A stretch of DNA of 64,000 nucleotides from Robiginitomaculum sp. (GTDB lineage: Bacteria; Pseudomonadota; Alphaproteobacteria; Caulobacterales; Maricaulaceae): positions 434,001 to 498,000 of the forward strand of contig JAJFFT010000006.1 in the NCBI GenBank assembly GCA_021776525.1, in the 5' to 3' direction. The first letter of the stretch is position 1; every line of letters begins with the position of its first letter. The notes under the pieces are model-generated. The model did not search any database, was not told the DNA's origin, and was given only the letters and a program-made list of their open reading frames with translations. This document shows, piece by piece, positions 1 through 64,000 of this stretch. Position numbers and translations under genes: made by a program.

Positions 1-1530
1 GAGGGACCAATGCCACAAACCCGCTTTGTGCTGTCCAAGGCTTTGGGCCTGGGCCTCAAGCCTATGGTGGTACTGAACAAAGTGGACCGTACCGGGGCCG
101 ATCCGGAAAAGGCGCTGAACGCCGTGTTTGATTTGTTTTCTGATCTTGGTGCCACGGACGAGCAATTGGACTTTCCGTTTGTATATGCCGCCGGACGTGA
201 TGGCTGGGCCAGCAAGGAAGACGGCGTTGTGGGTGAAAACCTGAACCCGCTTTTTGAAACCATTGTTGAGCATACCCCGGCCCCGGAAGCTGCTAAACGT
301 AAGGACGAGCCCTTTGCTATGCTGGTTTCCATGCTGGACGCCGACCCCTATGTTGGCCGGGTGCTCACCGGACGTATTGAAAGCGGCACAATTCGGGTTG
401 GCGATCAGATCCAGGCCTTGGCGCGTACCGGCGAGCCGATCGAGCGCGCCCGCCTGTCCAAGCTGTTTGTCATGGAAGGCATGAACCGCATACCCGCCGA
501 AGAAGTGCATGCGGGCGATGTTGTGGCCATAGCCGGTTTTAGCACCGCCAATGTGGCAGACACCCTGGCCGCGCCAGAGGTCAAAGAACCTATTGCCGCC
601 ACGGCCATTGATCCGCCAACCATGGCGGTGACCATCTCAATCAATGATTCCCCGCTTGGTGGCCGCGAAGGCGACAAGGTACAGTCCCGGGTGATCCGCG
701 AACGTCTGATGCGCGAAGCACGCTCAAACGTTGCCATCGAAGTCCGCGATGCCTCAACCGGCGCGGATGCGCTGGAACTGGCGGGACGCGGCGAGCTGCA
801 ATTGGGTGTGCTGATCGAAACCCTGCGCCGTGAAGGCTTTGAGTTGTCGGTTTCACGTCCCCGCGTACTAATCCGTACCGATGAAGCCACGGGCGAGCGT
901 CTGGAGCCTTATGAAGAAGTTATTTGTGACGTTGATGACGCCCATTCGGGCACGGTCATTGAAAGCCTGACGGCACGCAAGGCCGAACTGAAGAATATGA
1001 GCCCGGCCGGTGCCGGTCATACACGGCTGGTTTTTAATGCCCCATCACGATCATTGATCGGTTATGGGGGACGGTTCTTGACCGAAACCCGCGGCAAAGG
1101 CGTGCTGAACCGTGTGTTTTCTCACTGGGGTCCGTGGCGCGGCGTAATCGAGGATCGCCAACGCGGTGCACTGATCTCAATGGCAGACGGCAAGGCCTCG
1201 GCCTTCGCTCTGATGAATATCGAACCACGCGGCACTTTGTTTATTGGCGCAGGCGAGCAGGTCTATAACGGTATGGTCATTGGCGAATGTACCCGAGGCG
1301 GTGATTTGATGGTCAACCCGATCAAGGGCAAAAAGCTGACCAATATGCGCGCTTCAGGCAAGGATGATGCGGTGACATTGATCACACCAAGGCGTCTCAC
1401 TTTGGAACAGGCGATCGCCTGGATCGCCGATGACGAGCAGGTTGAAGTTATTCCTAGCGTCATCCGTGTGCGCAAAGTGGACCTCGACCCAATCAAACGC
1501 AAGCAAAAACAAAAGCTTACAAAAATTTAA
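1..1530 (+). CDS. typA: TypA/BipA ribosome-associated GTPase, 5'-truncated by window edge
   Basis: Frame is open from base 1 (EGPMPQTRFVLSKALGLGLKPMVVLNKVDR...); NKVD GTPase motif, BipA C-terminal domain (SMADGKASAFALMNIEPRGTLFIGAGEQVYNGMVIGE). Confidence 0.96.
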   Translation, partial: EGPMPQTRFVLSKALGLGLKPMVVLNKVDRTGADPEKALNAVFDLFSDLGATDEQLDFPFVYAAGRDGWASKEDGVVGENLNPLFETIVEHTPAPEAAKRKDEPFAMLVSMLDADPYVGRVLTGRIESGTIRVGDQIQALARTGEPIERARLSKLFVMEGMNRIPAEEVHAGDVVAIAGFSTANVADTLAAPEVKEPIAATAIDPPTMAVTISINDSPLGGREGDKVQSRVIRERLMREARSNVAIEVRDASTGADALELAGRGELQLGVLIETLRREGFELSVSRPRVLIRTDEATGERLEPYEEVICDVDDAHSGTVIESLTARKAELKNMSPAGAGHTRLVFNAPSRSLIGYGGRFLTETRGKGVLNRVFSHWGPWRGVIEDRQRGALISMADGKASAFALMNIEPRGTLFIGAGEQVYNGMVIGECTRGGDLMVNPIKGKKLTNMRASGKDDAVTLITPRRLTLEQAIAWIADDEQVEVIPSVIRVRKVDLDPIKRKQKQKLTKI

Positions 1531-1602
1531 GAAACCGGCACAACTCTTGCGGACATTTTGGCAGGCACGAAACAACGTGCCGGTCAAAAAAGTGAGTGCG
1601 TT

Positions 1603-1980
1603 ATGGTCAATTCAATAGATATTCATGTCGGTCGTCGTCTGCGTCGTCGTCGCCGCCTGCTTGGCATGACCCAGCAAGGGCTGGGCGAGCAAGTCGGTAT
1701 TCGGTTTCAGCAAATTCAAAAATATGAATGTGCGGCAAACCGGATCAGCGCCAGTCGCCTGTTTGACCTGTCCGAAGCCTTGCACGTTCCGGTGCAGTAT
1801 TTTTACGACGGCCTAAGTAATGAGGAGGCTGCCAATGATTCGCACGCTTTGCCGGCTGATATATTAACCCAGGGCGAAACCATGGAACTGGTCCGGGCCT
1901 ATTACACTTTGGATGAAAGTACCCGGCGCCGACTGTTGGAGCTAGCCAAAGCCATGAGCGGGTCTGCACCCGCGGCTTAA
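1603..1980 (+). CDS. XRE-family HTH transcriptional regulator
   Basis: MVNSIDIHVGRRLRRRRRLLGMTQQGLGEQVGIRFQQIQKYECAANRISASRLFDLSEAL; ATG at 1603 fits better than the track start. Confidence 0.88.
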   Translation: MVNSIDIHVGRRLRRRRRLLGMTQQGLGEQVGIRFQQIQKYECAANRISASRLFDLSEALHVPVQYFYDGLSNEEAANDSHALPADILTQGETMELVRAYYTLDESTRRRLLELAKAMSGSAPAA

Positions 1981-2051
1981 ACGCCGACTGGTCGCGCGCG
2001 CTGATACAGGCTTGCACTGGCGCTCTGCGCGGTGCAGGGCTAGAAGGGCGC

Positions 2052-2909
2052 ATGGCCGCACCATCTGACAATCAAAACACCCGTTCTGACCTGCCACACC
2101 TTTTGTGCGATGATGAAAGGGCCAAATTTGGCCCTTTCATCACCACGCTGGCCGATGCCGCGCGGGACATCACCTTGAAACATTTTGATACCGCTGTGGA
2201 TGTTGATGTTAAGCCCGACCATCCCAGTGGTTATGACCCGGTGACCATTGCCGATCGGGGTGCCGAGCAGGCTATTCGGGCCTTACTAGACAAGCATTAC
2301 CCGGATCACGGCATACGCGGCGAAGAATTTGGCGTCAAAGCCGGGCGCGATGCGTTTGCGTGGGTATTGGATCCCATTGATGGCACCCGTGCCTTTATCA
2401 GCGCCCTGCCGGTCTGGGGCACATTGATTGCCCAAACCCGCAATAATCGACCTGTGCTGGGGCTGATGGACCAGCCGGTGACCGGCGAGCGGTTTATCGG
2501 CTTTGGCGATGAAGCTTGGCTTTATAAAGGCGGTCAACAACAAAGAAGGCTGAGCGTTCGCCCTTGCGAGATGCTGGCCTTGGCGACACTTTGCACCACC
2601 GACCCCAATCTTTTTAACGATAAAGAACGCCCGGCCTTTGAGGCCTTGCGCAAGAAGACCCGCCTGCAACGCTATGGGCTAGATTGTTACGCCTATGCAG
2701 CATTGGCCCGCGGCGGCATTGATGTGGTGGTTGAATCGGGCCTACAGGATTATGACATTGCCGCCCTCATTCCCATTGTCGAAGGCGCTGGCGGCACCGT
2801 CACCAATTGGTCAGGTGGACCCGCCTGGCACGGCGGTCAGGTGCTGGCCACTGGCGATGCCCGCGTGCATGACGAGGTTCTTGAAATTCTGGCCGCGGCC
2901 GCCGCCTAA
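2052..2909 (+). CDS. hisN: Histidinol-phosphatase / inositol monophosphatase family
   Basis: IMPase motifs GEEFG, WVLDPIDGTRAFISALPVWGTLIA, QDYDIAALIPIVEGAGG. Confidence 0.82.
   Translation: MAAPSDNQNTRSDLPHLLCDDERAKFGPFITTLADAARDITLKHFDTAVDVDVKPDHPSGYDPVTIADRGAEQAIRALLDKHYPDHGIRGEEFGVKAGRDAFAWVLDPIDGTRAFISALPVWGTLIAQTRNNRPVLGLMDQPVTGERFIGFGDEAWLYKGGQQQRRLSVRPCEMLALATLCTTDPNLFNDKERPAFEALRKKTRLQRYGLDCYAYAALARGGIDVVVESGLQDYDIAALIPIVEGAGGTVTNWSGGPAWHGGQVLATGDARVHDEVLEILAAAAA
2111..2142. repeat. 32-bp perfect palindrome within 5' end of hisN
   Basis: tgatgaaagggccaaa|tttggccctttcatca; the right arm is the exact reverse complement of the left. Confidence 0.95.
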
Positions 2910-3325
2910 AGACCCACCACGTGTGAAAGAGATTTTACTATGGGGCAATCAGCACTGGCATTGGCTGGGCAGGAGCGGACATAATCTTCCAGCACCCTTT
3001 CCATACGCCTTAAACCTTCAATCTTTGCCCGGACTTCATTAAGACGTTTTTGCGCTTTTGCAGAAATTTGCTGGCAGGTGCGCCCGTCAGAATCAGCAAG
3101 AGAGAGAAGTGATCTGGTATGTCCTAATGAAAAGCCAAGCTCGCGGCACCTTTTGACAAACATCAGGCCTTCAACCTGGGCCTTTTGGTATAATCGATAG
3201 CCGTTTTGATCTCTTTTAGGTGATGTCAGTACCCCGGCTTTTTCATAAAAACGGATGGTTTCTATTTTAACACCGGTCAACCGGGACGCATCGCCAATAT
3301 AATAATCAACTTCATGTGATGCCAT
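2906..3325 (-). CDS. MerR-family metal-responsive regulator
   Basis: N-terminal wHTH (IGDASRLTGVKIETIRFYEKAGVL), dimerisation helix, Cys in GRTCQQ plus CPANASADC metal loop. Confidence 0.92.
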   Translation of the reverse strand: MASHEVDYYIGDASRLTGVKIETIRFYEKAGVLTSPKRDQNGYRLYQKAQVEGLMFVKRCRELGFSLGHTRSLLSLADSDGRTCQQISAKAQKRLNEVRAKIEGLRRMERVLEDYVRSCPANASADCPIVKSLSHVVGL

Positions 3326-3336
3326 AATTTATACCC

Positions 3337-3367
3337 TTGAGCCTATAGTAACTATAGGCCTTATACA
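3337..3367 (+). promoter_or_regulatory. MerR-type promoter/operator with 19-bp spacer
   Basis: -35 TTGAGC (3337-3342), -10 TATACA (3362-3367), 19-bp spacer containing dyad GCCTATAGT-A-ACTATAGGC (3341-3359). Confidence 0.85.
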
Positions 3368-3402
3368 CGAATTCTGAAATTTTTAACTAGGTTCGATCAA
3401 GC

Positions 3403-4257
3403 ATGAGAACAAGGACGATCAGAACAGGGATAGCCTTAGCCATGTTCATTGCCATGTCTGGCACGGCGCACGGCGCACCCATTACCTTCAATACCGCCTT
3501 GCCCATAGGCAAAAATGAAACTCTGATTCGCCAGCAATTCATCGTCACAAAATTTTCTGATCGCCTGAACGGCACACGGCGTGATGTTACCGTGCGTGCC
3601 GGGGTTTCGGTATTGGGTTATGGCATAACCCCAAAGCTGGCGGTGTTCGGTGTGGCACCATTGGTCAATATTGACCGTGAAATTGGCACGATGAGTAGTA
3701 ATTTTTCTGGCCTTGGTGATGCCACCGTGTTTGCGCGTTATGAAATTTACAGGAATGACGCGCCTGGAAAAACCATTCGGATTGCTCCGTTTGTCGGCGC
3801 AACTCTGCCTATCGGGCGCAGTGGCAAAACCGGCGATGGCTCGGTGGATGGTTTTGCCGGGTTGATTTTTACCGCCGCCAGCACAAACTGGAATTTTGAT
3901 AGCCAGATTAAATATGTTGCCAACCAAACGGCTAAAGGGTTTACGCGCGGCGATACATTAAGCGCGGATGCGTCCTTTCAATATCGGCTGTTACCCAATA
4001 CCCTAAGCGCCAGCACAAAAGGGTTTTTATATGGGGTTATAGAAGCCAATCTTACGCAATTGCAAAGAGACCGGGTGGGCGGCGCAATAAACGCCAATTC
4101 CGGCGGCACACAGGCCTTTCTCTCACCGGGTCTGCAATATGCCACCCGGCGCTGGATCGCCGAAGCGGCCTTGAAAATCCCCGTGATCAACAAGCTTCAC
4201 GGCACAGCTTTAACACCGGATTATTCTTTTATCACCAGTCTTCGTTTTAATTTTTAA
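3403..4257 (+). CDS. Outer-membrane beta-barrel transporter-like protein of mer-like operon
   Basis: Signal peptide, then amphipathic beta-rich sequence ending in F (SFITSLRFNF); resembles the phenol-degradation MetA-type 'transporter' family. Confidence 0.65.
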   Translation: MRTRTIRTGIALAMFIAMSGTAHGAPITFNTALPIGKNETLIRQQFIVTKFSDRLNGTRRDVTVRAGVSVLGYGITPKLAVFGVAPLVNIDREIGTMSSNFSGLGDATVFARYEIYRNDAPGKTIRIAPFVGATLPIGRSGKTGDGSVDGFAGLIFTAASTNWNFDSQIKYVANQTAKGFTRGDTLSADASFQYRLLPNTLSASTKGFLYGVIEANLTQLQRDRVGGAINANSGGTQAFLSPGLQYATRRWIAEAALKIPVINKLHGTALTPDYSFITSLRFNF

Positions 4258-4271
4258 CCAAGGAGAACATT

Positions 4272-4601
4272 ATGTTCAAAATCATAACCCTCTCAGCCAG
4301 CCTCGCTTTGCTGGGAACAATGGCCGCTGCCGCAGACACCCAATACACGTTAAAAGTAGACGGCATGACCTGCCCCTTTTGCGTGGCGACATCTGAAAAA
4401 GCGTTGAAGAAAATTGAGGGCGTTAAAGGTGTTTCCACTGATCTGGACACAGGCCAGATCAATGTCTGCACCGATGGGTCGGTCACCTTTACCGATGCAA
4501 AGCTCAAAGACATGTTTTTGGAAAAGGGTTTTACCTATCGCTCGATGACCAAGGCACAAACCTGTGCCCTTGATACCAATGCTCAGGATCACGCTGGATA
4601 A
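4272..4601 (+). CDS. Periplasmic heavy-metal-associated (HMA) protein, MerP-like
   Basis: Signal peptide then YTLKVDGMTCPFCVATSEKALKKIEGVKGVSTDL. Confidence 0.87.
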   Translation: MFKIITLSASLALLGTMAAAADTQYTLKVDGMTCPFCVATSEKALKKIEGVKGVSTDLDTGQINVCTDGSVTFTDAKLKDMFLEKGFTYRSMTKAQTCALDTNAQDHAG

Positions 4602-4603
4602 TC

Positions 4604-5014
4604 ATGGATAAGAACGCCGCCAGCCTGGAACAAAGCCCCTGGGGCTGGGTTTTGCTTTTTAGCTCAGCCACCACGCTCATCTGTTGTGCCCTGCCCATCT
4701 TGCTGGTCATGCTGGGCTTTGGGGCAGTTTCGGCTGCACTTTTTTCCAATCTGCCTTTTTTGTCGGTGTTGGCGCATCACAAAATCTGGCTCTTTTCTGG
4801 CAGTGCGCTTCTTATGGTGCTGGCCGCCTGGACGCTTTACCGGCCAGGGCGGGCCTGCCCCACAGACCCGGTATTGGCCGCCCAGTGCGCCCGTGCAGAT
4901 AAATGGAACCGGCGGTTATTTATCATTGCCGCCGCATTTTGGACCATTGGCTTTATTGCCGCTTATCTGTCTTTGCCGTTGTTGAGCGTCTATGAAAAAA
5001 TTACCGGCGGATGA
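4604..5014 (+). CDS. MerT-like inner-membrane mercuric/metal transporter
   Basis: Multi-TM; LICCALPILLVMLGFG vicinal cysteine pair in TM1, second Cys pair CPTDPVLAAQC. Confidence 0.8.
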   Translation: MDKNAASLEQSPWGWVLLFSSATTLICCALPILLVMLGFGAVSAALFSNLPFLSVLAHHKIWLFSGSALLMVLAAWTLYRPGRACPTDPVLAAQCARADKWNRRLFIIAAAFWTIGFIAAYLSLPLLSVYEKITGG

Positions 5015-5017
5015 GCG

Positions 5018-5959
5018 TTATTTCGCCCGTTCCAACAAGGCGTAAAAACCATCCATAAAGCGGTCGCGATATTGGTCTTGTTCTTCGATCAACTCGTGCA
5101 AGGCGCCCGGTATATTTTCATAGACAGCGTCGGGCATTTTCCCATGTGCCTCTCTTATGGCGTCATTGCTGACCAGCGCCTCTTCACCGGCACTGGCCAA
5201 ATAGACGGGCAGGCTTAACGACGCATAGCCGCCTTTTTTGAACATCCGTTTTTGGGTTTTTAGCGCCGCCTTTAACCAACCAAAAGTTGGTGGGCCAAGG
5301 TGAATATCTTCATTCATGGCGTTGCGTCTTTGATCGCGGCCAAAGCGTTCCTTGTCGGACGTCAGTGTGTCGGCGGCATTTTCGCTTTGCGCGCCGCCCC
5401 CATCCACACCGGGTGGGCTTTTGGCGGCAAAGCCCAATGCATTGGCCGCACTAATCATCATTTCCATACCGGCGCCGCCCGCCTTAAAGCCAAACATTGG
5501 TGCGCTTAAGGCCATGCCGGCCAAGTCCAATTTGCCCCGGCGCGCCACATCGGCGGCAACCAGCCCACCCATGGAGTGGGCTGCCAGAACCAGCGGGCCG
5601 CCCATGCGGTCTTGCAAATGCCCCGCCAGAGTTTCAAGGTCGGCAGCATAGTCGTCAAAGCTTTTTACATAGCCCATCAACGGATCTTTGAGCAGACGAT
5701 CCGAAAGCCCCTGACCGCGATGATCAATCACCGCAAAGTTATAGCCGCGTGCCGTTAAATCACGCGCCAGTTCCAGAAACTTTTCAAGGTATTCAGAGCG
5801 CCCCGGCGAAAACAGTATAGAGCCTTTAACATCGCCCTGCGCCGGGCAAAAAGCGGCCCTTAGGCGCACCCCGCCTTTGCCTTTAAACCAGAAGGTTTCG
5901 GTGTCTTTGGGGGCCGGGTCATCATCAAGGGCAATCAACGGGGCGGGTTCAAGGGGCAT
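5018..5959 (-). CDS. Alpha/beta hydrolase (lysophospholipase/monoacylglycerol lipase-like)
   Basis: FSPGRSEYLEKF, VIDHRGQGLSDR, VLAAHSMGGLVA nucleophile elbow. Confidence 0.85.
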   Translation of the reverse strand: MPLEPAPLIALDDDPAPKDTETFWFKGKGGVRLRAAFCPAQGDVKGSILFSPGRSEYLEKFLELARDLTARGYNFAVIDHRGQGLSDRLLKDPLMGYVKSFDDYAADLETLAGHLQDRMGGPLVLAAHSMGGLVAADVARRGKLDLAGMALSAPMFGFKAGGAGMEMMISAANALGFAAKSPPGVDGGGAQSENAADTLTSDKERFGRDQRRNAMNEDIHLGPPTFGWLKAALKTQKRMFKKGGYASLSLPVYLASAGEEALVSNDAIREAHGKMPDAVYENIPGALHELIEEQDQYRDRFMDGFYALLERAK

Positions 5960-6866
5960 CTGGGCTCTCCACAGGTGTGTTTGCGGGTTTACGAAAACGC
6001 ACGGTCATACGGTTGCTCTCGCCAATGGCGTCATAGCGCGCACGATCAAAATCTTCGGCAGGGCTTTGTCCAGATGCGGCGCTGCGGCGCACCGGCGGCA
6101 ATGTCCAGACCCCAAAGGGATGGTCGGCCGTATCGTCCGGGTTGGCATTGATGTCGCTTTGTGCCTCAAAGGTAAAACCAACGTCCTCGGCCAAGCCCCT
6201 GACCAGGGTGCGTTGTACATAGCCGGAACGGGCCAAAGGATCCTGTTCGCGCGCATCGGGCAGGCGGTGTTCGACCACACACAAAATGCCGCCGGGTTTC
6301 AGGGCTTCATAAAAATCGGCAAAGGCCTTGGCGGCCATGCCGCGTGCCATCCAGGAATGGACATTGCGGAAGGTTAAAACCATATCAACACTGTTTTTGG
6401 GGGCCAAAGAATCCGAAGTTTTACTGAGCACCCGTGTGGTTATTTCGCCGTAACGTTCAGTATCACCAAAAGCACGCATAAAAGATGCATTGAGCATTTT
6501 GGCCCGTTCCGATGTGTCCGGGTCAAGCAGAGCTGCGCTGTAATGGCCGTCATTTTCCTTCAGCCATGGCGCAAGAATTTGCGTGTACCACCCGCCTCCG
6601 GGCCAAACCTCGATCACGTTTTGCGTAGGTTTTAAGCCGCAAAATTCCAGCGTTTCAACGGGGTGACGCCATTGATTGCGGGCCACATCACGCGGCGAGC
6701 GCCACGCCCCCTCGGCGGCCCATTGAAGCGAGCCAGACACGGGACCCGTTGGCACAGGTGCCGCCTCTGGAATAGGTATCTGGGCATTGGGCAATGGTGT
6801 CGGATCATTGCACCCCACAAGTAAAGCCGTGATGGCCGCCAGTCCAAGACAGGTATGCAAGTGCAT
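5949..6866 (-). CDS. Methyltransferase-like lipoprotein (COG4798-like)
   Basis: Lipobox ALLVGC; VIEVWPGGGWYTQILAPWL SAM-binding-like motif. Confidence 0.72.
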   Translation of the reverse strand: MHLHTCLGLAAITALLVGCNDPTPLPNAQIPIPEAAPVPTGPVSGSLQWAAEGAWRSPRDVARNQWRHPVETLEFCGLKPTQNVIEVWPGGGWYTQILAPWLKENDGHYSAALLDPDTSERAKMLNASFMRAFGDTERYGEITTRVLSKTSDSLAPKNSVDMVLTFRNVHSWMARGMAAKAFADFYEALKPGGILCVVEHRLPDAREQDPLARSGYVQRTLVRGLAEDVGFTFEAQSDINANPDDTADHPFGVWTLPPVRRSAASGQSPAEDFDRARYDAIGESNRMTVRFRKPANTPVESPDAP

Positions 6867-6930
6867 GAGGTTCTCCGGTAAAATACCAATGGCTTGTCAT
6901 AAACGTCCGGACCGGCTTTGCGCAAGTGTT

Positions 6931-6960
6931 CTTGAAAAGTACGAACATCACCCCCAAATA
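6931..6960 (+). promoter_or_regulatory. Sigma32 (RpoH)-like heat-shock promoter of hsp20
   Basis: CTTGAA (6931-6936) and CCCCAAATA (6952-6960), ~15-nt spacer. Confidence 0.65.
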
Positions 6961-7077
6961 AATATTGAAGGCGCCATATTGGGCCTTTTCGTGCCGTTGC
7001 CATATGGAGCGGCGCAAACGGCTGGTCCGGCCGATGAGTACCGGATCAACATGTTGCTTTAAAAAGGAGACAAGGAC
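6961..7077 (+). promoter_or_regulatory. ROSE-like RNA thermometer in hsp20 5'UTR
   Basis: Stems gccgtt/aacggc (6993-6998/7017-7022) and ggtccgg/ccggatc (7024-7030/7041-7047), then TTGCT (7054-7058) opposite SD AGGA (7065-7068). Confidence 0.55.
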
Positions 7078-7548
7078 ATGCAAAGTTTTGACTTTACACC
7101 ACTGTACCGCACGCTGGTCGGATTTGACCGGGTTGCAGACATGATTGACGAGGCTGCAAAAATAGACCCCGCCTCGCAAGGCTACCCACCCTATAATATC
7201 GAACAGATTGACGATGACGCCTATCGCATTGAGCTGGCCGTTGCCGGGTTTGGCGAAGATGATCTCAACATCGAAGTCCGTGAAGGCGTTCTGTATATCA
7301 GCGGGCGCAAAGGCGAACCAGATGATGAGCAGCGCCAGTTTTTACACCGCGGCATTGCCCAGCGCGCTTTCGAGCGCCGCTTTCAGCTGGCTGATTATGT
7401 GATCGTGCAAAGCGCCGGCCTGGAAAATGGTTTGTTGCGCATTGAACTGGTCCGTGAACTGCCAGAGGCCATGAAACCCCGCACCATCAAAATTGATCAG
7501 GTGGCGCGCCGTAACCGAAAACTGGTGACCGGCAAAAAATCCAATTAG
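7078..7548 (+). CDS. ibpA: Hsp20/IbpA-type small heat-shock protein
   Basis: YPPYNIEQIDDDAYRIELAVAGFGEDDLNIEV...FLHRGIAQRAFERRFQLADYV...NGLLRIELVRELPE. Confidence 0.92.
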   Translation: MQSFDFTPLYRTLVGFDRVADMIDEAAKIDPASQGYPPYNIEQIDDDAYRIELAVAGFGEDDLNIEVREGVLYISGRKGEPDDEQRQFLHRGIAQRAFERRFQLADYVIVQSAGLENGLLRIELVRELPEAMKPRTIKIDQVARRNRKLVTGKKSN

Positions 7549-7571
7549 GACCCATGTTGTTCTCTTTGAAG

Positions 7572-7599
7572 AAAAGGCGGTGCTGATGCACCGCCTTTT
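7572..7599. terminator. Rho-independent terminator-like hairpin
   Basis: aaaaggcggtgc-tgat-gcaccgcctttt. Confidence 0.85.
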
Positions 7600-7635
7600 A
7601 AGTTTACGGGGTCAGCTAATTAGGTAACAGGGGAG

Positions 7636-8064
7636 TTAGCTGATTCCGAGATCGATGCGCAAACGCGCACCAATGGCTGCGCCGTCGCCTTCAATGCGGC
7701 CGGCAAGAACGTCACACAGCGCCTGGGCGCTGGAAATCATATTGGGTAGTTTAGCTTTGTCGGGACTATTCTGTGGGCGGGTCAACGTGCACAAATGCTC
7801 GGCAATTTCAGTGACCAGATTATATCCAAATGTTGTGCCTTGGCCCTTCAGGTCATGAGCGATGCCAAAAGCCAGTGCTATATTTTGCATGAAACCGTCT
7901 TCATCAGGTGCCACGGCGGCCCTTTCCAAATGACCCTTGAGGGTATTGGCGTCTATTTCAGCGCCTGCCGCAAATTCTTCGCCCATACCGGCCAATGCGG
8001 CACCGGCCGCATCTGCCATAGCAGCCAAATCATCCGGAAGCTCAAAATCGTCGTCGTCAAACAT
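7636..8064 (-). CDS. Hpt (histidine phosphotransfer) domain-like protein
   Basis: IAHDLKGQGTTFGYNLVTEIAEHLC resembles the Hpt AH.LKG motif; acidic N-terminus. Confidence 0.6.
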   Translation of the reverse strand: MFDDDDFELPDDLAAMADAAGAALAGMGEEFAAGAEIDANTLKGHLERAAVAPDEDGFMQNIALAFGIAHDLKGQGTTFGYNLVTEIAEHLCTLTRPQNSPDKAKLPNMISSAQALCDVLAGRIEGDGAAIGARLRIDLGIS

Positions 8065-8228
8065 GGTCTTGTCCCTGCTTAAGACGAAATCGTGCGCCTC
8101 GAAGATTAAAAGAGTTCTAACCGCACAAAAATGAACGCAAAAATTGCAGTTTCACGCAGATGAATGCACGCGTTGTCTATGATTTTAGGGAAAAATCTAT
8201 GATTTCGGGCCAGTTTTGGCGCAAAATT

Positions 8229-8951
8229 CTAAAAATCGGGCAGTGGGCTGGCCCGGCTCTCATCCAGATACCGGGCGCTTTTTACACCTAAACCGTCTGG
8301 CGTCAGGATGATCAGTAGTGGATTTCCAGTTGGAATTTCCACATTAACGATGTCCGCATCGGATACTTTGAACAAATGTTTGATCACTGCGCGCAGAGAA
8401 TTCCCATGGGCAGAGACCAGCGTATTGCACCCGGTTTGCAACTTTGGCTCAATGCTCGTCTGCCAATAGGGCAAAACCCGCTCGAGTGTTGATTTAAGAG
8501 ATTCCGCGGCCGGCAAGTCATCGCGAGAGACATGAGCGTAGCGACGGTCCCGGCAAGGATTTAGCGGATCGTCCCAGTCCATTGGCGGCGGTGGAGTATC
8601 ATAGGAACGCCGCCAGATATGCACCTGTTCAGCGCCGTGTTTTTTTGCTGTTTCAGCCTTGTTCAACCCGGTCAGCGCCCCGTAATGACGCTCGTTCAAC
8701 CGGTAATCCTTAGCCACCGGCATCCACACTTCATCCATTTGCGCCAAGGCCAGCCATAACGTCCGAATGGCCCGGGTTTGCAAAGATGTGTAGGCCTGTT
8801 CAAAATCATAGTCAGATTTGGCCAGCAATTGGCCGGCCTTGACGGCCTCGGCCTCACCTTGCGCCGTCAGGTCAACATCGACCCAGCCGGTAAAGCGGTT
8901 TTCCAGATTCCATTGGCTTTGGCCATGGCGAATAAGGGCAAGTGCCGTCAT
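8229..8951 (-). CDS. gpmA: 2,3-bisphosphoglycerate-dependent phosphoglycerate mutase
   Basis: [52 protein letters not shown]. Confidence 0.93.
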
Positions 8952-9105
8952 GGTGTTATCCTCAGAGCTTCTGTCTTGGGCATAGCCCCGGCACACAAAC
9001 CAGGCAAGCATTTATGAGCCATGTTCAATCACATATACATATACCCCCTCGCCAAAGCCTGACGTCTCAGCTACATCACAAACATAGTTTTACGGGGAGA
9101 ATACA

Positions 9106-9711
9106 ATGAAACGTTTTGCCATAGCCGGTTTTGGCCTCAGCCTTATTCTGGCCGCCTGCAGCCCAGCCCAAAAGGATGGTGGCGATACGCCGCCTGCCAC
9201 ACCCAATGATCAACCGGAAATCAGCGGAGACATGGATCCCGCTCAAAGAAACCTGATTCTGGGCAAAGCCTATCTTGATGAAAACAAAGCTGATCCGGAT
9301 GTAAAAATCACCGGATCAGGCTTGCAATACAGAGTCATCAAATCCGGACCCGCAGACGGCCCACACCCCTATCCAGGCCAGTTTATCTGTGTCAATTATC
9401 AAGGCACATCGATTAATGGCAAAGAGTTTGACAGCTCTTACAGTCGCGGCGTCCCCGCCGTATTCCCTTCGAACCGCCTGATCAAAGGCTGGGTCGAAGC
9501 ACTGGGTATGATGCGTGCCGGTGATGAGTGGGTGTTGTATATCGCACCAGAGCTGGCCTATGGCCGCAATGGCACAATGGGCGGTCCAATTGGCCCCAAT
9601 GAAACCCTGGTGTTCAAAATCAACCTGATCAAGCTGTTGGATTTGACCGCCGAACAGTACCAGAAAACCTATGGTATTAACCGCACGCTTGATTGTTCCA
9701 AAACACCCTGA
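9106..9711 (+). CDS. FKBP-type peptidyl-prolyl cis-trans isomerase, lipoprotein
   Basis: Lipobox ILAACS; GLQYRVIKSG, VNYQGTSINGKEFDSSYSRG, VLYIAPELAYG. Confidence 0.9.
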   Translation: MKRFAIAGFGLSLILAACSPAQKDGGDTPPATPNDQPEISGDMDPAQRNLILGKAYLDENKADPDVKITGSGLQYRVIKSGPADGPHPYPGQFICVNYQGTSINGKEFDSSYSRGVPAVFPSNRLIKGWVEALGMMRAGDEWVLYIAPELAYGRNGTMGGPIGPNETLVFKINLIKLLDLTAEQYQKTYGINRTLDCSKTP

Positions 9712-10871
9712 TGGCAACAAACAAAAACACGGTCCGTGATACCCTTACCCATCTTGTCGGGTTTGATACGGTATCGCGAAATTCCAATCTGGACCTGATT
9801 AACTGGGTCGAAGACTATCTGCAAAACCTTGGTGCGCGCTGTAAGCGCGTGCCGAGCGCAGACGGTAAAAAGACCAATTTTTATGCAACGCTGGGGCCAA
9901 TGAACCCCGGCGGTCTGGTGTTGTCAGGCCATACCGATGTCGTGCCTGTTGATGGCCAAAACTGGTCCAGCGATCCGTTTACTCTGCGCGAGGACGGCGG
10001 GCGTTATTATGGTCGTGGCACCTGTGATATGAAGGGCTTTATTGCCTGCGCGCTGGTCGCGGCTCCAGGTTTTGCCAAGGCAAAACTGACCCGTCCCGTG
10101 CACTTTGCCTTTTCCTATGATGAGGAGGTGGGGTGTATTGGTGCACCGTCCCTGATCGCCGCCATCCGCCGCGATTTACCGCCCCCGGCCGCGGTTATTG
10201 TTGGCGAGCCTTCAGACATGCATGTGGTCAGCGCCCATAAGGGGCAAAATTCTTATCTGGTGAAGGTCCACGGCAAAGAAGCCCATTCCAGCCTGCCCCA
10301 TCATGGCGCTTCGGCAGTTATGGCAGCTGGGCTTTTGATGGCTGAGCTGAGCGCTATAGCTGATGATTTGCGCACCAGTGCGGATCCGCATAATCCGTTT
10401 GATCCCCCCTATGGGACCTTGACCATTGGTCTGGTCAAAGGCGGCACGGCGGTCAATATTATTGCCAAAGATTGTGAGTTTCGCTGGGATTTACGACTTC
10501 TGCCCAGCGATGATTGTGCCGCCATCGAAGAACGTTTTATCCAAAAGGTACGCGCCGTTGAGGCGCAGATGCGCCAAACCGCACCCGAAGCACAAATATT
10601 CTTTGAGCGCCAAACCAGCGCCCCGCCCTTAACCGCAGAGCCACAAAGCGCCGCCGAACATATTGCCCGCCTGCTAACCGGTGACAATGACAGCCGCGTC
10701 GTTTCCTACACCACCGAGGCCGGGCATTTTCAACAAGCTGGTTTTCCGGCAGTGATTTGCGGCCCCGGTTCGATCGAACAGGCGCATAAACCGGATGAGT
10801 ATGTGCAGATCAGCCAACTGGACCTCTGTTTGAAAACCTTACAGAAGCTGCCGCAGCATTTGTTGAACTGA
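9711..10871 (+). CDS. argE: Acetylornithine deacetylase
   Basis: LVLSGHTDVVPVDGQNW, YYGRGTCDMKGFIA, SYDEEVGCIGAPSL; start codon overlaps upstream stop (tgATGg). Confidence 0.9.
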   Translation: MATNKNTVRDTLTHLVGFDTVSRNSNLDLINWVEDYLQNLGARCKRVPSADGKKTNFYATLGPMNPGGLVLSGHTDVVPVDGQNWSSDPFTLREDGGRYYGRGTCDMKGFIACALVAAPGFAKAKLTRPVHFAFSYDEEVGCIGAPSLIAAIRRDLPPPAAVIVGEPSDMHVVSAHKGQNSYLVKVHGKEAHSSLPHHGASAVMAAGLLMAELSAIADDLRTSADPHNPFDPPYGTLTIGLVKGGTAVNIIAKDCEFRWDLRLLPSDDCAAIEERFIQKVRAVEAQMRQTAPEAQIFFERQTSAPPLTAEPQSAAEHIARLLTGDNDSRVVSYTTEAGHFQQAGFPAVICGPGSIEQAHKPDEYVQISQLDLCLKTLQKLPQHLLN

Positions 10872-10884
10872 CCGGCACGTGGAC

Positions 10885-11514
10885 TTATTGGCTGGCCCAG
10901 ACAATACGGGCAATCCAGTCGACGTCTTTGCGGTCCAGCACCCTGTCTGGGTACTCAGCATTAAGAGACGCCAATTCAATCCGGGTTTGAGTCATGCGGC
11001 GTAATTCCTTGGCCATCACTTCGCCATCACGGGTGCGCACCACCACCCGATCCCCCCGGCGAACGCCTTCTTCGGGGGCCACCACAATCCGGTCGCCGGC
11101 ACGAAATACCGGTTCCATGGAATCGCCTGATATCTCTAGTGCATAGGCCCGGCTGCCATCAAAGCCCGGAAAGCGCACCTCGTCCCAACCGCTGCCAATG
11201 GGGTAACCGGCATCATCAAAAAAACCACCCGACCCGGCCTGTGCCAGGCCGATCAGTGGCACCGGGCGGCCCGTCGCCGAACCACCACTGGCCATCGCCG
11301 CGAAGTCCTCAAAGCTGACCTCTACGGCTTCCAGAACTTTGGCAATGCTTTCGGTGGACGGCCAACGCAGACGGGTGCCGTTTGCCGCATAGCGCTTGGA
11401 CGGGTTAAACGCGGTGGCATCCAGACCGGCCTTGCGGGCCAGACCCGACGCGCTAAGCCCGGTGCGGTTGGCCAGAACATCAAGGCCGCGCCAGATTTGT
11501 TTGTGGGTCAACAT
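10885..11514 (-). CDS. LexA/CI-like S24-peptidase HTH transcriptional regulator
   Basis: N-terminal HTH then ALEISGDSMEPVFRAGDRIVV...VVRTRDGEVMAKEL (S24 Ser-Lys dyad). Confidence 0.85.
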   Translation of the reverse strand: MLTHKQIWRGLDVLANRTGLSASGLARKAGLDATAFNPSKRYAANGTRLRWPSTESIAKVLEAVEVSFEDFAAMASGGSATGRPVPLIGLAQAGSGGFFDDAGYPIGSGWDEVRFPGFDGSRAYALEISGDSMEPVFRAGDRIVVAPEEGVRRGDRVVVRTRDGEVMAKELRRMTQTRIELASLNAEYPDRVLDRKDVDWIARIVWASQ

Positions 11515-11537
11515 AACGACGACACCATCTCCTTGGA

Positions 11538-11580
11538 TGACCATATTATTGGTCAGAATCAGCAGACCATACACAGGTCA
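11538..11580. promoter_or_regulatory. Tandem inverted-repeat operator candidate upstream of S24 regulator
   Basis: TGACCA-tattat-TGGTCA (11538-11555), then agACCATacacaGGTCA half-sites. Confidence 0.5.
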
Positions 11581-11654
11581 TTAGGAATGTAAACCTAACC
11601 CATTAACACATAAATACGCTTGGCAGACGAGCAAACTCGCGGTATTGGCGCACA

Positions 11655-11999
11655 ATGTCTGATATCATTTACCGTCTCATGGACCAGCAGAGCTGGATAG
11701 ATGTCGAGCGCGCCGGAACCTTTGCCGGCAGTGCGGATGATATACGTGACGGGTTTATTCATTTTTCAACAGCCGCCACAGTACGTGAAACAGCCCGGCG
11801 TTATTATGCCCAGGTCGCGGACCTCATCTTGTTAAGCGTCAAGGCAAACGACCTTGGATCCGCGTTAAAGTGGGAGCCTTCGCGGGGCGGCATACTCTTT
11901 CCGCATCTTTATGCCCCCTTACTGGCATCACAGATCAGCAAGGCCATTCGTCTTGATTATCATAATGGCCATCACCATTTTGGGCCGGAATTTTTATGA
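11655..11999 (+). CDS. DUF952 domain-containing protein
   Basis: IIYRLMDQQSWIDVERAGTFAGSADDIRDGFIHFSTAATVRETARRYYA. Confidence 0.85.
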   Translation: MSDIIYRLMDQQSWIDVERAGTFAGSADDIRDGFIHFSTAATVRETARRYYAQVADLILLSVKANDLGSALKWEPSRGGILFPHLYAPLLASQISKAIRLDYHNGHHHFGPEFL

Positions 12000-13051
12000 G
12001 TATTTTTGACCTTGCCAGTACGGCCTTGCGGCATTTACCCGCCGAAACCGCCCATAGCCTGACTATTTCGGCCATGAAAGCCGGTCTTGGGCCAATTGCA
12101 GATGAGATGGATGATCCAGTATTACAGACGCGATTAGGGTCGCTGGACCTGCCCAACCCCATCGGTCTGGCCGCCGGGTTTGATAAAAATGCGGATATTG
12201 GTGCGGCCATGGTCCGCGCCGGATTTGGCTGGGCGGAATGCGGAACCGTGACACCCTTACCGCAAAGCGGAAATCCGCGCCCGCGCCTGTTTCGCCTGCA
12301 CCCTGATAAGGCGGTGATCAACCGTATGGGGTTTAACAATGCCGGGCTGGCCGTTTTCAAGCGAAACCTGCGCGACCAAAAGGCCCGCGGCGGGCTGATC
12401 GGTGCCAATATCGGCGCCAATAAGGATGCAACAGACCGTATTGAGGATTATGTCACCGGGTTGAAGGCTCTGTGGGGATTGCCGGACTGGTTCACCATCA
12501 ACATTTCCTCACCCAATACGCCGGGCCTGCGCGAATTACAGGGCCGGGACGCTTTGCAGGAGCTCTTGGGACGTATTATGGAGGCCCGTGCAGAACTGTG
12601 CGGTGATCAGGTCTCGCCGCCAATTTTTCTCAAAGTTGCCCCCGACCTTGATGATGCACAGATCGGTGAGATCAGCGATGCGGCCTGTTCGCACGGGCTT
12701 GATGCCCTGATCATCAGTAATACCAGCCTGGCCCGCCCGGACGATTTGCAAAGCCCCCATAAAACCCAGAGCGGCGGGTTATCCGGCTCGCCTGTCTTCG
12801 AACATTCAACAGAGGTCTTACGCACATTTCACAGCGCCCTTAATGGGCGCATGGCGCTGGTTGGGGTTGGCGGCATTGCCTCGGGCGCAGACGCCTATGC
12901 CAAAATTCGCGCCGGGGCCAGCGCCGTACAACTTTATACCGCCATGGTTTTTCATGGCCCGTCTTTGATCACCCGGATTGCAACCGAGCTGGCGGAATGT
13001 TTACGGGCCGACGGGTTCGCCAATGTGGCCGATGCCGTTGGCCGGGTTTAA
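11996..13051 (+). CDS. pyrD: Quinone-dependent dihydroorotate dehydrogenase
   Basis: NPIGLAAGFDKNADI, GFGWAECGTVTPLPQSGNPRPRLFRL, NISSPNTPGLRELQ, LVGVGGIASGADAYAKIRAGASAVQLYTAM. Confidence 0.96.
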   Translation: MSIFDLASTALRHLPAETAHSLTISAMKAGLGPIADEMDDPVLQTRLGSLDLPNPIGLAAGFDKNADIGAAMVRAGFGWAECGTVTPLPQSGNPRPRLFRLHPDKAVINRMGFNNAGLAVFKRNLRDQKARGGLIGANIGANKDATDRIEDYVTGLKALWGLPDWFTINISSPNTPGLRELQGRDALQELLGRIMEARAELCGDQVSPPIFLKVAPDLDDAQIGEISDAACSHGLDALIISNTSLARPDDLQSPHKTQSGGLSGSPVFEHSTEVLRTFHSALNGRMALVGVGGIASGADAYAKIRAGASAVQLYTAMVFHGPSLITRIATELAECLRADGFANVADAVGRV

Positions 13052-14382
13052 GTGTTTTTCAGAACACTGCGTTCCAGTGCCGGATAGCCAATGGCCAGGG
13101 TCACGCCCCGCGCAATAAAATAAAGCAAAAACGCCAGCCAGACCCCGGTATTGCCCCCGGTTGGGGCCAGCATCACATCAAGCGCAAGGTAGATCAGCAA
13201 CGAGGCCAGCGAAGAATTACGCATGGCCGCACTGCGCGTTGCACCAGTAAAAATGCCGTCCAACTGCCATGAGGCGATGCCCAACACCGGCACCAACGCA
13301 CACCATGGCAAAAACTGAATGGCCGCTTCGCGCACCGCTTGATCGGTAATAAGCCGGGAGATTACCCAGCCCCCGCCAAAATAGGTCATCACAGAAAAAA
13401 CCGCCGCGCACGCAAATGCAAACTCGCTGGTCAACCTGATAGCCCGGCGTAGATGAGCAACAGAGCCGCGGCCAAACGCCCGCCCGGCTTCTGCCTCGGC
13501 GGTATAGGCAAAGGCGTCCAACACAAAGGCCCACACCATAATGAATTGCAAAAGCACCTGATTGGCGGCCAACAAGACATCGCCCTGTCTGGCCCCTGCA
13601 TTGATGAACCAGCTAAACCCTATGGTCAGGAAAATTGACCGCAAAAACAGATTGAAGTTAACCCCGAACAAACGCTTCAAAGCCTTTGAATCAAGAAGTT
13701 GACGCATTCCTAATCGCGACAGCAATACCGCCTTGTCAACGTTAAAGGCCCTGAGCACCAAAACCAGCCCAAGACCAAAGGCAACCCATTCCGCTAATGC
13801 GGTTCCGGCGGCAACCCCCACAGGCCCCCAACCCAAGCCCAAGACAAACCAGACATCCAGCGCACCGTTCAAGACGGCCAAAACAGCCTGAACCATCAAT
13901 GCGGTCCGGGTATGCCCGGCCCCGATAAGCCAGCCGGTAATGGCAAACAGACCCAGCGCCGCAGGCGCCCCCCAGAAACGGGCCGCGACATAGGCTGACC
14001 CCTTGGCCTCGACCGTCTCGCTGCCTTGCAAAACATGAAAGGCCAATGTGCTGATCGGGGATTTTAGCGCTAAAAATACAAATCCCAAGACAAGCCCGAT
14101 CAGCAAGGCCCGCGCCACCGTCCGCTGACTTTCTGCACTGTCGCCTGCACCAATGGACTGGGCCGTCAGCCCCGTTACGCCCATGCGCAAAAAGTACGTA
14201 CTCCAATAAAAAACGGCAAACACCATACCGCCCAGTGCCACGCCGCCAATATCTGTTGCATCGCCATCAAAGCTGATCACCGCTGTATCGATAACCCCGA
14301 CCAGCGGAATCATCGCATTGGCAAAAATCATTGGCCAGGTCAGCGCCAGAACACGCTTGCGGGTGAGGACAGTTTTGGTCAT
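13048..14382 (-). CDS. MATE-family efflux transporter (DinF-like)
   Basis: TWPMIFANAMIPLVGVIDTAVIS...GMVFAVFYWSTYFLRMGVTGLTAQSIGAGD; 12-TM-like profile. Confidence 0.9.
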   Translation of the reverse strand: MTKTVLTRKRVLALTWPMIFANAMIPLVGVIDTAVISFDGDATDIGGVALGGMVFAVFYWSTYFLRMGVTGLTAQSIGAGDSAESQRTVARALLIGLVLGFVFLALKSPISTLAFHVLQGSETVEAKGSAYVAARFWGAPAALGLFAITGWLIGAGHTRTALMVQAVLAVLNGALDVWFVLGLGWGPVGVAAGTALAEWVAFGLGLVLVLRAFNVDKAVLLSRLGMRQLLDSKALKRLFGVNFNLFLRSIFLTIGFSWFINAGARQGDVLLAANQVLLQFIMVWAFVLDAFAYTAEAEAGRAFGRGSVAHLRRAIRLTSEFAFACAAVFSVMTYFGGGWVISRLITDQAVREAAIQFLPWCALVPVLGIASWQLDGIFTGATRSAAMRNSSLASLLIYLALDVMLAPTGGNTGVWLAFLLYFIARGVTLAIGYPALERSVLKNT

Positions 14383-14419
14383 GAGGGTTTCGCAGGTAGA
14401 CGAAACCCGCTTGCCTTAT

Positions 14420-14770
14420 TTATTTGAGAATATCAACAACCGCTTCGATGGGACGGCCAATGGCCGCCCGGTCACCATTGACCACGATCGGCCGTTCGAT
14501 CAAACGCGGATGCTCGCTCATGGCGACAATCAGCGCATCTTCATCGCTGACCGAGGCCAGCCCCAGATCGGCATAGGCATCTTCGCCTTTGCGCATCATA
14601 TCGCGCGCCGAGCCTAGCCCCAATTTGGCAACCAGTGCCGCCAGCTCGTCCGTGTCGGGCGGCGTTTCAAGATACAGCACCGTTTCATAGCTGAGGTTAC
14701 GCTCGTCCAGCAACGCCTTGGTGGCCCGGGATTTCGAACAACGGGGATTGTGATACAGTTTCATGCTCAT
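14420..14770 (-). CDS. arsC: ArsC-family arsenate reductase (glutaredoxin type)
   Basis: MKLYHNPRCSKSRATKALLDE...ERPIVVNGDRAAIGRPIE. Confidence 0.9.
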   Translation of the reverse strand: MSMKLYHNPRCSKSRATKALLDERNLSYETVLYLETPPDTDELAALVAKLGLGSARDMMRKGEDAYADLGLASVSDEDALIVAMSEHPRLIERPIVVNGDRAAIGRPIEAVVDILK

Positions 14771-14793
14771 GGTTTTACTCTCGTCTTAAATGC

Positions 14794-15168
14794 TCAGGCC
14801 GAACCGGATTTGGATCTTGCGCCAAGCAAGGTCAACGCCAGCGCCAGAACTGCTGGTGCGGCCTGAATATAAAGGATACTCGTATCAACAACGACACCTG
14901 CAAAGATGCCTGCCGTGATGACACACAATAGAAAAAAGATGACGAAATCACGCTTTGCGCGGACCAGGCCCCACAACAGCCCGGCCACCAAAAAGCCGTT
15001 ATACAGCCCCTGATTGGCGGCAAACATGGCGGTTTCTGCCGCATGTTCCGGTGTGTGAGAAAAAACTTTCAAGCCGATCGGATGCTCGTATAAAAACATC
15101 TCGACAACTAAAAACCAGCCGTGCAAGGCCGCGACGATCAATACCATAATGGTCGAGAGACGTTTCAT
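14794..15168 (-). CDS. DUF1304 family membrane protein
   Basis: HGWFLVVEMFLYEHPIGLKVFSHTPEHAAETAMFAANQGLYNGFLVAGLLWG. Confidence 0.85.
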   Translation of the reverse strand: MKRLSTIMVLIVAALHGWFLVVEMFLYEHPIGLKVFSHTPEHAAETAMFAANQGLYNGFLVAGLLWGLVRAKRDFVIFFLLCVITAGIFAGVVVDTSILYIQAAPAVLALALTLLGARSKSGSA

Positions 15169-15767
15169 CAGCGCGCCCCCGACGTCGGTGTTGGCTCTGG
15201 TAAACAGGACGGGTCCTGTTCGATCATGATATAGGACTTGTCAAAGCAACGGGCAAACCGGCGCGCCGCCGCCAAATTGGGTTTGTGCCCGTCACCGTTC
15301 ACCGCCTGGCGTTCCAGACGGGTGATTGCAGCATCCATGGCCGTCCGGTCAGAAGACAGCCAGGCATCAAAAACATCCAGATACGCATTCCAGTTCATTG
15401 CGCCCAATTTCACATCGCCCTGATCCTGAGCCTGACGCAATTGTAAAACTGCAATGGGTTTTCTGTCCGCCAGCGCGAAGTTTCTGGCGGCCTGGTAATG
15501 TTGGGTGCGGCGCTGGGCATCATCCAGCTCGTTATCGTGATCAAGCAACCAGGAAATAATACTGGCCCCAGCGTCATAATAACATTTTTCCGATGACAGT
15601 TTGCGCCACCCATCCGGGCCATAATTAAAGGCGTCATAATCCAGCGCAGAAAATGCACTCATGTCGCTGCCGCTGACCATACAATCGGGGTTGGCGCTCT
15701 GGGCCAGTGCCGACGCAGATGTGCAAAATGCAATGCCCATGACCAGCGCTGTCAAAGTATGTTTCAT
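15168..15767 (-). CDS. Secreted hypothetical protein
   Basis: Signal peptide MKHTLTALVMGIAFCTSASALAQS; paired cysteines; start at 15767 preferred. Confidence 0.6.
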   Translation of the reverse strand: MKHTLTALVMGIAFCTSASALAQSANPDCMVSGSDMSAFSALDYDAFNYGPDGWRKLSSEKCYYDAGASIISWLLDHDNELDDAQRRTQHYQAARNFALADRKPIAVLQLRQAQDQGDVKLGAMNWNAYLDVFDAWLSSDRTAMDAAITRLERQAVNGDGHKPNLAAARRFARCFDKSYIMIEQDPSCLPEPTPTSGAR

Positions 15768-15768
15768 G

Positions 15769-16686
15769 TTACTTTTTCCTTTTTGGGTCACGCTTTGCAC
15801 GGCTTGATGGTTGTGCCGACTTGACCGGTAGTGAGTCAAGCAGTCTCTGCGCTTCGTGCCAATGCAAAATCTCAACCATTTCACCGTTCAGACTGATCAC
15901 ACCCTTACCGGCGTTATTTTTTTGATTGAACGCCCGAACGATGGACCTGGCCCGTTTGATCGCCGCCTCATCTGGCCCGAAAATACGCTTTGCCGGGCCG
16001 AGCTGCGCGGGGTGAATCAAGGTTTTACCATCAAAGCCAAAACGCCTGCCCTGAAGCGCTTCGCGCTCAAAACCATCCTTATCGGCAAAGGCATTAAACA
16101 CCCCATCCAAGGCGGTCAGACCATATACGCGGGCGACCAACACCAAAGTCGATAAATGTGACCATAAAGCCTGTCGGCTTTCACTCAAACCATCACAACC
16201 CAAATCCTTGGCCAGGTCATTTGTCCCTGCAACCAGTGTCGTCAGGCCCACCTCTTTGGCGCCCACGGCAATGTCTTCAAGATTGAGCACACAGCGCGGC
16301 GTTTCCACCATGGCCCACAAAGCCGGCGCCGGGCGACCTGGCACTCTGGCTGAACGCCCCATGACCCTGCGGACCTGGCGCAAGTGTTCGGCACTCTCGA
16401 CCTTAGGAATGACCAGCGCGTCAATGGCCTCTGGTGCCAGCGCCAACAGGTCAGCCTCGCCCCATGAGGTGCTGAGCGCATTAACACGTACAGCGCGAAA
16501 CGGGACTTTGCACGACGGTGTGCGCAAGACGCGCAAAGCCGCCGCGCGGGCGCTTTCTTTTTGCGGCGCCGCAACCGCATCTTCCAGATCAATTATGATC
16601 GCATCCGCGTCAATTGTGTTGATTTTAGCCAATGCCTTGGCATTGGATGCCGGAACATAAAGCACAGACCGAAGGTGAGGTGTCAT
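15769..16686 (-). CDS. HpcH/HpaI aldolase / CitE-like CoA-ester lyase
   Basis: RSVLYVPASNAKALAKINTIDADAIIIDLEDAVAAPQK...FDGKTLIHPAQL. Confidence 0.9.
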   Translation of the reverse strand: MTPHLRSVLYVPASNAKALAKINTIDADAIIIDLEDAVAAPQKESARAAALRVLRTPSCKVPFRAVRVNALSTSWGEADLLALAPEAIDALVIPKVESAEHLRQVRRVMGRSARVPGRPAPALWAMVETPRCVLNLEDIAVGAKEVGLTTLVAGTNDLAKDLGCDGLSESRQALWSHLSTLVLVARVYGLTALDGVFNAFADKDGFEREALQGRRFGFDGKTLIHPAQLGPAKRIFGPDEAAIKRARSIVRAFNQKNNAGKGVISLNGEMVEILHWHEAQRLLDSLPVKSAQPSSRAKRDPKRKK

Positions 16687-16746
16687 TGTATCAGGCTCGT
16701 TATTTATTGCGTTGGTTTATTAACATCTTTGCGCTAATTGTGCCTC

Positions 16747-18306
16747 ATGAAAACCGTGTTGTTACTGTCATCACAATCGGCCACCAGTCATGTGGGGGCA
16801 TCGGCGGCCACTTTTGCGTTACAACGCATGGGCGTAGAAGTGATTACCCTGCCTACCGTATTGCTGGGCCGGCACCCGGGTTGGGGTGATCCGGGCATGG
16901 TGGAAATTGACGCAGACGGCTTGTCACGCATGTTTCTGGCGGTTCAGGCCCAGGGTGCATTAGACCGCGTTGATGCGGTGGTCACTGGTTATTTTCGCTC
17001 GTCCCGACAAATCACGGCAGCAGCGGCGATGATTGATTATACACGCGCCGCAAAAAAAGACGTTCTGGTGGTGGTCGATCCGGTTATGGGCGACGAGCCA
17101 GACGGTCTTTATGTGCCCGACGCCGTGGCCGAGGCGCTGATCCGGGACCTTGTCCCCCGTGCCGACATCATCACCCCCAACGCCTGGGAACTGGCCCACA
17201 TTGCCGACCGGCCTGTGTTTGACGAGGGCTCTGCCGTCGAAGCGGCCCGCTCGCTTAATTGCCCACTGGTGATTGCCACTTCAACCCCCAGTGCCGCTCA
17301 GTGCGCCACCCTGGCCATTGAAAAAGACAGCGCCTGGTGCGTCTCCACACCGTGCTATAAAAACGTGCCGCGCGGCACAGGTGATTTGCTTACCGCATTG
17401 TTTACCGCGCACTTGCTGGGCGGAAAAACCAACCGCGCCGCGCTGGAAACCTCGGTTTCGTCAATAGATATGGTGCTCAGCGAAGCACAACGTTTGAACA
17501 CGCCCGAACTGCCTCTGGTGGCCACTCAGGACCGTCTGGTCAGTCCGCGCACCGGCGTTTCCGCCAGACCACCCTTACAGGCCCGCCGCCACGCCCGCTG
17601 GGTTGCCGGTATGGATGGCTGTCCCGGGGGCTGGATTGCCGTCATGTTGGACGTCACGGGCCAGCACACGCCCATCATGCGCCCCTTGCGCGGGTTTTGG
17701 GACGTGCTTCTGACCCCGGAACGCCCCGAAATTGTTGCCGTGGATATGCCCATCGGGTTTTTGGAAAAGGCCGTGCGCGGTGGCCGCGGCTGTGAGCGCG
17801 CCGCCCGCGAACGTCTGGGTCCGCGCAAATCATCGGTGTTTTCATCGCCCAGTCGGCGGGCGCTCTATACCACCAGTTATGAGGCCGCCTGTGCAGCCAA
17901 TGCCAAATCTGGCGAACACGCCCCCAAACTTTCGCAACAAACCTATGGTTTGTTTGATAAAATGCGCGAGATTGATGCACGCATAACCCCGGACCTGCAA
18001 AGCCGGGTTTTTGAAACCCACCCGGAATTGTGCTTTACCCTGATGCGCGAGGGCGAGCCCTGTGCCCATTCCAAGAAAACCTCGGATGGAGAGCACGAAC
18101 GCATAGAGGCCTTGCAGAAAATTGGCTTTGATCCGGAGTTTTTAAAGACAGAAACCTTCACGCCTTTTGGCAATGTGCGCGATGACTTCCTGGACGCCTG
18201 TGCCTGTGCCTGGTCGGCCCAGCGCATCTTGTTTGATGCTGCCGAAATACTCCCCCACGAACCTGCACGCGATGCCAACGGCTTAGAGATGGCCATACGG
18301 GGTTAG
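16747..18306 (+). CDS. Fusion protein: pyridoxal kinase-like (PdxY) N-domain + DUF429 (predicted RNase H-fold) C-domain
   Basis: N-domain: VVVDPVMGDEPDGLYV, ADIITPNAWELAHI, RGTGDLLTALFTAHLL; C-domain: VAGMDGCPGGWIAV, AVDMPIGFL, LGPRKSSVFSSPSRRALY, FETHPELCF, DDFLDACACAWSA. Confidence 0.85.
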   Translation: MKTVLLLSSQSATSHVGASAATFALQRMGVEVITLPTVLLGRHPGWGDPGMVEIDADGLSRMFLAVQAQGALDRVDAVVTGYFRSSRQITAAAAMIDYTRAAKKDVLVVVDPVMGDEPDGLYVPDAVAEALIRDLVPRADIITPNAWELAHIADRPVFDEGSAVEAARSLNCPLVIATSTPSAAQCATLAIEKDSAWCVSTPCYKNVPRGTGDLLTALFTAHLLGGKTNRAALETSVSSIDMVLSEAQRLNTPELPLVATQDRLVSPRTGVSARPPLQARRHARWVAGMDGCPGGWIAVMLDVTGQHTPIMRPLRGFWDVLLTPERPEIVAVDMPIGFLEKAVRGGRGCERAARERLGPRKSSVFSSPSRRALYTTSYEAACAANAKSGEHAPKLSQQTYGLFDKMREIDARITPDLQSRVFETHPELCFTLMREGEPCAHSKKTSDGEHERIEALQKIGFDPEFLKTETFTPFGNVRDDFLDACACAWSAQRILFDAAEILPHEPARDANGLEMAIRG

Positions 18307-18320
18307 GCTTTTTAAGCCAT

Positions 18321-20129
18321 TTATTCGCCGTCCATTTTCAGCGCCGCGATAAAGGCGGTTTGAGGAATTTCCACCTTGCCGAACTGGCGCATTTTCTTCT
18401 TCCCCGCCTTTTGTTTGTCCAAAAGCTTGCGTTTACGTGTCGCATCGCCGCCATAACATTTGGCGGTCACATCCTTGCGCATAGCAGCAATGGTTTCGCG
18501 GGCAATGACCCGCCCACCAATGGCCGCCTGAATCGGGATTTTGAACAAATGGCGTGGGATCAGGTCTTTCAGCTTTTCGCACATCAGACGGCCACGGGCC
18601 TCGGCGCGAGAGCGGTGCACCAGCATGGAGAGCGCATCCACCGGTTCGGCATTAACCAGAATTGACATTTTCACCAGATCACCGTCGCGATAGCCAATCA
18701 TGGAATAATCAAAGCTGGCATAGCCCTTGGTCAGAGATTTCAGGCGATCATAAAAATCAAACACCACTTCGTTGAGCGGCAATTCATATTCGATCATCGC
18801 CCGCGCCCCGACATAGGTCAGCGCCGTTTGTACGCCGCGCCGATCCTGACAGAGCTTCAATACCGCACCCACATATTCGTCCGGCGTTAATATGGTGGCC
18901 TTGATCCATGGCTCGGCAATGCTGTCTATGCGCACAGGGTCGGGCATATCAGCGGGGTTATGCAGCGCCATTTCGCTGCCATCATTCATGGTGATCTGAT
19001 AAACAACACTAGGCGCGGTGGCGATCAGGTCGAGATTAAACTCCCGCTCCAGGCGCTCTTGTATGATCTCAAGGTGCAACAGCCCCAAAAATCCACAGCG
19101 AAAACCAAAACCCAAGGCCGCGGAGGTTTCCATCTCATAGGAAAAACTGGCATCATTGAGGCGCAATTTACCTACGGCGGCGCGCAGGTCTTCAAAGTCA
19201 GCGGCATCAACCGGAAATATGCCGCAAAACACCACCGGCTGAACCGGGCGAAAGCCTTCTAAGGCTTCCTGTGTTGGGCGTTTTTCCTCGGTAATGGTGT
19301 CGCCCACAGCGGCATCCGCTACTTCTTTGATCGACGCTGTAAAAAAACCAATTTCACCAGGCCCCAAAGAGGCTTTTTCCTCGGCCTTGGGACGAAACAC
19401 CCCGACCCGGTCCAACGTATAGGATGAGCCATTAGACATCATCTTAATGCGCATGCCCTTTTTAGCCGTGCCCTCCAGCATCCGAAACAGCACCACAACG
19501 CCCAGATAAGTATCGTACCAGGCGTCAACCAACAGGGCCTTTAATGGCGCCTCTGGATCGCCAGACTTTGGTGCAGGCAATTGCCTGACAATGGCTTCCA
19601 GAACCTCAGATATGCCTTGGCCAGTTTTGGCAGAAACTTCAATGGCATCGCTTGCGTCCAGACCAATCACGTCCTCGATCTGTTGGCGAATGCGGTCTGG
19701 TTCGGCGGCCGGCAGGTCAATTTTGTTCAGAACCGACACGATATCATGATCGTGGTCCAGCGCCTGATAAACATTGGCTAGAGTTTGGGCCTCAACCCCC
19801 TGGCTGGCATCTACAACCAACAGTGAACCTTCGCACGCCGACAATGACCGCGAGACCTCATAGGCAAAATCCACATGGCCCGGCGTGTCCATCAGGTTGA
19901 GCACATAGTTCTGGCCATCCTTAGCCGTATAATCCAGCCGAACGGTCTGCGCCTTAATGGTGATGCCGCGCTCGCGCTCAATATCCATGCTGTCCAGCAC
20001 CTGCTCTTTCATTTCGCGCGCGGTGAGGCCCCCGGTCTCCTGGATCAGGCGATCGGCAAGAGTGGATTTTCCATGGTCAATATGGGCGACAATGGCAAAA
20101 TTACGGATATGTTCAGGATTTATACTCAT
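18321..20129 (-). CDS. lepA: Elongation factor 4 (LepA)
   Basis: [23 protein letters not shown]...[16 protein letters not shown]...[22 protein letters not shown]. Confidence 0.97.
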
Positions 20130-20223
20130 AAGCGGGGACTTAGCAGCAAGAACACCTTGCGCCAAGCACCCTTTCCATCACGAGCAAAGCGCGCCATTAT
20201 TCAAATTCTTACCGGAGGCCGCC

Positions 20224-20796
20224 ATGTACCGACGCTTTTTCATTTTTACTTTTCTGATGACCGGTTTAATGACCCATGGCGTGAGCGCGCAAAACGCACC
20301 CGCGGACGGTGAGGCCACATATTCCAGCACCGAGGTCACCCACGCGGTTTCAGACTTTTTCGGAGTTACATCCGAAGCGGCCGGTTCGGCCGTGGAGAGC
20401 ATTTTCTCTAAACAGGGACGCCCTGTGGGGTATATTTATGGCGGTGAAGGTGCCGCCGCAGTGGGTGTCGGCCTGCGTTATGGCAAAGGCACAATGATCT
20501 TAAAAGACGGCACCAACAAAACCGTTTACTGGCAAGGGCCCTCCGTGGGCTTTGACATTGGCGGTAACGGCGCGAAGGTTTTTACCCTGATCTATGGTCT
20601 GCATGATGCAGAGCAGATTTATAAACGTTTTCCCGGAGTCGATGGCTCGGCCTATCTGATTGCCGGCATGGGGATCAATTATCAGATCGGACACGGCATG
20701 ACGCTGGTCCCGATCCGTTCGGGCGGGGGCTTACGCCTTGGGGCCAATGTCGGCTATCTGAAATATAGTCGGAAACGCAAAATTCTGCCGTTTTAG
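20224..20796 (+). CDS. DUF1134 family envelope protein (EipA-like)
   Basis: Signal peptide then VTHAVSDFFGVTSEAAGSAVESIFSKQGRPVGYIYGGEGAAAVGVGLRYGKG. Confidence 0.85.
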   Translation: MYRRFFIFTFLMTGLMTHGVSAQNAPADGEATYSSTEVTHAVSDFFGVTSEAAGSAVESIFSKQGRPVGYIYGGEGAAAVGVGLRYGKGTMILKDGTNKTVYWQGPSVGFDIGGNGAKVFTLIYGLHDAEQIYKRFPGVDGSAYLIAGMGINYQIGHGMTLVPIRSGGGLRLGANVGYLKYSRKRKILPF

Positions 20797-21125
20797 GACC
20801 CCCGAACCGGGGCCTGCGCCCGGTCATCCAGACCATAATCCCGCAAGACCTGCGCCACACGAATGCGGTACGCTCTGAACACTTGTGTCCGCCCTGTATT
20901 TTGCGCAGCGCGGTGCATCTGCATATCTCGCCATGCAGCCACCGCCTGCTCATCACGAAAAAAAGACAAAGATAAAATGCGGCTTTCATCGCTTAGGCTT
21001 TGAAAACGTTCGACCGAGATAAACCCGTCAATCTTTTCAAGCTCAACACGTAGCTTTGCAGCAATATCCAGATAGCGCTGCTTATGATCAGCATGCGGCT
21101 CGACCTCAAAAATTACCGCAATCAT
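20793..21125 (-). CDS. Antibiotic biosynthesis monooxygenase (ABM)-domain protein
   Basis: [44 protein letters not shown]...AVAAWRD. Confidence 0.85.
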
Positions 21126-21451
21126 AAAACCACCGTTTTGCTGTGCGGCGCAGAGGCCAGTTTCAAAAATGTGCGCTCTTCGCGCAGGATAAACTTTTCC
21201 CGCTGGGCAAAAGCGTAGTTTTCCTGCCCTAGAGGGTCGGCGGCAAGGCGGGTTTTATACGCCTCATATGCAGCAAGGCTTTCAACCGAATAAATGCCAT
21301 AAGCCAAAGTGGTTGATCCTTCATGGGGGGCAAAATAGCCGATCAGGGCCGCACCGCACCGTGGAATGGCCTGCCCCCAGTTTTGCGCATAACGCACAAA
21401 CTCATCCTTTTTTGTCGGGTCGATCTGATATTGAATTATACAGGTGATCAT
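21122..21451 (-). CDS. NIPSNAP-family protein
   Basis: [55 protein letters not shown]; start at 21451 preferred. Confidence 0.82.
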
Positions 21452-21497
21452 GACGTGCTCCTTGTCTGAGCACAGCGTCGCATATTGTTTGCGTCTG

Positions 21498-21521
21498 ATG
21501 CTTCGGTTATAGTCGAAGTAT
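21498..21521. promoter_or_regulatory. Inverted-repeat operator candidate for ArsR regulator
   Basis: ATGCTTCG-gttatagt-CGAAGTAT, 8-bp arms with one mismatch; right arm overlaps arsR-type gene start codon. Confidence 0.5.
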
Positions 21522-22200
21522 GAAAAACGGACCAAATATAGCATTATTGGGATCACTGATCGGTGATCCGGCGCGCACTAATATCTTACTGGCCCTGATG
21601 AGCGGCAAAGCCCTGACGGCCAGTGAACTTGCGCTGGAGGCCGGGATCACCCCACAAACCGCCAGCACCCATCTGGCCAAACTTTTGGATGCCAAACTGC
21701 TCCGCCTGCACAAACAGGGACGGCACCGGTATTTCGCACTGGCAGACGATGATGTGGGACATTTGCTGGAAACCATGATGGGGCTGGCGGCAAAGCTCGG
21801 CCATTCCCGCACCCGTACAGGCCCCAAAGATCCGGCCATGCGCAAAGCTCGTGTCTGTTATAATCATCTGGCTGGGGAATATGGTGTGCACATGCTGAAC
21901 AGCATGCTCGCGCAAGGATACCTTAGTGCCGCAGCAGAGCAGATCGAACTAACCGCGGCCGGCGAAAACTTTCTTCAAAGGCTGGGGCTAGACATCAAGG
22001 CGCTTTCCCGGAAAAGGCGGCCGGTCTGCAAGCCCTGTCTGGACTGGAGCGCCCGTCGTCCCCATCTTGCCGGCACCCTTGGCACCGCTTTGCTCAACCA
22101 TTTTTATGAAAGCAAATGGGCCCATCGGCAAGAGGGAACCAGAGTTGTGGATTTTTCGCCCGTTGGAGAAAAACTGTTCTTTTCTGCCTTTCCCCTTTAG
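21520..22200 (+). CDS. ArsR-family winged-helix transcriptional regulator
   Basis: [64 protein letters not shown]. Confidence 0.9.
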
Positions 22201-22841
22201 ACACCCAGCGGCACAACCTTAAGTTCTGGCCACAGCTTTTTCATTCGTGTTGTTTTTTTGGCATAAGATGCGGGTGAAATATCTGCGCCGTCGCTGCGTG
22301 GGCGAATAGTAAACCCAAAAACATCGCCCAAACCAAAAGGCGCGTGAATAACCAGACCACCCTTTTCGTCTGGCGCTGCACCCACAGCATTACAGGGCGA
22401 CATATAGCGTTCCAGTGATTGTGCGGCGCTAGTGAGTGGTGCGTACGGCACACCAAAATGATCTTCAAACCAGAGGTGCACACGGGCCTGATTGCGCACC
22501 TCGACCTCAACCCCAAGGTCAGCAAAAGCGGCCGCACAGGCCTTGATGACCTTGTCCTCGGCCTGATAGGACAGGTCATGATTATCATAATAAACCAGGT
22601 CATAATCACGAATACCGCGCCCCGGATCATGGCCCAAAAGGCCATTCCAGACGCTTTGGTAAAGGCAACCAGAAACCAGCATACCCTCAGGCAAGGGCAG
22701 GCCTGGCATGCGTTTCCATATCTCGGCATTGATCGGGTTTTGGCCAATCAGGTCGATAAAGGCGTTTTCTTGTAACGCGGCGGATGAGGACGCATATCGC
22801 AAATGTGCTGGTCCATGGCTCACAGGCCCATCTTGCCCCAT
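22197..22841 (-). CDS. Nucleotidyltransferase-family protein (COG3575-like)
   Basis: [47 protein letters not shown]...[17 protein letters not shown]. Confidence 0.8.
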
Positions 22842-24322
22842 TTTGCTGTCACTGCCGCAATGACGTCTTTATCCATTTTCATCTCGCGGCCCCATTCACG
22901 GGTGGTTTCGCCCGGCCATTTATTGGTAGCATCCAGCCCCATTTTAGAGCCAAGCCCGGAAACCGGCGAAGCAAAGTCCAGATAATCAATCGGGGTGTTT
23001 TCCACGGGCACGCAATCGCGCACAGGATCCATACGTGTAGAGATCGCCCACATCACATCTTTCCAGTCGCGGGCATTGATATCGTCATCCACAACGATCA
23101 GCCATTTTGTATAGGTAAATTGTCGCAGGTATGACCACGCGCCCATCATCACCCGCTTGGCGTGACCCGCATAGGCTTTTTTCATGGAGATAACGGCAAT
23201 GCGATAGGAACAGGCCTCGGGCGGCAACCAGAAATCGGTGATTTCAGGAAATTGCTGTTGAAGAAGCGGGATGAAAACCTCGTTTAACGCCTCGCCCAAT
23301 ACGCTGGGCTCGTCCGGTGGGCGGCCAGTATACGTGCTTAAATACATCGGGTCTTCGCGCATGGTAATGGCGCTGATCTCAAAAACCGGAAATTCCTCAA
23401 CCGAGTTATAATACCCCGTATGGTCGCCGTAAGGCCCTTCGGGCGCTGTCTTAGTTGGATGCACATGGCCTTCGATAACGATTTCGGCTTCGGCCGGTAC
23501 ATGCAAATCAATAGTTTTGCATTTAACCAGCTCGGCCTTCTTACCGCGCAACAACCCTGCAAACTGATACTCGGATAAAGTATCCGGCACTGGGGTAACG
23601 GCGGCCAAAATCGTGCCTGGGTCGGCCCCGATCACGGCAGCCAGCGGCATCGGCTTGCCCGGATTGGCCGCCTTAAAACGCGCAAATTGTTGCGCCCCAC
23701 CACGATGGGCCAACCAGCGCATTATGGTTTTATGCGGTCCCAGCTTTTGCATTCGGTAAATGCCAAGATTTGTATTGTCTTCGGCGGCTTTACCTGGGCC
23801 TTTGGTGACCACCAGTGGCCAGGTAATCAAAGGCGCCGGTTCGCCCGGCCAACAGGTCTGGATCGGCAGGCGATCCAGCGATGCGTCCTTGCCTTTTAAC
23901 ACCACCTGCTGGCAGGGGGCTTTGCGCACAGTTTTTGGCCGCATAGCCATCACAGTTTTGATTAAGGGCGCTAATTTCAGGGCATCACCAACACCGCGCG
24001 GCGGCTCGGGCTGGCGCATAAAAGCCAACAATTCGCCCACTTCACGCAAATCTTGCGCTGATGTGCGCACTTTGCCGCCCATGGTAACGCCGCGCGCCAC
24101 ACGCTCGACCGTACCAAACAGATTGATCAGCACCGGCATTTCTGCGGCTTGACCCTTTTCGGTTGTCGCATTCTCAAAAAGCACCGCCGGGCCGCCGTTA
24201 CGGATCAGGCGACAGCCAATTTCCGTCAGTTCCAGATCTGTGGAAACCGGGGTTTGTACATGCTTATAAAGGCCATCTGCCTCCAGCGCCGCCAGATAAT
24301 CTCTTAGGGAAGAATAGGTCAT
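22820..24322 (-). CDS. ubiD: UbiD-family decarboxylase
   Basis: [67 protein letters not shown]. Confidence 0.93.
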
Positions 24323-24369
24323 GTACCTTGCTAGCGTGCACCTTGGGTTCTGTCACGCCTTTGCGTCAC

Positions 24370-24720
24370 TTATACCGAGGCCTTAGTCCAGACAGCCAAC
24401 ACATTGCCGGATGGATCAATAAAGCCAAACCGGCTGCCGCCAGGAAAGCTGATCCGTTCCAATATTTCACCGCCCGCATCGCGAATGGCCTTTTCGCTGA
24501 TATCCAGATCGTCAGAATAAAGAATGACCATCGCGCCGCCGCGCGGCGGGCGGTTTAGTGTCGGGGCAAAGCCGCCTTCCAATCCCGCGCCGGTAAAGGC
24601 CACATAATCACTGCCATAGTCTTCAAACGCCCAGCCAAACGCGGCCCCGTAAAACGCCTTCATGGCGGATAGGTCCATAGCCGGCAGTTCTACATAGTCG
24701 ATATGGTTATTGGTGCTCAT
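24370..24720 (-). CDS. VOC/glyoxalase-superfamily protein
   Basis: HIDYVELPAMDLSAMKAFYGAAFGWAFEDYGSDYVAF...FGFIDPSGNVLAVW. Confidence 0.9.
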   Translation of the reverse strand: MSTNNHIDYVELPAMDLSAMKAFYGAAFGWAFEDYGSDYVAFTGAGLEGGFAPTLNRPPRGGAMVILYSDDLDISEKAIRDAGGEILERISFPGGSRFGFIDPSGNVLAVWTKASV

Positions 24721-24742
24721 GTGTGTTTCCCCATTCTAACAT

Positions 24743-25510
24743 TTAGAAAAAATCCGGAGCGCGTTTCTCAAAAAACGCAGTGGCCGCCTCTTTGCATTCG
24801 GCACTTTGTAAACGTTCACCAAAAAGAGCACTTTCACGGGCCATACGTTGTGCCGGCGTTTCCGGCTCGCGTTTCAGCAGGTTCTTGATCAATAGAAGCG
24901 CCGCCGGTGGTTTGGCCGCCAGCGCCCTGGCACGAACCATAGCCTCGTCCATCAATGCATCCGAAGAAAACACTTCATTGACCAGACCCATATCAGCGGC
25001 ATCTCTGGCATCGTGGAAATCACCAAACATCAGCATTTGTGCTGCCTTTTTAGTGCCCACAGCAAAGGGGAGCAGAAGCGAGGACCCCGCTTCGGGCATC
25101 AGACCAAGATTGATAAATGGCATCGAAAGGCGCGCATTATCGCTGGCATAGACCAGATCACAATGCAGCAGCATGGTCGTACCAATGCCGATCGCCAAAC
25201 CATTTACCGCGGCGATAAGGGGTTTCTTGGCGCGCAATATAGCTTGCAAGAAACGCTCGACCGGCAGGTCAGCATCACCCATGCGCGCTTTAGGGTTCAA
25301 AAAAGCACTCATATCATTACCCGCGGTAAAAACATTGCCTGCGCCCGTGATCATCACCACGCGCACGGCATCGTTATCCTGTGCTGTGATGATAGCATCT
25401 GCCATCGCCGCATACATATCTTCAGTTATCGCGTTTTTCTTGTCTTCACGGTTCATGGTGACCAGACGGACGCCGTTATCATCGGTAATCAGAATGTTTT
25501 CAGTACTCAA
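24743..25510 (-). CDS. Enoyl-CoA hydratase/isomerase (crotonase family)
   Basis: VVMITGAGNVFTAGNDMSAF, KPLIAAVNGLAIGIGTTMLLHCDLVYASDNARLSMPFINLGLMPEAGSS. Confidence 0.93.
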   Translation of the reverse strand: MSTENILITDDNGVRLVTMNREDKKNAITEDMYAAMADAIITAQDNDAVRVVMITGAGNVFTAGNDMSAFLNPKARMGDADLPVERFLQAILRAKKPLIAAVNGLAIGIGTTMLLHCDLVYASDNARLSMPFINLGLMPEAGSSLLLPFAVGTKKAAQMLMFGDFHDARDAADMGLVNEVFSSDALMDEAMVRARALAAKPPAALLLIKNLLKREPETPAQRMARESALFGERLQSAECKEAATAFFEKRAPDFF

Positions 25511-25533
25511 AATCGTCTCCCATATGGGGTTTA

Positions 25534-25971
25534 TTAAATAAGTGGAACATTAGCGATCCGTGCCAAAAACCGATAGACCACATTCATTTCTTCAGGTGTA
25601 AAACCGCTTTCAATTTCTGCATTAAAACCCCGCAGAGCTTCTTTGACAGCCTCATGGCTGGCGCGGCCTTTTTCCGTAAGGTGGGCGCGCATGGCACGGC
25701 CATCATCCAAACAGGCTTTGCGCACTATCAAGCCGGCCTTTTCCATGCGAGTCGCAAGACCGGTAATGGCTGAGTTATTCAAATCCAGCCCCTCGGCCAG
25801 ATCAGAGAGCAGACAACCATCATGGCGGCTCAGATAAAACAAGGCGGCCCCTTGGGACACGGAAATATTTGCGCTGTGTAATAGTTTGCGATTGGCGCGC
25901 TTGAACAACCGGTTTCTAGCGCGGTCCAGCAGTAAAAACAATCGCCTGTCAATGGGTCGTGCAATGGCCAT
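25534..25971 (-). CDS. MarR-family transcriptional regulator
   Basis: LSDLAEGLDLNNSAITGLATRMEKAGLIVRKACLDDGRAMRAHLTEKG. Confidence 0.88.
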   Translation of the reverse strand: MAIARPIDRRLFLLLDRARNRLFKRANRKLLHSANISVSQGAALFYLSRHDGCLLSDLAEGLDLNNSAITGLATRMEKAGLIVRKACLDDGRAMRAHLTEKGRASHEAVKEALRGFNAEIESGFTPEEMNVVYRFLARIANVPLI

Positions 25972-26042
25972 AAACGCTCTATGACACAACTATTTCATAT
26001 ATGCAATATTGCGCGCACTTTTTTTTAGGGCTAGGGTTATTC

Positions 26043-27011
26043 ATGACTGATTTTCCCGCGCCCAAACGCATTCAAACCAATGGCATCACCCTTTCCGTGC
26101 ATATGGCTGGGCCAAAAGATGGCTTGCCTGTATTATTATTACACGGCTGGCCCGAACTGGCCCGTTCATGGCTGAACCAGATCGGCCCGTTGGCACAAGC
26201 CGGGTTTCGGGTCATCGCACCTGACATGCGAGGCTTTGGTGCCTCGGACGCGCCAAAAGACCCATCCCTTTATGGCATAGACACTCTGCTTGCCGACCTG
26301 ACTGGGCTTTTGGATGCGCTGGGCATTAAAAAGGCTGTCTGGGTTGGCCATGACTGGGGCGGCCTGATCGTCTGGCCAGCAGCCTTGCTGGTGCCGACCC
26401 GCGTCGCAGGCGTTATTGGCGTCAACACCCCGCATTTACCGCGGCCGCCGATTTGCCCCATGGAAATGCTGCGCAAACGTTATGGCGATGACCATTACTT
26501 TGTCAGATTCCAAGAACAAGGTGCACCCGAAGCCTTGTTGGAAGGGCGCGAAGAGGCATTTTTTAAATTTGTCTTTGCCCGCCCCCCCAAAGTGATCACT
26601 GGTGCGCTGCCAGCAGGGGCCACACATTTGCTTAATCGATTTGCCGATTTTACAGACCGGGCAGAGGAAAATATCGCCATCCCTGCCGCCGAACGCGCCC
26701 ATTACGAACGTGCATACGCCGCGTCGGGGTTTCACGGCGGCATCAATTATTATCGCAATGTCAGCCAAAATTGGGAACGCATGAATGGGGTAAACTTGAA
26801 TGTGCATCAATTGGCTTTGATGATTGGGGCTGAGCTGGATCCATTTTTACCGCCGGTTTTTATGGAAGGCATGGAACAACGTGTCCCCAACCTTGAAAAG
26901 CACGTTATTGCGGGTTGCGGGCACTGGACCCAATGGGAAGCCCCAGATGCGTTAAGTGCCCTGATGGTAAACTGGCTCACAAAACGTCAAGACGACCTTC
27001 GTGAAGGGTGA
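26043..27011 (+). CDS. Epoxide hydrolase-like alpha/beta hydrolase
   Basis: VLLLHGWPELARSWLNQIGPLAQAGFRVIAPDMRGFGASDAP, VWVGHDWGGLIVW, GCGHWTQWEAPD. Confidence 0.92.
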   Translation: MTDFPAPKRIQTNGITLSVHMAGPKDGLPVLLLHGWPELARSWLNQIGPLAQAGFRVIAPDMRGFGASDAPKDPSLYGIDTLLADLTGLLDALGIKKAVWVGHDWGGLIVWPAALLVPTRVAGVIGVNTPHLPRPPICPMEMLRKRYGDDHYFVRFQEQGAPEALLEGREEAFFKFVFARPPKVITGALPAGATHLLNRFADFTDRAEENIAIPAAERAHYERAYAASGFHGGINYYRNVSQNWERMNGVNLNVHQLALMIGAELDPFLPPVFMEGMEQRVPNLEKHVIAGCGHWTQWEAPDALSALMVNWLTKRQDDLREG

Positions 27012-27042
27012 CGCAAGGGCCATAATCTTGATAGATTAAGCC

Positions 27043-28758
27043 ATGGCCAAATCACCTACCCGCACAAAAAGCACAGTTTCATCACACGAAGGCGTCGTTA
27101 TTCGCGCCGCTGGCACAGGCGAAATTGCTGATTTTATAAACCTGAAAGCCCCACCGCTGTTACGGGCAGAGATTCTTCACAAGCTCATGACCGGCATGGC
27201 CCAAGACAAACGGAAACACGCCGACCCTGTGACGCCGCGCGGCGTACGCATTAAAGGCGCGGTCATCGTCGGCGAGCTGGACCTATCGGGCTGGTCTGGA
27301 CGAGCCGATGATCCCTCGCGGCCCCTACCTACGCTGGAGTTGGAAGCATGCACCCTTGAGGAACCACTTTATCTGGACGACAGCCACATCCACAGTATCT
27401 CTATGCGCGGTTGCACTTTGCCGCTTCTATCTGCAGACAGTGCCCGAATTGACGGGTCAGTGCGCCTTAATGGCTCTGTGATTGCGGGCAATATCAATAA
27501 ACATTGCCAGGAACACCGCGCCATTGACTTTGCAGGCTCCAAAATTGGCGGCAACGTCATCTTGCGACACCATCTGAACCAACGCTTTACGGCCAACAGT
27601 GAAGTGACCTTTTTAGGGGCGCAAATTACTGGCGCCTTTAATGCCAGCGGGGCCCTGTTAAACAACCCAAAAGGCATAGCCTTGAATTTCACGCGGACAG
27701 ATATCAGAAACAGCGTGTTTATGACCTCGGACTGTAATCAGCGTTTTGAGGCCAAGGGAGAGTTGCGTTTTTGGATTGCACAAATTGGTGGTCAATTTGC
27801 CCTTAATGGGGCCTATATAGATAATAAGGACGGCTTGGCGCTGGGCCTTGATGGTGCTGTTATTCGCGGCAATGTGTTTCTTGTTCCTGCGGATAATGGT
27901 GACCGCTTTACGGCCATAGGGGAAATCCGCTTTGTCGGAACACGGATTGAGTCCAATTTAATTTCAAGAGATACCGATCTGGATGGTGTTTTTGATGCCC
28001 GCAACGCCCATATCAGCGCCCTGTTTGACGATGCGCAAACCAGCTGGCCGCGCCAACCAGGACAGATGAAACTTTCCGGTCTGACCTATGACCGCCTGCA
28101 CGGTAACGCCGATGACCAGCGCGATAATTCACTGGGTCGGCGCGTATCATGGATCAAACACCAGTACAAAAATCCCGAACACCCCATATGCGACGAATTT
28201 GACCCACAACCTTTTGATCAATATGCCAAAATCCTCCGCGCCAGAGGACAAAGTGCCGATGCAGATCAGATTTTGGTCGAAATGCGTGCCTTGCGCCTGC
28301 GCTCAAAAACTGACCCCTGGGCCATGCGGGCCTTTCAAAAGTTTTTAGGCCTGACCTGTCGTTATGGCTATTCTGGAACCCGAGCCATAACAGCCTTGCT
28401 GATCTGGATTGTTATTGGCACAGGCATGTATGGCGCACACGCGCTGGCCGGCCATTTTGGCCCCGCCGAACAAGTCATGCACGGGAACCACACAACAACC
28501 CCCAATACACGCATCAGCATTCCCGGTGTTATTGAAAAAGAAGTGCGCGGTTGTCCGGGCCTGATTGCACCGCTTTATGCCATGGATACCATTTTACCGA
28601 TTGTTGAATTTGGCCAACGCCGGGCCTGTGCTTTTGATCCGCCGGGGCGCCTTGGCGCACCACTTTGGCGCACCCTGGATTTTTTCTTTGCACTCATCGG
28701 GGCCATTCTTTTTGCCATTACTGTCGTTACTCTTACCGGGTTATTGCGTGAGGATTAG
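27043..28758 (+). CDS. Beta-helix-repeat protein with two C-terminal TM segments, function unknown
   Basis: ~53-54-aa repeats (RFTANSEVTFLGAQITG.../RFEAKGELRFWIAQIGG.../RFTAIGEIRFVGTRIES...); TM segments AITALLIWIVIGTGMYGAHAL and FFFALIGAILFAITVVTLTGLL. Confidence 0.7.
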   Translation: MAKSPTRTKSTVSSHEGVVIRAAGTGEIADFINLKAPPLLRAEILHKLMTGMAQDKRKHADPVTPRGVRIKGAVIVGELDLSGWSGRADDPSRPLPTLELEACTLEEPLYLDDSHIHSISMRGCTLPLLSADSARIDGSVRLNGSVIAGNINKHCQEHRAIDFAGSKIGGNVILRHHLNQRFTANSEVTFLGAQITGAFNASGALLNNPKGIALNFTRTDIRNSVFMTSDCNQRFEAKGELRFWIAQIGGQFALNGAYIDNKDGLALGLDGAVIRGNVFLVPADNGDRFTAIGEIRFVGTRIESNLISRDTDLDGVFDARNAHISALFDDAQTSWPRQPGQMKLSGLTYDRLHGNADDQRDNSLGRRVSWIKHQYKNPEHPICDEFDPQPFDQYAKILRARGQSADADQILVEMRALRLRSKTDPWAMRAFQKFLGLTCRYGYSGTRAITALLIWIVIGTGMYGAHALAGHFGPAEQVMHGNHTTTPNTRISIPGVIEKEVRGCPGLIAPLYAMDTILPIVEFGQRRACAFDPPGRLGAPLWRTLDFFFALIGAILFAITVVTLTGLLRED

Positions 28759-29065
28759 ATCGGCCTTTACCCAGAGCCCTTTTTAAGGCCGCAGACCTGG
28801 AACGCGATACTTTGAATTGAACGCCCAGATCTTTTAAGCAAACCATGACGCGGGCTTCGGTTCGGCAAATTTCGCCAACCGCCGACAGTCGCACTATGCA
28901 CTGGCGGCTGATTTGGAAAAACTCTGCCGGGTCCATCGTCTCGCGCACAGAGAGAAGCGACTCTTCATAGAGAAAGTCATTGCCCGATCCGGTGATCAGC
29001 TTGGCCGCCTTCAGCCAGGCACACACAGCATGAAAACCATCTTCATTTTGATCACCATCCTTCAC
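28733..29065 (-). CDS. Short LytTR DNA-binding domain protein (possibly truncated/degenerate)
   Basis: DFLYEESLLSVRETMDPAEFFQISRQCIVRLSAVGEI...FKVSRSRSAALKRAL. Confidence 0.6.
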   Translation of the reverse strand: MKDGDQNEDGFHAVCAWLKAAKLITGSGNDFLYEESLLSVRETMDPAEFFQISRQCIVRLSAVGEICRTEARVMVCLKDLGVQFKVSRSRSAALKRALGKGRSNPHAITR

Positions 29066-29239
29066 AGTTTAATAAACCGAGACTAGGAAAGATGTGGATG
29101 CCATATAAGAAGAGGGTGACCGAATGGCATTTTGATATGCCTGAATGGTCAAGGCTCGCATCAACAACAGGCCAGCACAGGGTGTTCGCCCTGATGTCGT
29201 GCCCGCAGGCAAAGGATAGTTTTGTGAAGAGAAACAATC

Positions 29240-29314
29240 TGGAGCGGGCGATCAGATTCGAACTGACGACCTAAACCTTGGCAAGGTTTCGCTCTACCCC
29301 TGAGCTACGCCCGC
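29240..29314 (-). tRNA. tRNA-Gly (anticodon GCC), CCA encoded
   Basis: Reverse complement GCGGGCGTAGCTCAGGGGTAGAGCGAAACCTTGCCAAGGTTTAGGTCGTCAGTTCGAATCTGATCGCCCGCTCCA folds as a cloverleaf with loop TTGCCAA. Confidence 0.95.
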
Positions 29315-29422
29315 ATCCGATTGAATGTTCCCGTCCGGCAGTGCCGAACAGGCGCGCGTTATTGCGCAATCCAGATAGGAATGCAAGAGAGGGCCAAGCG
29401 TTATTCTCAGTGAGGACAGATA

Positions 29423-29929
29423 ATGTCAGTAACCCGTGCTGTGCTTTTTGCTTTTTTGGATGATCTGGGCATTCCTCATACAACGCTAAACCACCGCCCG
29501 GTCTTTACCGTAGAAGAGGGTGCGGACATTAAGGCACAGATCGTCGGCGGACATTCAAAAAACCTGTTTTTAAAGGATAAGAAGGGTGTTTTTTTCCTGA
29601 TCTCTGCCCTTGGCGACACACAAATTCGTTTAAATCAGTTACATAAAACACTGGGCTGCGCGCGTCTGTCTTTTGGCAAAGCCGAAATTATGGAAGATAT
29701 GCTGGGCGTTACACCCGGCTCGGTTACGGCGCTGGCCCTGATCAATGACCAACCGCCACAACTGCGCTTTATTCTGGATGCGGCTCTAATGGCCCATGAC
29801 ATTGTCAACTTTCACCCGCTTATAAACGACGCCACCACCAGCATGGCCAGTGCTGATCTCGTCAAATTTGCCAAAGCCACCGGTCATGAGCCACAAATCG
29901 TTGATTTTGCCGCACTGGGGGCTGGTTGA
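29423..29929 (+). CDS. Prolyl-tRNA deacylase / YbaK-ProX-family trans-editing protein
   Basis: [65 protein letters not shown]. Confidence 0.88.
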
Positions 29930-29984
29930 AACACTTGCACGGCACAGCAAGGCATACCATCTTTGGTAAAGAATTTAGGAGCAC

Positions 29985-30911
29985 ATGATGAGCATGTTTG
30001 GAAATGGCGATACCGCATCACACGGCACAGATGGCGGGGCCCTGATCAAAGATAGTACGGATGCCAGTTTTATCGCTGATGTTGTAGAAACCTCGAAAAC
30101 CACACCCGTAATCGTTGACTTCTGGGCACCCTGGTGCGGCCCGTGTCGCCAGCTGGGCCCGACCATCGAACGCGTCGTCAAGGACGCCAAAGGTGCCGTC
30201 AAGCTGGTTAAAATAAATATTGACGAGAACCCCGCCATGGCCGGGCAATTGCGGGTACAGTCCATCCCCGCCGTGTTTGCCTTTAAGGATGGCAAACCTG
30301 TGGATGGTTTTATGGGGGCTCAGCCCGAAAGCCAGATTAAAGCGTTTGTTGATCGCCTGAGCGGTGAAACCGATGTCGAGGAAGAGGCCAATGCCCTGGT
30401 GGCACGCGGACAGGATGCCCTGAATATCGGTGACGCTGGCGGAGCAGCACAGGATTTTGCCGCCGTTTTGCAAATTGACCCGCAAAACCCCGGCGCACTG
30501 GCCGGTATGGCGCGGTGTTATCTGCTGAGCGACGATGTTGAAGGCGCCAAGGGCCTGTTGGCCGATCTGGATGATACAGCGCGCGACCATGTTGATGTCA
30601 AAAGCGTGCTGGCCGCCATCGATCTGGCCGAATCTGGCCCTGAAGGCAGCGCAGACAATGCCGAACTGATTGCTGCAGTAAACAACGCCCCGGATGATCC
30701 GGCGGCACGCTATGCTCTGGCCGAAGCCTTAAGCGCTGAGGGCCAGATGAACGACGCGGCAGAGCATTTACTACATGCAATCGCGATCGATAGAGATTGG
30801 AATGATATGGCTGCCCGCAAATTATTGCTAAAGCTTTTTGATGCTGCGGGGCCCACATCCAAATTTGCCGTAGAGGGTCGCAAACGCCTGTCCTCTTTGT
30901 TGTTCAGTTAG
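29985..30911 (+). CDS. Thioredoxin-TPR co-chaperone (CnoX/YbbN-like)
   Basis: VIVDFWAPWCGPCRQLGPTIE thioredoxin domain + C-terminal TPR-like helices. Confidence 0.9.
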   Translation: MMSMFGNGDTASHGTDGGALIKDSTDASFIADVVETSKTTPVIVDFWAPWCGPCRQLGPTIERVVKDAKGAVKLVKINIDENPAMAGQLRVQSIPAVFAFKDGKPVDGFMGAQPESQIKAFVDRLSGETDVEEEANALVARGQDALNIGDAGGAAQDFAAVLQIDPQNPGALAGMARCYLLSDDVEGAKGLLADLDDTARDHVDVKSVLAAIDLAESGPEGSADNAELIAAVNNAPDDPAARYALAEALSAEGQMNDAAEHLLHAIAIDRDWNDMAARKLLLKLFDAAGPTSKFAVEGRKRLSSLLFS

Positions 30912-30920
30912 GGTGCCGTC

Positions 30921-31115
30921 ATGAGTAAAGAAACCGAGACACGGCAGCCCGACCCCAAAATGCTGGAACTGCTTGTTTGCCCGCAAACTCATGGGCCGCT
31001 GGTTTATGACCGGGACGCAAATGAGTTGATTTCAAAAAAAGCCAAGCTGGCTTTTCCGATCCGCGAAGGCGTTCCCATCATGCTGGTCGATGAGGCCCGA
31101 AGACTGGATGATTAG
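30921..31115 (+). CDS. Trm112-family protein
   Basis: [49 protein letters not shown]. Confidence 0.92.
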
Positions 31116-31300
31116 GCCGGTCGCCAAGCCGCTAAGTCGTTTCTATCCAAAACCAAACCACAGACAGCACAACCCCTAAACCGCACTCTTTAAGAATGAC
31201 CGCCCACCCGAGGTCAATTTTTTGTGATCTGCCAGGGGAATCCAATTATAATGCCCTCGCCCTTGTGTATAATGACATATGTTTGCGCAAGGGGTTTATC

Positions 31301-31837
31301 ATGAGCAAGACTTATAAGCAGCCTGGTTTTCTGGCCGCATTCTTTGGTTTCAAAAGAATGGTCTCACCAGTTTTCATCAGGCTTTTCTATTATCTGGGCA
31401 TGATTGGTATTCTGACCGGTGCCGGTGCTGCGTTTATGCAAAAAGGCCCTATGGCCGAACACATTCTCCATAGTGGCCTTTCGATCGGCGGCGCTGTCGG
31501 GTATTATGTGGCCATCGTTCTTGCCGCGTTAGCGCTCACCCTTATCTGGCGGTTTTGTTGCGAATTATTGATTGTACTGTTTTCCATCTTCAATCGTTTG
31601 GACGAGATATCATCTGCCTTAAACCATGCCGCCGAAGCAGCCGATGCGGCACCAAGCACCATTGCGGCTGTGCCCGTTTCAACACCTGAACCTGCGGCAG
31701 CAGAAGATAATCAGGGCAAGGCCCCTCCAAACGAGGCCGCCGCGGAAGGGGCCGACAAACCCTCTGCCGACACATCAAAAAACAGCACAAACGGTGAGAA
31801 AGAAGACGCCGCAAGTGACGACGAAAAGACAGATTAA
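31301..31837 (+). CDS. DUF4282 family membrane protein with disordered tail
   Basis: GFLAAFFGFKRMVSPVFIRLFYYLGMIGILTGAGA..LIWRFCCELLIVLFSIFNRLDEI; Ala/Pro/Glu-rich C-terminus. Confidence 0.78.
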   Translation: MSKTYKQPGFLAAFFGFKRMVSPVFIRLFYYLGMIGILTGAGAAFMQKGPMAEHILHSGLSIGGAVGYYVAIVLAALALTLIWRFCCELLIVLFSIFNRLDEISSALNHAAEAADAAPSTIAAVPVSTPEPAAAEDNQGKAPPNEAAAEGADKPSADTSKNSTNGEKEDAASDDEKTD

Positions 31838-31844
31838 ACAAAGG

Positions 31845-31874
31845 GGGCGGCAAGTGTTATTACACTTGCCGCCC
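31845..31874. terminator. Bidirectional terminator-like hairpin between DUF4282 gene and clpB
   Basis: gggcggcaagtgt-tatt-acacttgccgccc flanked by A/T runs. Confidence 0.85.
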
Positions 31875-31892
31875 TTTGAAACGGCGCTCTGA

Positions 31893-34484
31893 TCAGGAGA
31901 GCAATGTCTCCAGAGTTTTGCCATTAAAGGTTAGCGCACCATCAGCAACGCTGATCTTGATAATATCGCCATCTTTGACAATGCCTTCCAAAATGAGCTT
32001 GGCCAGCGGATCTTGTAATTGCTTCTGGATCACCCGTTTTAAAGGCCGCGCCCCATAAACTGGATCATAACCCTGATTACCAATCCAGGTGCGGGCTGCA
32101 TCATCCAGTTCCAGATCAATATGACGGTCTGCCAGAAGCGCCAGCAGGCGTTTCATCTGGATATCAACAATACTGGCCATGTGCTCGGCTTTGAGGCGTT
32201 GAAAGAGAATAATCTCATCCACGCGGTTTAAAAACTCTGGCCGGAAGTGCGAACGGACAACGCCCATCACCGCCTCGCGGCTTTCCTCGGACGATTCCGC
32301 CGAGGCCGCAGCCAGGTGCTCTGAACCCAGATTAGACGTCATAATGATCAGGGCATGGCGAAAATCGACAGTCCGTCCCTGACCGTCCGTCAAACGTCCA
32401 TCATCCAGCACTTGAAGCAATACGTTGAACACATCCGGGTGCGCTTTTTCAATCTCGTCCAGCAAGATCACCTGATAAGGCCGCCGTCGAACCGCTTCGG
32501 TTAACGCGCCACCTTCTTCATAACCAACATAGCCCGGCGGGGCACCGATCATGCGGCTGACAGAATGTTTTTCCATATATTCGGACATGTCCAGTCGGGT
32601 GATGGCGTGTTCATCATCAAACAAAAAATCTGCCAAAGCCTTGGTCAACTCGGTTTTGCCAACCCCCGTTGGCCCCAAAAACATAAAGGAGCCAATAGGT
32701 TTGGATGGGTCAGACAGCCCGGCACGGGCACGACGCACCGCGTCCGATACGGCGCGCAAGGCCTCGTCCTGACCAACCACGCGGGCGCGAAGCTGGTCTT
32801 CCATTTTCAACAGCTTCTCGCGCTCGCCTTCCAGCATTTTATCCACAGGAATGCCGGTCCAGCGCGACACTATGGCTGCCACCTGTTCGGCATCCACCAC
32901 TTCCATACTGGATTCGCTTTCGCTTTGTTCCTGCTCTTTTTGCAAAGCTTCTTCCAATTGCGGAATGCGACCATACTTAATTTCCGAGGCCCGGGCCCAA
33001 TCGCCATTACGCTCAGCCTCAGCCAGTTCGTTGCGCAAAATCTCCAACGCTTCCTTGGCCTTTGTGGCTTCTGACAGGCGTTCCTTTTCAGCGCACCAGG
33101 CACCGCTCAGCTCGGCGGATTGAACCTCCAGCTCTGTGATTTCTGCTTCCAGTTTTTTTAGGCGCTCCTTAGAGGCATCATCTTTTTCCTTACGCAAGGC
33201 CTCAACTTCGATACGGGCCTGCATCAGGCGGCGATCCACCTCGTCCAAAGCTTCGGGCTTGGAGTCGATCTGCATACGCAGCCGCGAAGCTGCCTCGTCC
33301 ATCAGATCAATGGCCTTATCAGGTAAAAACCGGTCGGTGATATAGCGCGTCGACAGTGTCACCGCAGCAATCAGCGCACTGTCGGCAATACGAACACCGT
33401 GGTGCACTTCGTATTTTTCCTTCAGGCCACGCAAAATGGAAACCGTGTCCTCTTCGCTTGGCTCTTCAACCATCACAGGCTGAAAGCGCCGTGCAAGGGC
33501 CGCATCTTTTTCCACGTGCTTACGATATTCATCCAGTGTCGTGGCACCGATGGCGTGCAATTCACCACGTGCCAAAGCGGGTTTGAGCAAATTAGAGGCA
33601 TCCATAGCCCCATCGCCTTTACCCGCACCAACCAGCGTGTGCATTTCATCAATGAAGAGGATGATTTCACCTTCGGCGGCCTGCACTTCGTTAATCACGG
33701 CCTTTAAACGCTCTTCAAATTCACCGCGATATTTCGCGCCGGCGATCAATGCGCCCATGTCCAGTGATAAAAGCTTTTTGTTTTTAAGTCCCTCTGGCAC
33801 GTCGCCATTCACAATGCGCAAAGCCAGCCCTTCGGCAATCGCGGTTTTGCCCACGCCTGGCTCACCGATCAGCACCGGATTATTTTTGGTGCGCCGGGAC
33901 AGCACCTGAATGGTGCGGCGAATTTCCTCATCGCGGCCAATGATCGGGTCTAGTTTGCCATCACGCGCCGCTTCGGTCAGATCGCGGGTGTATTTCTTCA
34001 AGGCGTCATAGGACTCCTCGGCAGAGGCACTATCAGCCGTGCGCCCCTTGCGAATATCGTTGATTGCCGCGTTCAGTTTTTGGGCGGTCAGACCGGCACG
34101 CTTTAGAATATCTGCGGTTTTGGCGTCTCTGGTCAGACACAAAGCCAGCAAAACACGCTCGACCGTGACAAAACTGTCGCCGGCTTTTTGGGCAACCTCT
34201 TCAGCGGCCTGTAAAACCTTGGCGGTTTCCGCCGTCATGTAAATTTTGCCGTCACCGCCCTCAATCTTGGGCAGCTTGTCCAGCACATCCGAAACCTCTT
34301 GCAAGGCAAGCTCGGGCTGTGCCCCTGCGGCACGCATCAAATTGGCCACCATGCCCTCACGGTCATCGAGTAGCGCTTTGAGTACGTGTTCTGGCGTAAA
34401 TTGTTGATGTCCGGCCGCTAATGCCAGTGTTTGTGCGGCTTGAATCATACCTTTGGCACGATCCGAAAATTTTTCTATATCCAT
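31893..34484 (-). CDS. clpB: ATP-dependent chaperone ClpB
   Basis: [38 protein letters not shown], coiled-coil M domain. Confidence 0.98.
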
Positions 34485-34560
34485 GGGTATCCCCTGTTCT
34501 TTCAGCGAGATAGGGAGGACACTTGCCCGTTATGGCGCAAGAGCCTCGCCCTCTCCTTAC

Positions 34561-34590
34561 AGATAGTGTTGCTTTTTTGCCGCACAAGGG
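34561..34590 (-). promoter_or_regulatory. RpoH-like heat-shock promoter candidate for clpB
   Basis: Minus strand CCCTTG-N18-CTATCT upstream of clpB; partial match to alphaproteobacterial heat-shock consensus. Confidence 0.4.
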
Positions 34591-34611
34591 GGGTGCAAAA
34601 AAATCATCCGG

Positions 34612-35472
34612 TCAGTTTGTCGCACCATTTAACCCGGCCAAATTATCACGATACCGCCGGGAGGCCCGAAGGAGTGTGCCATCTTGCAAAGTCACATTAA
34701 GATCACCGCTGCCTGCGGGTCTGGTTTCACGAATTGCGTTGGCGCTGACCAGACGTGTGCGATGAATACGCAAGGCCTGTATGCCCGCCGCTTCCAATTG
34801 TTTTTGCAAGGCGGTAAGCGATGTGCGCACAAGATGTTGGCCTGTACCCGTAAAGACATCGACATAATTGCCTGCGGACTCGGCATAGACGAAATCCTCA
34901 GCCACCATATGGATGGTACGCGCCCCACATTTTAGCGACAAACGCCCGGTTTTTTTGGCTTCCGCGCGGGCGGCCTCAAGCTCGCGGCTTTGTTGCGCTA
35001 GTGTGCGCACAAGTATTAGCGTGCCGATAAGTAGAAAATACGTGCCCAAATCCTTTCTGTATTCGTAAATTATCTCGCGCACAACATCGCCAAAAAAAAT
35101 GTAATGTGCATCCAGTAAAATTGGCCAGGCTATTTTGCGCAAAACCACCATGAGGGCAATATGGACAAGGGAAAACACGATACTTCCCAGTGTCAGGCCC
35201 AACACAGCACGGCCCCAACTTTCCGGTAACAATGTGATCGAGCGTGATAAATGCGCCAAAAACGGCATTATGGCGAGAAGGGCAATCAGGCTACTTATCT
35301 CTGTAATCCACGGCGCCAGACCAAGCGGGGCCGCCCCCTCTCGCGCTGCCTCGATTTGTAATGAAGATACGTTGATCAGCGTGAAACAAAAGCCGACAAT
35401 TGCAACCCAGAACCAAACCCTTAGGTCCAGTTGTGTTTCTCTTTTGCGTATGTCTTCACGTTCATTGCCCAT
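34612..35472 (-). CDS. Membrane-anchored LytTR-family transcriptional regulator
   Basis: N-terminal TM helices; C-terminal EDFVYAESAGNYVDVFT...ALRIHRTRLVSANAI...LRASRRYRDNL. Confidence 0.88.
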   Translation of the reverse strand: MGNEREDIRKRETQLDLRVWFWVAIVGFCFTLINVSSLQIEAAREGAAPLGLAPWITEISSLIALLAIMPFLAHLSRSITLLPESWGRAVLGLTLGSIVFSLVHIALMVVLRKIAWPILLDAHYIFFGDVVREIIYEYRKDLGTYFLLIGTLILVRTLAQQSRELEAARAEAKKTGRLSLKCGARTIHMVAEDFVYAESAGNYVDVFTGTGQHLVRTSLTALQKQLEAAGIQALRIHRTRLVSANAIRETRPAGSGDLNVTLQDGTLLRASRRYRDNLAGLNGATN

Positions 35473-35661
35473 ATGTCCCTATACGAAACCATTTTGTTTC
35501 TGACTAGATACAAGACGCTAGCCGCTCCGCACCGGCCGCGCGCCGCATAGCCCCAAGGCTTGCCAGTTACCCCGCCGCCACGCCGCTCACCCCACCCCTC
35601 AAGACGCGCCCAACCGTGTGTGATGCCTTTCAGGAAAGTCGTTTTTGAACAGGAATATGTT

Positions 35662-36840
35662 ATGGGTTTTTCACACCAACAGGGTCGCCGGTATGATCTG
35701 GACTGGTTGCGGGTTATCGCCTTTGGCTTGTTGATTTTCTATCACATCGGCATGCTTTACGTGACGTGGGGCTTTCACATTAAAAGCCCCTATGCTGGAA
35801 CCTGGCCCGAACCTTTTATGAGGCTGGTAAACCCGTGGCGATTGTCTTTGTTGTTTTTTATATCAGGCGTTGCCGCCCGCTTTATGTTGGACAAGGTTTC
35901 ACGTGAAACCTTTGCCAAAGAGCGCCTTTGGCGTTTGTTTATCCCGCTTTTCATTGGCATGCAGTTTGTTGTTGCCCCACAAACCTATTTCCAGTTTTTA
36001 CAAGCCGGTACTATTCAGCCCGGTTTTTGGGCCTTTTTTGCACAATATTCCAACCCAGACTTTGTCTTTGAAGGTACGACAACGCCCACCTGGAACCATT
36101 TATGGTATGTGGCCTATCTCCTGGTCTATTCCTTCCTTCTGGTTGGCCTTGCCCCGACGATACAAGCCTTGGCACGCGGTCCGATTGGGCGGATCATAGC
36201 GCGGCAACCGGCTTGGGTGACGGCACTGGTGCTCCCCGTCATTCCCCTTCTTGTGGTGCGCTTTACCCTGGCACCACATTGGCCAACCACCCATAATCTG
36301 GTTTCTGACTGGGCCAATCATGGTGTCAGTTTTTATATTTTCCTCTTAGGCTATGGCATAGCCAAATCACCGGTCTTCTGGCGCGCCGTAGATAAAATGC
36401 GGTTTTGGGCGTTGGGTTTATCGATCGCCCTGATCGTTCCGCTTTCTTTTGTCTGGGTGAATTGGGACGGCTTTCTTGAATGGCTTGGGCCAAATTACGA
36501 GCACTCGTCCCTGTTGTTTCTGGCCAGGTCCGCTCGCGTTCTTTATGCATGGCTTGCGATCGTCAGTCTTTTGGGGTTTGGGCAGCGTATATTGAATAAG
36601 CCCAGCGCCGTCCTAACCTATCTCACCTCAATGGTTTTTCCTTATTATATCCTGCATCAAACCTTGTTGATCGTCATTGCTTATCCTTTGGGAAAAATGC
36701 GCCTTGGCCTGCCCGTTGAGGCCGGATTGGTGGTTATCGGAACCATTGCCGGATGCGTGTTGATCAGCGAGTTGATCATCAAACGCATTGCCTTGCTGAG
36801 GGTTTGTTTTGGAATGACGCTAAAAAGCAAACCTGAATAA
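35662..36840 (+). CDS. Acyltransferase-3-family (OpgC-like) membrane protein
   Basis: RRYDLDWLRVIAFGLLIFYHIGMLYVTWGFHIKSPY; ~10 TM; LTSMVFPYYILHQTLLIV. Confidence 0.87.
   Translation: MGFSHQQGRRYDLDWLRVIAFGLLIFYHIGMLYVTWGFHIKSPYAGTWPEPFMRLVNPWRLSLLFFISGVAARFMLDKVSRETFAKERLWRLFIPLFIGMQFVVAPQTYFQFLQAGTIQPGFWAFFAQYSNPDFVFEGTTTPTWNHLWYVAYLLVYSFLLVGLAPTIQALARGPIGRIIARQPAWVTALVLPVIPLLVVRFTLAPHWPTTHNLVSDWANHGVSFYIFLLGYGIAKSPVFWRAVDKMRFWALGLSIALIVPLSFVWVNWDGFLEWLGPNYEHSSLLFLARSARVLYAWLAIVSLLGFGQRILNKPSAVLTYLTSMVFPYYILHQTLLIVIAYPLGKMRLGLPVEAGLVVIGTIAGCVLISELIIKRIALLRVCFGMTLKSKPE
35895..35910. other. parS: parS-like 16-bp palindrome GGTTTCACGTGAAACC within acyltransferase CDS
   Basis: Exact 14-bp core GTTTCACGTGAAAC. 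Confidence 0.75.
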
Positions 36841-36897
36841 TGTTGGTGTTTGATCTAAGTCGCGATAGAAGGGGGGCCCCATAATCAGGAGGTCTGT

Positions 36898-37668
36898 ATG
36901 AGCGCGCTTTTTACCCCGGAAAATCTGTTTACCTTGTTAATGTTGATCGCCCTGCAGGCGGTCCTTGGGTTTGATAATCTTCTTTATATTTCCATTGAAT
37001 CCAAACGTGTTGAAAAGCGTCATCAGGCCTTTGTGCGTCAGGCCGGCATCGGCATCGCCATCATTTTTCGTATCGGCCTGCTGTTTTTGGTGATGAGCGC
37101 GGTCAGCATGTTTTCAACACCATTATTCAGCTTTGATTATACCGGTGTGGTGGAGGGCCGCTTTAACGTCCATAGCCTGATTACGCTTTTGGGTGGTGGC
37201 TTTATTATTTATACGGCCACCAAAGAAATCAGCCATTTATTGCTGGTCGACGATCTGGGGGGCGAGAAAAAAGAGAAGGGGTCGGTTACCAAAGCGCTGT
37301 TTTGGATTGTCAGCATGAACCTGGTTTTTTCCTTCGACTCCATTCTTTCGGCCATGGCGCTTTCCGACGTCTTTGTCATCATGGCCACGGCCATCATAAT
37401 TTCGGGCATAATGATGATTTGGCTATCTGATTATGTGGCTACGTTTTTGGAAAAAAACCGTATGTACGAAGTTATGGGTCTGTTTATCCTCTTCCTTGTC
37501 GGCGTGTTGCTGGTCACCGAAGGTGGGCACCTGGCGCATATTTCTCTCTTCGGGTTTGCCGTAGAACCCATGAGCAAGACCACGTTTTATTTTGTTCTTG
37601 CCGTCATCATCATTACCGATGTCATACAAAGCCGGTTTCGTAAAAACCCAATTGGTGCCAACACATGA
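36898..37668 (+). CDS. TerC-family integral membrane protein
   Basis: LQAVLGFDNLLYISIESKRV...VSMNLVFSFDSILSAMALSDVFVIMATAIIISGIMMIWLSDYV. Confidence 0.92.
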   Translation: MSALFTPENLFTLLMLIALQAVLGFDNLLYISIESKRVEKRHQAFVRQAGIGIAIIFRIGLLFLVMSAVSMFSTPLFSFDYTGVVEGRFNVHSLITLLGGGFIIYTATKEISHLLLVDDLGGEKKEKGSVTKALFWIVSMNLVFSFDSILSAMALSDVFVIMATAIIISGIMMIWLSDYVATFLEKNRMYEVMGLFILFLVGVLLVTEGGHLAHISLFGFAVEPMSKTTFYFVLAVIIITDVIQSRFRKNPIGANT

Positions 37669-39428
37669 GTATTAAAAACCTTGCCCTGACCCTCTCCCTT
37701 GCCGTGCTCTTGAGTGGGTGTCAGGAAAAACAACAAACTCAGGATGCGCAATCAACATTAACCGTGTTCACGGCCAAAGAGATTGTCACCATGGGGCAGG
37801 ACCAACCCCATGCCAACTGGATTGCCGTTGATGATGGCCGCATTATCAAGCTTGGAAGTGGAAAGCCGCCAAAACGGCTCAATGGAAAAGCCATATCCGT
37901 GCAGACGCGCTTTGCGGACAAGGTTTTGATGCCGGGGTTTATAGACCCTCATTTACATCCGATGATAGCCGCTGTTCTTCTGCCAACGCAGTTTATCACA
38001 CCAGAGGATTGGAACTTACCGCGCGGCTTTGAAGCCGGCGTAAAAACTCCCGCAGACTATCGCTCTAAATTAGTAGCCAAATTGGCCGAAGCGCCCACAG
38101 ACAAACCCTTTATCACCTGGGGCTGGCATGAATTATGGCACGGGCCGATAAGCCGGACAGACCTTGATGCCCTTGATAACACCCGGCCTGTTTTTGTCTG
38201 GCAGCGCTCTTTTCATGAAATTGTCGCCAATAGCAAAGGTCTGGAGTATCTGGGCGTCAGCGATCTGGCCTCGTTTGATGCTCTGATTAACCAAGTTGGA
38301 ATTGACCCACTGCACGCCGATTTTGAACGCGGTTATTTCTCTGAAACCGCACTGGCCGCAGCGTTTCGCCGCTTGGCACCTGCCGTTATGGCACCAGCGC
38401 ATTTGAAACATGGCCTTGATGAAATGAACACGCTGTTATTGCGTGCCGGTGTAACCACAATATCTGACATGGCGACCGGTATTTTTGGCTCCTTTCCTCT
38501 GGAGGCGGGGCTGATACAAAAAACCTATGACCGGCCCAATATCCCGGTCCGCGTAATGTTGATGCCCTATGCCAGCGAGCTTATGGCGCGTGCTGGCTCC
38601 CTGGAGGCCGCGCCGGCAATGGCGGATGCGGATGACGCGGCTTTTCATTCAGACAAGGTCTTTATGAACAACCGTATTAAACTGTTGGCCGACGGCGCGT
38701 TTTTCGCGCCGGCCATGAAACTGGAAACGCCGGCCTATCTGGATGGGCGCAAGGGCAAGTGGATTACCGAGCCAGATTTGCTGCGCCAACAGGCCCAGGC
38801 CTTTTGGATGGCAGGACGATCCATTCATATCCATGTTAATGGTGATCGGGGACTGGATGTTGTCTTGGATATGGTCTCAGAACTCCCCCGTGATGGCAAA
38901 CACCTTAATCAGCGCATCATCCTTGAGCACTTGGGTATCTCGCGCGAAGATCAGATTGCACGCATAGCGGATCTGGACCTCATGGTTTCGGCTCAACCCA
39001 ATTATCTTTATGTGGTCAGCGGAAAATATGCCGGTACGCTGTTGGACAAAGACCAGGCCGCACAAATGGTTCGCCTTGGGTCGTTGGAACGCGCTGGCGT
39101 GCCCCTTGCCTTGCATTCAGATATGACCATGGCCCCGGCGCAACCCCTGTTGTTGGCGTGGATTGCGGTCAACCGTATGAATATGGATGGGCAGACCATG
39201 GCGCCCGAACAGCGCATCAGCATCGACACGGCTATGCGCGCCATCACCATAGACGCGGCGCGGATGATTGGTCTTGAGAAAACGATCGGCTCGCTTGAGG
39301 TGGGCAAGAAGGCCGATTTTGCGGTTCTGGACGAGAACCCTTATTTGGTAGACCCCATGCGCATCAAAGACATACATGTTTCGGGCGTTGTTTTTGAAGG
39401 AAAATGGTTTGGCAATGATGTCCGATAA
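37665..39428 (+). CDS. Amidohydrolase-family lipoprotein (YtcJ-like)
   Basis: Lipobox LLSGC; MPGFIDPHLHPMIAA; HIHVNGDRGLDVVLDM; AARMIGLEKTIGSLEVGKKADFAVLDENPY. Confidence 0.9.
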   Translation: MSIKNLALTLSLAVLLSGCQEKQQTQDAQSTLTVFTAKEIVTMGQDQPHANWIAVDDGRIIKLGSGKPPKRLNGKAISVQTRFADKVLMPGFIDPHLHPMIAAVLLPTQFITPEDWNLPRGFEAGVKTPADYRSKLVAKLAEAPTDKPFITWGWHELWHGPISRTDLDALDNTRPVFVWQRSFHEIVANSKGLEYLGVSDLASFDALINQVGIDPLHADFERGYFSETALAAAFRRLAPAVMAPAHLKHGLDEMNTLLLRAGVTTISDMATGIFGSFPLEAGLIQKTYDRPNIPVRVMLMPYASELMARAGSLEAAPAMADADDAAFHSDKVFMNNRIKLLADGAFFAPAMKLETPAYLDGRKGKWITEPDLLRQQAQAFWMAGRSIHIHVNGDRGLDVVLDMVSELPRDGKHLNQRIILEHLGISREDQIARIADLDLMVSAQPNYLYVVSGKYAGTLLDKDQAAQMVRLGSLERAGVPLALHSDMTMAPAQPLLLAWIAVNRMNMDGQTMAPEQRISIDTAMRAITIDAARMIGLEKTIGSLEVGKKADFAVLDENPYLVDPMRIKDIHVSGVVFEGKWFGNDVR

Positions 39429-39440
39429 AAAAATGGTTTG

Positions 39441-39699
39441 CTATTTTTTGGTTTTGCCAGTTTCATCAATCCACGGATTGAAAACATCAACGCCCGCATA
39501 ATTGAAATCAGAGACATTGCGCGTTACAATCGTGAGTCTGTTCTGGATCGCGGTTGCTAGGATTAAACAGTCAATGGCTGGTAAGCTTCTACCCGCTCTT
39601 GCAGGTAGGCGGCCCCACTCGTCTGCAACATCTGCATCAATTGGCAATAGCCCGTGGGAAATAGTGCAAGGTAGAAGGTGTTGGTTGAAATCTACGACA
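39441..39699 (-). pseudogene. 5'-truncated VapC/FitB-type PIN-domain toxin remnant
   Basis: Open frame reads VYVVDFNQHLLPCTISHGLLPIDADVADEWGRLPARAGRSLPAIDCLILATAIQNRLTIVTRNVSDFNYAGVDVFNPW: only the C-terminal half of a PIN domain; no antitoxin. Confidence 0.75.
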
Positions 39700-39705
39700 T
39701 AAACA

Positions 39706-40584
39706 CTACGCTATGCCTTCTTTTTTAGCACGGCGGTAGAAATATAAGGCCAGAAAGCATAATATAATTGGCATGGCGATTCCAAACTCATCGATGTAAA
39801 AATGAGACCCCTCGCCTTTTATTGTCAGGGGCGTAAATATCTGTTGAATGAAAAGATTGTGACTGGCATGGAGTATGACGGGCGGCCACAGGCTATTTGA
39901 TTTGAAGGCAAAATACGCATAAATTATGCCCTGTGGAACTATCGCCAACGTGAAAACAACCATTTGCAAGACGAAATTTCCTTCGCCAGCATTATAATCC
40001 GTAAACAAAATTGCAGGCCAATGCCACATAGCCCAAATCATGCCAGACAATAGTCCGATTACCCAGAACGGCATGATTTTACGCATTTCCCAAATCATGA
40101 AACCGCGCCAGCCAATTTCCTCCCCTAAAGCCCGGGACGCGGTGCTGACCATGCCGACAGTTGCAAGCAGTATTCCAAAAACAACCACGGCAACCATATT
40201 CGTGTTTTCACCACCGGTTAGCTGGTGTGACCAATTGCTAAAGGTATCAGCATTACCAAATCCGCTACCCCCCAACCCAATCATCCAAACGGGCAAATAG
40301 ATAGCCAGTCCGTAAGCAATCGGCAGTAACCAGGCGTTCCAATTCCAACGCCATTTCCCCCAGTGCCACGGCAAACTGGATATCGATCGCCTGAGAATAA
40401 GGCATGTCAAAATTGCGGCAATGCCAGGGGACCACATAACGCCCGTCACCAACAATAGAGGCGTGCCACCTTGATGTCCCATTAGTCCGACAAAGATGCT
40501 GGAAAAGGAAATGACGAGGATCAAAAATAGACCCAGTGCCCACCAAGCGGCCTTTCGTTCCTCTGATTGTGTCACCTGGTGCAT
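39706..40584 (-). CDS. CPBP-family intramembrane metalloprotease
   Basis: LGEEIGWRGFMIWEM, GMIWAMWHWPAIL, PPVILHASHNLF. Confidence 0.9.
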   Translation of the reverse strand: MHQVTQSEERKAAWWALGLFLILVISFSSIFVGLMGHQGGTPLLLVTGVMWSPGIAAILTCLILRRSISSLPWHWGKWRWNWNAWLLPIAYGLAIYLPVWMIGLGGSGFGNADTFSNWSHQLTGGENTNMVAVVVFGILLATVGMVSTASRALGEEIGWRGFMIWEMRKIMPFWVIGLLSGMIWAMWHWPAILFTDYNAGEGNFVLQMVVFTLAIVPQGIIYAYFAFKSNSLWPPVILHASHNLFIQQIFTPLTIKGEGSHFYIDEFGIAMPIILCFLALYFYRRAKKEGIA

Positions 40585-40765
40585 CTCAGTTTCCCTTTTT
40601 ATTCAGGCAATACCGTCGAACCTGCCATGAGATAAACCATTGTCAATTGATTTTCATGTGGACGCCTCGATAAGAACATGAACCGAAACAAGTCGGATTT
40701 TGCAAGAATGGCTTGCGGCTCGGAGGCCGGAACGACGGTCGAGGTGTTCCATAACAAAAAAGGCG

Positions 40766-40793
40766 GAACCCGTTTCCAGATCCCGCCTTTCTC
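40766..40793 (-). terminator. Terminator-like hairpin downstream of ahcY
   Basis: aaaggcgg ... ccgccttt inverted repeat just downstream of the ahcY stop. Confidence 0.65.
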
Positions 40794-40810
40794 AATTCAT
40801 GTCAGTATTT

Positions 40811-42112
40811 TTAGTAGCGGTACGCATCGCCTTTAAACGGACCGGTAACCGGCACGCCGATATAATCGGCCTGCTCGTCCGAAAGGACTGTCAGGTCAGC
40901 ATTGAGCTTGGCCAGGTGCAAACGCGCAACCTTTTCATCCAGATGCTTGGGCAGTGTGTAAACTTGGTTCTCATATTCGCTGCCATTTTTCCAAAGCTCG
41001 ATCTGCGCCAGTGTCTGGTTGGCAAAGCTGGCAGACATCACAAAGCTGGGATGGCCCGTGGCATTGCCCAAATTGACCAAACGGCCTTCGGAGAGAAGGA
41101 TCATGCGATTGCCAGATGGCAGGTCAATCATGTCCACTTGCGGCTTAATATTGGTCCATTTGTAATTTTTCATGTCCGCGACGGCGATTTCATTATCGAA
41201 ATGACCGATATTACAAACGATGGCCATGTCTTTTAGCGCCCGCATATGATCGGCGGTAACAATGTCCTTATTGCCGGTTGTGGTGACAATAATATCAATG
41301 TTTGAAACCACATCATCCAGACGGCTCACTTCAAATCCGTCCATTGCGGCCTGCAGAGCACAAATTGGGTCAATCTCTGTAACGATCACCCGCGCGCCGG
41401 AACCGGCCAGGCTTTGCGCCGAGCCTTTACCAACATCGCCATAGCCGCACACCACAGCCACCTTGCCGGCCATCATAACATCTGTGCCGCGGCGAATGGC
41501 ATCTACCAGGCTTTCGCGGCAACCATATTTATTGTCGAACTTGGACTTGGTGACGCTGTCATTGACGTTGATCGCCGGAATTTTCAGTGATCCTTTTTTC
41601 GCCATTTCATAAAGGCGATGCACGCCGGTGGTGGTTTCTTCGGACACACCAACAATGTCATCCAACAATTCCGGGTGCTTTTCGTGCAGCATCAGGGTCA
41701 GATCGCCGCCATCATCAAGAAGAATATTCGGTGCCCAGCCATCAGGACCCTTGATGGTTTGTTCAATACACCATTCATACTCTTCTTCGCTTTCACCCTT
41801 CCAGGCAAAAACCGGAACGCCGCTGGCTGCGATCGCTGCGGCGGCCTGATCCTGAGTTGAAAAAATATTGCACGAAGACCAACGGACTTCAGCGCCAAGC
41901 GCTGTCAGGGTTTCAATCAATACGGCCGTTTGAATAGTCATATGCAGGCAGCCCGTGATCCGGGCACCTTTTAAGGGCTGTTCTTTGGAAAACTCTTCGC
42001 GGATTGACATCAAGCCCGGCATTTCCACCTCGGCTATGTCAATTTCTTTGCGGCCCCATTCGGCAAGGTTGATATCTTTGACTTTGTAATCGTTTTGCGC
42101 AGTCATTGTCAT
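40811..42112 (-). CDS. ahcY: Adenosylhomocysteinase
   Basis: [45 protein letters not shown], ending [10 protein letters not shown]. Confidence 0.98.
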
Positions 42113-42242
42113 GCGTCCTAATTTTTTCGGCATTAAAGCTGGTGCGGGCAGGAAAGCCGTCATCCTGGCGCGCGAGCAAAACTATATGGTTTCGGCCCGG
42201 TTTTATGCAGCCTATATCAATGGTCGCTCGCCCTGACAAGGG

Positions 42243-42264
42243 GATATAAAGATATCTTTATATC
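42243..42264. promoter_or_regulatory. 22-bp perfect palindrome, SahR-like operator upstream of ahcY
   Basis: gatataaagat|atctttatatc. Confidence 0.65.
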
Positions 42265-42375
42265 AACCTTTTCGGGTTTGAGTTGCGGTTGCACGACTTG
42301 TGCTGGGATTCCCTTTTAGCGTGTCACCCGTTTTCTTGATGTTAAAAATCGGTTAGGTTTTTTCGCGGGGGCCCT

Positions 42376-43464
42376 ATGAGCATTTTATCACCACACTTAC
42401 GCGAACAGAAATACGGTCGTCGAACCGTCTGTTTTCGCTTGCAAGATGGGGTTGTAGTTGCAGATTCCAGCAAAACAGAAGACGTCGATACACAGCCTAA
42501 AAAACTGGTGCTGCGCCTGGCCGATGGGTCTGTCAGCGTAGTCAACGCAGAAGGCTGGACAATCAATTGTGCCCCTGGTGACATTATCACCCAGGTTTTG
42601 CTTTCGCCGCTTAAGGGAAAGAAAAAATTCCTAGCCGGCGTCATTAATCGCACACAGCGCGAACGTGAGCGCGTTTTGCCGATGGCGGAACTGCTTAACA
42701 AAGCGCGTGTCAGCCGGGCATTTTTGTGGTGGTTAAGCATAGCTTTGTTAGTGGCCGGTGCCGTTATTACCGATTGCGGGTTTTTTGCCAATGAGATCAA
42801 TGCGATGCTGGTGAGCCCCCTTGATGCCCTGATTGCCCCCTTACAGCCTGCCGCAGACTTTGTTTCACGGCCCCTTGCCGCTGTTTTGAGCTGGTTACCC
42901 GTGCCGAACTGGTCAAGCGCGGCTTCCACTATGTTCGGATCTTTGCAGGATCACGGTCTGATCTTTTTTTCTGCTCTGCTGCTCATGGTTTTGATCTTGT
43001 GGTATCGCTCGTTTCGTATCCTAACTATTCCTCTGTTTGCACTTTGCTTGTTTGTGCTTAAAACTCGTATTTTTGGGTTTGATAGCGCACAAGCCGCTGT
43101 TCTTTATTGGTATGCACCGGTTATCGGCACACTGGTTCTGACCGGCGCCGTAAATCGGCTGCGCGACCGCTGGCGCTTGTCCGCACGGCTTACAGATATA
43201 TGCAAAAGTCTGATGGCCCAGCCCATACCGCAGAGTATGATCAAAAAACCGCCGATAACATCAGAAGAGCCGGCGGAGGCCACAACACCAGAACCCAAAG
43301 AGAGCGAAGACCAAAAAACAGCTGCGGCAAAACCCCACGGCAATGGAGTTTCAAAAACGCTCAATGGCGGAGGCAGCAGCGAAGGTCATATTCCGCCAGC
43401 CGTGACGACGTCCGCCCCACCCGCCGTGTCACCACCAGCCATAGAGGCAACACCGCCATCCTAA
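42376..43464 (+). CDS. Hypothetical multi-TM protein with N-terminal beta-rich domain and disordered Pro/Thr-rich tail
   Basis: Long ORF, TM stretches (AFLWWLSIALLVAGAVIT, LIFFSALLLMVLILWY), low-complexity C-terminus. Confidence 0.6.
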   Translation: MSILSPHLREQKYGRRTVCFRLQDGVVVADSSKTEDVDTQPKKLVLRLADGSVSVVNAEGWTINCAPGDIITQVLLSPLKGKKKFLAGVINRTQRERERVLPMAELLNKARVSRAFLWWLSIALLVAGAVITDCGFFANEINAMLVSPLDALIAPLQPAADFVSRPLAAVLSWLPVPNWSSAASTMFGSLQDHGLIFFSALLLMVLILWYRSFRILTIPLFALCLFVLKTRIFGFDSAQAAVLYWYAPVIGTLVLTGAVNRLRDRWRLSARLTDICKSLMAQPIPQSMIKKPPITSEEPAEATTPEPKESEDQKTAAAKPHGNGVSKTLNGGGSSEGHIPPAVTTSAPPAVSPPAIEATPPS

Positions 43465-43504
43465 GTAAGGAGGGTGGAAAAACGGCTTTTTCTACGAAAA
43501 AAGT

Positions 43505-43939
43505 TTAGAATTTAATCGATGACTCGATACGAACCGACTGTTCGTATTCGCTGGGCGCAGACGGCAAACCGCGGTCAATCGGCGTTGAAATACGCAAATC
43601 GCCCGGCGCACTAAAGCTAAGACTGCCGCCAAGACGAATACGTGGGCTTAGGTCAAAATATGCCCCGGCGCGCATCCGCTCCGTATTTTCAAAAGATGTT
43701 TCTTTGAGATCAAAATTTACCGTAACGCCCCATTTGTTGGTGGCGGGAATATCAACGCCCGGTGAGCGTAGTGGCAAGAAGGAACGGTCTTCTTCGCGCG
43801 TTTCATCACGAACAGTAAAGGCACGGTTCCAGGGCAGAGATGAATCGTCCACACGCACAGTCGCCGGGCCCTCGGACAAAGCCGGTCCAGCAAATACGCT
43901 TAAGGCCAATGTGGCCAAAATGGGCTGCAAGCGCCTCAT
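43505..43939 (-). CDS. Periplasmic beta-rich protein, NtrZ-like
   Basis: Signal peptide; KWGVTVNFDLKET...RAGAYFDLSPRIRLGGSLSFS...VRIESSIKF resembles the alphaproteobacterial NtrZ periplasmic regulator family. Confidence 0.5.
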   Translation of the reverse strand: MRRLQPILATLALSVFAGPALSEGPATVRVDDSSLPWNRAFTVRDETREEDRSFLPLRSPGVDIPATNKWGVTVNFDLKETSFENTERMRAGAYFDLSPRIRLGGSLSFSAPGDLRISTPIDRGLPSAPSEYEQSVRIESSIKF

Positions 43940-44091
43940 CCTTTACCAACCTCCCTCTCAGTCTTCATTATTACCAAAGCATTCTTTTACGCTCTAGTCT
44001 AATTTAATTCCATCAAGAACACATTAACAAACCGTCGCCAGCGCCGCGTCCTTCGATGGTGCATCGTGACCCCCTCAGGTCAGACAGCGAT

Positions 44092-44137
44092 CCGGTCACA
44101 GCACTGTAATTCAGGATTACAAGTCAACTGTGACCGG
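44092..44137. other. Long imperfect hairpin in intergenic region
   Basis: ccggtcacag ... tgtaat-tcagg-attaca ... ctgtgaccgg. Confidence 0.6.
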
Positions 44138-44387
44138 CCGCGAGCAGCCCCATCCCCCGGACGCCTGCATTTTCCATGAACGATGGTGCCATCATGGTCA
44201 AGCGTAAAGCAGTGTTGTTATTGTGCTTCTTTTGTAATGTGACCTCAGAGCAACAATTCGCTTTGCTGGCTGCACGATATTTTTAGTGCGGCCCTGTAAA
44301 GCAAGACTGGCCTCGTACGATCAGCGTGGTATACACGCGGTCGAATTATATTCGCGGCAAACCTGCCGTTCCATGCGGAGAGTTTTT

Positions 44388-44855
44388 ATGCGCGCAAATG
44401 TTCGCATCGCCATCATCCTTGTTTCCACACTTGCCCTGGCATCTTGTTCAACCTTCGGGTCGGGCAAAAGCCGTTCAGACACAGGTGGTCGCCGCGGCGG
44501 CGGCGTGTTCGGCAAATCGCAATCCCTGTCGGGGATTGGCGTTAACAGCTTTTTGTGGCGCGCCGCGCTGGAAACCATTGAGTTTATGCCTTTGACCTCT
44601 GCTGACCCCTATGGCGGCGTCATTATCACAGGTTGGCACAGCGAAAGCAGCGCCCCTGACGAGCGTTTCAAAGCCACGGTTTATATTCTGGATACCCGGC
44701 TGCGCGCGGATGCCATCAAAGTATCCATTTTCAAGCAAACCCTGGACGCCAATGGCCGCTGGCTTGATGCAGATGTTGATCCGGATACCGAAGTGCAGAT
44801 TGAAAATGCTATTTTAACGCGCGCGCGTGAGCTTAAGATTTCAACTCTGGGATAA
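44388..44855 (+). CDS. DUF3576 family lipoprotein
   Basis: Lipobox LALASCS; GVNSFLWRAALETIEFMPLTSADPYGGVIITGWHS. Confidence 0.87.
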   Translation: MRANVRIAIILVSTLALASCSTFGSGKSRSDTGGRRGGGVFGKSQSLSGIGVNSFLWRAALETIEFMPLTSADPYGGVIITGWHSESSAPDERFKATVYILDTRLRADAIKVSIFKQTLDANGRWLDADVDPDTEVQIENAILTRARELKISTLG

Positions 44856-44885
44856 ACCATAACCGTTTGAAAGTTTTGGTTTATT

Positions 44886-47432
44886 ATGACCACTTACGAC
44901 CATTCTACCAGTGAAACAAAATGGCAGTCTGCCTGGGCGAACGGCGAGACCTTCAAGGCCGGATTGCAGGGCGACAAAAAGAAAAAGGCCTATGTGCTCG
45001 AAATGTTTCCCTACCCTTCGGGGCGGATTCATATGGGCCATGTACGCAATTATGCCATGGGCGATGTTATTGCCCGTTATCGCCTGTCCAATGGTTATGA
45101 CGTGTTGCATCCCATGGGCTGGGACGCTTTTGGTATGCCGGCTGAAAACGCAGCCATGGCCAATAATACACAGCCAAAAACCTGGACTTATGAAAACATC
45201 GCAGCCATGCGCGAGCAGATGCAGCGCCTGGGCTTTGCCCTCGACTGGGACCGTGAGTTTGCCACTTGTGATCCTGAATATTATGGCCAGCAACAGAAAA
45301 TCTTTCTGGAGTTCTGGAAAGCCGGATTGATTTACCGCAAATCTTCTAAGGTCAATTGGGATCCGGTTGATCATACGGTATTGGCCAATGAACAAGTTAT
45401 TGACGGCCGTGGCTGGCGCTCAAACGCGCTTGTTGAAACCCGCGAGCTGACCCAGTGGTTTTTTAAAATCACGGACTATGCCGAAGATCTGCTTGATGGC
45501 CTTGATGGCCTTGATCGCTGGCCGAACAAAGTCAAAATGATGCAAGCCAACTGGATTGGCCGCTCGGAAGGGCTGCAATTTCATTTTGCTTTTGCTGATG
45601 ATACGCCCTGTGAAACAGCAGAAAATATCGAAGTCTATACAACACGGCCAGACACACTTTTTGGTGCCAGCTTTGTTGCGTTGGCACCGGATCATCCGAT
45701 CGTTCAGCATTTGGGACAATCAAACCCAGAGCTTAGGGCCTTTAGTGATAAGTGCGCGCGTCTTGGCACGTCTGAAGAAGCCCTGGAGCGCGCTGAAAAA
45801 GAAGGCATTGATACGGGCTTGCGGGTTAAGCACCCCTTTATTGAGGGCAAGACCCTGCCTGTGTGGACGGCTAATTTTGTCCTGATGAGTTATGGCACAG
45901 GTGCTATTTTTGCTTGTCCCGCTGGCGATCAGCGCGATCTGGATTTCGCGCGCAAATATGACCTTCCGGTTGTTGCTGTTGTTTGCCCACAAGATAAAAG
46001 TCCCGATGAGGCTGAAATCAGCGAGACCGCCTATACGGGCCCTGGGACGATAATCAATTCAGGGTTTTTGAACGGTCTGGACGTTGAGACGGCCATTTCC
46101 AAAGCCATTGCCGCCATTGAAGACGCCGGTCAGGGCAAACGTACAATCAATTATCGCCTGCGTGATTGGGGTGTCTCCCGCCAACGGTATTGGGGTTGCC
46201 CCATTCCGGCTGTGCATTGCGATAAATGCGGCGTTGTGCCCGTTAAAGCCAAAGACCTGCCAATCATTTTGCCTGACGAAGTTAGTTTTGATCAGCCGGG
46301 GAACCCGCTGGAACGTGACATAGACTGGAAGACAACTCTGTGCCCGTCCTGTGGTGGCGACGCCGTTCGTGAAACCGATACGTTGGACACCTTTGTGGAT
46401 TCGTCCTGGTATTTTGCGCGGTTTTGTTCACCGCGCGATGGTGCCCCCGTCGACTTGAAGGCTTCAAAACATTATTTGCCCGTCGATCAATATATTGGCG
46501 GCGTAGAACATGCGGTTCTGCATCTGCTTTATGCCCGCTTCTTTACCCGGGCCATGAAGGATTGCGGCCTTTTGGATATTGAAGGTCGCGAGCCCTTTGC
46601 CGGCCTTTTTACCCAGGGCATGGTAACCCACCAAACTTTTAAAAATGAGGCCGGTGAGTGGCTACAGCCTGATCTGGTTGAGCGTAAAGGCGAGGCCTGG
46701 TTTGAAAAAGGCAATGGCAAACCTGTTGTCGCCGGCGCTATTGAAAAAATGTCCAAGTCCAAGCTCAACACCGTTGACCCCAAGGACATTATCGCCCGAT
46801 TTGGTGCGGATGTGGCGCGTTGGTTTGTGCTCTCTGACTCTCCTCCCGAACGTGATGTTGAATGGACCAGCGCCGGCGTAGAAGGCGCGAACCGGCTGGT
46901 TCAACGCGTCTGGACATGCGCTTGTGCCACGGCCGAGCGCACCGGCACAAAAGACGTTGGCGAAGATTTGCTGCGCCTTACACATAAAACTATTAAAGCG
47001 GTTGGCGAAGATGTTGAGGGATTTCGTTTTAACCGCGCCATTGCCCGGCTTTATGACTTGTTGAATGCCCTTCGAAAAGAATCCGAAAACAACAATACGG
47101 CGCCCATTATGCGCATTTTTACGCAATTAATGGCCCCTTTTGCGCCGCACCTTGCGGAAAGCTGTTGGGAGAAGCTGGGCGGACAGGGCTTGGTTGCCAC
47201 AGCGGCCTGGCCAACGTTTGACCCGGCGCTTTGTGAAGATGAAGAAATTATGATCCCGGTGCAAATTAACGGCAAGCGACGCGGTGAGTTCTCTGCGCCA
47301 CGCGGCCTTTCCAAGGACGATGCCGAAAAGCTGGCCCTTGCCAATGAGGGTGCAATTCGGGCACTAAATGGGTTAACCGTGCGCAAAGTCATTATTGTGC
47401 CGGATCGTATAGTCAACATTGTGGCCAATTAG
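44886..47432 (+). CDS. leuS: Leucyl-tRNA synthetase
   Basis: [38 protein letters not shown]. Confidence 0.98.
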
Positions 47433-47433
47433 C

Positions 47434-47928
47434 ATGCATATTCGTCATTACATTTTTCCGGCTCTTTTCATGCTCCTCTTAAGCGCCTGTGCCGGTTTTG
47501 AACCGCTTTACGCCGAAAACACCGCGGTTCGCCGTGGGTTCACCCAGCTTAGTGCTGCGCCTATCGATGGCCGGGCTGGTTTCTTGTTTTCTCAGGCCCT
47601 TAATGAACGCGGTGGGATTCAAAATGGCCTGTCCGGCACTTATGTGCTGGAAAGCCAGATCAGCAAAAAACAGATTAACGTTGGTGTTCGCATTGATAAT
47701 GTTTCTACACGTGCACGCCTGCAAATAGATGTGCGCTATAGCGTACGCGACCGTGACGGAAAAATCGTCTATCAGGGGCGTGCGCAAAGCAGCGCCGCTT
47801 TTGATGTTCCAGACCAACCCTACGGCGCGCTTATTGCAGAACGCAGCGCAGAAGAAAACGCAACAACAATTCTGGCCGAGAAAGTCATCAACGACCTTGC
47901 TGTGTTTTTCGCCAGCATCTCTGATTAG
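47434..47928 (+). CDS. lptE: LPS-assembly lipoprotein LptE
   Basis: Lipobox LLSACAGFEPLYAE; position between leuS and holA. Confidence 0.88.
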   Translation: MHIRHYIFPALFMLLLSACAGFEPLYAENTAVRRGFTQLSAAPIDGRAGFLFSQALNERGGIQNGLSGTYVLESQISKKQINVGVRIDNVSTRARLQIDVRYSVRDRDGKIVYQGRAQSSAAFDVPDQPYGALIAERSAEENATTILAEKVINDLAVFFASISD

Positions 47929-47930
47929 CC

Positions 47931-48977
47931 TTGAAACTTTCTTCTTCAGCGCTTCTTCGTTTTCTCAATAAGCCAGACCCGGCCATCTCTGTTCTTTTGC
48001 TCTACGGGCCAGATCATGGCCTTGTTGGAGAGCGCGCTAAAGCCATTGAAAACAATTACTTAGGTGATGATGCCGGTCCGTTTTCTCAAACCATATTAAC
48101 GCAGCCTGACCTGAAAAACGACCCGGCCGTTTTACAGGACGAGTTTTGTGCACTGGCCCTTGGCGGCGGCGCTCGCGTTGTACGGCTTAAAACCACCGCG
48201 GATCAATCTGCAAAGTCCGTAATAAGCCTTTTGGCTGCGCTTGATCAGGGCAAAATAAGACCTGCGGCTTTATTGTTGATAGAAGCAGGAGATCTTGGCC
48301 CGCGCTCTGGCCTGCGAAAAGCCGTTGAGCAAAACAAAACCAATGCGGCCACCATCGCCTGTTATGCACCCAGTGTGGGGGATTTGCGCGCTCTGGCACA
48401 AGCACAAGCTGATGCTTGTGGTTTACGCTATGGTCCCGGAGCGCTTGATCTTTTAATCGCCCGCCTGCCCCAGGACCGCGCCCTTGCCGGCTCTGAAGTT
48501 GAAAAACTTATGCTTTATTGCGCGCAATCTGATGGCCATCAGATTGATATTGCCGATATCAACGCCATCGTCATTGATAGCCTGGAGCTTGGTCTTGACC
48601 AATTTTCCTTTGCCGTTGCCAGTGGTGCGTTCGCGCAGGCAGACCAGCTTTTACAAAACGCACTGGAGGCCGGGCAATCCCCCATCGCACTTTTACGGGC
48701 CTTACAACGCCACTTCGCCCGGTTAAACGAGGCTAAATCGGCCTTAGATGTCGGAAAAGATATTAAATCAGCCATGGCCAGCCTGCGCCCGCCGGTTTTT
48801 TTCAACGCACAGCAACGCTTTTCACGCCAGCTGCAGGCTTGGTCGGGACCGGCGCTGAGGCGCACCATGGCGCTGTGTCTTGTGACAGAGCGTGCCATGA
48901 AAAGCAGTGGGTCGATACCTGATAACCTGCTGGCCCGTCTGGTGGTTAAGGTCTGTGCCGGGCGCACCAAACGATAG
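47931..48977 (+). CDS. holA: DNA polymerase III subunit delta
   Basis: VLLYGPDHGLVGERAKAI...; location and length. Confidence 0.93.
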   Translation: MKLSSSALLRFLNKPDPAISVLLLYGPDHGLVGERAKAIENNYLGDDAGPFSQTILTQPDLKNDPAVLQDEFCALALGGGARVVRLKTTADQSAKSVISLLAALDQGKIRPAALLLIEAGDLGPRSGLRKAVEQNKTNAATIACYAPSVGDLRALAQAQADACGLRYGPGALDLLIARLPQDRALAGSEVEKLMLYCAQSDGHQIDIADINAIVIDSLELGLDQFSFAVASGAFAQADQLLQNALEAGQSPIALLRALQRHFARLNEAKSALDVGKDIKSAMASLRPPVFFNAQQRFSRQLQAWSGPALRRTMALCLVTERAMKSSGSIPDNLLARLVVKVCAGRTKR

Positions 48978-49001
48978 CGTATGCCGCGCCGTGCTCTGAG
49001 C

Positions 49002-49883
49002 TTAGTCCTGGGTCAGGCGCCGGCAAAGGTCATCCAGTTGTTCAAGTGTGCGATAACTGATCCGAATATGCCCCGAGCCATTCGCCCGTGAAGAAATACC
49101 AACCGCAAGGCCCAGCCGTCGGGTCAGATCTTCTTCCAGCGCCATGGTGTCGGGATCTTTGCCGCCGCCGGACCTGGACTTGCTGCCCTTGGTTTCAGGC
49201 GCCTGGTTGGCCTGACGAGCCAACTGCTCAGCCTGGCGAACATTCAAACCCTCTTTGGCGACTCGCAAAGCAAGTGCCTCTGGGTTTGGGGTGTTGATCA
49301 TGGCGCGGCCATGACCGGCGCTTAATGCGCCCTCGCAAATTAATTCCTGAACGGAGGATGGCAGGCTCAGCAAACGGATGGCATTGGCGATTGCCGCCCG
49401 GCTTTTTCCTACCGTTTTCGCGATCTCTTCTTGTGTGTGGTTAAACTGGTCGGACAAAACCTGAAAGCCCCGCGCCTCTTCGATCGGGTCCAGGTCCGTG
49501 CGCTGAATGTTTTCAATCAGCGCAATTTCCATCACCTCTCGGTCCGACAGATCTCGAACAAGAACAGGCACCTCGTGCAAGCCGGCCCGTTGCGCGGCAC
49601 GCCAGCGGCGCTCGCCCGCCACAATCTGATAACCGTCCCCGCCAGGAATAGGCCGCACGATAATCGGCTGCAACACACCTTTTTCCATAATCGAGTTGGT
49701 CAGGTCTTGAAGATCATCTTCTCCAAAGCGGCGACGTGGTTGGTCCGGGTTCCGACTTAAGGATTCAATAGGTACAAAGTTGCCTTTGTTGTTTTCCGCT
49801 ACGGCAAGTTCAGGCCCATCGGCCTCACCCAATAATGCCGATAAACCTCTGCCCAGGCGTTGTCCTTTTGGAGTGTCGCTCAT
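49002..49883 (-). CDS. parB: Chromosome partitioning protein ParB
   Basis: RLGRGLSALLGE, GERRWRAAQRAGLHEVPVLVRDLSDREVMEIALIENIQRTDLDPIEEA. Confidence 0.97.
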   Translation of the reverse strand: MSDTPKGQRLGRGLSALLGEADGPELAVAENNKGNFVPIESLSRNPDQPRRRFGEDDLQDLTNSIMEKGVLQPIIVRPIPGGDGYQIVAGERRWRAAQRAGLHEVPVLVRDLSDREVMEIALIENIQRTDLDPIEEARGFQVLSDQFNHTQEEIAKTVGKSRAAIANAIRLLSLPSSVQELICEGALSAGHGRAMINTPNPEALALRVAKEGLNVRQAEQLARQANQAPETKGSKSRSGGGKDPDTMALEEDLTRRLGLAVGISSRANGSGHIRISYRTLEQLDDLCRRLTQD

Positions 49884-50683
49884 AATGCCCTTACCTTGTT
49901 TTCTCGGCGAATGACTTCACTCGCCAAACGCATATAGGCCTTGCTGCCCGCGCATTTGTGATCATAAATCAACGCTGGTTTGCCATAAGACGGCGCCTCG
50001 GAAACCCGCACATTGCGCGGGATAACGGTTTCATAAACGGTGTCGCCAAAGTGTTTGCGCACATCGTCTGAAACCTGTTTGGAAAGATTATTGCGCGGGT
50101 CGTACATGGTCAGCACCAGACCCTGAATTTCCAGTCTGGGGTTGAGATTAACGCGAACCAGATCAACCGTGCGCAAAAGCTGGGTGAGGCCTTCCAATGC
50201 AAAAAACTCGCATTGTAAGGGGACCAGCAACGCGTCTGCAGCAGTCAAGGCGTTGACCGTCAAGACGTTCAGTGATGGCGGACAGTCGATCAGCACATAT
50301 TCGTATTCGCCGCTTTTTTTAAGATCGATCAGCGCGTCTTTGAGGCGGTGCGAACGGCGGGCAACATTTGCCAGCTCAAGTTCGGCCCCAGCAAGATCGG
50401 CCTCTGCGGGTGCAATGTGAAGACCGGGAACCTTGGTCCGCACAATCGACTTCATTAACGGCGCTTGACCGACCATAACATCATATGTTGTTACGCGGCG
50501 CGCCGCATGATCTATGCCCAAACCCGTCGACGCATTGCCCTGGGGGTCGAGGTCCAAGATCAAGGTTTGTTTGCCAATGGCGCATAACGCCGTTGCCAAA
50601 TTAATCGTTGTGGTGGTTTTCCCCACACCGCCCTTTTGATTGGCAATAGCAATAATACGAAGGCCGGCAGGTGTTTTAGGCAC
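49880..50683 (-). CDS. parA: Chromosome partitioning ATPase ParA
   Basis: IIAIANQKGGVGKTTTTINLATAL deviant Walker A. Confidence 0.97.
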   Translation of the reverse strand: MPKTPAGLRIIAIANQKGGVGKTTTTINLATALCAIGKQTLILDLDPQGNASTGLGIDHAARRVTTYDVMVGQAPLMKSIVRTKVPGLHIAPAEADLAGAELELANVARRSHRLKDALIDLKKSGEYEYVLIDCPPSLNVLTVNALTAADALLVPLQCEFFALEGLTQLLRTVDLVRVNLNPRLEIQGLVLTMYDPRNNLSKQVSDDVRKHFGDTVYETVIPRNVRVSEAPSYGKPALIYDHKCAGSKAYMRLASEVIRRENKVRAL

Positions 50684-51305
50684 GATAGGCTTCCTCGATC
50701 TTCAAAATTGTTGCCGTTTTATCTGTCAGACTTGGAACAGATTCGTATTTCAAAACCCAAGCCTTGCGGGCCTCTTCAATTTCTTTTTGCACTTCTGCGC
50801 CCTTTAAAAACAACCTGACCGTCGACGGGCCTGCAAAAGCCTCACTTAAGCCCAGCAATTTGGGTAACGGCGCCAATGCCCTTGCTGTTATCACATCATA
50901 TGGCTTGGGCGGCAAGGATTCAGATCGTGCGCAAAGTACATCCGCCGGGGCCCCCGTCTCATCGATACAGGCCCGTAAAAAAGCCGCTTTTTTTGCGTTC
51001 GACTCGACCAGCGTGACATGAGCCGGGTGATTTTCCATGCGCATGAGGGCAATTGCAATGCCCGGAAAGCCAGCGCCAGAACCAAGATCGATCCAGCGCG
51101 TTGCTCTGTCAGGCATGAGACGCGCCAATTGTGCGCTATCGAGCGCATGGCGCGTCCAAAAAGCATCCAAGGTTGCTGGTGCCACCAGGTTTATCCGCTT
51201 TGACCACTTGCGCAACAGCGCATTCCAAAGGTCAAAGCGCCCCAGTGTTTCACGTGAAACATTCAGATTTTCAGAAAAAAGATCGCGGCCAGTATCGATG
51301 CTCAT
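50676..51305 (-). CDS. rsmG: 16S rRNA (guanine527-N7)-methyltransferase
   Basis: [21 protein letters not shown]...[18 protein letters not shown]. Confidence 0.96.
51246..51261. other. parS: parS site (TGTTTCACGTGAAACA) at 5' end of rsmG
   Basis: Exact 16-bp consensus. Confidence 0.95.
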
Positions 51306-53188
51306 GCTCTTTTTTTGCGCCCCACACGCCTGATATAATGGGACAACAACGCCAGAGCGCCGGGAGAAACCCCTTCCAGGCGCCCCGCCTGACCCAGTGT
51401 TTCTGGTTGTGCGGCGATGAGCTTTTCTTTGGCTTCGTTTGAAAGCCCCGATATTGAGCGGTAATCCAGCCCTTCCGGCAAACGCTGGTGCTCTTCGCGC
51501 TTAAAGCGCTTAACCTCGCGTTTTTGGCGATCCAAATATCCTGCATATCGGGCGTCTATAGCCAATTGTTCCGCGATCTTTGGCTCTATGGTGTTTAGTG
51601 CGGGCCACGCAAGAATAATGTCTGCCCAATCTTTATCTGGATAAGCCAATATATCCAAAGGCGTGCGGCGTACACCATCCTGATTGACCTTAATATCCAA
51701 CCGACCGAGCTCTTGCGGCGTCTTTTGACATGACAAAGCCAGCGCGCGCGCCGCCTTAAGGGCCTGACTTTTTGCTGTAAAGGTATGTTGCCGATCCGCA
51801 CCAACACAACCTAAGTTTAAGCCAATTGGTGTTAATCTCTGGTCGGCATTATCGGCGCGCAGGCTGAGGCGGTATTCGGCGCGTGATGTATACATACGAT
51901 ACGGCTCGCTGACCCCGTGGCTGGTCAGGTCATCCACCATGACCCCCAAATATGCCTCGCTGCGGTCAGGCACAAAAGGTGTGGAGCCACCGGCGCTAAG
52001 CGCCGCATTTAACCCAGCCAATAGGCCTTGGGCCGCCGCCTCTTCATAGCCCGTTGTCCCATTGATTTGTCCTGCGAGATAAAGCCCAGAAACAGTTTTG
52101 ACCTGTAGGCTAGACTTGAGCGCCCTTGGGTCGACATAGTCATATTCAATCGCATAGCCATAACGGTGAACACGAACGTTTTCCAAGCCATCCATGGTGC
52201 GTAAAAACCGGTCCTGCACGTCGGTCGGCAATGAGGTTGAAATCCCATTTGGATAAATCAATGGGCTGTTCAACCCTTCTGGCTCCAGAAATATCTGGTG
52301 TCCTGATTTATCTGCAAAACGGGTGATTTTATCTTCTATAGAGGGGCAATAGCGCGGCCCGGTGCCGCTGATTTGCCCTGACGCCATTGCAGACAGGCCT
52401 ATGTTTTGTGCGATTACTTCATGGGTCTTCTTATTGGTCCAGCTGATCCCGCACGAAATTTGCGGCACCTCAACGGTCTTGGTCAGAAAAGACAAAGGAA
52501 CCGGGTTTTCATCTGCCGCCTGCATTTCCAGCGCGCTCCAGTTTATGCTGTCTTTTTCAAGCCGGGCGGGCGTGCCCGTTTTAAGCCGCCCCATTGGTAA
52601 ATTCAGGGCGGCGAGTGTGCGTGCCAAACCAATAGATGGGGCTTCGCCATACCGCCCCGCCGCTTTTTGTTCGCGGCCACAATGGATTATCCCGTTCAAA
52701 AACGTGCCTGTGGTTAAAACCACTGAGGCACATGGTATTCTTGCCCCGCTGGCGCAGACAACAGCACGAACCCAGCCATCTTTTATGTCGATGTCTTCAA
52801 CACGGTCTTCAAAAACGAAAAGGCCAGATTGTTCAGCGATCAGACCCGCCATCGCCTTTTGGTAAAGGTCGCGGTCTGATTGCGTCCTTGGTCCTTGTAC
52901 CGCGGGGCCTTTGCTGCGGTTCAACAGCCGAAACTGTATGCCTGATGCGTCGGCAGCCTTTCCCATCAAACCATCCAGTGCGTCGACCTCGCGGACCAAG
53001 TGTCCTTTGCCAATTCCACCAATGGCCGGGTTACAGGACATTTGCCCAAAGTTGTTGGTGCTGGGACTGATCAGCAATGTGGACGCACCCATGCGCGCTG
53101 CGGCTGCGGCCGCTTCGCATCCGGCATGTCCACCGCCGATAACGATGACATCATAGCTTTGATCTGTGTTGTGCATCTGTTTTGCCAA
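51302..53188 (-). CDS. mnmG: tRNA uridine-5-carboxymethylaminomethyl modification enzyme MnmG
   Basis: [47 protein letters not shown]. Confidence 0.98.
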
Positions 53189-53258
53189 TTCCGTACGGCG
53201 GGCTGCATAGCCTTATCGGTGCCTTATGTCGAATCTCATACCCATTGCACCAAAGAAA

Positions 53259-53274
53259 TGTTTCACGTGAAACA
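53259..53274. other. parS: parS site (TGTTTCACGTGAAACA) between mnmG and mnmE
   Basis: Exact 16-bp consensus. Confidence 0.96.
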
Positions 53275-53290
53275 TATTGAGTCTGATGAT

Positions 53291-54649
53291 CTATTTTCCA
53301 ATACAAAACGCGCTGAAAATTTTTCCCAACACTTCTTCTGTATCGGCCTCTCCCGTTATTTGCCCAAGCGCGGCGTTGGCTTCACGTAAGTGCTCTCCCG
53401 CCAGCTCGGGGCTTTGCGCGACCAGTTGCGTCGCGCATACCAGTTCATTTCGGGTGTCTTCCAACGCAAGCCGGTGCCGCACACGCGTCAAGCTGGCGCT
53501 TTCCTGATTGCCCAACAGGTCCGTCACTTGCGTGCCAAGGGCTTTAAGAAGCTCTGTTGTTCCCAGCCCCTTTTGCGCTGATATGGTGTGTGTTTGCGTC
53601 TGGGTATTCAGGCTCAACACCTCAACGCTCGCTCCCTGTTCAACTAAATCGCTTTTGTTCAAAACGATAAAATCACCGGGCTGAAGCAAGGCGCGCATAC
53701 CATCATCAACATTTATTGGCCTTGAACTATCCAGCACAAGTATCCGCATATCAGCCAACTTGGCAGCCTTCATAGTTCTTTTAATCCCCTCTTTTTCAAC
53801 AGCCTGGTCTGTTTCTCGCAAACCCGCTGTGTCTGCCAGCTCAACCAGAAACCCGTTTAGATTCAGGCGAACGCGAACCACATCCCGCGTTGTTCCAGGT
53901 TCCGGTGAGACAATGGCCGCATCTTCTCCGGCCAGGCGGTTTAATAATGTAGACTTGCCTGCATTAACCGCCCCGATCAGAGCAATATTAAATCCCGAGC
54001 GTATCCGCTCGCCCCGGTGCTGATCTGATAAGTGTGTATCCAGCTGTTTGATCAGGATATTAACTTTTGGCTCAAGGGCATTTAGCGCATCTGTAATAAC
54101 GTCGTCTTCTTCGGGAAAATCAATACAGGCCTCTATTTGCGCCCGGATCATTGTAAGGTCTTCTCGCCACCCCGCATAAAGCCCCCCAAGCGCGCCGCTA
54201 AGTTGGCGCTGGGCCTGTGCTAATTGGCCTTCTGTTTGCGCATCGATAATGTCTGCAACGGCTTCGGCCTGGACCAGATCAAGTTTTCCGTTTTCAAAAG
54301 CGCGCCTTGTAAATTCTCCCGGGCCTGCGGGCTCTGCCCCTAAACCAAGCAATGTTTTACTGGCTTTTTCTATTACGGCCGGGCCGCCGTGCAGGTGCAG
54401 CTCTAACACATCCTCCCCGGTAAAACTTGCTGGCCCGGCAAAAAAAAGGACCAGGGCCTGATCAAATGGCGTGAGCTCTGCTCCATCAAAAAGAGCACAT
54501 AGTGTTGCTTGCCGGGCCTTAAGGGCCTTTCCCCCAGTAATCATCTTTAAGATGCTCGTGGTTTTGCTGCCACTAAGACGCAGCACAGCCAAGCCGGACC
54601 GTCCCGGCGGGGTAGCCAAGGCAAAAACCGTCGGTCGAATGTCGCTCAC
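53291..54649 (-). CDS. mnmE: tRNA modification GTPase MnmE
   Basis: GAVNAGKSTLLNRLAGEDAAIVSPEPGTTRDVV; C-terminal FSAFCIGK. Confidence 0.98.
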   Translation of the reverse strand: MSDIRPTVFALATPPGRSGLAVLRLSGSKTTSILKMITGGKALKARQATLCALFDGAELTPFDQALVLFFAGPASFTGEDVLELHLHGGPAVIEKASKTLLGLGAEPAGPGEFTRRAFENGKLDLVQAEAVADIIDAQTEGQLAQAQRQLSGALGGLYAGWREDLTMIRAQIEACIDFPEEDDVITDALNALEPKVNILIKQLDTHLSDQHRGERIRSGFNIALIGAVNAGKSTLLNRLAGEDAAIVSPEPGTTRDVVRVRLNLNGFLVELADTAGLRETDQAVEKEGIKRTMKAAKLADMRILVLDSSRPINVDDGMRALLQPGDFIVLNKSDLVEQGASVEVLSLNTQTQTHTISAQKGLGTTELLKALGTQVTDLLGNQESASLTRVRHRLALEDTRNELVCATQLVAQSPELAGEHLREANAALGQITGEADTEEVLGKIFSAFCIGK

Positions 54650-54891
54650 GGTTTTTTATGCGCTCCGCCAGATACCGCGCCGGACATCAGGCCCATAAAC
54701 TGTTCGCTCATTTTTCCACCTAGTGACATCCATTGTCCCATAAGCGCATCCGGAGACAAGTCCGCCATATTTTCCTGCATTCTTTTTGTCATTTCGGCAG
54801 TCAGCGTTTCATTAAGCCCTTTGACATCAGGCAGCCCAAAAAAAGTGCGGGCCTCTTCGGGTGTACAAGAAATATCGATTTTGACTTTCAT
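54646..54891 (-). CDS. DUF6489-like small protein
   Basis: MKVKIDISCTPEEARTFFGLPDVKGLNETL... Confidence 0.7.
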   Translation of the reverse strand: MKVKIDISCTPEEARTFFGLPDVKGLNETLTAEMTKRMQENMADLSPDALMGQWMSLGGKMSEQFMGLMSGAVSGGAHKKP

Positions 54892-55225
54892 AGCTTTTCC
54901 TCTTCTGAGCGCTTGCGCATCATAATGTCATAATTTTTTCATCGCACCTCTAAATGTGTGTGATGGTCTTGGCCGCATCTGTTTGGTATGACCAACGCCC
55001 TTTTGGTATTACTTTACACTATCCTGCTTTCACACTCATTGAAATTTTGTTGCTGCCAATGTGGGGTTATATTCTATAGCCGCTGAAAACTGTGATCCGT
55101 TTTTCATATCCCTGTCCATAAAAAGGAGTGAACTATTACAGACAAGCCCTTCTTCTTTCGGGTTGCTCCTTGCCCTAGCTGACAGTTTGCGCTTCTGTGC
55201 ACTGGTCGTCGCTTCTCGATACTTT

Positions 55226-56146
55226 ATGGGCAATACAATGCGTTTCATTCTGCTTGGCTTTTGTTTTTTTATCTTCGTTTCCTGTTCACAGGTTATACCG
55301 CAGTCTGACCCTTCACAGGATTTAGCCTCGTTTTTTGACTGTGTGCGAGAAAACAACGGTGCACTGGTCAGCGCACACCGCGGTGGGCCAAGGCCTGGTT
55401 ACGCAGAAAATTCTCTGCCGACTTTTCAACACACAGCCAAAGGCGGTCTTGTCTTATTGGAAGTTGACGTTCGAAAATCCGCAGACGGTGTTTTGTTTTT
55501 ACTTCATGATGACACGTTGGACAGAACCAGTACCGGTCGCGGTCCAGTAAAGGGTTTGTCTTGGTCAGCCTTAGAGCGCTTTGAGCTTCTAGATGAGAAT
55601 GGCAAAAAAACAGGTGCACACATTCCTGATCTTGCCAGCGTCCTGCGCTGGGCCAAATCGGCGCCGGTTGTTTTGCAACTTGATATAAAGGGAAGAGCAC
55701 GTTTCTTCGACATCGCAAAAGCCGTGCGTAAAGCCAGCATGTCACAACGGGTAATGCTGATCACCTATAACGAGAAACAAGCCTATATGGCCTCAAAGCA
55801 TGCGCCGGGTGTTGCGCTCTCGGTTTCCATAGACAGTCTAGACGATTATGACCGGCTAATTGCGAACGGAATAGACGCCAGACAGATCATTGCCTGGACC
55901 GGCACCGGAGCAATAAAACCTTTATTATACAAAGCTTTATCTGATCGTGGTGTGGAAAACATATATGGTGCGCTGGGACGTACTGACCGAAGGGCGGCAC
56001 GCACAGGCGGGCCCGGCGTTTATCGCAATATCATTGGTGATGGCGTGCATATTATTGCAACCGATCGGGCCGCTGCGGTCCGCCGAGCCTTAAAGGCAGA
56101 CGACCGTGCGGAACGGCTTTGTGCGCTTCCTGAAATAAAGGCTTGA
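55226..56146 (+). CDS. Glycerophosphodiester phosphodiesterase, lipoprotein
   Basis: Lipobox FVSCS; ALVSAHRGGPRPGYAENSLPTFQ, LEVDVRKSADGVLFLLHDDTLDRTSTGRG. Confidence 0.92.
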   Translation: MGNTMRFILLGFCFFIFVSCSQVIPQSDPSQDLASFFDCVRENNGALVSAHRGGPRPGYAENSLPTFQHTAKGGLVLLEVDVRKSADGVLFLLHDDTLDRTSTGRGPVKGLSWSALERFELLDENGKKTGAHIPDLASVLRWAKSAPVVLQLDIKGRARFFDIAKAVRKASMSQRVMLITYNEKQAYMASKHAPGVALSVSIDSLDDYDRLIANGIDARQIIAWTGTGAIKPLLYKALSDRGVENIYGALGRTDRRAARTGGPGVYRNIIGDGVHIIATDRAAAVRRALKADDRAERLCALPEIKA

Positions 56147-56154
56147 TGGTTTTC

Positions 56155-56772
56155 TTATAGGGCGATGGCGCGTTTCCACGCCGGCCTTTCTTTTAATGCT
56201 TCCCAATATTGGACCACATTTTCCGGCGCTATGTCGTCCAGCGCCCCGATCATATCGAGCACGAAAAGGACATAGCCAACAGAAATATCAGCAGCGCTGA
56301 AACCACGTTTTAATATGCTGTTCTCGCCCTTCATGCTGTTGCCCAACAATTCGGCCGCGCTCGTCAGGTTAGCGGTAGCCCATTTTGCAATATCGGCATT
56401 GCGTTGTTCTTCTGGGAGCAATAACCGGTGGCCGATCAATAATGACATATACATGCCAAAATGAGATTCTCCGGCGTGCAGCCATTGCAGATATGGGCCA
56501 AACTCATCATCGTCCGGCTCACACGACAAGTTAGATGCGCCCTGTTTTCCCAACAGATATTCCATAATAGCCACGGATTCCAGCATCAACAAATTGCCGT
56601 CTTTCAGGGCTGGAACTTTTTGTAACGGGTTTATGGCAGCGTATTTTTCGCCCCCGGTATTTCCCATTTTGAAATCAAGGACTTCCAGCTCATAAGACAG
56701 CCCCATTTCTTCCATCAACCATAGTGGGCGAAGCGACCGCGTGCGGCGGGCATGAAAAAGCGTGAAAGCCAT
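56155..56772 (-). CDS. Glutathione S-transferase family protein
   Basis: LFHARRTRSLRPLWLMEEMGLSYELEVLDF...KVPALKDGNLLMLESVAIMEYL. Confidence 0.92.
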   Translation of the reverse strand: MAFTLFHARRTRSLRPLWLMEEMGLSYELEVLDFKMGNTGGEKYAAINPLQKVPALKDGNLLMLESVAIMEYLLGKQGASNLSCEPDDDEFGPYLQWLHAGESHFGMYMSLLIGHRLLLPEEQRNADIAKWATANLTSAAELLGNSMKGENSILKRGFSAADISVGYVLFVLDMIGALDDIAPENVVQYWEALKERPAWKRAIAL

Positions 56773-56787
56773 AGTTTACCAGTCTTC

Positions 56788-58131
56788 TTAGGTGTTCATA
56801 CTGTCAAAAAACTCATCATTGTTTTTCGTTTGACGCAGTTTTTCCAGAAGGAATTCAATGGCATCCGTTGTACCCATAGGGTTGAGAATACGGCGCAAAA
56901 CAAACATTTTCTGCAACACATCCTTGGACACCAGCAATTCTTCTTTGCGTGTTCCGGACTTTGTAACATCAATGGCTGGGAAAACCCGTTTGTCTGAAAC
57001 CTTGCGGTCCAGAACAATTTCTGAGTTCCCTGTGCCTTTAAACTCTTCAAAGATCACTTCATCCATGCGCGAGCCGGTTTCAACCAATGCCGTTGAAATA
57101 ATACTCAGTGATCCACCGTTTTCGATATTCCGGGCTGCCCCAAAAAACCGCTTTGGTCTTTGCAGTGCGTTTGCATCAACACCGCCGGTCAAGACTTTGC
57201 CTGATGATGGGACAACCGTGTTATAGGCACGGCCAAGGCGCGTAATGGAATCGAGCAAAATAACCACATCGCGACCATGCTCTACCAGACGTTTGGCCTT
57301 TTCTATCACCATTTCGGCGACTTGTACGTGGCGCGTAGCCGGCTCATCAAAAGTCGAAGAAACAACTTCGCCTTTTACTGAACGCTGCATGTCGGTCACC
57401 TCTTCGGGGCGTTCATCAATCAAAAGCACGATCAGGAAACATTCTGGGTGGTTTGCCTCAATAGCATGGGCAATGTTTTGCAAAAGGACGGTTTTACCTG
57501 TCCGTGGCGGAGCAACAATCAAGGCGCGTTGGCCTTTGCCCAGCGGTGCGACAATATCAATAACGCGCCCGGAGCGATCCTTAATCGCTGGGTCTTCAGT
57601 TTCCATTTTCATCTGTTCTTCGGGGTAAAGCGGGGTCAGGTTATCAAACAGAACTTTGTGACGGGCTTTTTCCGGGTCTTCAAAGTTAATCGCTAAGGTC
57701 TTTACCAGCGCGAAATAACGTTCTCCGTCGCGCGGGCTGCGAATTTCACCTTCTACGGTATCTCCTGTCCGCAGGCCAAGTTTACGAATCTGCGATGGAC
57801 TAACATAAATATCGTCTGGTCCTGCCAGATAATTGGATTCTGGCGATCTTAAAAAACCAAACCCATCTTGCAGGGTTTCTAAAACGCCGCCGCCATGAAT
57901 TTCAACATCGCGTTCCGCTAGGTCTTTAAGGATGGCAAACATCATATCTTGTTTGCGCATGGTCGAGGCATTTTCGACCTCCAAAGATTCCGCGAGTTTT
58001 AGCAAATCCTTTGGATCTTTTTCTTTAAGCTCCTGCAAGGTCATGCGTGTCATGCCCTTCGGTGCTTCTTTTTTAACCGGCTCTTCTATTGGCAGGTCAT
58101 CACATTCAGTTTTATCGTCTTCCGCAGTCAT
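56788..58131 (-). CDS. rho: Transcription termination factor Rho
   Basis: [41 protein letters not shown]. Confidence 0.98.
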
Positions 58132-58316
58132 TTCTGGCGGGGCTCCTGTCTTTCTACCTTCATTATATAAACACAGACACAAATGCCCTGTTCAGCAAAA
58201 CGAAGATCCAAGCTTTGGGTGTGTGGTGGTCTTCCTGAAAGGTGCCACCAGTAAGAAGCCTCTCTAAGAGCACGCTCATTAGGCTTCGTCAAGTTGTACC
58301 CGCGTTTATGCTGGTT

Positions 58317-58778
58317 TTATCTGATCCAGACGACTGCTATCAGAACAATAAAAACAGCTAATAACGCGGGCAATTCATTGATAAAACGCCACTTTGTCTG
58401 ACTCAGCGGACGTTCACCTTGTGCCAGTTTTTTACGAACAATAGCAAAATAATGATGCAACAGTGTCATAATGGTAATCAGTGTGAATTTGCTGATCCAT
58501 GCCCAGGAAAGAAAGATTTCCCAGCCTCCCGCACGGCCTGCATTGGAAAAAACTAGCAATATTCCAAAAACCCAAGTCAGCACAAAAGCCGGGTTCATTA
58601 TCACACGTAACAGCCGTTGTTCTTGTAAAATAAGCGTTTCTTCCAACTCGCCGCCTTTTTTGGCCCCATAATGATAAATAAACAAACGTGGCAGGTAAAG
58701 AAGGCCCGCCATCCAGGCAATAACGCTAAGGATATGTCCAGCGCGCCAGTAATCATAATGTTCTGCTAAAAAGATCAC
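58317..58778 (-). CDS. hemJ: HemJ-type protoporphyrinogen oxidase
   Basis: HILSVIAWMAGLLYLPRLFIYH, KWRFINELPALLAVFIVLIAVV. Confidence 0.93.
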   Translation of the reverse strand: MIFLAEHYDYWRAGHILSVIAWMAGLLYLPRLFIYHYGAKKGGELEETLILQEQRLLRVIMNPAFVLTWVFGILLVFSNAGRAGGWEIFLSWAWISKFTLITIMTLLHHYFAIVRKKLAQGERPLSQTKWRFINELPALLAVFIVLIAVVWIR

Positions 58779-59749
58779 GCCGATGTCTCCTTTATCGCCT
58801 CTATAGCCATATTCCCAAGCGAGGCAATATAGTCAGAGTTTATCCCAAGTGCTGGAACCCGCAGATAAGTTTTTATGCCCATATCCAGAGCTTTCTTTTT
58901 ATAATCTATATCAAGCTCCACCAGCGTCTCGATATGCTCTGACACAAAAGCAATTGGAACTATCAGCACCGCTTTTTTATCCACGCTTGCCCGTTCTATT
59001 TCATCCAGTGTCGATGGCCCAATCCATTTTAGTCGTCCGACCCGGCTTTGATAAGCAAGAGACATATCCTGCAAATCTTTTGGGAGTTGTTTTGCTATGG
59101 CTGCACAGCTTTCTTCTATCTGGCGCTGATATGGATCACCGGCATTGATTATTCTCTCTGGCAGACCATGAGCCGACATAATTACGCGGGTATTTTTAGG
59201 TGATCCGCACTTTTTATAATGCTTGGTGATTGTTTTAACGTGCGCGGTGATAAAGCGCTCATTTATTTCATAAGACGAAATTATTTTTGTGTGTTGTCCA
59301 GCTTTTTCTGCTTTATCCCAAGCCTTAAAAAATGTCCCCGTCGTGGTCGTGGAATATTGCGGGTATAATGGCAAAAGAACGACCGTAGTCGCGCCCCATT
59401 CTTTTATTGCTGACTGGGCGCTTTTAATGCTGGGTCCCCAATACCGCATTGCCACAAAGCATTTTACTTCGTTAGATTTTATACTTTTTTCTAAGTATTC
59501 TTGCACGGCTGTGGCCTGTTGCAGGCTTTCTTTTACCAGCGGAGACTTTCCACCCATCAAAGCATAGTTTTTTTTGGCGGCTTTGGCTCTTTTCCGGCTT
59601 ATAAATTCTGCAAGCAAATATCGAAACGGATTAGGCAGATCAATAATCGCCCGATCTGCAAAAAGGTTTCGCAAAAATGGCCTGACATTATCCAGACTAT
59701 CTGGACCACCCATGTTAAAAAGGACTATCGCGACCTTTTTGGGCATCAT
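58775..59749 (-). CDS. hemH: Ferrochelatase
   Basis: VAIVLFNMGGPDSLDNVRPFLRNLFADRAII; MSAHGLPERIINAGDPY; FVSEHIETLVELDIDY. Confidence 0.97.
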   Translation of the reverse strand: MMPKKVAIVLFNMGGPDSLDNVRPFLRNLFADRAIIDLPNPFRYLLAEFISRKRAKAAKKNYALMGGKSPLVKESLQQATAVQEYLEKSIKSNEVKCFVAMRYWGPSIKSAQSAIKEWGATTVVLLPLYPQYSTTTTGTFFKAWDKAEKAGQHTKIISSYEINERFITAHVKTITKHYKKCGSPKNTRVIMSAHGLPERIINAGDPYQRQIEESCAAIAKQLPKDLQDMSLAYQSRVGRLKWIGPSTLDEIERASVDKKAVLIVPIAFVSEHIETLVELDIDYKKKALDMGIKTYLRVPALGINSDYIASLGNMAIEAIKETSA

Positions 59750-60780
59750 TTACCCTGAACCAGATCAACCAGCATTTTAACATGCTCTGGCGGCGTATCT
59801 GGCGTAATTCCATGTCCGAGATTGAAAATATGCGGACGCCCGGCAAAGCCCTTGATGATGCGGTCGGTTTCGCTGCGCAATGCTTCACCGCCAACGCGCA
59901 AGACGGCCGGGTCTAGATTGCCCTGCACAACCATATCTTTGGGCAGATTTTCATTAAACCAGGATCCCACCTGGCTTTGATCCAGTGCAATCGCTGTAAT
60001 CCCGGTTTCTTTTGCATACCGTGCAGCCAGCATTCCGCAGCCGCGCGGAAAACCTATGATTGGCACCGTAATGCCCCGGCTTCTCAGGCCTTCAACCACT
60101 TTTTTGGCCGGGCCGATGATAAAGTGCTCAAAGAAAGGCTCTGGCAGCCCTTCTGACCAGGATTCAAAGAGTTTCAGAACTTCTGCGCCCGCCTCAACCT
60201 GCATGGCCATATATTCTATGCTTGCATGCACGAGAATATCCAATAATTGGTCAAACTCTTGCGGGTTTTGCCAAGCCCATAGTCTTGATTGCCATTTATC
60301 CTTAGATCCCCCGCCCTCAACCATATAAGTGGCAACGGTCCAGGGCGCACCCGCAAACCCGATCAGCGTCACATGGTCCGGCAGCTCGGCCCGAACACGT
60401 TCCAGGGTTTCTCCAACCGCATCTATCTTTTGCAAAGACCATGATTTTTCCAGGCCAGACAAATCTTCGCCCTGAACCAAAGGCCGTAATTTTGGCCCTT
60501 CCCCGGAGACAAAATGTAGCCCGCGGTCCATTGCATGCGGAATAAGCAGAATATCGGCAAAAACTATGGACGCATCCAGATCAAACCGCCGAATTGGTTG
60601 CAGTGTGGCTTCGCTGGCCATGGCAGGGTTTAAACAAAATTCGACAAATGAAGGTGCTCCAGCCCGCAGCTTTCGATATTCTGGCAAATACCGACCCGCT
60701 TGTCGCATAATCCATACTGGAGGCCTTGGGCCGATATGCCCTGATAAGGTCTGTAAAAGGAGTTTTACCGGTTCGGCCAT
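59746..60780 (-). CDS. hemE: Uroporphyrinogen decarboxylase
   Basis: RPPVWIMRQAGRYLPEYRKLR; IIGFPRGCGM; FNLGHGITPDTPPEHVKMLVDLV. Confidence 0.97.
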   Translation of the reverse strand: MAEPVKLLLQTLSGHIGPRPPVWIMRQAGRYLPEYRKLRAGAPSFVEFCLNPAMASEATLQPIRRFDLDASIVFADILLIPHAMDRGLHFVSGEGPKLRPLVQGEDLSGLEKSWSLQKIDAVGETLERVRAELPDHVTLIGFAGAPWTVATYMVEGGGSKDKWQSRLWAWQNPQEFDQLLDILVHASIEYMAMQVEAGAEVLKLFESWSEGLPEPFFEHFIIGPAKKVVEGLRSRGITVPIIGFPRGCGMLAARYAKETGITAIALDQSQVGSWFNENLPKDMVVQGNLDPAVLRVGGEALRSETDRIIKGFAGRPHIFNLGHGITPDTPPEHVKMLVDLVQGK

Positions 60781-61190
60781 AGCCCTACTTTTCCCTAATA
60801 TCTATATATTTTTAGAGTGGTTGTTATTGAGCAGTGTAAAACATTGATAAAGAAGTCTGCCCACAGGAATGCCAGACTTATGCAGGAATTAAACACAGAT
60901 TTTCAACAAAAAACAACGATCAGAGACAGCAGAAAAGATTTTTCATAAACCCTAAAACCTCCTATAAAAAGAAGGGGTAAGCGCCTAAACTAGACACATA
61001 TTCGAATCAAGGACACGAGAAAGCTCTAAATTATCAACATTCTTCACAGAATCTCGGAGGTTGACCAAAAAAAGCGTATAAGTAGGGCTTAATTACAAGT
61101 CATACTCGCGATAGGATAAGCAGTCAGACCAGTGGTAAAACAGTGCATATTTTATTAACACTTTATTAACGTTTTACGAGGGAGAGCGCG
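60781..61190. other. oriC: Predicted chromosomal replication origin (Caulobacter-type Cori position)
   Basis: AT-rich non-coding gap between hemE and ppsR; CtrA box TTAA-N7-TTAA at 61155-61169; DnaA-box-like TTATCAACA (61031), TTCTTCACA (61040), TTTTCAACA (60900); GANTC at 61004 and 61049; adjacent parABS. Confidence 0.82.
61155..61169. promoter_or_regulatory. CtrA binding site (TTAACACTTTATTAA)
   Basis: Exact TTAA-N7-TTAA. Confidence 0.8.
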
Positions 61191-62048
61191 GTGGCAGAAA
61201 AGGACGCACAGCCCGGCTATTACGTGCATGTACATTTGGTCTCTGATGCAACCGGCGAAACATTGGCTGGAATTATACGCGCCACCAGCGCGCAATTTCG
61301 CACACTGATCCCGATCGAGCATATTCACGTTCTGACTCGATCAGAAAAACAACTTGATAGCGCTTTGGAAGATATCGAAGCCGCGCCTGGCGTTGTGATG
61401 TATACAATGGCCAACGAAAACCAGCGCAAACGTCTCGTGCAATTCTGCGAACGACGCGCCTTTCCCTGCATTGATGTCTTGGGGCCAACTCTGCACACCT
61501 TCAGCCAGTATTTGGGGACACCGGTCAGTCACGAAACGGGCGCTCAACACAATCAGGATGAGGAATACCATGATAGAATCAATGCCTTGAACTTTGCTAT
61601 GGCACACGATGACGGCCTGTCACCAGAGCGGGTTAGTCAGGCTGATGTCATTTTGCTGGGCGTTAGCCGAACCTCAAAAACACCAACCTGTGTGTATCTG
61701 GCCAACCGGGGTATCAAGGCCGCAAACGTTCCTATTGTTGGAAAGGTTGAACCACAAAAAGCGTTAACCGAGGGCCATAATACACCTCTGATTGTTGGTT
61801 TGACGATCAGCCCGCGTCGTTTGGTACAAATTCGTCGTAATCGTTTGCTTAGCTTGAACGAGCACCGACCAAGCGCCTATATAAATGAAGCCGCTGTGCG
61901 CGAAGAGATTATTTATGCAAAGCGTATGTTTGCACGCTTTAGCTGGCCGGTTATTGATGTAACCCGCCGCTCTATCGAAGAAACATCGGCAAAAATCATG
62001 TCTTTACTGGCGAGCCGAAACGCCGAGGCTCCAGCTGATGAAAAGTAA
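61191..62048 (+). CDS. ppsR: Pyruvate, phosphate dikinase/PEP synthase regulatory protein (DUF299)
   Basis: HLVSDATGETLAGIIRA; LLGVSRTSKTPTCVYLANRGIKAANVPIV; GTG start. Confidence 0.94.
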   Translation: MAEKDAQPGYYVHVHLVSDATGETLAGIIRATSAQFRTLIPIEHIHVLTRSEKQLDSALEDIEAAPGVVMYTMANENQRKRLVQFCERRAFPCIDVLGPTLHTFSQYLGTPVSHETGAQHNQDEEYHDRINALNFAMAHDDGLSPERVSQADVILLGVSRTSKTPTCVYLANRGIKAANVPIVGKVEPQKALTEGHNTPLIVGLTISPRRLVQIRRNRLLSLNEHRPSAYINEAAVREEIIYAKRMFARFSWPVIDVTRRSIEETSAKIMSLLASRNAEAPADEK

Positions 62049-62646
62049 AAAAAACCAGAAAACAAAACTCGTTTTAGCCTCTAATAGTGCCATACGAAAA
62101 AAACTATTATTGCAGGCAGGCATCAACGTTACCGTTCAGCCTTCCGATGTTGACGAATGCGCCTTGAAGAAAGCGGCGCAGGGTAAAGAAGCCGGGGATA
62201 TGAGCGCATTGCTGGCAACAGCAAAGGCCCAGGCCGTTACGGTTAATCAAGACCAGCTGGTCATCGGCGCGGACCAAATTTTAGAGTTTGAAAATCAGCA
62301 ATTTGATAAAGTTGCCACTTTGGGAGAGACGCGAGCGAGGTTGGCGCTTTTGTCCGGCAAAACGCACTATCTTGTTGGCACGACGGTACTTGTTCAACAA
62401 GGGAAGGTAATATGGGAACATAAAAGCCGGGCAAAGATGGTCATGCATGATCTGGATAAAAAAGAAATAGAGGCCTATTTGTACCGCGCCGGAAAACAGG
62501 TTTTAGCCAGCGTTGGTTGTTATGAGATTGAGGGTCTCGGGGTGCGTTTGTTCGAGCGCATTGAGGGGGATTATTTCTCGATTTTGGGCCTGTCTCTCTT
62601 GCCGCTCTGCAAAGAATTGCGCCGTCTGAAGGCTGTTACAATATGA
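62038..62646 (+). CDS. maf: Maf-family nucleoside triphosphate pyrophosphatase
   Basis: LVLASNSAIRKKLLLQAGINVTVQPSDVDE...GADQILEFENQ...YEIEGLGVRLFERIEGDYFSILGL. Confidence 0.93.
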   Translation: MKSKKNQKTKLVLASNSAIRKKLLLQAGINVTVQPSDVDECALKKAAQGKEAGDMSALLATAKAQAVTVNQDQLVIGADQILEFENQQFDKVATLGETRARLALLSGKTHYLVGTTVLVQQGKVIWEHKSRAKMVMHDLDKKEIEAYLYRAGKQVLASVGCYEIEGLGVRLFERIEGDYFSILGLSLLPLCKELRRLKAVTI

Positions 62647-63500
62647 CCACAAAACAAACCCAACAGATGCACGCCTGTGTGATCGGCGACCCGATCGCGC
62701 ATTCTTTATCACCGCTTCTACACGGCGCGTGGATAAAAGCAGCAAACATAAATGCTAAATACGCGCGTCGGCACGCAACAAAAAAAGAGTTTAATCAGGC
62801 CGTAAAGGACTGTTTTTCTGACCCACGTTTTGTCGGCATGAATGTAACCCTGCCGCATAAAGAGGCGGCGAAGAAAATCGCAGACTGTATAGACGACACA
62901 GTAAAACAGGCCGGTGCAGCAAACCTTCTAACCCGTAAAAATGGCCAGCTTTATGCAAGAAACACAGATATAGAAGGCTTCAGCGCGCCTTTATTAAAGG
63001 CGCGCACAGTGCAGCATTGGAAAAATACAAACATCGTTATTCTGGGCGCCGGCGGCGCGGCGCGGGCCGCGTTGATCGGGGCTTTAAGTCTAAAGCCGGG
63101 ACGTATTCAAATTATCAACCGCACCCAAGCCCGCGCACAGGTTTTAGCTGAGGGGTTTGGCGATAAGGTAGAGGCGCTGGATTGGTCAAAGCGGGAAGAG
63201 GCGCTGGCTGATGCCAGTCTTTTGGTTAATGCCAGCTCCGCGGGCATGACCGGTAAGCCTCCGCTGGACCTGTCTTTGCAACACATTTCCGGCGACGCAT
63301 TGGTTTATGATCTGATTTATACGCCGCAGATGACCCCCTTGCTTTGCGACGCTAAAGCCAAGGGATGTGCCATACTTGGTGGCCTTGATATGTTGATTGC
63401 ACAGGCGAAACCTTCTTTTGAAGCTTTTTTTGGTGTTCCGCCGCCACAACACACAGACGTAAAAGGGCTTTTATTGCAGGCGTTGGGAGAGGTTTCGTGA
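62643..63500 (+). CDS. aroE: Shikimate dehydrogenase
   Basis: CVIGDPIAHSLSPLLHGAWIKAA, MNVTLPHKEAA, VILGAGGAARAAL, NASSAGM. Confidence 0.96.
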   Translation: MTTKQTQQMHACVIGDPIAHSLSPLLHGAWIKAANINAKYARRHATKKEFNQAVKDCFSDPRFVGMNVTLPHKEAAKKIADCIDDTVKQAGAANLLTRKNGQLYARNTDIEGFSAPLLKARTVQHWKNTNIVILGAGGAARAALIGALSLKPGRIQIINRTQARAQVLAEGFGDKVEALDWSKREEALADASLLVNASSAGMTGKPPLDLSLQHISGDALVYDLIYTPQMTPLLCDAKAKGCAILGGLDMLIAQAKPSFEAFFGVPPPQHTDVKGLLLQALGEVS

Positions 63501-64000
63501 TTATCCTTGGATTGACCGGGTCTATCGGCATGGGAAAGACGACAACCGCCGGGCTGTTTGCCAAACAAGGGATACCGGTTTTTGATGCAGACGCCACAGT
63601 TCACGAGCTTTATCAAACAGACAAGGCCTTGATAAAGACCGTAGCCGAGCGTTTTCCAAAGGCCCTGGTCGCGGGGAAAATAGATCGTGCGGTCTTGGCG
63701 CCTTTGGTGCGAAAGGAAAAAGATGCTGTTGCATTTTTAGAAGAGGCCGTTCATCCCAAAGTGGCCAAAGCGCGGGCTGCATGGCTCGAACAGGCAAAGG
63801 CAGACGATCGGCCCATCGTATTGTTTGACATACCGCTATTGTTCGAGACAGGTGGCGAGGAGCGGGTGGACAAGGTCATTGTTGTCACCGCGCCGCCAGA
63901 CGTACAAAGACAACGGGTTTTGTCGAGGCCGGGGATGAGTGAGGCCCGCTTTGAACATATTATATCTCTGCAAATGCCGGACGCAGAAAAGCGCCGCCGC
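63497..64000 (+). CDS. coaE: Dephospho-CoA kinase, 3'-truncated by window edge (absent from the supplied ORF track)
   Basis: GTG start overlapping aroE stop; VIILGLTGSIGMGKTTTAGLFAKQGIPVFDADATVHELY. Confidence 0.95.
   Translation, partial: MIILGLTGSIGMGKTTTAGLFAKQGIPVFDADATVHELYQTDKALIKTVAERFPKALVAGKIDRAVLAPLVRKEKDAVAFLEEAVHPKVAKARAAWLEQAKADDRPIVLFDIPLLFETGGEERVDKVIVVTAPPDVQRQRVLSRPGMSEARFEHIISLQMPDAEKRRR

Follow-up and report, generated by a model that had tools for sequence, protein, structure and literature searches.

The DNA analysed here, hereafter the window, is a 64-kb stretch covering positions 434001–498000 of contig C6 (704 kb) in a genome of 2.96 Mb assembled in 7 contigs. It contains an AT-rich gap between the divergent genes hemE and ppsR, with a CtrA-type motif close to the start of ppsR. 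The locus raises two questions: is the gap the chromosomal origin of replication, and would CtrA bound there act on the origin, on ppsR or on both? Among named genomes, marine Robiginitomaculum MAGs (order Maricaulales in the NCBI taxonomy) come nearest, with 78–85% identity in the PPSR protein.

The hemE–ppsR gap as a probable chromosomal origin

The gap is 410 bp long and 62.9% AT, as compared to 47.5% for the window. Its coordinates, its AT content and the families of both flanking genes agree with the description in the initial annotation. The main features of the region are as follows.

60781–61190, unstranded: predicted oriC, an AT-rich gap flanked by the divergent genes hemE and ppsR (composition, GC-skew switch, gene-order precedent in PMC1914354)
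59746–60780, minus strand: hemE, left flank of the gap (TIGR01464, 386 bits)
61191–62048, plus strand: ppsR (COG1806/DUF299 family), right flank, GTG start (NF003742, 312.6 bits)
49002–50683, minus strand: parB and parA, in the region flanking the parS sites
51246–51261, unstranded: perfect parS TGTTTCACGTGAAACA, 9.5 kb from the gap
53259–53274, unstranded: perfect parS TGTTTCACGTGAAACA, 7.5 kb from the gap

The gene order hemE–oriC–COG1806 is found in Caulobacter and Rickettsia (PMC1914354). GC skew on contig C6 was taken from sampled stretches of 10 kb, or of 8–14 kb in or next to the window, and was negative or close to zero on the hemE side of the gap, positive or close to zero on the ppsR side. 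The local cumulative minimum lies at window position 62145, with the switch from negative to positive within about 1 kb of the gap. The sampled inflection, which the initial annotation had named as a check on the origin, thus falls at the gap. The skew was positive in 20 further stretches from C6 and every other contig, with no second sign change among them. A single-contig genome of the same family (2.69 Mb) gave an equal result, with a skew switch between 2.24 and 2.34 Mb and its hemE–ppsR gap at 2.298 Mb. The reverse change in this relative occurs at approximately 0.84–0.98 Mb, nearly half a chromosome away, and its positive arm is weak.

Genes for the expected regulators were also identified. 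CtrA, whose absence would have spoken against the proposal, scored 421 bits against NF045991 (cut-off 350). The CcrM candidate contains a RAMA domain and matches PDB 6pbd best, over its length (E = 2.8e-167), although its 607 bits fall below the NCBIfam CcrM cut-off of 830. GcrA and IHF alpha are encoded as well, and DnaA is encoded on contig C4, away from the gap. Based on the hemE/oriC/COG1806 (ppsR) gene order, the skew switch, the pair of parS sites and the presence of CtrA, CcrM, GcrA, DnaA and IHF in the genome, we conclude that the gap is very probably the chromosomal oriC. The earlier proposal of an origin at this place is thereby upheld, also by the second genome.

Of the two perfect parS sites, the one at 51246 falls within the 5'-terminal part of the rsmG ORF, and the one at 53259 separates the ORFs of mnmG and mnmE. 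In addition, a third palindrome resembling parS, GGTTTCACGTGAAACC, with two mismatches, was observed at 35895–35910 inside an acyltransferase-like ORF approximately 25 kb from the gap.

DnaA-like boxes and GANTC sites within the gap

Inspection of the gap revealed the following candidate elements for initiation.

60789–60828, unstranded: candidate unwinding element, second least stable 40-mer of the window (unwinding role proposed)
60857–60865, plus strand: degenerate DnaA-like CTGCCCACA (alignment; five congeners have TTATTCACA, TTATGCACA or TTATACACA there)
60900–60908, plus strand: weak DnaA-like TTTTCAACA, two mismatches (pattern match)
61031–61039, plus strand: DnaA box TTATCAACA, one mismatch to TTATCCACA (pattern match and alignment)
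61040–61048, plus strand: weak DnaA-like 9-mer TTCTTCACA, two mismatches (pattern match)

The candidate unwinding element adjoins hemE, in the part of the gap that ranks second for conservation in the congener alignment. The boxes TTATCAACA, TTCTTCACA and TTTTCAACA were correctly positioned in the initial annotation, which described each of them as deviating by one base; this is true of TTATCAACA, whereas the other two are two bases off TTATCCACA. The box at 61031–61039 aligns with a perfect TTATCCACA in three congeners, and several congeners hold better DnaA boxes at the positions of the weak ones. With at most one mismatch, the gap contains a single DnaA-like box (P = 0.10). With at most two mismatches it contains five, against 1.3 expected (P = 0.012), two of which are 2-mismatch boxes in addition to the three noted before.

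The two GANTC sites, at 61004 and 61049, are present as annotated. However, their number is at the level expected by chance (2 versus 1.24 expected, P = 0.36), they are neither enriched nor conserved, and most congeners lack them; GANTC was rejected as a feature of this origin. Over the whole window, GANTC is depleted approximately 2.7-fold (67 sites versus 183 expected), consistent with an active CcrM-type methylase.

CtrA sites in the genus and across the order

The element closest to ppsR is the predicted CtrA site.

61155–61169, plus strand: predicted full CtrA box TTAACACTTTATTAA, reading TTAAC-N6-TTAAC when base 61170 is included (exact match and congener conservation)

The exact TTAA-N7-TTAA at this position, already reported in the initial annotation, is the only one in the window (0.83 expected) and ends 21 bp before the GTG start of ppsR. 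A full box arises in 5% of shuffled gaps (P = 0.05), and a match in a single sequence is weak evidence; the significance of the box lies in its conservation. When eight congeners are aligned, 61155–61171 has 15 invariant columns out of 17, as compared to 8 in the next-best window of the gap and a gap mean of 2.2; no other element of the gap is as well conserved as the box. It was found in all ten congeneric loci examined (the window and L015–L023), approximately 34–37 bp before the ppsR start. This conservation and the presence of a CtrA gene support the control of the origin by CtrA that had been suggested as a possibility. Rather than several CtrA sites across the origin, the gap contains one full site. 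A half-match, TTAA-N7-TTTT at 60889, is separated from ppsR by 302 bp, a distance close to the most distal of the classes described below, and was rejected because it is not kept in the congeners.

Elsewhere, the genome contains few such sites, with nine exact matches to TTAA-N7-TTAAC at eight places in total. Judging from the ORFs, one is located between fliX-like and flgI-like genes and another directly before an nrdB-like gene (loci L114 and L120, 1501–1516 in each); both are possible CtrA targets.

The hemE–ppsR gaps of the order were surveyed for full CtrA sites, which were found in 45 of 85 gaps and in 19 of 32 genera, although the genomes are related and the 85 gaps are therefore not independent trials. 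The sites were present in 14 of 26 gaps in the family of the window and in 31 of the 59 gaps of the order sample, as compared to 3 of 60 hemE–ppsR gaps outside the order. Control patterns with N7 spacing and equal AT content were practically missing from the same 85 gaps (AATT 1, TATA 0, ATAT 1). As a positive control, two genomes of family f3 carry TTAACGCTCTGTTAA, within which lies the published Caulobacter IHF site TAACGCTCTGTT that overlaps CtrA site c (PMC4285127). The full site is absent from 40 of the 85 gaps, and thus control by CtrA is not a universal property of these origins.

The distances of the CtrA sites from ppsR in families f1, f2 and f3 fall mainly into classes of approximately 34–53, 168–206 and 260–310 bp, which are largely constant within a genus and differ from one genus to another. 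Of the 62 full sites in the 85 gaps, 49 are located over 100 bp away from ppsR, often at 168–310 bp. In genera g1, g4 and g7, a full site lies 34–41 bp before ppsR in 7 of 8 genomes (at 36–41 bp in 4 of 5 genomes of g4 and g7). A PPSR tree did not settle whether these three genera form one clade; on it, the site class changes at least 9 times.

Origin, ppsR or both as the possible target of CtrA

The gap resembles the Caulobacter crescentus Cori, located between hemE and CC0001 (COG1806), in its flanking genes, the AT-rich gap of approximately 400 bp, the weak DnaA boxes, the TTAA-N7-TTAA motif and parS within 8–10 kb, and the genomes share CtrA, CcrM and GcrA. It differs from Cori in having a single full CtrA site where Cori has five, with no exact site on the hemE side or in mid-gap, in having TTAT-type boxes where Cori has the G-boxes TGATCCACA, and in that GANTC is not a consistent part of the origin. 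In Hyphomonas neptunium, from a related budding or stalked lineage, ChIP-seq detected CtrA binding beside the origin, at the motif TTAA-N7-TTAAC (PMC7200025). That site is ChIP-verified whereas binding is predicted here, and the comparison is one of motif. The predicted origins of Rickettsia and Wolbachia (PMC1914354) are distant counterparts, similarly deduced from the hemE flank and from DnaA, CtrA and IHF sites; Wolbachia has COG1253, not COG1806, beside hemE.

We consider it reasonably probable that the gap is a Cori-type origin of a marine Robiginitomaculum-like bacterium, with CtrA at the ppsR edge holding off initiation. DnaA would bind the one fair and the several weak boxes and open the AT-rich DNA beside hemE, and phosphorylated CtrA would bind TTAAC-N6-TTAAC at the ppsR edge and hold off initiation in non-replicating cells. 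A hold of this kind on initiation in non-replicating cells is experimentally established in Caulobacter. At Cori, CtrA excludes DnaA (PMC4468827). Since the site is located 21–36 bp before the ppsR start, CtrA bound there would probably also block the transcription of ppsR.

Alternatively, the gap would be oriC while its conserved box acts on ppsR transcription alone, most likely as a repressor site, given that it occupies the position of the core promoter or leader. This agrees with the spacing in g1, g4 and g7, with the peak of conservation in the gap adjoining ppsR, and with the similar proximity of one of the few other sites of the genome to the start of the nrdB-like gene. The initial annotation had cautioned that the site might act at ppsR, and the distance fixed at 34–41 bp in three genera justifies the caution; the site is too near ppsR for a classic −35 activator, and any effect on the gene is thus more likely to be repression. 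However, a scan of the gap for sigma-70-like promoters and terminators found nothing, CtrA binds at the Hyphomonas origin and represses Cori, and most full sites of the order are distant from ppsR. The scattered positions across the 85 gaps suggest that the origin, not the ppsR promoter, is the common denominator. We regard action on ppsR alone as rather unlikely. Judged from the sequences, the fixed spacing argues for a role at ppsR in this clade and the scattered positions elsewhere for a role at the origin, and both may apply.

Less likely still, and in our view improbable, is that the box is a dual site for CtrA and IHF at which IHF competes with CtrA, as at site c of Caulobacter, where the footprinted IHF site TAACGCTCTGTT overlaps the CtrA site (PMC4285127). 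A dual site would explain the conserved spacer, [AG]CTTT[AG], kept in eight aligned congeners; the 13-mer TAACACTTTATTA is one mismatch away from the loose IHF consensus WATCAN5WTR, and the genome encodes IHF alpha. On the other hand, the IHF match is mostly common to the CtrA half-sites themselves, the conserved spacer bases are not specified by the IHF consensus, and the spacer differs in L022–L023. Scanning the gaps with the IHF consensus gave scattered matches, none of which is kept across the genus. Finally, that the gap is a plain AT-rich divergent promoter region and the true origin lies elsewhere is very improbable, since the few good DnaA boxes, the division of the genome into 7 contigs and the use of skew samples are outweighed by the skew switch, the parS sites, the gene-order precedent, the second genome and the lack of a skew sign change in the sampled stretches of C4, the contig that carries dnaA.

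Returning to the Cori-type origin held off by CtrA, this kind of origin is already known; what is new is this member, its single site next to ppsR, which is conserved in the genus, and the count over the whole order, which adds to what has been published on origins controlled by CtrA. In a more speculative reading, which we consider rather unlikely, regulation of the origin by CtrA is ancient in the order and has persisted through a single site that changes place. In the genus of the window and two further genera, the sole full site would then have become fixed 34–41 bp before ppsR and would control initiation together with a regulator of PEP metabolism. The presence of the site in 45 of 85 gaps and 19 of 32 genera, with position classes by genus, makes ancestral control with site turnover directly testable against repeated gain.

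Species in which hemE and ppsR are separated were considered as a means of telling the two roles apart and proved uninformative; the two g11 genomes have no CtrA site. In these loci (L131 and L134), hemE is not beside ppsR and the nearest long ORF is rho-like; both keep an AT-rich gap before ppsR, with DnaA boxes in L131. One f3 genome with hemE and ppsR apart contains two CtrA sites, approximately 330 and 358 bp upstream.
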